A stretch of 28,499 nt of DNA from a virus. Location of the stretch: positions 649 to 29,147 of IMG/VR virus record IMGVR_UViG_3300002161_000014; one strand, written 5' to 3'. The notes under the pieces were generated by a model. It had not been told where the DNA came from and searched no databases. It was given only the letters and a program-made list of their open reading frames with translations. Below, piece by piece: positions 1 through 28,499 of the stretch. Within the stretch, counting starts at the first letter, position 1. Each line of letters starts with the position of its first letter. Both the position numbers and the translations under genes were made by a program.

Positions 1-882
1 CACCCTGCCGATATTTATGGTATCTTGCACTTCTTATATCCTAAAAAGTTTCCGAGTTATTGGCAATTTGCCGAACGTTATTTCAAAGTAGAAGAAAATT
101 TTATGGGTTACAATGAAGTTTTAGGTGCAAAACCACATAGAGTTGATGAATTGCAGAATATTGTAGGTATAATAAGTGTGCAGAGAAAAAGAAAAGACGT
201 GATGGAGTGGTTGCCTGATAAAGAGCGTGTGACCTTCTATTGTGAAATGAGTACGAAACAACGTAAAGCGTATGATGAAATGTTGCAATACTTCTTTGTA
301 GAAGACACAGACGTTGATGCAAGTACAGTTTTGTCACAGTTGATGCGATTAAGACAGTTGTGTTTAGAACCTGAATTACTTGGACTTGATACAGGTAGTG
401 GAAAGACTGATTCACTTCTTGATTATCTAAAAGAATCATCGAGCGAACCAACAGTTATTATGAGTATGTTTACAAGTTATTTGAAGTTTGCAAAACCTTT
501 AATTGAAAGTATTGGATTGCGTGTAGGTATGATACATGGTGAAATGACCAACAAAGAAAAGATGGAACAAGCCGAGAAGTTTCAACGTGGCGAGATTGAC
601 GTGCTACTATGTAATATTATTAGTGCAGGTACAGGCTTTACATTAGACCGAGCCGATACCATTATCTTTATGGACAAGGCGTGGAATCCTGCCGAGAATG
701 AACAAGCCGAAGACCGTATTACACCGACAACACAAGACAAGTTACACAAACACACGATTATTAGTTTCGTATGTCAGAACACCGTAGACGAGAAAATCAA
801 CACGCTTTTAGAAAACAAGAAGTCACTGACTGATATCGTCAACGAAGGTGGACTTAAAGCAATTAAAAAACTTTTAGGATAG
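1..882 (+). CDS. SNF2-family DNA helicase/translocase, C-terminal part (5' end outside window)
   Basis: The frame is open from base 1, so this is the C-terminal part (about 293 residues) of a longer protein; the TTG at 25 is internal, not the start. The visible piece is a RecA-like helicase C domain of superfamily 2. It has a lobe-2 entry segment with LMRLRQLCLEPELL, then TVIMSMFTSYLKF, GMIHGEMTNKEK, LLCNIISAGTGFTLDRADTIIFM (motif V region) and a motif VI position reading EQAEDRITPTTQDK. In the family such proteins use ATP to translocate on dsDNA and remodel protein-DNA complexes; in phages they sit with replication and recombination genes, as here. Motif VI is odd: the canonical second arginine and the GQ pair (DRxxRxGQ) are absent. 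The gene is followed by a promoter at 887-915, so it ends one transcription unit. Family assignment is firm; the specific role is inferred. Confidence 0.85.
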   Translation, partial: HPADIYGILHFLYPKKFPSYWQFAERYFKVEENFMGYNEVLGAKPHRVDELQNIVGIISVQRKRKDVMEWLPDKERVTFYCEMSTKQRKAYDEMLQYFFVEDTDVDASTVLSQLMRLRQLCLEPELLGLDTGSGKTDSLLDYLKESSSEPTVIMSMFTSYLKFAKPLIESIGLRVGMIHGEMTNKEKMEQAEKFQRGEIDVLLCNIISAGTGFTLDRADTIIFMDKAWNPAENEQAEDRITPTTQDKLHKHTIISFVCQNTVDEKINTLLENKKSLTDIVNEGGLKAIKKLLG

Positions 883-886
883 GTGC

Positions 887-915
887 TTGACGTGCAAAGT
901 GTTATGTGTTATGAT
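887..915 (+). promoter_or_regulatory. Sigma-A-type promoter with extended -10
   Basis: The -35 box TTGACG (887-892) and -10 box TATGAT (910-915) are separated by exactly 17 bases, and TG lies one base before the -10 box (extended -10). Transcription would start near 922, just upstream of a strong Shine-Dalgarno (GAGAGGGGG, 925-933), and drive the recombination genes from 943 onward. The prediction rests on sequence only. Confidence 0.75.
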
Positions 916-942
916 GATTATATCGAGAGGGGGTGAGTGTGT

Positions 943-1245
943 ATGATGAACGGTAGAGAGATGTTGTTCATAACAAAGGTATTGGCGTGGCGTATGGAAA
1001 GTCCTGAAAACAGAACGGTATCAATTACGTTCGCAGATTATGGATTGTATGCTTACCTACATGGTAAACACAATGTTTGTGAAAGTGCGTGGTCACATAA
1101 CGAAGGCGAGTTTGAAGCAACGATTAAAAAAATTGAAGAAAGAGAGTGTGAAATTGAATGTCAGAGCGAAACATTAGAGGAAGCGAACTTAACGACTTCT
1201 TGCGATGCAGAACAAGATGGAATTACAGTTGGAACGAACGCTTAA
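943..1245 (+). CDS. Small protein of unknown function
   Basis: This is a 100-residue protein that I do not recognise. ATG 943 is chosen over the GTG at 937 because it lies 9 bases after the GGGGG ribosome binding site, whereas the GTG is only 3 bases away. The N-terminal two thirds look like a compact fold (ITKVLAWRM, TVSITFADYGLYAYLHGKHN). The tail after about residue 65 is Glu- and Cys-rich and overlaps the next gene by 88 bases in another frame. That overlap is unusually long for this genome, where overlaps are usually 4 to 23 bases, and leaves open a shorter ancestral gene or a late frameshift. It is the first gene after the 887-915 promoter. Its position suggests a role with the recombination genes, but nothing in the sequence identifies one. 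Confidence 0.6.
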   Translation: MMNGREMLFITKVLAWRMESPENRTVSITFADYGLYAYLHGKHNVCESAWSHNEGEFEATIKKIEERECEIECQSETLEEANLTTSCDAEQDGITVGTNA

Positions 1246-2108
1246 CACCGAAAACACCGAACAACAAATTATTCTTTGGTACATTGTTTCATAAGTACCT
1301 TGAAAGTTTTTACACAAATTTTAGTCAAGCACAGGCGTTAACGGATATGAAGAAACTGTTTGATGAAACAGACACGTCAGGCATGGAACAGTTTGAAATT
1401 GACGAGTTATATGGTTTGGCGTTCAGTGTAGCCGAGAATTATTTTGCACAATGGAAAAGCGAAGATTCAAAGTTTGAAGTGTTGGCAACGGAATTGCAGT
1501 TTGCAATTCCTTTGTCCGACAACCTAAACTACACAGGCACGATTGATTTAGTTGTCAAAGACGAACATGGTCAGGTTTGGTTCTATGACCACAAGACCAC
1601 CGCAAGTATTGAGATGTACGAAAAGAAAGCCGATATGGATAGACAGATTTCACGTTATTGGTGGGCGTTACAACAGTTAGGTTATGACGTTGCAGGTTTT
1701 GTCTACAACATTATCTTAAAAGAAGTGCCGAAGAAACCTGAACTACTCAAAAAAGGCGGTTTGTCACAGAACAAAGCACAGAAAACAACGCATGATTTGT
1801 ACCTACAAGCGATTCAAGAGAATGGTCTAAACGTACACGATTATGCAGAGATGCTTGACCACTTAAAAGCACAAGGCAACCGATATTTTAGACGACTGAA
1901 AGTTACACGTTTACAACCTGAAATTGATGCGTCAATCGAAGAACTCAAAATCGTTACGCAGGATATGGACAATGCACGTATCTACCGTAACATTACAAAA
2001 GACTGTTCGTGGGATTGTGCTTATCAGTCCGTATGTCAAGCAAGTCTTGACGGTAGCAACGTTGATTATCTTATCAACCAACTATACAACAAAAAGGAGA
2101 ATGTATGA
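1158..2108 (+). CDS. Cas4/RecB-like PD-(D/E)XK exonuclease with Fe-S cluster
   Basis: This 316-residue protein matches the Cas4/AddB-like branch of the PD-(D/E)XK nucleases. The visible active site is H45 (GTLFHKYLE), D130 (TGTIDLVV), D144 and K146 (WFYDHKTT) and Q163 (RQISRYWW). Four cysteines are placed as in the 4Fe-4S members of the family: C17 (FLRCRTRW) at the N terminus and C283, C287, C293 (CSWDCAYQSVC) near the C terminus. Such enzymes resect DNA ends to give single strands for recombination, and the next two genes encode a Sak4-like ATPase and a DUF669 protein that fit that pathway. ATG 1158 has only a weak upstream AGAGAG, and the conserved N-terminal cysteine requires a start at or close to it. 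The gene overlaps the next one as ATGA. The nuclease class is confident; substrate polarity cannot be told. Confidence 0.85.
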   Translation: MSERNIRGSELNDFLRCRTRWNYSWNERLTPKTPNNKLFFGTLFHKYLESFYTNFSQAQALTDMKKLFDETDTSGMEQFEIDELYGLAFSVAENYFAQWKSEDSKFEVLATELQFAIPLSDNLNYTGTIDLVVKDEHGQVWFYDHKTTASIEMYEKKADMDRQISRYWWALQQLGYDVAGFVYNIILKEVPKKPELLKKGGLSQNKAQKTTHDLYLQAIQENGLNVHDYAEMLDHLKAQGNRYFRRLKVTRLQPEIDASIEELKIVTQDMDNARIYRNITKDCSWDCAYQSVCQASLDGSNVDYLINQLYNKKENV

Positions 2109-2869
2109 TGCTAAAAATTACTAAACCTGCCGAAGTACGTGAGGGTTTTCATGGCTTACTGTACGGTAAGCCTAAAACAGGCAAAACGAGTACCGCAGAC
2201 GACCCGAAACTGAAAGTGTTGATTGCAGACCTGGAAGGTGGTACAGCAGTTTTATCCGATGCAAAGAATGTAGACCGAGTGGCGATTACAACGTTTGAAG
2301 AATTTAAGGAATTTACCGATATTGTTCAGCGTGGTTTCTTTGAGAAGCAAGGTGATTTCAAATACGACCTTATCTTTATCGACAGTATCAGCCGATTGCA
2401 AGAGTTAGTCAAAGAGTATGTTGCCAAGTCCTATGCACCTAACCGTAAGCGTGAGATTAGCGGTAAATTTGGTGCTATGGCGGATTGGGGCGACCTGCGT
2501 GACATTATGTTGTCAGCAGTCAAAGCGTGGCACTCAATCACAAAACGTGGCGAAAAATCGTTTCACGTGATGTGGATTGCACACGAAGGTGTTGTGAAAG
2601 ATGAAATGACCGAACAGGCGATTGCCACCAAGATTCAGTTACAAGGTAAAGATACTGCCGATATTGTTATGGCACACGTTGACGGTATTTTCTATATGTT
2701 CAACAAGGTAAACGATGAAGGTGTTCTGCAACGTGGCGTGTTGACTACAAATCATGGTATCTACCAGGCAGGTGTTCGTCAGTCCAAGCATAAGCAACCA
2801 CTACCTGCGGTTATTCTAAATCCTGTTTGGTCAGAAGTTTTCAATCAGTTGGGGTATAAAAGGGGGTGA
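2105..2869 (+). CDS. Sak4-like RecA-fold recombination ATPase (AAA_24 type)
   Basis: The 254-residue protein is a P-loop ATPase with Walker A GKPKTGKTS at residues 21-29 and Walker B DLIFIDSISR ending in D93-S94. The short size, the early P-loop and the phage context match the Sak4/AAA_24 group of RecA-like single-strand-annealing ATPases. Those proteins work with a phage ssDNA-binding protein to promote strand annealing or exchange. The neighbours support this: a Fe-S nuclease lies directly upstream (ATGA overlap at 2105-2108) and a DUF669-type protein lies two genes downstream. The start is either ATG 2105 or the adjacent ATG 2108; the AAGGAGA at 2094-2100 is 4 or 7 bases away. A general nucleotide-binding role is certain from the motif; the Sak4 label is a family inference. 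Confidence 0.8.
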   Translation: MMLKITKPAEVREGFHGLLYGKPKTGKTSTADDPKLKVLIADLEGGTAVLSDAKNVDRVAITTFEEFKEFTDIVQRGFFEKQGDFKYDLIFIDSISRLQELVKEYVAKSYAPNRKREISGKFGAMADWGDLRDIMLSAVKAWHSITKRGEKSFHVMWIAHEGVVKDEMTEQAIATKIQLQGKDTADIVMAHVDGIFYMFNKVNDEGVLQRGVLTTNHGIYQAGVRQSKHKQPLPAVILNPVWSEVFNQLGYKRG

Positions 2870-2873
2870 TGAT

Positions 2874-3284
2874 GTGAGTAAGAAACAATCGTTAGTTGAG
2901 AACACTATGCTTTATGTGAAAGACGGTAAGTTAAACCTTACCGAGTTGCGTGTTGATGATAATTCGCTATACACACGTATTTGCACCATGTTCGAGAGCA
3001 TTGAAGAATTTAAGAAAGAGATTGCACCGATTGAATGTTTCTACGACAAGAAAGCAAACTATGTGGCTAAAAAGAAAGATTCGGTCTATATTCCTACCAT
3101 GCAAACAAAATCGTTGCGTAACGAGTTAGCGTTTCAAAAGTTGTCCGAGTTGCGTAAGACACAACCTTTTGAGCAGATTGCCGAGCGGTATGGAGTTTCT
3201 AAACAGGCAGTACAACAGTTGTTCGATAACCTGAAAGATTTTTACCAAGAATACATTGACGATGAAAACGTTGGTCATGTATAA
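2874..3284 (+). CDS. Helix-turn-helix-containing protein of unknown function
   Basis: The gene encodes 136 residues. GTG 2874 follows AGGGGGTG at 2861-2868 at good spacing and lies 4 bases after the Sak4-like gene, so the two are probably cotranscribed. The C-terminal third (about residues 95-128) contains PFEQIAERYGVSKQAVQQLF, which has the pattern of a helix-turn-helix like those in sigma-factor region 4 or LuxR-type proteins. The N-terminal part is Lys-rich and unrecognised. A DNA-binding role is likely; it could regulate the promoter that lies inside its own 3' end (3256-3285), but that is speculation. A structural accessory of the recombination complex is an alternative. Confidence 0.65.
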   Translation: MSKKQSLVENTMLYVKDGKLNLTELRVDDNSLYTRICTMFESIEEFKKEIAPIECFYDKKANYVAKKKDSVYIPTMQTKSLRNELAFQKLSELRKTQPFEQIAERYGVSKQAVQQLFDNLKDFYQEYIDDENVGHV

Positions 3285-3285
3285 T
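3256..3285 (+). promoter_or_regulatory. Sigma-A-type promoter at the end of the HTH gene
   Basis: A -35 box TTGACG (3256-3261, identical to that at 887) and a perfect -10 box TATAAT (3280-3285) are 18 bases apart. The -10 box overlaps the TAA stop of the upstream gene. The start of transcription would be near 3292, with AAAAAGGAGA at 3300-3309 before the ATG at 3318. It would give the DUF669 gene its own strong transcription, which fits a protein needed in bulk. Confidence 0.7.
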
Positions 3286-3317
3286 CAAAACACCATCTAA
3301 AAAGGAGAGTATGACAA

Positions 3318-3815
3318 ATGGGATTTTTAACAGTTAATCACAAAGAAGCAGAAGGCACTAACACAGGGTTTACACCGATTCCCGAAGGCGAGTACGAAGC
3401 AATCATTAGCGAAGCGAAAATTGGTAAGTCCAAAACGTCAGGCAACGATATGATTACACTCACGTTGACTATTCGTGACGATGTTCAACAACAGTATGGC
3501 AAACGTAAATTATGGGATTACCTTGTGGACACTGATAAAGCGAAGTTCAAATTTCAGCAAATTGCAAAAGCGTTACAGTTCCCCGAAGGTACAAAAGTTG
3601 ACACTATCCACGACTTCCAAAAAGCAATTCAGTTTGCAAGTATTCGTATCGTTGTGAAAAATCGTGAAGAAGAATACGAAGGTGAAAAGAAAGTGCGTGA
3701 CTTTGTGGCGACTTATAAAGCACCACAAGCACCTGCAAGAGCAGTAGCACAAGCAGACCCTTTCCAAACACCACCAACACCACAAGCAAATAAGAGTAAC
3801 GATTTTCCGTTGTAA
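3318..3815 (+). CDS. DUF669-like putative ssDNA-binding protein
   Basis: The 165-residue protein opens with a short linker and then IPEGEYEAIISEAKIGKSKT, followed by MITLTLTIRDD and LWDYLVDTDKAKFKFQQIAKAL. That order and spacing are typical of the phage DUF669 family. Members are found beside annealases and Sak-type ATPases and are thought to bind single-stranded DNA. The C terminus after about residue 135 is a flexible Pro/Ala/Gln-rich segment ending in SNDFPL, which resembles the acidic-hydrophobic tip of bacterial SSB. It is preceded by its own promoter and a strong AAAAAGGAGA site. The family label is fairly confident; ssDNA binding and the SSB-tip function are inference from resemblance and context. 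Confidence 0.75.
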   Translation: MGFLTVNHKEAEGTNTGFTPIPEGEYEAIISEAKIGKSKTSGNDMITLTLTIRDDVQQQYGKRKLWDYLVDTDKAKFKFQQIAKALQFPEGTKVDTIHDFQKAIQFASIRIVVKNREEEYEGEKKVRDFVATYKAPQAPARAVAQADPFQTPPTPQANKSNDFPL

Positions 3816-3842
3816 TTCTGACCGAACGTAATACAGAAAAGT

Positions 3843-3875
3843 AGAGCAGGTAGTTGAAGTGTGGCTACCTGCTTT
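3843..3875 (+). terminator. Stem-loop between the DUF669 and primase genes (weak terminator or leader element)
   Basis: AGCAGGTAG (3845-3853) and CTACCTGCT (3865-3873) form a perfect 9-bp stem around an 11-base loop; it extends to 11 pairs if one G-T wobble is allowed. What follows is TTGCTATC, not a clean T-run, so it would be at best a weak intrinsic terminator. It sits in the 86-base gap after the strongly promoted DUF669 gene and could step down expression of the large primase gene that follows. It could also be an mRNA-stabilising 3' hairpin. Confidence 0.5.
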
Positions 3876-3901
3876 GCTATCAGAAGGGTGTGGGTTGACT
3901 T

Positions 3902-6715
3902 GTGTTTGAGAAAATATTTCCTAATATCAGCGTAAAACCGAACGGTGAATGTGATATACTATGCCCATTTCCTCACGATAAGGGTTATGATACAAGACCG
4001 TCAGCACATATAAATATAAACAAACGTGTGTTCCACTGTAAGACGTGCCAAGCAGAAGGTAGGTTTGAGAGCGGTGGATTGTCCGAGATTGGATTTATTG
4101 CCGAGTATTATGGTGTTACCTACGAACAGGCAGTTAAGTTGATACAGACGCTTGAAAAGTCCGAAGACGATGTGCAGTTTGAACAATGGCAAGAAGCCGA
4201 GAAGTTGTTACACAACAACATTGAACTGATGGACTATCTAAAAAGTCGTGGTGTTGAAGAAGCGACAATACAAGAGTACCGATTAGCCTACGGTGGCGAT
4301 GGTATTATGTACCCGATTACATTGTACGGTGAGTTGTGCGATGTTCGCACATACGTTCCGAACGGTCAGCCTAAAATGCGGTCAAGAAAAGGTGCGTCAG
4401 CATTACTCTTTCCGTTTGACCATTGGCTACATGATGAACGAGATACGTTACTTTGTGCAGGTGAAAACGATGCACTATTAGCACGTCAGTTGGGATTCAA
4501 TGCTTTAACTGTGACCGCAGGTGAAGGCAATTTCCCAAAAGTGTTTGTTAATTTGTTTTCAGGTAGAAAAGTTGCTATTTGTTATGATTGCGATGAAGCA
4601 GGTAAGAAGGGTGCAAGAACCGTTGCGTTCCTATTGAAAGAAGCAGGTGCAGACGTTTCTCTTGTTGATTTGGGTTTAGAAGGTACGAAAGAAAGCAAAG
4701 ACCTTACTGACTACATTATTAAGCATAACCACAATGCAAACGATTTATACCAAAAGATTCAAGAAGCAGTAGCGTATAACGAAGATTTATTCAAAGAAGA
4801 CAAAAATGTTGTGTACCCGATTATCAATCTATGGGATATTCCCGAAGGTAGATATGCAGGAAAGCGAGTGTCAGCACGAGTGTTGTTGTCAGGTAAATAC
4901 GATTCACCGATGCAAACACCTACCGCTATCGAATGGGAATGTAACAATCCACATCTTACGTCAGACCGTTCACCTTGTATGACGTGTCCATTTGCTAACC
5001 AAAAAGGTTGGTGGACATTGGAAGAAAACCTAAAAGATGTGATGGAGTTGGTAGACGTAAATGAAACTCAACAAGATAAAGCAGTCAACAAGTTTATTGG
5101 ACTACCGCAGAAGTGTCCAGGTGTACGCAAGGTTATCAAGGCACGAAAACCTGTTTACAAAGTGGTTTTCACGCCCGATGTGCCGAGCGAAGAAACAGAA
5201 GAATACAGAGCAGTAGAGCAGTATGCGTATACAGTTGGATTGAATCTACAAGACGGTGAGAGATACCGAGCGTTCTTCAAACCGTATGCACACCCTCTTG
5301 ATGGTCAACGTGTGTTTATGATAGTTGATAGAGTTGAAGAAAGTGACAATGCTATCAATGCGTTTGAAATGACTGACGAGATTGCGGAGAGTTTGAAAGT
5401 GTTTCAAGGAAACCCATTTATAAAAATGGCAGAACGAGCCGAGCAACACCATAACTTCACCAAGATATTTAAGCCGAATCCGATGATAGCGAACGCTGTG
5501 GACTTGATGTACCACTCACCACTACGATTCAAATTTAATGGTCGTGAAATGAAAGGTTATCCTGAAATATTGATTGTAGGTGAATCGAGAACAGGTAAAA
5601 CTGAAACCGCTCTTATGTTCCAACGATATGTAGGTATTGGTAACTTCATGGCGTTAAAAGGTGCTACTACCGCAGGGATTTTAGGCGGTGCAGATAAACT
5701 AACGACAGGTGGATTTAAGATAAATTGGGGTACTGTTCCACGCAATCATAAAGGTTTGGTCGTGTTAGACGAGTTGAGCGGTATGTCACGAGATGTGATG
5801 GCAAGTTTGACTGCTATGCGTTCCGAGCGTATGGCAACGGTGCATAAGATAGCGAAAGGTAAAGCACCTGCCGAAACAAGGTTATTATGGTGTAGCAACC
5901 CACGAGTAAATTCAAACGGTCAGTCGGTGAATATCAAGGACTATCCAACAGGCGTACACGTTATGTTAGATTTGATTGGTAGTGACGAAGATATTGCACG
6001 TTTCGACTTGTGTATGCTTGTTGTGAAAGAACACGATTCGTCACCATTAGACGAACCGACAGTTAAAGCCTACGAACCTGATATGTACGCAAACTTAATT
6101 AAGTGGGTGTGGACACGTACAAGCGAACAGATTGTGTTTGCAGAAGGTGTTGAAGAATACATTATACAGGTGGCGAGTGAACTAAATGAAAAGTATGATA
6201 CGGATATTAAATTATTTGGTGCGGAAGCATGGAAGAAAGTTGCGAGAGTTGCCACCGCTTGTGCAGGTGCTACTTTTAGTTGCAGTAGTGACTACAAACG
6301 TATTGTTGTTACAAAAGACCATGTGGATTGGGCAAGTCGTTTTCTTTCTAACAATTACAACAACAACGTATTTCGTTTGGTTGACTACGTTACCGAACGA
6401 AGAAGTTACAACGAAACGAACGAAGCGGTAAATACAGTGGTTGCAAGTATTTGTCGTACAAATCCTATGGTTGTTAAGACGTTATTAAGTAGCGTGTCGC
6501 CTGTTCCAACAGGAAACTTGATGGCAGTATCAGGGTTAGAGCGAAGTCCGTTTAATGATGTAGTCAATAAATTATCATCTAACTTTTTAGTGACAGTCAA
6601 TGCGAATGGGTTGATGGCAACAAGACGGTTACGGTTGGCGGTTGACGCATACCGAACTGATTACAAGAATACAAAACTAATACCATTATCACAACAAGGG
6701 AGTGTAGGTGTGTGA
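3902..6715 (+). CDS. DnaG-type primase fused to an MCM-like AAA+ helicase
   Basis: This 937-residue protein joins several replication domains. An N-terminal CHC2-type zinc finger has C21, H25, C46 and C49. A TOPRIM domain follows with E188 (GENDALL) and D229/D231 (YDCDEAGKKGA). A middle region (about 310-410) has four cysteines, C347, C359, C362 and C405, in a place suggesting an OB-fold or zinc module. The AAA+ domain has Walker A GESRTGKT (560-567), Walker B VVLDELSGM with D623/E624, a sensor-1 asparagine in LLWCSNPR (N666) and IARFDL (699-703). This last matches the MCM arginine-finger motif SRFDL. It should prime and unwind DNA for the phage polymerase. GTG 3902 is the only in-frame start because a TGA lies just upstream; its ribosome binding site (AAGGG, 3884-3888) is distant. 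The next gene overlaps as GTGA. Domain calls are confident; the MCM label rests on the motifs. Confidence 0.85.
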   Translation: MFEKIFPNISVKPNGECDILCPFPHDKGYDTRPSAHININKRVFHCKTCQAEGRFESGGLSEIGFIAEYYGVTYEQAVKLIQTLEKSEDDVQFEQWQEAEKLLHNNIELMDYLKSRGVEEATIQEYRLAYGGDGIMYPITLYGELCDVRTYVPNGQPKMRSRKGASALLFPFDHWLHDERDTLLCAGENDALLARQLGFNALTVTAGEGNFPKVFVNLFSGRKVAICYDCDEAGKKGARTVAFLLKEAGADVSLVDLGLEGTKESKDLTDYIIKHNHNANDLYQKIQEAVAYNEDLFKEDKNVVYPIINLWDIPEGRYAGKRVSARVLLSGKYDSPMQTPTAIEWECNNPHLTSDRSPCMTCPFANQKGWWTLEENLKDVMELVDVNETQQDKAVNKFIGLPQKCPGVRKVIKARKPVYKVVFTPDVPSEETEEYRAVEQYAYTVGLNLQDGERYRAFFKPYAHPLDGQRVFMIVDRVEESDNAINAFEMTDEIAESLKVFQGNPFIKMAERAEQHHNFTKIFKPNPMIANAVDLMYHSPLRFKFNGREMKGYPEILIVGESRTGKTETALMFQRYVGIGNFMALKGATTAGILGGADKLTTGGFKINWGTVPRNHKGLVVLDELSGMSRDVMASLTAMRSERMATVHKIAKGKAPAETRLLWCSNPRVNSNGQSVNIKDYPTGVHVMLDLIGSDEDIARFDLCMLVVKEHDSSPLDEPTVKAYEPDMYANLIKWVWTRTSEQIVFAEGVEEYIIQVASELNEKYDTDIKLFGAEAWKKVARVATACAGATFSCSSDYKRIVVTKDHVDWASRFLSNNYNNNVFRLVDYVTERRSYNETNEAVNTVVASICRTNPMVVKTLLSSVSPVPTGNLMAVSGLERSPFNDVVNKLSSNFLVTVNANGLMATRRLRLAVDAYRTDYKNTKLIPLSQQGSVGV

Positions 6716-6969
6716 GTATGCGAGATTTATTAGCCGAGTACGATGAAGATATTTTATGTGCCGATGGTTTTGACGAAGCGATTATTGGAGTTGTTCACGT
6801 AGGCAGTAATACTATTGCACTATACGACATGGAAAAATGTATTGAAATACTTATGCGTGATGATATGAATTACGAAGAAGCATACGAGTTTTTTATATAC
6901 AATGTGTTAGGTTCGTATGTTGGTGAAAAAACACCTGCGTTTGCAGAATTTATTGAAAAGGAAGTGTAG
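6712..6969 (+). CDS. Small acidic phage protein of unknown function
   Basis: The 85-residue acidic protein begins MSMRDLLAEYDEDILCADGF and has no domain that I can name. GTG 6712 overlaps the primase stop as GTGA and lies 9 bases after AAGGGAG; ATG 6718 is a possible alternative. The sequence is made of alternating short helices and strands with a single hydrophobic stretch (AIIGVVHVGSNTIALYDM), so it looks soluble and folded. It lies between primase-helicase and dUTPase in one tightly packed unit, so a minor role in replication is plausible but unproven. Confidence 0.65.
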   Translation: MSMRDLLAEYDEDILCADGFDEAIIGVVHVGSNTIALYDMEKCIEILMRDDMNYEEAYEFFIYNVLGSYVGEKTPAFAEFIEKEV

Positions 6970-6973
6970 ATGT

Positions 6974-7402
6974 ATGATTATCAACGTTCAAGCATTGGAT
7001 AAAGATGCAATTATTCCTCAATATAAAACAAAAGGTGCGGCAGGTTTTGACTTTCATGCACTAAACGAAACACTTTTATATGCAGGTGAGTGGACACAAG
7101 TACGAACAGGGGTAGCGTTTGAAATTCCCGAAGGTTATGAGTTAGAGATTCGTGGTCGTAGCGGTTTGGCGTTCAATGAAAATATAATTGCTTTCAATGG
7201 AACGATTGATAGTGATTATCGTGGTGAGATTAAACTTTTACTTAAATTCGATGAAAAAGATGGCTACTTGCGTAGAATTAAGAAAGGTGAACGTGTTGCA
7301 CAGGGTATAATAAAGAAGGTAGAACAAGCAACTTTTGAACCTGTTTTGTTTCTAACTGAAACAGAGCGTGGTGACGGTGCTTTTGGGAGTACAGGCAAAT
7401 GA
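6974..7402 (+). CDS. dut: dUTP diphosphatase (trimeric dUTPase)
   Basis: The 142-residue protein carries all five motifs of the trimeric dUTPase family: motif 1 GAAGFDFHAL, motif 2 GRSGLA, motif 3 FNGTIDSDYRGEI, motif 4 GERVAQGII, and motif 5 RGDGAFGSTGK, the glycine-rich C-terminal lid that closes over the active site. It hydrolyses dUTP to dUMP and pyrophosphate, which keeps uracil out of phage DNA and supplies dUMP to the ThyX encoded downstream. The ATG at 6974 is used because the longer frame upstream only adds a basic stretch foreign to the family, and GGAAG lies about 10 bases before it. It follows the preceding gene by 4 bases and overlaps the next small gene as ATGA. Confidence 0.95.
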   Translation: MIINVQALDKDAIIPQYKTKGAAGFDFHALNETLLYAGEWTQVRTGVAFEIPEGYELEIRGRSGLAFNENIIAFNGTIDSDYRGEIKLLLKFDEKDGYLRRIKKGERVAQGIIKKVEQATFEPVLFLTETERGDGAFGSTGK

Positions 7403-7551
7403 TATTCAAAATTGTAAACCTGGTTGCCAACGTTGGAACGTGGGTTATTGTAGTTCTAAATCTAATTACTGTATTGCAGACAAAGAAAATGCTTGAACAA
7501 AGGAAGTGTGAGTGTGCAGATAACGATAGCGAACGAAACCCATTGGATTGA
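7399..7551 (+). CDS. Small single-span membrane protein (50 residues)
   Basis: ATG 7399 overlaps the dUTPase stop as ATGA, the coupling used elsewhere in this block, and the frame runs 50 codons to TGA 7549-7551. Residues 5-27 form one hydrophobic segment (IVNLVANVGTWVIVVLNLIT) followed by a basic stretch (QTKKM), giving a typical inner-membrane helix with a positive cytoplasmic side. The tail contains CEC. Its last 38 bases overlap the start of the polymerase gene in another frame, and the polymerase ribosome binding site lies within it. I do not recognise a family. A membrane anchor for replication or a small toxin-like or superinfection-exclusion protein are guesses; its reality rests on coupling and the clean membrane helix. 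Confidence 0.55.
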   Translation: MIFKIVNLVANVGTWVIVVLNLITVLQTKKMLEQRKCECADNDSERNPLD

Positions 7552-9517
7552 ATATACTGAAAATGCAGAAGTGATTACAAATAAGTTGTTCTTGCATAAA
7601 CCTGACTACATTACGTTCGACACCGAAACTGATGGACTTCATATTAAGAAGGCAAGACCGTTCCTATGTGCAATAGCGTGGGAGTGCCAGGTATTCGTAT
7701 TCCCACCTACCATTTTATCGGAGTTAGTGAATTGGTCACAGATGGTCAATCGTGTTTATGCACACAACACAACATACGATATGCACATGATGGCTAACGT
7801 GTGTGGTGATGATGCACCATTAAAGGTTCGAGCGTGGGGCGATACGATGGGATTGTGTCGCCTGATATTTGAAGCAGTATCAGCAGGTGATGGTGGCGAT
7901 AGTCTTGCTCTTAAACAGATTGGTAAAAAGTATATTGATGCTACGTCAGACCGCTATGAGAAAGACGTTAAGGCGTGGCTAAAAGCAAAAGAAGCACAGG
8001 ACAAGAAAATCCTGATTGCGATGTTACGTGCAGTTGGTTGGTCACTTGCAAGATTACAACGAGCATTAGACGGTGCAGAAGAAGTACCTTGCGATGTTAT
8101 TGATATGTATAATGCGTTTCAACGTGAATACCCAAAACCGACTTATAAAGACGTTCCGATGGATATTATGCTACCTTACCTGGCTGTTGACGTGATTTTA
8201 ACCAATATTTTAGTTCATAAGGCAAGACCGATTATCAATAACAAAGAACAGAATGAAGTTGCAAAACGTGAGTTTCGTTTAATACCTGTTGTATACAAAA
8301 TGGAACGTGTCGGACTTGAAGTAGACCGAGATTATCTAAACGAAGCACATTATAAAATGTCACAGTACATTGAAGACTTACGAATTAAATCACATCAGTT
8401 AGCAGGTCGAGAGTTTAACGTAGGGCAACACGCACTTATTAAGGACATCTATACGGACATAACAGGCGAACGCCCTGAAACAACTGATAAAAAGTTTTTA
8501 TCGAAACAAGCGTCAAACGGTGACGAGTTAGCCAAAATCATTAAGACGTTACGCAGATTGGAAAAGTGGCAGTCTACTTACATTGAAAAGATACTCAATG
8601 ATTCAGAGTATGATGGTCGTTTCTACACACAAATGAACGCATACAATACTGTAACAGGCAGATTTAGTGGCGATGCACAACAGTTTCCGAAAGATGCGAT
8701 TGTAGATGAGTTAGGAAACGAGATATTTAACCCACGTAGAGCGTTCAAAGGGCGTGTGTACTACCTTGACTACTCACAGGTCGAGTTACGTGTTCAAGCA
8801 CATTACACCATGTATTTTGGCGGTGATTTGAACCTATGCCGAGCGTATATGCCTTTCAAATGTTACGAGAAAGATGGTGTGTGGTATACCGAAGAATCAC
8901 ATCAAGAATGGACACCAACTGACGTTCATTCAGCCACCACAATCAAAGCACTTGAAGCGATGGGTATTGACTACAAGACGCTTGACGAAAAAGAGTTTAA
9001 GCGTTGGCGTAACATTGGCAAGATGTTCAACTTTATGCGTAACTATGGTGGCGGTGATAAGAAAGCGTCAGAAGTGTTAGATATTGATATGGAACAAGCA
9101 AAAGCACTTAATCAAGGTTACACGAACGCATTTCCGTTAGTTATCGAGTACCAACGAGCAGTTGAACGAGCGTTGTACGATAAGACGTACACCAAGAACC
9201 TTTATGGTCGCAGATATTATCTTTCAGATTCGTGGCGATTTTATAAAGCGGCTAACTATGTGATACAAGGTTCGTGTGCAGATATGCTTAAAATGAAAAT
9301 GATTGAGATTGACGATTTCCTTGTGAGCAACAAACTAAAAAGCAAGTTGGTCTTATGTGTACATGATGAATTGCAGTTTAACGTAACACCTGATGAAGAT
9401 TGGATAATACCTAAAATCAAAGCAATTATGGAAGATACGCCTGACGTAAAAGTACCTATTGTTTGTGAAGTAGAATTTACCGAAACCTATTGGAGTGACA
9501 AGAAAAGTTTGGTATAA
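7514..9517 (+). CDS. Family A DNA polymerase with 3'-5' exonuclease
   Basis: The protein has about 667 residues. The proofreading exonuclease comes first: ExoI ITFDTETDG (D36, E38), ExoII VYAHNTTYDMH, and ExoIII YLAVDVILT. The polymerase domain has motif A YLDYSQVELR (D419), motif B R499-xxx-K503-xxx-F507-xxx-Y511 (RNIGKMFNFMRNY) and motif C VHDE (616-619). There is no 5'-3' nuclease domain, as in T7-type replicative polymerases. A Phe, not Tyr, sits in the helix-O position that sets dideoxynucleotide discrimination. GTG 7514 is preferred, 8 bases after AAAGGAAG; TTG 7493 and GTG 7508 are poorer starts. It overlaps the small membrane-protein gene and is the likely replicative polymerase, working with the primase-MCM protein. 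An extended -10 promoter overlaps its stop codon. Confidence 0.93.
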   Translation: MQITIANETHWIEYTENAEVITNKLFLHKPDYITFDTETDGLHIKKARPFLCAIAWECQVFVFPPTILSELVNWSQMVNRVYAHNTTYDMHMMANVCGDDAPLKVRAWGDTMGLCRLIFEAVSAGDGGDSLALKQIGKKYIDATSDRYEKDVKAWLKAKEAQDKKILIAMLRAVGWSLARLQRALDGAEEVPCDVIDMYNAFQREYPKPTYKDVPMDIMLPYLAVDVILTNILVHKARPIINNKEQNEVAKREFRLIPVVYKMERVGLEVDRDYLNEAHYKMSQYIEDLRIKSHQLAGREFNVGQHALIKDIYTDITGERPETTDKKFLSKQASNGDELAKIIKTLRRLEKWQSTYIEKILNDSEYDGRFYTQMNAYNTVTGRFSGDAQQFPKDAIVDELGNEIFNPRRAFKGRVYYLDYSQVELRVQAHYTMYFGGDLNLCRAYMPFKCYEKDGVWYTEESHQEWTPTDVHSATTIKALEAMGIDYKTLDEKEFKRWRNIGKMFNFMRNYGGGDKKASEVLDIDMEQAKALNQGYTNAFPLVIEYQRAVERALYDKTYTKNLYGRRYYLSDSWRFYKAANYVIQGSCADMLKMKMIEIDDFLVSNKLKSKLVLCVHDELQFNVTPDEDWIIPKIKAIMEDTPDVKVPIVCEVEFTETYWSDKKSLV

Positions 9518-9518
9518 T
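9490..9518 (+). promoter_or_regulatory. Extended -10 promoter at the end of the polymerase gene
   Basis: TTGGAG (9490-9495) and TATAAT (9513-9518) are 17 bases apart, with TGG directly before TATAAT (extended -10). The box overlaps the polymerase stop codon. Transcription from about 9525 would serve the two small zinc-knuckle genes and the ribonucleotide reductase. The -35 box is poor but the extended -10 element compensates in known sigma-A promoters. Confidence 0.7.
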
Positions 9519-9547
9519 AACAAAACCACACTTTGAGGAGGTTTACT

Positions 9548-9670
9548 ATGAAATGTTATCTTTGCGGAGGAAAGATTGAAGAAAATGATTTTTACGCTAT
9601 AACACATGATAACGAATACTATCACTTGTCTGTGCAAGATTGCAGAAAGAAAAAGGAGGAAAGTGAATGA
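9548..9670 (+). CDS. Zinc-knuckle microprotein (40 residues)
   Basis: ATG 9548 follows GAGGAGG (9535-9541) at ideal spacing and the frame runs 40 codons to TGA 9668-9670, overlapping the next ATG. The sequence has an N-terminal CYLCGGKI pair and H24/H27 candidates with C33 (QDC) further on, a pattern that can bind one zinc ion. The C terminus is Lys/Glu-rich. It is the first gene after the 9490-9518 promoter and is short of what gene finders usually keep. The function is unknown; small zinc proteins next to nucleotide-metabolism genes may bind nucleic acid or partner proteins. Confidence 0.65.
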   Translation: MKCYLCGGKIEENDFYAITHDNEYYHLSVQDCRKKKEESE

Positions 9671-9948
9671 ATAATTGGTTAAAAAAATTGTTTTCTATCG
9701 AAACAAAAACACCTGTTTTAGAACCTCCAAAACCTGAATATGGTGCTATTCTTTGTGTTTCGTGCGACAAATGGAATCGGTTTGAACTAAAAACGCTGTT
9801 TGAATTTACATCAGAGCCTTTGATGTATAAAGTACCTTGCTTACATTGTGGTGATGATATAGTGTACGACCCACCACCACCAAAACCAAAACCAAAAACA
9901 AGTATTACAATGGAAGATTTGCGATTGAACATAAAGGAGGAAAAATAA
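9667..9948 (+). CDS. Small protein with a CxxC...CxxC zinc-ribbon pattern
   Basis: The 93-residue protein has ILCVSCDKW and VPCLHCGDD pairs about 30 residues apart, the layout of a zinc ribbon. A proline-lysine linker (DPPPPKPKPKTS) and a short C-terminal helix (MEDLRLNIKEEK) follow. ATG 9667 overlaps the preceding stop and is preceded by AAAAAGGAGG. It ends immediately before the TTG start of the ribonucleotide reductase, so the three genes form one unit. I do not recognise the family. The proximity to a class II RNR raises the idea of an accessory redox or regulatory role (CxxC pairs could be redox-active rather than zinc-binding), but nothing more specific is visible. Confidence 0.7.
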   Translation: MNNWLKKLFSIETKTPVLEPPKPEYGAILCVSCDKWNRFELKTLFEFTSEPLMYKVPCLHCGDDIVYDPPPPKPKPKTSITMEDLRLNIKEEK

Positions 9949-12123
9949 TTGTTATTATCTAACGAATTTATCTCGCAATACCCTGATGCACCTGAACACA
10001 TGAACCAATTATCATCGTTCGTATTCTACCGCACATACTCTCGGTGGGTTGACGAAAAGAACCGCAGAGAAACGTGGAAAGAAACGTGTCGCAGAGCAGT
10101 AGAGTACAACGTAGGACTTGCGGCTACATATCTTGAAAAAACAGGATTGCGTTACGATATTGTTGAACTGCAAAAAGAAGCACAAGATTTGTTCAACAGT
10201 ATGTTTAACCTAAAACAGTTTTTATCAGGTAGAACACTTTGGGTAGGTGGAACGAAAGCAAGTGAAAAATACCCTCTTGGAAACTTTAACTGTTCGTTCA
10301 CGAACATTGAAAAATGGGAAGATTTAGGTGAGTTGTTCTATCTCTTGTTAGTAGGAACAGGCGTAGGGTTTAAGTGTACGAAAGAAATGGCTAAAAACCT
10401 ACCAAAAGTGCGTACAGACGTGAAGTTAATTCACAGCGAATACAATCCACTACCGTCACACGAACGTTTGGAAGACACAGACGTACACATTCTCGAAAAT
10501 GGCTACGCTAAAATGCTCGTGGGCGACAGTAAAGAGGGTTGGGTGTCTGCTCTTACCTGGTATTTCAAATTGATTAGTGAATCTAAATACAATAATATTC
10601 ACACTATCAAAATCTCGTACAACTCGGTCAGACCAAAAGGCGAACGACTAAAAACATTTGGCGGTACAGCAAGTGGACACGAACCATTACAAGAGATGTT
10701 TGAAGGATTTAACAAAGTGTTGAAGAATGAAATTGACCCAACACTTGCACCGATTGTTGACGGTCATGTAAGACCAATTCATATTTTAGATATGGGCAAT
10801 CTTATTGGAAACAATGTTGTGGTTGGCGGTGTTCGTAGAACCGCAGAAATTTTCCTTTGCGATGAAGATGATTGGGAAAGTATTTTAGCCAAGTACGGAA
10901 TTAACGGAATATGGACAAAAGAAGCGTTAGAGCGTCACGATGAAATTGCAGGTATATTAGATGAGATGGGCGTTAAACCTGCTTGGTTTGACGAGATTAC
11001 TTCGATTGGCGATGGTCGTTTCCATCTAAATCATAGACGTATGAGTAACAATTCTGTTGCATTTACAGAGAAACCTTCAAGAGAAATGTTAAACCTTATC
11101 TTCACCATCATGCGTGGCGAGGGCGAACCAGGTTTTGTGAACTTGGAAGAAGCAGGTAGACGCAGACCGAACGCAGAAGGTTTGAACCCATGTGCCGAGA
11201 TTTTACTTGATAGTAAAGGTGTGTGTAATCTAACAACGATTAACGTAGACGCTTTTGTTGTAGACGGTAAGATTGATAGAACAGATTTGTACAAAGCACA
11301 ACAACTTTCAGCAAGAGCAGGACTTCGTATGACATTGGTAGAGTTAGAGTTAGAAGGTTGGTCAAAAACACAAAAGCGTGATAGACTACTCGGTTGCTCT
11401 CTTACAGGTTGGAAAGATGCACTTGCTAAAATTAACGCAGACCGTTTTGACGAGTACGATTTGTTATGCGATTTGTCTTTTATTGCAAGAAACGAAGCAG
11501 ACGAGTATGCTAAAAAGTTGCGTGTACCTGCACCGTTGCTTGTGACGACTGTAAAACCCGAAGGAACGCTCTCACAGTTAGCAGGTGGTGTGTCGTCAGG
11601 TTTACATTGGTCACACAGTCCGTACTACATTCGTAGAATCAGAATCAATGCGACTGACCCACTTGTAAACGTAGTTAGAGAGTTGGGTTGGAACATCAAC
11701 GCAGAAGTCGGTCAGACATTGGAAAACGCACGAACGCTTGTCATTGATTTTCCGATTGCGAGTGGTGCAAAAGTGACAAAAGATGACATATCGGTTGCAG
11801 AGCAGTTTAAGACATACTTTGACTTCCAAAAAGCATATACTGAACACAATTCGTCAAACACAATTACGGTTAAACCGAATGAATGGGAAGATGCAGAAGA
11901 AATTGTTTGGAAGGGTTGGGATAATTTTGTAGGTGTGTCGTTCCTATCACACGATGGCGGTACTTATCAGTTAGCACCTTACGAAGCGATTAGCAAAGAG
12001 CAGTACGATTCGATGGTTGCAACGATGAAACCGTTTGACCACAAACTGTTAGAGAAATACGAAGGTGAAAGTACGCTTGACGGTGTGGAGAGTTGCGATA
12101 ATGGGGTTTGCCCTATTCGGTGA
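9949..12123 (+). CDS. Class II (adenosylcobalamin-dependent) ribonucleoside-triphosphate reductase
   Basis: This 724-residue protein matches the monomeric class II RNR exemplified by Lactobacillus leichmannii RTPR (739 residues). The active site is NPCAEIL with the thiyl cysteine C415 and glutamate E417. The redox pair is C115 (FNCSF) and C426 (GVCNL), and the C-terminal shuttle pair is C716 and C721 in SCDNGVCPIR, the same spacing of five as in RTPR. An early GTGVGF loop (about residues 136-141) and GGVRRTAEIF also fit. The enzyme reduces ribonucleotides to deoxyribonucleotides using a cobalamin-generated radical and external thiols, and needs no oxygen or second subunit. TTG 9949 is the start, 8 bases after AAAGGAGG. 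No glutaredoxin or thioredoxin is seen nearby, so the host must supply the reductant and the cobalamin. Confidence 0.92.
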   Translation: MLLSNEFISQYPDAPEHMNQLSSFVFYRTYSRWVDEKNRRETWKETCRRAVEYNVGLAATYLEKTGLRYDIVELQKEAQDLFNSMFNLKQFLSGRTLWVGGTKASEKYPLGNFNCSFTNIEKWEDLGELFYLLLVGTGVGFKCTKEMAKNLPKVRTDVKLIHSEYNPLPSHERLEDTDVHILENGYAKMLVGDSKEGWVSALTWYFKLISESKYNNIHTIKISYNSVRPKGERLKTFGGTASGHEPLQEMFEGFNKVLKNEIDPTLAPIVDGHVRPIHILDMGNLIGNNVVVGGVRRTAEIFLCDEDDWESILAKYGINGIWTKEALERHDEIAGILDEMGVKPAWFDEITSIGDGRFHLNHRRMSNNSVAFTEKPSREMLNLIFTIMRGEGEPGFVNLEEAGRRRPNAEGLNPCAEILLDSKGVCNLTTINVDAFVVDGKIDRTDLYKAQQLSARAGLRMTLVELELEGWSKTQKRDRLLGCSLTGWKDALAKINADRFDEYDLLCDLSFIARNEADEYAKKLRVPAPLLVTTVKPEGTLSQLAGGVSSGLHWSHSPYYIRRIRINATDPLVNVVRELGWNINAEVGQTLENARTLVIDFPIASGAKVTKDDISVAEQFKTYFDFQKAYTEHNSSNTITVKPNEWEDAEEIVWKGWDNFVGVSFLSHDGGTYQLAPYEAISKEQYDSMVATMKPFDHKLLEKYEGESTLDGVESCDNGVCPIR

Positions 12124-12136
12124 TGTGTGATATAGT
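12108..12136 (+). promoter_or_regulatory. Extended -10 promoter at the end of the RNR gene
   Basis: TTGCCC (12108-12113) and TATAGT (12131-12136) are 17 bases apart, with TGA directly before TATAGT giving an extended -10. The RNR stop lies inside the spacer. The transcript would begin near 12143 and cross the hairpin at 12161-12203 before reaching the resolvase gene at 12218. Confidence 0.6.
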
Positions 12137-12160
12137 ATAAGTATCATACACACTCTCCTA

Positions 12161-12203
12161 TGGCGTACAAGACGAAACTGCTTGTACGCCAAATTTTTAT
12201 TTT
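12161..12203 (+). terminator. Hairpin with broken T-run in the resolvase leader (terminator or attenuator)
   Basis: TGGCGTACAAG (12161-12171) and CTTGTACGCCA (12181-12191) make a perfect 11-bp stem around a 9-base loop, followed by AATTTTTATTTT. This is a good intrinsic terminator for the RNR unit. Because a promoter lies just upstream at 12108-12136, it also sits in the 5' leader of the resolvase transcript, where it would act as an attenuator. No competing anti-terminator hairpin was obvious. Confidence 0.75.
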
Positions 12204-12217
12204 AAGGGAGTGTTGAA

Positions 12218-12724
12218 ATGAAAGTATTGTGTTTTGACCCATCAGGGAATTATAATGAAGGTAGTGGTACAACAGGGTGGGCGGTATTTGAGAACGATGT
12301 TCTTACCGAGTTTGGCACGATTAGTGCAGTTGACCACGATTCTATTGAAGGTTATTGGGCAGAACATGAAACGCTAATAGCCATCAAACAACCGAATATT
12401 GTCGTGTGCGAATCGTTTAGGTTGTTCGCACACAAAGCAAAAGTGCAAACAAACTCGCAAATGGAAACACCACAACTGATAGGTTACTTGCGTATGGTCT
12501 GTTGGAAACGTAAAATTAAATTGGTGTTTCAACAACCTTCTGATAAGTTACGTGTAACAGACCCGATATTAGTTAAGATGGGTGTGTTTGAACTAAAAGG
12601 AAAGCAACACTACTGTAACGGTAAACCGACAAACTTGCACATTCGAGATGCAATTCGTCATGGTATCTACTTTCACAAATACCGAAAGGAAGGTGTTGAA
12701 AATGGAATGTCCGATTTGCGGTAA
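12218..12724 (+). CDS. RuvC-like Holliday junction resolvase / RNase H-fold nuclease
   Basis: The 168-residue protein has the layout of a phage RuvC-type nuclease: D7 in VLCFDPSG on the first strand, a GTTGWAVF second strand, E65 in IVVCESF, and D144 in a late helix (HIRDAIRHG). H141 and H148 flank it and could help bind metal. In the family these acidic residues hold two Mg2+ ions for cleavage of branched DNA. It would resolve replication and recombination intermediates before packaging, in line with the Sak4/nuclease module upstream. ATG 12218 follows AAGGGAG. The C terminus overlaps the next small gene by 23 bases. The fold is confident, the junction-specific activity inferred. Confidence 0.8.
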   Translation: MKVLCFDPSGNYNEGSGTTGWAVFENDVLTEFGTISAVDHDSIEGYWAEHETLIAIKQPNIVVCESFRLFAHKAKVQTNSQMETPQLIGYLRMVCWKRKIKLVFQQPSDKLRVTDPILVKMGVFELKGKQHYCNGKPTNLHIRDAIRHGIYFHKYRKEGVENGMSDLR

Positions 12725-12926
12725 AGATTGCGAAGGTGAGTTTGAAGTTATTGAAGTGCGTTCAACACCGATGGAAGATATGGCAGACTATTTATTTGAA
12801 GGACTTATTGAAAAAGGTTATGTAGTTAATTATGATAATATCAATATGATTTTAGAAATGATAAACGATTATATGATGCAAAACGGAGATGTGTATACTG
12901 ATGATGATGAAGAAGAATGTTCTTGA
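12702..12926 (+). CDS. Small acidic protein with N-terminal zinc-finger-like cysteines
   Basis: This 74-residue protein begins MECPICGKDCEGEF, so three cysteines lie in the first ten residues and could form half of a zinc site; the next cysteine is only at the C terminus (EEECS). The middle is helical and acidic (MEDMADYLFEGLIEKGY) and the tail is a run of aspartates and glutamates. ATG 12702 is chosen because AAAGGAAGGTG lies just before it, although the frame is open further upstream inside the resolvase gene. The 3' end overlaps the ThyX start. The role is unknown; this phage has several such small Cys-containing proteins beside nucleotide-metabolism genes. Confidence 0.65.
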   Translation: MECPICGKDCEGEFEVIEVRSTPMEDMADYLFEGLIEKGYVVNYDNINMILEMINDYMMQNGDVYTDDDEEECS

Positions 12927-13602
12927 TAAAGGTTACGTTAGATTAGTAGACGTTCTTGGAAATGATTTAACACCTGTCAATGCGGCTCGTGTATCTTATG
13001 ATAAGGAATCGTCAGAATTATCTGACAAAGATGAAAGATTACTGAAATTTCTTGCAAGAGAAGGTCATACAAGTCCGTTCCGTCATGCGATGTTGCAGTT
13101 CGAGGTGTATGCACCTCTTATGGTTGCTCGTCAATGGTGGAAGTATGTTGTAGGTTCAGACCACACGATGGAAGCGTGGAACGAGAGTTCACGCAGGTAT
13201 ATAACAGAAAAACCTGAATTTTACAAAGTAAGTCCTGATGAGTGGCGATTAGCACCTGAAAACAGTAAGCAAGGTAGTGGCGACCCTTTGTGGTTGTATG
13301 ATGCGGAAAGTGCTAAAATGGCAACACAAGCATTATTTGAATATGTAGACACAGGATTGAAAGCCTACGAAAAAGCACTTGAAATGGGTATTTGTGCCGA
13401 ACAAGCAAGATTATTCTTACCTGCATACGGTCTGTACGTTAGATGGTATTGGACAGCGAGTTTGGCAGGTGTCGCACACTTCTTAAATCAGCGTTTAGAG
13501 CATGATGCACAGCGAGAGATACAAGAGTATGCCAAAGCAGTCAAATACCTCGCAGAGAGCAAATTCCCTGTCAGTTTGAAGGAGTTGTTGAGTAATGGAT
13601 AA
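12901..13602 (+). CDS. thyX: Flavin-dependent thymidylate synthase ThyX (variant motif)
   Basis: This protein of about 233 residues makes dTMP from dUMP using FAD, NADPH and methylene-tetrahydrofolate. Family features include GHTSPFRHAMLQFEVYAPLMV, RQWW at the usual place, and EAWNESSRRYI where ThyX has NExSxRY. The hallmark RHRxxS is replaced by KYVVGSDHTM, so the enzyme belongs to a variant subgroup. The C-terminal half has FLPAYGLYVRWYWTASLAGVAHFLNQR, the flavin-binding part with the final conserved arginines. The start is uncertain: ATG 12889 is abutted by CGGAG, while ATG 12901 (first of three in a row) is 12 bases away. I list 12901. It works with the dUTPase encoded upstream and overlaps the DUF3310 gene by 8 bases. 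Confidence 0.9.
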   Translation: MMMKKNVLDKGYVRLVDVLGNDLTPVNAARVSYDKESSELSDKDERLLKFLAREGHTSPFRHAMLQFEVYAPLMVARQWWKYVVGSDHTMEAWNESSRRYITEKPEFYKVSPDEWRLAPENSKQGSGDPLWLYDAESAKMATQALFEYVDTGLKAYEKALEMGICAEQARLFLPAYGLYVRWYWTASLAGVAHFLNQRLEHDAQREIQEYAKAVKYLAESKFPVSLKELLSNG

Positions 13603-13810
13603 TGTAAACCACCCACAACATTACACGCAAGGCGGTATTGAAACGATTGATTATCTTGAAGCAAAGTTGACAGGTAAAGAGTTCAGAGGGTATCTAAAAG
13701 GAAACATTCTGAAATACATGAGCCGAGCCAATTTGAAAAACGGTGCGGAAGATTACAAGAAAGCACAATGGTACTTAAATAAACTAATTGAGGTGATTGA
13801 GAATGAGTAA
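13595..13810 (+). CDS. DUF3310 family phage protein
   Basis: The 71-residue sequence reads VNHPQHYTQGGIETIDYLEA near the start, GYLKGNILKYMSRANLKNG in the middle and EDYKKAQWYLNKLI at the end. That is the full signature of the DUF3310 family, common in phages of Bacillota and sometimes called a nucleotide kinase-like protein without good proof. AAGGAG lies 11 bases before ATG 13595. It overlaps ThyX by 8 bases and the amidase start by another 8, so the genes are translationally linked. The association with nucleotide genes hints at nucleotide metabolism; the biochemical function is unknown. Confidence 0.88.
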   Translation: MDNVNHPQHYTQGGIETIDYLEAKLTGKEFRGYLKGNILKYMSRANLKNGAEDYKKAQWYLNKLIEVIENE

Positions 13811-14399
13811 GTTGATTGCGTTAGATAACGGACATGGTTTGAACACCGCAGGTAAGAGAACACCACGCTGGACAGACGGAACAACATCTATCTACACAAA
13901 GAAACCGTTTATGCACGAGTGGGAGTTCAACAGAGGTGTGGTGAAACGACTAAAAGTGGAGTTAGAGCGGAACGGTTTTGAAGTTCTTGAAGTAAGTCCG
14001 ACAGAAGATGATACGTCAATCAACGCACGTTGTAGAGCGGCTAATAGTGCAAACGCAGATTTGTTTGTATCAGTTCATGCAAACGCTCTTGCTAACACTT
14101 GGAATGACCGAGTAAAAGGTATCGAAACACTCACGTCAGGTAAAGGCGAAAGTTTACGACTTGGAACAATTCTGCAAAAACACATGGTAGCCGACACAGG
14201 ACTTGTAAATCGTGGTCTAAAAGACGGTAAGTGGCTTGGGGTAGTCAAGTATACCAAAATGCCATCGGTGCTTGTAGAAGGTGGTTTTATGGACAATCCG
14301 AGCGAAGCAAGGTTGCTTAACAGTAACGAGTATCGTGACGTGTTCGCAAAGGCACTTGCAAAAGGTGTTTGTGAGTATTACGGAGTGGTGTACAAGTGA
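13803..14399 (+). CDS. N-acetylmuramoyl-L-alanine amidase (Amidase_3 endolysin)
   Basis: The 198-residue enzyme has the zinc-binding set of Amidase_3: H11 (LDNGHGLN), E41 (HEWEFNRG) and H92 (FVSVHANA), and the catalytic glutamate E159 (VLVEGGFMDN). It should cleave the amide bond between N-acetylmuramic acid and the stem peptide of peptidoglycan. It is a bare catalytic domain with no signal peptide, transmembrane segment or cell-wall-binding repeat, so release needs a holin. ATG 13803 has AGGTG 8 bases upstream and overlaps the DUF3310 gene. Its place in the replication block, far from the holin candidate at 16347-16520 on the other strand, is unusual. The overlap with the next gene is GTGA. 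Confidence 0.92.
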   Translation: MSKLIALDNGHGLNTAGKRTPRWTDGTTSIYTKKPFMHEWEFNRGVVKRLKVELERNGFEVLEVSPTEDDTSINARCRAANSANADLFVSVHANALANTWNDRVKGIETLTSGKGESLRLGTILQKHMVADTGLVNRGLKDGKWLGVVKYTKMPSVLVEGGFMDNPSEARLLNSNEYRDVFAKALAKGVCEYYGVVYK

Positions 14400-14533
14400 A
14401 CGAAAAAGATGCCGATGCAATCATCGAGATACTAAAAGAAAAGTATGTTGAAGGTATTGCACGACAAGACGAGAAAATGAAAGAAGAAGTTGAACGACTA
14501 ATTGAAGTAGTAAAAAACACCCTACAAGCGTAG
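14396..14533 (+). CDS. Small charged helical protein (45 residues)
   Basis: GTG 14396 overlaps the amidase stop as GTGA and the frame runs 45 codons to TAG 14531-14533, inside the stem of the terminator. The product is a single highly charged amphipathic helix (EILKEKYVEG, DEKMKEEVERLIEVV), probably a short coiled coil, without a membrane segment or cysteine. Coupling to the amidase suggests a lysis accessory, but it lacks the lipobox or membrane anchor expected of a spanin. The terminator forming within its last codons means that translation may compete with terminator folding. Confidence 0.55.
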   Translation: MNEKDADAIIEILKEKYVEGIARQDEKMKEEVERLIEVVKNTLQA

Positions 14534-14546
14534 GGTGTTCTTTTTT
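14512..14546. terminator. Bidirectional intrinsic terminator between the convergent gene blocks
   Basis: AACACCCTAC (14516-14525) and GTAGGGTGTT (14530-14539) form a perfect 10-bp stem with a 4-base AAGC loop. On the plus strand it is followed by CTTTTTT (14540-14546). On the minus strand the A-run at 14512-14517 gives a matching T-run, so it can stop transcription from both sides. It marks the boundary between the plus-strand replication block and the minus-strand virion block. Confidence 0.92.
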
Positions 14547-14607
14547 AGCAACATTTACAGTTAATACGACCACATTTTTTACAAGGCTTTGCACTACCTT
14601 TTTTCAT
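14545..14607 (-). CDS. Cysteine-rich 20-residue microprotein
   Basis: Read on the minus strand from ATG 14607, the frame is MKKGSAKPCKKCGRINCKCC and stops at TAA 14547-14545. It has a CxxC pair and three more cysteines at the end, with a strongly basic rest, so it could bind a zinc ion or nucleic acid. GGGGTGA lies just upstream and overlaps the TGA of the preceding gene, four bases before the ATG; this is the same ribosome binding pattern used for other genes of this block. The stop abuts the bidirectional terminator, so it would be the last gene of the virion transcript. I know of no named family. Confidence 0.5.
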   Translation of the reverse strand: MKKGSAKPCKKCGRINCKCC

Positions 14608-14611
14608 AAAC

Positions 14612-15544
14612 TCACCCCATTCTGTTTCTTGAATTTAAGTATGAGTTGTAAAGTTTATCTTTTTGAATAGCGTCAGGCTCAAAAAACATTTCAGGTCTTG
14701 GTTTTGGTCTTTCGATTGTAGGTGCATCTGCTACCATCGGGTTTGCAAAAAAATTGTACATATCCATAGCGGTTAAAACTTGACCAAGACCAGGAACGAT
14801 TCTACTTCCCAACTTTCCTAAACCTTTTCCTATATCACCTGCTACATCTACAACTTTTGAAAGAGTAGACGGTTTTGCGTTTTTTTCAATCGCTTCTTTA
14901 TACGCTTGTTCAAGACTTTTGGCAGGTAACGGTGCTTCTTCTCTTGTTAATGGAAAAGGTATTTTACCTAATCTTCCTTCTCCTTCTTCCATTAAATATT
15001 TTGGAAAGTTTTTAACATAGTCGTGACTGTCAGGGTCGAGTTGCTCTGACCAACGAATATCTCTTGACCGTAACTCAACAGGCATATCCGTATAGCCTAA
15101 CTCTTTCAAAACTCTTGCTCTGTGCCTACCTTCATGACCATATACTTTTTCTGTTTCATCGTCAAACGTATCAAATTCTAAAAAAGGTAAATCAGACCAC
15201 CTAATACCTTTTTGTAAGGCTTCCCTTGCTCTTGAACTGTGTTCTTCGTTTAAGGGTTTTGCCAAACGTAAAAAGTTTTCAATAGGCATATTTATAATTT
15301 TTTGTCTTGCTTTGAATTGTGGCGTAGTGTCATCTAAAAGACCTTCTTTGAAAATTTCTTGAATGGGTTTTAGTGATTTATTAGGCTTGTCGTTTAGATT
15401 TTCTATAAGTTGTTTTTCTTGCATAAGTCGTTCTTCAAGCCTACTCCTAAAACTGTTTGCTTGTTCAAGATAGTAAGGGTCTTTTGTTTCTTCGTACATT
15501 TGCATATTGCCTTCTATAACATTCATTAAGTATTTTTTATCCAC
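14612..15544 (-). CDS. Putative virion protein with a ParB-like/sulfiredoxin-fold motif
   Basis: The 310-residue protein starts at GTG 15544 after GAGGAGGTGA. Residues 134-160 read VYGHEGRHRARVLKELGYTD then MPVELRS, the core signature of ParB-like (ParB/sulfiredoxin fold) domains, GxHRxxAxxxLG followed by IPV. Such domains occur in polyvalent proteins of phages and can bind or cut nucleic acid or bind nucleotides. The N-terminal 90 residues are helical and charged. About residues 228-265 (VVDVAGDIGKGLGKLGSRIV and following) are glycine-rich and hydrophobic, like membrane-active stretches of DNA-ejection proteins. It lies last but one in the virion unit, downstream of the 1371-residue protein. 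It may be injected with the genome; that is a hypothesis. Confidence 0.6.
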   Translation of the reverse strand: MDKKYLMNVIEGNMQMYEETKDPYYLEQANSFRSRLEERLMQEKQLIENLNDKPNKSLKPIQEIFKEGLLDDTTPQFKARQKIINMPIENFLRLAKPLNEEHSSRAREALQKGIRWSDLPFLEFDTFDDETEKVYGHEGRHRARVLKELGYTDMPVELRSRDIRWSEQLDPDSHDYVKNFPKYLMEEGEGRLGKIPFPLTREEAPLPAKSLEQAYKEAIEKNAKPSTLSKVVDVAGDIGKGLGKLGSRIVPGLGQVLTAMDMYNFFANPMVADAPTIERPKPRPEMFFEPDAIQKDKLYNSYLNSRNRMG

Positions 15545-15556
15545 AAGTTCACCTCC

Positions 15557-16345
15557 TCACATAAAGTTTTCTAACTCATGAACCTTGATTCCCCACTTAC
15601 CTTTGACACCTGACATTTCCACGATGTTGCAAGACGGTTTGTTAATGCGATAGCCTTTTGTTTTTGCATAACCTGACCAATTAAGGAACGTACCTGCATT
15701 AACAAAGTATTGCTCTCTAACCGTAGGCTTCTTGTTGTGTAAGTCTATGTCAACGTAGATTTCTGAACCGTAGTTCCTACGGTGCGTATGTTCTCCCCAT
15801 ATAACGTCACATCTAAATTCTTCGCCTTTTTTCTGCAACTTACCTAAATTAAGATTGCTACCTGTTGAACCCGATATATGATGGATATAATGAGTGTAGG
15901 CGTTCTTGCCAATAACTAACTGTAAGATTGCTAAATCACCGAAATAGCGTATATTTAGCGTATCGCAGAACCACTCCATAGGTGATATGTCATTAAACTC
16001 TTGTGAGCGTGTACCGTCATGATTACCGTCTATTTTACCTAATATACGGTCTTTAATCGGTTCGAGGTATTTAACTAACTCTTTAATCTGTTCTCGTGGT
16101 GTCATGTTTTCTTCAAACTGTGACGACTTTGAACCTTTGTTAGCGTGGTTAATACTGTCACCACCGAGAAATACGTACATATTAGGTGTTCGTTTGACTA
16201 ACTCGATGGCTTGGGAAAAGGCTTCTGAATCGAAGCCTTTATGCCCAATGTGAATGTCTGAAAAGTCGATTAAGTATATTTTATCTTCATTAAACCTATG
16301 ATGTGCGTAGTGTTTTTTAAGGTCTTGCTCTAACCTTTTGAACAC
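15557..16345 (-). CDS. Calcineurin-like metallophosphoesterase
   Basis: The protein of about 262 residues shows the metallophosphoesterase metal-binding series: IDFSDIHIG (first Asp and His), VFLGGDSI (bridging Asp), KIDGNHD (Asn-His), YIHHISG (His) and GEHTHRRN (two His). The family hydrolyses phosphomono- or diester bonds in nucleotides, proteins or nucleic acids; the phage substrate cannot be read from the sequence. GTG 16345 is preferred because GGCGG lies 8 bases before it; GTG 16354, three codons upstream, would overlap that site. It follows the holin candidate and precedes the ParB-like gene. Its location among late genes is notable, since replication phosphatases usually sit in the early block. 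Confidence 0.88.
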   Translation of the reverse strand: MFKRLEQDLKKHYAHHRFNEDKIYLIDFSDIHIGHKGFDSEAFSQAIELVKRTPNMYVFLGGDSINHANKGSKSSQFEENMTPREQIKELVKYLEPIKDRILGKIDGNHDGTRSQEFNDISPMEWFCDTLNIRYFGDLAILQLVIGKNAYTHYIHHISGSTGSNLNLGKLQKKGEEFRCDVIWGEHTHRRNYGSEIYVDIDLHNKKPTVREQYFVNAGTFLNWSGYAKTKGYRINKPSCNIVEMSGVKGKWGIKVHELENFM

Positions 16346-16346
16346 A

Positions 16347-16520
16347 CTACTCACCGCCTATTTTGTTTTTGATGATTGCTAAATCGCCTTTGATTTCTTC
16401 TGACAGACTATCAATAATCTGAATGTAGCGTTCTTCTCTTTTTTGGTTCTCCCACAAAACATACACGACCAACGCAACAAACAGTCCGTATTCTTTTCCG
16501 ATTTCTGCCAACCAATCCAC
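16347..16520 (-). CDS. BhlA/UviB-type holin-like protein
   Basis: This is a 57-residue protein with one N-terminal hydrophobic helix (EYGLFVALVVYVLWENQKRE) followed by a charged helical tail (YIQIIDSLSEEIKGDLAIIKNK). The segment YVLWENQKREERYIQIIDSL closely resembles the BhlA/UviB holin-like family of Bacillota phages and bacteriocin loci. GTG 16520 is preferred, 9 bases after AAAAAGGAG; the TTG at 16529 directly abuts that site. It lies between the giant internal protein and the phosphoesterase and may form membrane lesions that let the amidase out. The amidase is on the other strand 2 kb away, so lysis timing may be set by late expression of this gene. Confidence 0.75.
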   Translation of the reverse strand: MDWLAEIGKEYGLFVALVVYVLWENQKREERYIQIIDSLSEEIKGDLAIIKNKIGGE

Positions 16521-16537
16521 TTTAATCAACTCCTTTT

Positions 16538-19500
16538 TTATTCAAATTTTTTGAAGGGGTTTTTTGAACTCTTGCTACTACTTTGTTTCTTTTGAGTAGG
16601 GTATTCAGTTTTGTTTTTAACGTCTTCAATGTTTCTTGAACGACCCATCAACAAGTCTTGAATATTATCAAATAGATTTTTGCTATCTTTTTCGTTAGTC
16701 ATTCCTTCATAACCGCTTAAAAATCTTGAACCTACGCCTGTCTGTCCTGTTAAGTATCTTGCAAGATATTCAGGATTGTCGAAGTAACTATCAGCATTTC
16801 CATAATATTTATTGTAATCTATTGGTTTTCCTGTATAAAGTTGATGGTTTGCAAGAAGTTCAAATGGCGACCTAACAAACGGAGAAGTCATACTTGCCGC
16901 TTTTCTTGGGTCTGTAAGAACTGCTAAATCTTGAATTGGTAGGCGTGGGTTGTAAAGTTCATCACCAAGTTTTAGAAACTCGCCTTTAAGATAACCTGGA
17001 ATTGCCGAATCGTCTTGTAAATCTTGTGTAGATTGGTCTTTTAGTTTTTCGTAAGTTGCCATGTATTTTGGACTTTTTAACGCTTTTTCGACTTGAAGCG
17101 GAATGTTATTTTTAGTCCAATTCCAAAACGGTACAAACGCTCGAACTGCTCTATCTGCCGAAGTTAATTCTTGATAATTAAACAAGTGTTTGCGAACAGA
17201 ATCAGCCGCCATTTTTGTGTTTTTGGTTTTGGCTAAAACATCTAAATAATGTGCGGTTCTAAAAAAGTTGTCCATCACATCACTTGTGGCTCTACCTGCA
17301 CGAACATAACCGCCATAAGCCTGTAAAGGAAGTGTAGCACCTTTTGGAACAAAACGAGCGTCTTGTATTTTTTTGATTGTGTCTTTATTACCTTGTGCTA
17401 AATTTTCAGCACCACGTAAAGCACGAGTAAAGATACCTGAATCATCTGCTCGATTGTCTGCCTTTGCAAACGAACTTTCCAACATATCTGAATAAGAGGT
17501 TTGGTTGAGAACACCTTTATCTAACATATCGCTTATAATTTTTTCTTGCTGTTTAGTTAGTTTTCCTGACTTTCTTGCGTTTAGCAAGTCGTAGGCTTCT
17601 CTGTAAGAACTTGCACCAACACCTGCCATTGTGTTGTTTGTTACAAGTCCGACAAAGTTGTACCAATAGTGAGAAGGAACAACGGTTGTTGTTAAAGTTT
17701 TGAAGACGTTGTTTGCGGCTTCTACGTTACGCAACACTTTTTCTATACCTTTATCAGTAAACACGTCTTTAACTCTTTCAAGACCGTCTAAAACTTCACG
17801 ATGAACCATTGTGCCTTCTGCTAAACCTAACGCTCTTGCTTCGTCTTTATTTAACTCTTTATAGTAATCTCGTTTAGAAGTTGCTGTGTATTTTGGAACA
17901 TCTTTTCCTTTTGCAATAATATAACCGTTTTTTGTCAAAGTTCCTTGTAAATCACGCATAGCGTTTGATTTAATAGATTTGTAGTAACGTTTTGTAAGTG
18001 CGGTAAAAGGGTCACGCTCGTATAAATTTGAAACAACATCAATTTTATTTTGTAACTCGTCAAATTCTTTTGAGTTAGCAGGAAACTTCGTTTGTTGTTC
18101 TTGTAATACCGCCAACGCATTATCAACCTGTGCCATTGTCTGATAAGATTTACGCTCTTTTGCAAACTGATTACTTTTAGATTTTGTAATCAAAGCACCG
18201 ATTTCAGGGTCGTCACGATAAGCCGCTTCTAATTCATCAAGTTCTTGGTCAGTTCTATTAACAACGTGTGGGAAATAATTTGCTCTTGAAGCATATGCGT
18301 TTCCTGACGCTTCATCAGCACGTTTAATCTCTTTTGCAACTCTACTCATATTTTGTGCTACACCTTCGATTTGCTCTGCTTTTTTCAAAACATTTCGGAG
18401 TTCTGTTTCTATAAGTGTATAACCTTGTGCAAAATCATCAACAAACTCGTCTACTGAAAGTTTGTTTGGTGATTTGTCTGAAACGTATTCTGCTATTCTT
18501 TTAATTTCTTCGTTAGTTAAACTACCATCAGCACCGTTAGCAATTCGCAAAATTGATTCTTTGAAAGAAAGTTTGTTTGAACCTTTTATTTTGGAGATTT
18601 CATTGGTCAAATCTTCAATCTGTTGTTTCATTTGAGCGGCTTTTTGAACATTTACTTGTGATTTAGAGTTTTTAATCCTATTGTATTGCTCTTTTATTTG
18701 TTTAAGATTTACTCTTAAATCTAAAACTTTTTGAGCAATAGGACTGTCTAACAACTCGTCAGGGAAGTCTTTTTGAACAACGTAGATAATATCTCTAATC
18801 TCTTTATCACTCAAACCTTTTGCTTGTTGCTTAACAGTTACCATCATTCGTTCCATCTCACGTCTGCGACCTACAACTTTATTGTTAGCATCAACAATTT
18901 CATCACCCATATTATTTACATTCTGCTCTTGTGAACGTAGTGTACGAGCGTTAAAGATATTGCGAGATAGTTTTGAACGTAGAGCAGACGTTCCACCTGC
19001 ATCGGCTACAAATTTACTTGTGTCAGCACCTATTGTTGTTGCTTTTGACGTTGGGGTTACGTATCTTGTATATTGGTTGAAATCTACACTGTTCTTCAAA
19101 TCATCAATTCGTTTTTGAACTACGCTGTTAATTGCTTTTCCTTTATTTTTACCGCTACCTGTCACATTTTTACTAACAAACTCTAAAAAGTTTTTGTCCA
19201 AACCTTTTGGCAACATACCTTTATTTGTTTCAACAATGTTAAGGTAGTGGTCTAACTCGTCTAACATTTTTCGTGTTTCTTTTGGAATACCTTTTACGCT
19301 AAAATCACGCAAAAATTTTGAAGAATATCCGTCAAGTTGTTTTGCTACATCAAACGTAGGTTTACCTGTTACTGCATCATTCATAGATTCTAAAACTTTT
19401 GAATCAGGTAAACTTCTTGTTTGAATATTAGAAGTTCTTTGCAACAAGTCTTGAAACTCTTGTGTCGTCAGTTGGCTTTCTGATTTTCCATAACTTTTTT

Positions 19501-20653
19501 GAAGAAAATCATCTTTTCTTTTACTGATTTCTTCTGTGATTTTCTTTATTTCGTTTTTGTAACCTGTTGGTTTTGCTTCTGAAAGTTGTTTAATTTTGTT
19601 TGCTTCTTCTACTGACGTAAACGCTTGTTGAAGCATCTCCGTAGCGGCAGTTGCTTCTTTTGCACCAATAGGTAAATCACGATAAACCAAACCTGACCAT
19701 TCGGGTTTTTTGAAAATAGACCCTTCAAATTTAGTAAAAGGAATGTTCCAATTTAACAGAGAGTTTTGCCCTTCTACTCGACTTCCTTTTACCGCATCAT
19801 CAATTTGTTTTCCATACGTTCGTTGAACTAAATCTCTGTTAAGCGGAGTTGTAGCCGCCTTAAAATCTCGAAGTGCTTGGGTATTCTCGCTAATTAAATT
19901 GTCGTAGTACGAAGCGTCAATTTCATCAAACGCTTTACCTGCTTGTAGTTCACCCTTTACAAAAGCACTTTTTTCTCTTTGTAAACGATTTAAGTTGTCA
20001 ACAACATCATCTTGTGTTTTTAACACATCACCAAACTCGTCAATAACGTCAAGTTTTGCAGTATCATCTACTGTCTTTTGAGCAATATCATCAAGAAGTT
20101 TGTCGATGGCTTTGTTTTGTCCTTTTACAGTAACGGATTTACCTAACTTAACCGCTTTACCTGCAATTTTTTCAGTTGCGTCTTCTGCTACATTTTTTGC
20201 CACCCCACGAACTACACCACCGACACCGCTTTTAACAAGACCCCCTACCCCTGTATAAGTAAGGGGGTCAAAAACTACGTTGCCTAAAAAACTTGTAATA
20301 TCAAACAAGTCAGGTGCATACCAAGAGTTACCTTTGCGACCTTTTAACCAATTATAGTTACCGCCTTCTTGTGCTTGATTCCAACCAAGATTGTTTAGAA
20401 TGTCGTCAAAATCTTTCTTTTCTGTGCCTGATATACCGCCCTTCAATCCTTGCCAACCTGTTGTACTTGCATCACCGTCTGTCCAATTTGCTATTGCACC
20501 TGTGACTGCACGTTGAGGGCGAGAAATATAATCAAGAGCGTCTAAATACCAGGGTTGGTCGTATTCTTCGACTTGTTTTTTTTCTTCTTTTTCCTTTTTA
20601 CTTTGCATGGCTTTAACATAAGCGTTTGCAAAACTTCTGTAATCTGTTGACAT
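16538..20653 (-). CDS. Giant internal virion / DNA-ejection protein candidate (1371 residues)
   Basis: This is the largest gene in the window. ATG 20653 follows GGGCGGTGAG. The N terminus is charged, then residues about 115-180 are hydrophobic and glycine-rich (DITSFLGNVVFDPLTYTGVG, SGVGGVVRGVAKNVAED). The middle (about 200-1000) is long, helical and coiled-coil-like with many Lys/Glu/Gln. A later segment around 1060-1290 has VVPSHYWYNFVGLVTNNTMAG, AYGGYVRAGRATSDVMDNFF and AFVPFWNWTKNNIPLQVEKA, which resemble the C-terminal part of large polyvalent phage proteins. Size and place after the nozzle and fibre genes match T7 gp16-like ejection proteins, but no lytic transglycosylase domain is visible. 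The family label is inference; the virion role is likely. Confidence 0.65.
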   Translation of the reverse strand: MSTDYRSFANAYVKAMQSKKEKEEKKQVEEYDQPWYLDALDYISRPQRAVTGAIANWTDGDASTTGWQGLKGGISGTEKKDFDDILNNLGWNQAQEGGNYNWLKGRKGNSWYAPDLFDITSFLGNVVFDPLTYTGVGGLVKSGVGGVVRGVAKNVAEDATEKIAGKAVKLGKSVTVKGQNKAIDKLLDDIAQKTVDDTAKLDVIDEFGDVLKTQDDVVDNLNRLQREKSAFVKGELQAGKAFDEIDASYYDNLISENTQALRDFKAATTPLNRDLVQRTYGKQIDDAVKGSRVEGQNSLLNWNIPFTKFEGSIFKKPEWSGLVYRDLPIGAKEATAATEMLQQAFTSVEEANKIKQLSEAKPTGYKNEIKKITEEISKRKDDFLQKSYGKSESQLTTQEFQDLLQRTSNIQTRSLPDSKVLESMNDAVTGKPTFDVAKQLDGYSSKFLRDFSVKGIPKETRKMLDELDHYLNIVETNKGMLPKGLDKNFLEFVSKNVTGSGKNKGKAINSVVQKRIDDLKNSVDFNQYTRYVTPTSKATTIGADTSKFVADAGGTSALRSKLSRNIFNARTLRSQEQNVNNMGDEIVDANNKVVGRRREMERMMVTVKQQAKGLSDKEIRDIIYVVQKDFPDELLDSPIAQKVLDLRVNLKQIKEQYNRIKNSKSQVNVQKAAQMKQQIEDLTNEISKIKGSNKLSFKESILRIANGADGSLTNEEIKRIAEYVSDKSPNKLSVDEFVDDFAQGYTLIETELRNVLKKAEQIEGVAQNMSRVAKEIKRADEASGNAYASRANYFPHVVNRTDQELDELEAAYRDDPEIGALITKSKSNQFAKERKSYQTMAQVDNALAVLQEQQTKFPANSKEFDELQNKIDVVSNLYERDPFTALTKRYYKSIKSNAMRDLQGTLTKNGYIIAKGKDVPKYTATSKRDYYKELNKDEARALGLAEGTMVHREVLDGLERVKDVFTDKGIEKVLRNVEAANNVFKTLTTTVVPSHYWYNFVGLVTNNTMAGVGASSYREAYDLLNARKSGKLTKQQEKIISDMLDKGVLNQTSYSDMLESSFAKADNRADDSGIFTRALRGAENLAQGNKDTIKKIQDARFVPKGATLPLQAYGGYVRAGRATSDVMDNFFRTAHYLDVLAKTKNTKMAADSVRKHLFNYQELTSADRAVRAFVPFWNWTKNNIPLQVEKALKSPKYMATYEKLKDQSTQDLQDDSAIPGYLKGEFLKLGDELYNPRLPIQDLAVLTDPRKAASMTSPFVRSPFELLANHQLYTGKPIDYNKYYGNADSYFDNPEYLARYLTGQTGVGSRFLSGYEGMTNEKDSKNLFDNIQDLLMGRSRNIEDVKNKTEYPTQKKQSSSKSSKNPFKKFE

Positions 20654-20667
20654 ACACTCACCGCCCT

Positions 20668-21678
20668 TTATTTACCTTCTTGAATTTGCTTTGATATTTC
20701 CAAAGCGGCTTGTTGTTTTGCTCTTGCTTTGTCATACCTGTCTAAAAGGTCGTTGTATGTGTTTTTACCTTCATCGGTGCTTGTGTCAACGTTAGCCATA
20801 GCGTTTAACAAAGTTTCTGCATCTGCTCTATGATTTTCGTAAATATTTACATAGAACGCAACTCGCTCTGTTTTAGTTGCACCTTCTCTTGTAAGTTTAG
20901 CGTTTTCCTTATCAAAATCTAATTTAGCCTGTGCTTGTGAATTATCTGCGTCTATTCTTGCTTGTGTGTTCGCTGTGTCTGCGGCTATTCTTGCGGCATT
21001 CATACTTAATTGATTTTGTCTTTCTAACTTATTTTGTCCTGCTTGGAACTGTTGTGTGTTAATACGTTCACCTTTTTGGAACTGTTGTGTGTTAATACGT
21101 TCACCACGTTGAAACTCTTGTGTTTTACCACGTTGCTCGTCTTGGAACTCGTTTTGCACAAGTGGTGCTAACATACCTGCTTCTCTTGCACGATTTTCAA
21201 GGACTTTATCAAACATTTCTTGAAAGATTTTAGACTGACGAGTGTTTTGACGTTCGCCTAAAAGTTCTGTTTGTTGTGGTGCGTACATTCTGTTTGCTTC
21301 TGAAAGTTTATCTTGTGTTTGTGAATATAGTTGTGCCATACGGTCTTGTTTGTTAGCGTTCAAACGAATTTGTGCGTCAGCCATCAAACCTGAATTAGAA
21401 ACACCACGCCCACCCATACGTTCACGAGAAGAAAGATATTCACGAAACATTTGGTCGTTAATATCACGTTGAGCAAGATTCTGATTACGTCTAATACCTT
21501 CTGAATCAGCGTCACGTAACGCTTGAACTTGTTTAATACGCATATCAATCGCTTTTAGTCTGTCAGCATACTCTTGTGCCGCATCTTTTTCGACTTTACC
21601 GTATTCAGCCGAGCCTTGTTGCGGTGTTTTAATTATACTATTGTATTGATTACGATACGTTGTGCTGTAATTTGCCAT
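20668..21678 (-). CDS. Coiled-coil virion protein with short tandem repeats (ejection protein candidate)
   Basis: The 336-residue protein is almost entirely helical and rich in Gln, Arg, Asn and Ala, with no hydrophobic core typical of globular enzymes. Around residues 190-225 there is a tandem repeat of an 11-residue unit (GERINTQQFQK then GERINTQQFQA), with degenerate copies on both sides, and further on heptad-like AARIAADTANTQARIDADNS. It starts at ATG 21678 after AAGGTGGTGA and ends 15 bases before the giant protein, so they are surely cotranscribed. The pattern resembles internal core proteins such as T7 gp14 or gp15 in composition rather than sequence. It could be a partner of the 1371-residue protein in a DNA-ejection conduit. 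This is inference from composition and order. Confidence 0.6.
   Translation of the reverse strand: MANYSTTYRNQYNSIIKTPQQGSAEYGKVEKDAAQEYADRLKAIDMRIKQVQALRDADSEGIRRNQNLAQRDINDQMFREYLSSRERMGGRGVSNSGLMADAQIRLNANKQDRMAQLYSQTQDKLSEANRMYAPQQTELLGERQNTRQSKIFQEMFDKVLENRAREAGMLAPLVQNEFQDEQRGKTQEFQRGERINTQQFQKGERINTQQFQAGQNKLERQNQLSMNAARIAADTANTQARIDADNSQAQAKLDFDKENAKLTREGATKTERVAFYVNIYENHRADAETLLNAMANVDTSTDEGKNTYNDLLDRYDKARAKQQAALEISKQIQEGK
21045..21105 (-). repeat. 33-bp tandem repeat inside the coiled-coil virion gene
   Basis: The 28-base unit at 21045-21072 recurs without mismatch at 21078-21105, a period of 33 bases or 11 codons, and a degenerate third copy follows to about 21133. The reading frame is kept, so the repeat encodes GERINTQQFQ-type units and could expand or contract without frameshift. 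Confidence 0.85.
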
Positions 21679-21691
21679 TTATCTCACCACC

Positions 21692-22009
21692 TTATGCGTA
21701 GTATGCGTCATACCATTTCTTTAACCAACTGCGTGTATCTTCGCCACGTTCTACCGTTGTCCACACACCGTCTGAATCTTCAAACTGCTCGATTTCATAT
21801 GTGTTTTCGCCTGTCATGTAAGGCTCTAACAAAGTAGTTACACCGTCTTTATTACCTTGTTGTCGCAATACCTCTGCATAAAAATACGCTTCAACTTCTT
21901 CTTGTGAGTAGTCGTCAATGATGGAGTGCCAAAACTCAACTTGCGTTCCATCAACATCGGCAATCGAGTGTTGTTTGTTTTTCTCGTCTAAAAACAAATA
22001 AGTTATCAT
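21692..22009 (-). CDS. Small acidic virion-block protein of unknown function
   Basis: This is a 105-residue acidic protein (MITYLFLDEKNKQHSIADVD...). ATG 22009 is chosen because GGGAGGA of the preceding gene end lies 6 bases upstream; a longer frame adds five residues but covers that site. It has a short strand-rich start and then helical, acidic and aromatic segments (SIIDDYSQEEVEAYFYAEVL, SWLKKWYDAYYA). There is no membrane helix or cysteine. It lies between the repeat-rich fibre candidate and the coiled-coil protein. A fibre chaperone or small assembly factor is possible from position only. Confidence 0.65.
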   Translation of the reverse strand: MITYLFLDEKNKQHSIADVDGTQVEFWHSIIDDYSQEEVEAYFYAEVLRQQGNKDGVTTLLEPYMTGENTYEIEQFEDSDGVWTTVERGEDTRSWLKKWYDAYYA

Positions 22010-22011
22010 TA

Positions 22012-23385
22012 TTATTCCTCCCACGCTTGAACTGTTGTATTTACATCGGAGTTACCGCCTGTATTATTAAACACTCTAACTGTACCGCCTGTGTACGGAC
22101 TTAAAATACCGTTTGAAAATGTTAATGTATGCGGAGTGTTTGCAGGTAATCTTGTTTTCAAAAACAATGCAGTACCGCCACTTCCGTTGTCAAAAACAAA
22201 AACATAAATACCTGCGTTTGAAACGCTTATCATGATTTGTGTAGGGCGGATTTTGTAAATACCTAATTGTGCATTATAGATAGTAAAACCACTACCGTTT
22301 GTAAGTCCATTCCACTCTGATTGTTGATAACGGTCTGCTCGTCTATCGTCTACCCATGTTGTACCACTAATTCGGACTTGATTTAAGATTCTTGGCTCAT
22401 TTGCAACAAACACTTTTAATTGGTCGCCTGTAATCTCTGCAACTGCACCTGCTGTACTTCCAACGATTTGAATTGGAAATCTGTTTGAAGTTGATACCGC
22501 AGTACCACCGACAGAAAGTGCAGTTGGTAAAGCGTTTGACGTACTAATTGGCAAACCACCGTTGTCTAAAACTCTGACTGCGTTTGCAGTACCGCTTAAT
22601 GTTACGCTTGGTGTTCCTGTTATTGTTGTTGGTACTGCACTTGCGTTATCATTAGTAATAACTGTATGAACAGAACCGTTATTGCTAACCTTTGCAACGT
22701 GAGAAGCGTTTGTGCTATCTGCAAGTTGAATGTGATTTGCACCTGCGGTTACTTGGTCGATTTTGATTGTGTTGGCAGTTGTTTTAATACCAACATCATT
22801 AACTGAAACAGTTGGCATTGTGCCAATGTTTACTGTCGGTGTATTCTGCAAACTTACTTGAAGATTGCCTGTTGCGTCAACTTGTGCAATTTCAGTACCG
22901 TCTGTAATACGAGTGTATGGCGATTGTGCAGGATTTCCACCAAGAGCGTTTGCAACTACCAAACATTTTGCACCATTAACATCAACCACATCGGCAGTAT
23001 CTACACCGTCAGTAATTTTAATTGGAATAGCAGTTGCAACGGTGTTATTTACTTCTGTCTGCATATTTCCATCAGCATCAACTTCAACTGCGTTTGCAGG
23101 ATTGCTATTGTCAATGATTTTAACACCGTTGTTTACTTTGACATTCAAACCGTTTGTGTCTGAAATAAGAGTCCCTGCATCATCTACAAGTTTGACTTTG
23201 TTTTGTGTTCCGATTAGTTGTGTGTCGAGCGGATTTGAAGCGGAAACAAAATTACCACTACCTGCATCAACAATTTTAACACCATTATCGACTTTAACAG
23301 GAAGTTTGTTTGTGTCTGATATAGGTAATCCATTTTCATCAATAAGTTTTGTGTTTTGGTCGTTTGGAAACTTTGAAGCACCCAT
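22012..23385 (-). CDS. Repeat-rich fibre or tail appendage protein candidate
   Basis: The 457-residue protein is dominated by Asn, Thr, Val, Gly and Asp and by short beta-strand repeats. Residues 13-40 (KLIDENGLPISDTNKLPVKV and following) recur at 65-92 (KLVDDAGTLISDTNGLNVKV and following), a period of 52, and a weaker copy is near residue 270 (VRVLDNGGLPISTSNALP). The middle consists of more strand-turn units (KITDGVDTADVVDVNG, RITDGTEIAQVDATGN). The last 120 residues lose the repeat and look like a compact beta domain (IRPTQIMISVSNAGIYVFVF, ANTPHTLTFSNG). Such a repeat shaft plus terminal domain fits a fibre, spike or head decoration. ATG 23385 follows AGGGGTGAG. Homology to a named family is not seen, so the receptor-binding role is a guess. 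Confidence 0.6.
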   Translation of the reverse strand: MGASKFPNDQNTKLIDENGLPISDTNKLPVKVDNGVKIVDAGSGNFVSASNPLDTQLIGTQNKVKLVDDAGTLISDTNGLNVKVNNGVKIIDNSNPANAVEVDADGNMQTEVNNTVATAIPIKITDGVDTADVVDVNGAKCLVVANALGGNPAQSPYTRITDGTEIAQVDATGNLQVSLQNTPTVNIGTMPTVSVNDVGIKTTANTIKIDQVTAGANHIQLADSTNASHVAKVSNNGSVHTVITNDNASAVPTTITGTPSVTLSGTANAVRVLDNGGLPISTSNALPTALSVGGTAVSTSNRFPIQIVGSTAGAVAEITGDQLKVFVANEPRILNQVRISGTTWVDDRRADRYQQSEWNGLTNGSGFTIYNAQLGIYKIRPTQIMISVSNAGIYVFVFDNGSGGTALFLKTRLPANTPHTLTFSNGILSPYTGGTVRVFNNTGGNSDVNTTVQAWEE

Positions 23386-23397
23386 TTATCTCACCCC

Positions 23398-23781
23398 TTA
23401 ACCTGTAATCGTAATTGTTGCAAAAGAAATAACTACATTTGCACCAAGAGTTTTACCTGCCGACACAACCTGGCAGGTAATTTTTGTAGCAACGTTATTT
23501 GTCGTAGCAGGTGCAACATCACCAAGTTGTACTGTTTTCAAACCTTCGATTGTAAAACTTTCATTTTGTTTGAGTTTGAATTGAAAGGTTGTCTTATCAC
23601 CAAACAAAACTTTATACTCTGTTTCTGTCGCTTCTCGATTATAAAATACAATCGACTGAATAACTCTACGATATTCAACAGGAGTTGTGCCTGTTGTGTT
23701 TACCAAGTTCGGCATAGAATAGTCAGTTGTTGACGTAATAACAGCCGATACCGAAGCAGGTAAAGCGGTAATTGTTGCCAT
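23398..23781 (-). CDS. Small beta-rich virion protein of unknown function
   Basis: The 127-residue protein is Thr/Val/Ala-rich with regular short strands (TITALPASVSAVITSTTDYS, RRVIQSIVFYNREATETEYK, FKLKQNESFTIEGLKTVQLG, ANVVISFATITITG). That looks like a beta-sandwich fold and is typical of small tail or decoration proteins. ATG 23781 lies after GGGGGTG in the last codons of the upstream 59-residue gene. It sits between that gene and the fibre candidate. No family is recognised. Confidence 0.65.
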   Translation of the reverse strand: MATITALPASVSAVITSTTDYSMPNLVNTTGTTPVEYRRVIQSIVFYNREATETEYKVLFGDKTTFQFKLKQNESFTIEGLKTVQLGDVAPATTNNVATKITCQVVSAGKTLGANVVISFATITITG

Positions 23782-23782
23782 T

Positions 23783-23962
23783 TTAGAACACCCCCATTAT
23801 TTGCGTAACTAAAAGATATTGATTTGTTGTTTCTACTTTATCGTCAGTGTCGTTAATAGCCGCAATTATAACCCCACGTTCTCTTTCATAATCATCGGCT
23901 TTTATCACATCTCCGTCTTTCCAATCGTAAATCACAGTTGGGTCAGTCGTAACTTTTGCCAT
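23783..23962 (-). CDS. 59-residue virion protein with a WKDGDVI motif
   Basis: ATG 23962 follows AAAAAGGAGG and the frame runs 59 codons to TAA at 23785-23783, two bases before the next gene. It contains IYDWKDGDVIKADDYERERG. That resembles the start of many fibre and baseplate proteins, where W-x-DGDVI-x-A is followed by a helix (LNxxExGI); here the protein ends soon after. It may be a small trimerisation or connector piece for the neighbouring beta-rich proteins. The strong ribosome binding site and tight packing make the gene credible; the role is inferred from the motif. Confidence 0.7.
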   Translation of the reverse strand: MAKVTTDPTVIYDWKDGDVIKADDYERERGVIIAAINDTDDKVETTNQYLLVTQIMGVF

Positions 23963-23980
23963 AACTATTATACCTCCTTT

Positions 23981-26269
23981 TTAAGGTTTTTTAACCTTAA
24001 ACTCTAAACCGAATCCGAACAACTCTATTTGTTCATCTTGTATATTTACAAATTTTACTTTTGCTCTGCGACACTTTCCACGAACACGAGCCTTTTGCAC
24101 AGACAAAGTTTTTTCTCCAAACTCGTCTTCTCCAAGTTCCCAAACTCCAAACGTAGTGCCATGTTCAAAAATAATATTAGGACTAATAGTAACTACCCAA
24201 GTAGCAATATTATCTATAACTTTTGCTTCTCCATATTCAGGGTCTAACACTAACAAGTTATCAGAATACACACTTGTAATAAATTCAGCATCGTGCGTAT
24301 CGTAACATCTTCCAAGAACGTACAATCTACGCAATTTTTTGAAATTAAATGCTTTTGATAAATCAAAATACTTACTTTCCACAATCATATTATACGATAA
24401 ACCTGCGTCTGTGTATATACTTGGATTGTTTTTGTATAATTTCACATCTTTGCTTAATGAGAATACATCTTGCCCATCTTGCAAAAACTGAACAAAATTT
24501 AGTTTATCAGACGTGTCTTTTACCCACACGCCTTTTTCGTAATAGTATCGGTAAATCGTTTTATCATCAGGATAACACAACCAATACTGCGAATCGTAAT
24601 TTAATGCACAAGCGTTAGCGACTTTTTTGACTTCGTTTTTAATTTTAATGTCTACACGCTGTACATTTAGTTGGTCAAGTTTGAACGTAGATGGGCGTAA
24701 TGAGAACACACCTTCTTCGGAAAGAAACGTAACAACGTTTCCTGTTAAAACTGCCGAGCGTGGTGCAACACAACCAATTTGGTCATTGATTAAGTTAATA
24801 GAAAACTCGTCTTTTGTTTTTCCTGTAAGTATGTGAATAATACTTTTTGAAAAGACGACAAGATAATCGTGAAGTCGAACTACTGCTGTTATAGGTTCTT
24901 GTTTACCTGTGTCAAAACGAAGTGTATTTACTTGCGGAAAATATTCAGGATTATTAACATCTGAAAAGTAAAGTTGTGTTGGTTCGTCAGGGTCGCCAAA
25001 CAACATTAACCTATCCCAATGAAGTCGAATACGATTACATTTTTTAGCACCTGCTACTTGTTGTTCAAGAACATCACCATCTTCACGAAACGGTTTAACC
25101 TGAACTCCTTGATAAATATACTCGGCAGTATGAGATTGTGTTGTATTTGATACTGCAAATTTTACTTCAATTTTGAAATCGTAGAATCCTGATTCAGCAG
25201 GTCTAAACGTAAATTTACTTTGATTTGGAGATGAGTTTTGAATAAAACTACCGTATTTAGAATTTGCAGAGTACCAACTTGGATACCACTTTAACGTAAA
25301 TTTATCTCCTGCAACCGTAGGCGTAGCCAAAGTAATTTTAGTAGAACTTGTTTCAGTAAACCCAACACCTGTAACAAGAGCGTTACCATTGTTGTCATAA
25401 ACTTCAATACTATTTGTATTTGGGTCATAAGACGAACCGTTTGAAATAGTTAGTATAGTTGTACCTGCCGATGGTGAAAAAGACAACGTTTCTTTTCCTT
25501 CTAAACCTGATTTTCGATAATAAAAAGTGTAATTTTTGAAATAATACTCTCCTGGTGGAATAGTCAAACCGCTTGGATTCTCAATAACGTGTGTTGAAAC
25601 TACAAAACGTTTATCAACTTCTGCGTTAATAAGAGTTCTTTGTGTACTTTCTTCTTGAAACGTCATACCTTTTACATCGAATTGCGTTACTTGTGTTAAA
25701 GCAGGATTGATTGTGTCAACCATACCAAACCCAAGTAACGAGTTTGTTCCAAGATATTTTAACTCGTTTGTGTTTGGCTCGTAAGGTACGATAGTGGAAG
25801 CACTATAAACGCCTGTTATTTCATCTACCGAAACTACCACAATATCTGTTCCTGTTGCAACGTACAACTTATCGTAGTATTGTACTGCTTCAATAAGGAT
25901 ATTGTCAGCAAAACCTGACGACATACCTGTTATGTTAATAAGAGTTGCAGAGTTGTTTAAGTTGTTCATTTTCTTTACATACAACTTACCGTCTGCCGCA
26001 AAAATAACGTCAGGTTGGTCTTTTCCTTTTCTGTAAAAAAAGAAAACACTCTGTGCGTTTTCAGTCGGAAGTCCTGCTGTTGTGAGTACGTCACGACCTG
26101 TTCTCTTTTTAACAGAGCCACGAGAGTTAAGTTCTACATTTTCCATTTGTGTAAACTCGTTATCGCTTAAACGTTCGTTAGACGTTTCTGTGTTCAATCC
26201 ACCTGAAAAGTCCATGTATGCTTCAAACTCTTTTAGTGCAGGGTTTACGTTAATGCTTTGACGTGCCAT
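23981..26269 (-). CDS. Tail nozzle/stabilisation-type virion protein (762 residues)
   Basis: The protein opens with FSGGLNTETSNERLSDNEFT then NVELNSRGSVKKRTGRDVL. This GGLN...LxDNE...NVE...G.vkkR.G pattern is common to large phage structural proteins that form the tail tube or nozzle of short-tailed phages and to related stabilisation proteins. The body is beta-rich with propeller-like repeats (PDVIFAADGKLYVKKMN, DKLYVATGTDIVVVSVD, DYLVVFSKSIIHILTG). Another such segment (RLHWDRLMLFGDPDEPTQLY then FSDVNNPEYFP) is typical of the family. ATG 26269 follows GGTGA at the stop of the adaptor gene. The neighbour upstream is the adaptor candidate, the same order as T7 gp11-gp12. The podovirus assignment of the window relies partly on this. 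Confidence 0.72.
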   Translation of the reverse strand: MARQSINVNPALKEFEAYMDFSGGLNTETSNERLSDNEFTQMENVELNSRGSVKKRTGRDVLTTAGLPTENAQSVFFFYRKGKDQPDVIFAADGKLYVKKMNNLNNSATLINITGMSSGFADNILIEAVQYYDKLYVATGTDIVVVSVDEITGVYSASTIVPYEPNTNELKYLGTNSLLGFGMVDTINPALTQVTQFDVKGMTFQEESTQRTLINAEVDKRFVVSTHVIENPSGLTIPPGEYYFKNYTFYYRKSGLEGKETLSFSPSAGTTILTISNGSSYDPNTNSIEVYDNNGNALVTGVGFTETSSTKITLATPTVAGDKFTLKWYPSWYSANSKYGSFIQNSSPNQSKFTFRPAESGFYDFKIEVKFAVSNTTQSHTAEYIYQGVQVKPFREDGDVLEQQVAGAKKCNRIRLHWDRLMLFGDPDEPTQLYFSDVNNPEYFPQVNTLRFDTGKQEPITAVVRLHDYLVVFSKSIIHILTGKTKDEFSINLINDQIGCVAPRSAVLTGNVVTFLSEEGVFSLRPSTFKLDQLNVQRVDIKIKNEVKKVANACALNYDSQYWLCYPDDKTIYRYYYEKGVWVKDTSDKLNFVQFLQDGQDVFSLSKDVKLYKNNPSIYTDAGLSYNMIVESKYFDLSKAFNFKKLRRLYVLGRCYDTHDAEFITSVYSDNLLVLDPEYGEAKVIDNIATWVVTISPNIIFEHGTTFGVWELGEDEFGEKTLSVQKARVRGKCRRAKVKFVNIQDEQIELFGFGLEFKVKKP

Positions 26270-26273
26270 ATCG

Positions 26274-26867
26274 TCACCACGCTTTCCACCAAGTATAAGG
26301 CGGTTCTACTAATTCGGGTCTGTCTTCCCACTGTGCTGTAATTTTGTCACCAACAACAGGTTCTTGAACGTTTACAATTTCAGTAAGTGTAAACGACTTA
26401 TCATTTGTTGTAAACAAAGTTGTCTGAACATTGTTGATATATACTTTCAAATTAGACTTATAACCATCTTCATATCCACGTTTTGTAACTGCATATGTGT
26501 TATTGTCCGTAGCAGTTTTTGTGTATTGTTGCGTATTACTATCGTCACGAAACTCCATTGGTATATCGTAGTTTTCAATAAATCCTCGCAAAGCATCTTC
26601 AAATTGCGATAGATAAGAGTTCTTTTCACCAATACTACTTTCACTTGCCTGATACATAGCACACGCATAAAGTATAGGAATTTCGTGATATTTTTCAGGA
26701 AAGTCAGGACTTGCAGACAAACTTGATGTTAAAAATTGACTAAACACCGCTCTCGCTTCAATCGCCATTTTGTTTTGTCCTGCATTTAACCATTGAATGG
26801 CAGTTGCAGTATCAACCACATCATCTACGTTTGCGTTTAGTAATGTTATCATTTGAGATACGTTCAA
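26274..26867 (-). CDS. Head-tail adaptor (connector) protein candidate
   Basis: The protein has 197 residues. TTG 26867 is the start, 9 bases after AGAGGGGG; the first ATG is five codons later. The N-terminal half is helical (MITLLNANVDDVVDTATAIQ, WLNAGQNKMAIEARAVFSQF, IPILYACAMYQASESSIGEK), like the helical bundle of gatekeeper or connector proteins of T7 gp11/P22 gp4 type. The C-terminal half is strand-rich (KVYINNVQTTLFTTNDKSFT, GDKITAQWED) and ends in an aromatic tail (YTWWKAW). It directly precedes the nozzle gene. The role follows from position and fold pattern; sequence identity to a named family is not claimed. Confidence 0.6.
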   Translation of the reverse strand: MNVSQMITLLNANVDDVVDTATAIQWLNAGQNKMAIEARAVFSQFLTSSLSASPDFPEKYHEIPILYACAMYQASESSIGEKNSYLSQFEDALRGFIENYDIPMEFRDDSNTQQYTKTATDNNTYAVTKRGYEDGYKSNLKVYINNVQTTLFTTNDKSFTLTEIVNVQEPVVGDKITAQWEDRPELVEPPYTWWKAW

Positions 26868-27003
26868 CTTGCTCTACCCCCTCTATTGGCGGTTTGAATG
26901 TGTCTAAAAGTTGTTGCAATAACTCATTTGTTTTCTTTTGTTCTTCTACCATTCGATTGATTTGATAATCAAAATAAACATCTGCTTTTGTAATAGGTTG
27001 CAT
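26821..27003 (-). CDS. Small charged helical protein (60 residues)
   Basis: ATG 27003 follows GAAAGGTGAT, and the frame runs 60 codons, overlapping the adaptor candidate by 47 bases. The first 40 residues form a helix of coiled-coil type (YFDYQINRMVEEQKKTNELL then QQLLDTF), and the C terminus is basic (KRKRR). It is the first gene after the internal terminator. The adaptor's ribosome binding site lies inside it, so its translation may be coupled to the adaptor. It may be a small head-completion or assembly factor; no family is recognised. Confidence 0.6.
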   Translation of the reverse strand: MQPITKADVYFDYQINRMVEEQKKTNELLQQLLDTFKPPIEGVEQVERISNDNITKRKRR

Positions 27004-27018
27004 AGTATCACCTTTCTG

Positions 27019-27048
27019 TTAAAAAACCCCCTTGTTTAGCAAGGGGGT
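27019..27048 (-). terminator. Intrinsic terminator between head genes and tail genes
   Basis: ACCCCCTTG (27026-27034) and CAAGGGGGT (27040-27048) form a perfect 9-bp stem with a 5-base loop. On the minus strand it is followed by a run of six T residues, a textbook intrinsic terminator for transcripts that come from the capsid gene. On the plus strand a weaker CTTTGTTTT follows. No promoter is visible in the short gap before the next minus-strand gene at 27003. Confidence 0.9.
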
Positions 27049-27055
27049 CTTTGTT

Positions 27056-27328
27056 TTAACAATCCCACTTACGCAAGGCTTTGTTAATGCGTGAGTTAGG
27101 GTCTTTTGCAGTTTTTGCACTCGTTAGTTTGCTTTTCATACCTTCCATTCGAGAACAAAAGGAATCTCTACGAGAAGCAGATTTTTCACTTTTTGCCGCT
27201 TGTTCTTTGCTAACAGGCGGTTTTAAGTTACCGCCTGTCGCTTTGTTGTAAGAAGCACGACCCTTTGCGTTCAGACCGCCTTCGGGATTCTTACCTTCTT
27301 TACGTTGCCAAGCAGGACTTTTAGCCAT
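27056..27328 (-). CDS. Small basic phage protein (DUF6321-like)
   Basis: The 90-residue, strongly basic protein starts MAKSPAWQRKEGKNPEGGLN, continues with AKGRASYNKATGGNLKPPV, then SRRDSFCSRMEGMKSKL, and ends in ALRKWDC. This pattern recurs in small proteins of tailed phages (I associate it with DUF6321) whose function is not known. High charge and position right after the major capsid protein suggest a DNA- or capsid-associated component. ATG 27328 follows AGGGGCG. It lies just before the intrinsic terminator, so it is the last gene of the strongly transcribed head unit. Confidence 0.75.
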   Translation of the reverse strand: MAKSPAWQRKEGKNPEGGLNAKGRASYNKATGGNLKPPVSKEQAAKSEKSASRRDSFCSRMEGMKSKLTSAKTAKDPNSRINKALRKWDC

Positions 27329-27334
27329 AAGTTA

Positions 27335-28252
27335 TTACGCCCCTGACGAGCCGATGATACCTCTCCAATCAGACCAACCGTAGGAGAAACGCATACGACC
27401 TTTGTATTTTGCAATATCAGTGTCGAAGTCTGTTTCGTTTTTGAAGGAAAGTTTTTCTCTCCAAAACCAATTCAACTGATGAACTTGGCTGTCTGCAACA
27501 AACCAAGCGTTAGGGTTTGTTAGGTAGTCAAGAACAACAACTTTCAAACGACCACGCAAAGCGTTAATATCGTTTTTAGCAAACTCACCTGCACCTGCAC
27601 CACCAGGAATAGTGGAAAGTGTGGAATCCATCAATTTAATTGCATCGTATTCTAACCCACGAGGTACAATAAGAGTGTCAGGGTTCATTTGAATTTTCAA
27701 TCCACGCTCGTCAACTTGTTGCGAAGCAAGTATAAGTGCGTCTTCAAGATTACCTTCGTTTAGTGCAACAGCACCAAGACTGTTAGTAGCAGTTGAACCG
27801 CCAAGAAGGTTGTGGTTGCCAATCAATGCTTCGTTAGTACCTTTGAAGTCAATGCGAGTTCCTGTGAAAGCATTGTTAAGGATTTCTGCCGCTTTGGTTT
27901 CGATTGTCGCACGAGCCGCACGAGCAAGAGCCTTCGGCATTTTGTTGATAATTTGATATTGCTCATCATCAACCATTTCTTTCTCAATCTGAAAACCTTT
28001 CGAGAAAGTTACGTGCTTATAAAGAATAGTGTCAGTAGTTGTTGGGTCTTCGTATTTGGTAGCGTCAAGCGAACCTTTTTCTTCCCAAAGACCAAAACCG
28101 CCCATACGCAAGTCAGTTTCGATTGCTTTTTGTGAACTCATGATGTTAAGAAGGTTAGAGTATTGTTCAGGTTTTTCGTTGTAAGTTTCCAAGAAAATTT
28201 TACGAAGTCCTGGCTCTAACAATTTTCCATAATTACCGCTATTTACAGACAT
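27335..28252 (-). CDS. Major capsid protein (HK97-like fold, probable)
   Basis: The 305-residue protein starts at ATG 28252 after AAAGGGGGCG, one of the strongest ribosome binding sites in the window. Typical features of HK97-type capsid proteins are an N-terminal arm, a helix-rich segment with FSKGFQIEKEMVDDEQYQII, AARATIETKAAEILNNAF (spine helix region), NPDTLIVPRGLEYDAIKLM (A-domain strand and helix) and NPNAWFVADSQVHQLNWFWR near the end. It would form the icosahedral shell. No long N-terminal scaffold domain is present, so a separate scaffold is expected outside the window. Decoration and small basic genes flank it, and portal and terminase are presumably further right. Confidence 0.82.
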   Translation of the reverse strand: MSVNSGNYGKLLEPGLRKIFLETYNEKPEQYSNLLNIMSSQKAIETDLRMGGFGLWEEKGSLDATKYEDPTTTDTILYKHVTFSKGFQIEKEMVDDEQYQIINKMPKALARAARATIETKAAEILNNAFTGTRIDFKGTNEALIGNHNLLGGSTATNSLGAVALNEGNLEDALILASQQVDERGLKIQMNPDTLIVPRGLEYDAIKLMDSTLSTIPGGAGAGEFAKNDINALRGRLKVVVLDYLTNPNAWFVADSQVHQLNWFWREKLSFKNETDFDTDIAKYKGRMRFSYGWSDWRGIIGSSGA

Positions 28253-28269
28253 TTATTTCGCCCCCTTTA

Positions 28270-28499
28270 TTATTTGAATGTTCCACCTGTAATTTGTACT
28301 TCAACAATCTTTTTTACTGTGTCAATAACAGCAATAACTTTGTAGATTTTACCTGCACCTGCGTTTGCACCATCAATCGTTTGGTCTGCAAGAATAGCAT
28401 ACGCAGTACCAACAACAGGTGTTGCACCTGTGTACGGAGTTTTGTAAATTGCTTCTTGCGAATACTTAACTTGACCTGTTTTAACAGCAACACCAACAC
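28270..28499 (-). CDS. Head decoration/stabilisation-like protein, C-terminal part (5' end outside window)
   Basis: On the minus strand the frame is open from the window edge through 75 codons to TAA at 28272-28270. It reads VGVAVKTGQVKYSQEAIYKT, later VVGTAYAILADQTIDGANAG and ends AVIDTVKKIVEVQITGGTFK. The glycine-rich strand pattern, with AILADQTIDGANAGAG like the metal-free loop of capsid cement proteins, and the position directly before the major capsid gene suggest a head decoration protein. The N terminus is cut off by the window, so length and start are unknown. The competing frame over the same bases (GTG at the edge, leucine-rich) lacks natural composition and is a shadow. Confidence 0.6.
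   Translation of the reverse strand, partial: VGVAVKTGQVKYSQEAIYKTPYTGATPVVGTAYAILADQTIDGANAGAGKIYKVIAVIDTVKKIVEVQITGGTFK

Follow-up and report, generated by a model that had tools for sequence, protein, structure and literature searches.

The window, the whole stretch of 28,499 nucleotides analysed here, belongs to a virus record of 36.4 kb, and the hosts of the virus are bacteria. The gene under study starts with GTG and encodes 937 amino acids in a single unbroken frame, in which a CHC2 zinc ribbon is followed by a DnaG-type TOPRIM primase core, an MCM N-terminal domain with four cysteines, an MCM AAA+ motor and a winged-helix-like C-terminus (Table 1). The original prediction had described one frame of this length carrying C21, H25, C46 and C49, then E188, D229 and D231, and finally an IARFDL motif; every one of these residues was found at its position, with IARFDL at residues 698-703. 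The ORF is not a chance reading frame, because it is kept whole in the close IMG/VR relatives L002, L003 and L004 (82, 78 and 79% amino acid identity, respectively), because every domain with unsaturated dS has a dN/dS of ~0.05-0.17, and because the Pfam matches to CHC2, Toprim_2 and MCM all lie above their cut-offs. Judged from these substitution ratios, all domains of the primase-helicase are under purifying selection.

Table 1. Positions in the window of the primase-helicase gene, its parts and the surrounding replication genes
Feature	Position	Strand	Evidence
SF2/SNF2-type helicase, C-terminal part (replication/recombination cassette)	25..882	+	PF00271 1.8e-16, PF00176 9.9e-9
PD-(D/E)XK exonuclease	1158..2108	+	PF12705 1.5e-23; phrog_1218 4.3e-59
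Sak4-like ssDNA annealing ATPase	2105..2869	+	phrog_124 7.8e-37
Single-strand DNA binding protein	3318..3815	+	phrog_378 5.8e-26
AGAAGGGTGTGGG, rich in purines, candidate ribosome-binding site 5' of the GTG start	3882..3894	+	sequence reading only
Primase-helicase gene, CHC2 - TOPRIM primase core - MCM N-terminal domain - MCM AAA+ - winged-helix-like C-terminus	3902..6715	+	Pfam, predicted structure, family alignment
CHC2 zinc ribbon, residues 20-82, ligands C21 H25 C46 C49	3959..4147	+	Pfam PF01807 1.2e-5
DnaG-type RNA polymerase core, residues ~100-290, basic residues R149 and K158	4199..4771	+	family profile vs 2au3, 1nui
TOPRIM subdomain, residues 185-271, catalytic E188, D229, D231	4454..4714	+	Pfam PF13155 (Toprim_2) 2.2e-5
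MCM N-terminal domain, OB-like, likely metal site C347 C359 C362 C405, residues ~300-525	4799..5476	+	region folded alone, fold comparison
MCM AAA+ motor, residues ~528-835	5483..6406	+	Pfam MCM, archaeal MCM profile, structure, conservation
Winged-helix-like C-terminal segment, residues ~840-920	6419..6661	+	predicted secondary structure
Family A DNA polymerase	7493..9517	+	PF00476 2.2e-55

Within the window the cassette runs in the order SF2 helicase, exonuclease, Sak4, SSB, primase-helicase and PolA, and the arrangement is similar in other phages. The end of the primase-helicase gene is overlapped by a small ORF (6712-6969, plus strand) that matches phrog_13182, a family of unknown function (7.5e-29); L002 carries a DNA cytosine methyltransferase-like ORF in its place. 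Near the virion genes of the window lies an ORF of 1371 amino acids (16538-20653, minus strand) with no PHROG or Pfam match. In two related loci (L008:11015-14664 and L009:9066-12229) the primase-MCM gene is directly followed by queuosine/7-deazaguanine genes (QueC, 6-carboxytetrahydropterin synthase and GTP cyclohydrolase), which suggests that the DNA of these phages is modified.

Conservation was counted over 53 full-length family proteins from the IMG/VR set, the window protein included. Both the CHC2 zinc finger and the TOPRIM domain that had been claimed for the N-terminal half were recovered by Pfam above the cut-off, with matches in 40/53 and 46/53 family proteins, respectively. The CHC2 ligands are kept in 48-52 of the 53 proteins, and the TOPRIM metal residues in all (E188 and D229) or in 52 of them (D231). 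The DNAG_N match of the window protein was weak (0.059); a profile of the 53 proteins searched against the PDB matched the DNA primase 2au3 (3.1e-28), other DnaG cores and, at 9e-10, the T7-type primase/helicase 1nui. The RNA polymerase N-subdomain is present with its conserved basic residues (R149 in 50/53, K158 in 53/53), and both 2au3 and 1nui aligned over that part. These are residues that a working TOPRIM primase would be expected to retain, and primer synthesis is predicted from the sequence. The zinc ligands of CHC2 are partly lost or replaced in L035, L046, L053, L056 and L071, in which the TOPRIM residues stay. In the contig of the window protein and in eight further phage genomes, CHC2 matches were confined to the primase-helicase gene.

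The four cysteines noted originally in the middle of the protein are present, but the region is not a separate part; it is the MCM N-terminal domain. A sequence-profile search of this region against the PDB returned nothing usable, and the likeness to MCM was seen by fold comparison only. When modelled alone from 65 sequences the region reached a pLDDT of 84.5, and among the PDB folds listed as matches 50 of 50 were MCMs, including the isolated N-domains 6wnz and 1ltl. The cysteines are kept in 46-49 of the 53 family proteins and are likely the metal site of the MCM N-tier. Most of them are lost in one clade (L015, L016, L017 and L025; also L005), so that the presumed metal site is dispensable there. 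Since some relatives lack the ligands of the CHC2 ribbon or of the middle region, neither metal site is needed everywhere.

The AAA+ module that follows is present as foreseen, but it extends over the span given in Table 1 and not over residues 540-760. Its parts comprise Walker A K566, Walker B D623 and E624, sensor-1 N666, arginine finger R700 and a probable sensor-2 R782. K566, N666 and R700 occur in 53/53 family proteins, the invariance of the Walker A motif being partly selected because the IMG/VR set was gathered with a Walker A pattern; E624 occurs in 52/53, and R782 in 46/53 with lysine in the other 7. At the pre-sensor-1 hairpin, K649 is found in 46/53 and arginine in 4/53. The best Pfam match of the ATPase was MCM (2.5e-8, residues 528-713), followed by Mg_chelatase (3.1e-4), and the two models matched 49/53 and 9/53 family proteins, respectively. 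The same MCM model exceeded its cut-off in 14/14 control genomes, including those of E. coli and B. subtilis, which to our knowledge lack an MCM, so that a Pfam MCM match alone is not decisive and was dropped as sole proof. The IARFDL motif had been read as an MCM arginine finger, and its R700 is indeed invariant, but the motif alone is weak evidence because helix-2-insert AAA+ proteins at large share RFD-like motifs and because the Pfam MCM model lacks specificity.

The structure was predicted with AlphaFold2 on the 53-sequence alignment. The model of the whole chain had a mean pLDDT of 84.7 and a pTM of 0.63, so that it does not show reliably where the primase lies with respect to the ring. 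Among the PDB folds listed as matches to this model 50 of 50 were MCMs, with fold-alignment identities of ~10-16%; the expectation of MCM as the top match was thus borne out by both Pfam and structure. The two inserts that had been anticipated alongside it can also be discerned in the model: a hairpin after the Walker A helix (595-609, strands 595-599/605-609) is read as the helix-2 insert, and a hairpin before sensor 1 (644-656, strands 644-648/652-656) as the pre-sensor-1 insert. The family profile searched against the PDB matched the archaeal MCM 3f9v (3.1e-15, profile positions 549-795), with numerous MCM2-7 chains ranking after it, and among the matches listed (60 chains) there were only MCMs and primases. 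The C-terminal segment, modelled with helices at 870-877 and 881-893 and strands at 897-900 and 903-906, would correspond to the MCM winged helix. According to the predicted structure, which decides here over Pfam, a complete MCM with both tiers sits behind the primase.

A different placement would make the ATPase a member of a sister helix-2-insert AAA+ family (Mg-chelatase/ComM, MoxR or BrxL-like) that owes its MCM label to shared motifs only, as the second-ranking Mg_chelatase match and the response of the MCM model in genomes lacking an MCM might suggest. However, the MCM score is far better than that of Mg_chelatase, the PDB chains listed for the family profile are MCMs and primases only, and the region before the motor folds by itself as an MCM N-terminal domain, which we know of in no Mg-chelatase or MoxR protein. 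We therefore find this placement scarcely credible. On the scores and the MCM N-domain fold, Mg-chelatase/MoxR and SF3 were rejected as the family of the ATPase (Pfam gave no SF3 family match in the window protein), and a RecA/DnaB placement was rejected because no DnaB_C match was found in the window protein, its own contig or eight related phages.

A tblastn search against cultured and other deposited phages returned 68 records, 45 of them with at least 80% query coverage, and an alignment-guided scan of IMG/VR gave at least 80 loci. Relatives include the Paenibacillus larvae phages API480 and SV21 (32%), Microbacterium krampusviruses, Bacillus BSTP/BSP7, Weizmannia Youna2 and, at lower coverage, Arthrobacter Wollypog. 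Homologues with the same domain order had been proposed as the next thing to look for, and the order is kept in 53 complete proteins. The original prediction regarded a TOPRIM primase on an MCM-like motor as a different solution to the problem solved by known phage primase-helicases; the pairing itself stands, but it is common in cultured phages and not peculiar to this contig. In GenBank the relatives are labelled DNA primase or primase/helicase, with the MCM part unnamed. Two names from the L009 and L010 records are misleading, since Youna2 UKM63140.1 ('DNA primase small subunit') and UOF80042.1 ('DNA directed DNA polymerase') are both CHC2-TOPRIM-MCM proteins.

Variant architectures were also seen. 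At L073:5908-9429 and L097:5974-9627 (also in L123 and L124) the gene is split into a TOPRIM-MCM-N ORF and a following AAA+ ORF, with two small ORFs between them. The break separates the MCM N-tier from the AAA+ motor and resembles a fission of the gene that perhaps happened twice; a known catalytic intron as its cause in L073 and L097 was rejected, there being no Rfam match. MCM proteins of ~720 amino acids that lack the primase are encoded at L063:4808-7902 and L064:4940-7968, directly 3' of a Pam3 gp34-like gene. L064 retains a TOPRIM remnant of 55 amino acids, and no TOPRIM was found elsewhere in these two contigs, which are possibly fragments.

The same MCM module also occurs behind an unrelated primase. 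In Bacillus phage vB_BboS-125 (L012; AYP68415.1) and in a clade of viral contigs it follows an archaeo-eukaryotic (AEP) primase (PF01896 and PF04104); besides L012, 13 other non-redundant rows show this arrangement. The AEP-MCM proteins belong to phrog_18685, which the window protein matches at positions 384-1006 (E 1.3e-41); the match begins at profile position 384, and the window protein has no PF01896 match. A quick tree built from the AAA+ region kept the 14 AEP rows and 70 TOPRIM rows largely apart, and constraining the AEP rows to one clade was not rejected (p-AU 0.67), so that one swap is enough and multiple independent swaps are unsupported. Both versions are found among the same kinds of gene, namely an SF2 helicase, often an exonuclease, a Sak4/RecA-like protein and SSB, and then PolA; in the actinophages DnaE takes the place of PolA.

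This exchange bears on whether the TOPRIM half still acts as a primase. It might instead merely bind DNA or polymerase, as could be supposed from the relatives whose zinc ribbon ligands are gone and from animal Twinkle, whose primase domain is known to have lost activity (PMC3610141). Such a loss is very unlikely here, given that E188, D229 and K158 are invariant and D231 nearly so, and that a whole clade bears an AEP primase where the TOPRIM half would be, as expected if priming is the needed function.

No DnaB-type helicase (DnaB_C) was found in the window protein's own contig or in eight other phage genomes, and for this reason the primase-MCM is probably the replicative helicase of the phage. 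The contig is possibly a fragment, and a second helicase of this virus may lie beyond it. The simplest reading is that one protein serves as both fork helicase and primase. We consider it likely that the phage codes here for a replicative primase-helicase of its own, in which an MCM ring would move 3'-5' on the leading strand with its N-tier first and a tethered DnaG-type primase would prime the lagging strand. The protein might otherwise be an origin-opening initiator or a restart helicase that makes the first primers and leaves elongation to the DnaB of the host, which is always at the phage's disposal; for the AAA+ Rep/Cch helicases found in satellites and SCC elements, a role as initiator helicase is known or has been proposed (PMC7581432). 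This division of labour seems unlikely, since a primase on each subunit of the ring fits repeated lagging-strand priming and the same cassette holds the phage's own polymerase and SSB.

The MCM rings that unwind DNA in archaea and eukaryotes travel along the leading-strand template in the 3'-5' direction, N-tier first. According to the model of a replicative primase-helicase, six copies of the phage protein would assemble into an MCM-type ring around the leading-strand template and translocate 3' to 5', the N-tier leading. The zinc ribbon and TOPRIM core tethered to the N-terminus of every subunit would hold the primase on the side of the ring that leads, at the point of exit of the excluded lagging-strand template; there the primase would lay RNA primers, to be extended by the phage polymerase (family A here). 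In the eukaryotic (yeast, human) replisome, Pol alpha-primase binds CMG at its leading edge and lies over the channel between the MCM zinc-finger domains where the lagging-strand template exits (PMC10501992). By analogy we infer a primase-at-front geometry for the phage protein, the primase facing the same way as Pol alpha-primase because it is fused to the MCM N-terminus. On balance we favour the fuller picture, in which an MCM ring running 3'-5' carries a bacterial-type primase at its front (N-tier), this primase primes the excluded strand in the phage replisome, and two unrelated primase folds have been exchanged on one motor. Such an arrangement would invert that of T7 gp4 and would have converged on that of Pol alpha-primase on CMG.

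Bacterial MCMs of phages and plasmids have been described alongside AEP primases (Kazlauskas et al, 2018; PMC5862659), and no description of a TOPRIM-MCM fusion was found in the literature searched, which did not cover the 2016 survey by Kazlauskas et al. Motor and primase each come from a known family, in a pairing not found described, widespread yet under-annotated: numerous phages from several host groups, cultured ones among them, have a bacterial DnaG-type primase joined to a complete MCM. With unrelated primases on one motor, the family lets one ask what priming on an MCM ring needs, a position on the N-tier or a specific interface, and a primase-MCM in one chain would be a simpler model than CMG with Pol alpha-primase.

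The D5/SF3-type primase-helicases and the SCC/SaPI Cch/Rep helicases are likewise AAA+ helicases of mobile elements with a primase fused or adjacent, and both DnaG- and AEP-type primases occur with them (PMC7581432; PMC10061031). They differ in belonging to another AAA+ clade (SF3/D5), or in being MCM-like without a fused TOPRIM primase. The Bacillus-type AEP-MCM known from phages and prophages (phrog_18685, vB_BboS-125) shares the MCM N-tier, AAA+ motor and C-terminus and the place between SF2 helicase and PolA, whereas its N-terminal primase is of the PF01896 and PF04104 type and that of the window protein is CHC2-TOPRIM. With T7 gp4 and Twinkle, the window protein has in common a single chain in which an N-terminal CHC2-TOPRIM primase precedes a C-terminal ring motor. 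Their motor, however, is of the RecA-type SF4 class and runs 5'-3' on the lagging strand, in contrast to an AAA+ MCM that has no DnaB_C match and would be expected to run 3'-5' on the leading strand. Finally, archaeal MCM and eukaryotic MCM2-7 share the N-terminal tier, an AAA+ motor with helix-2 and pre-sensor-1 inserts and a winged-helix-like end, and differ from the window protein in that it alone has a bacterial-type primase covalently joined to the motor.
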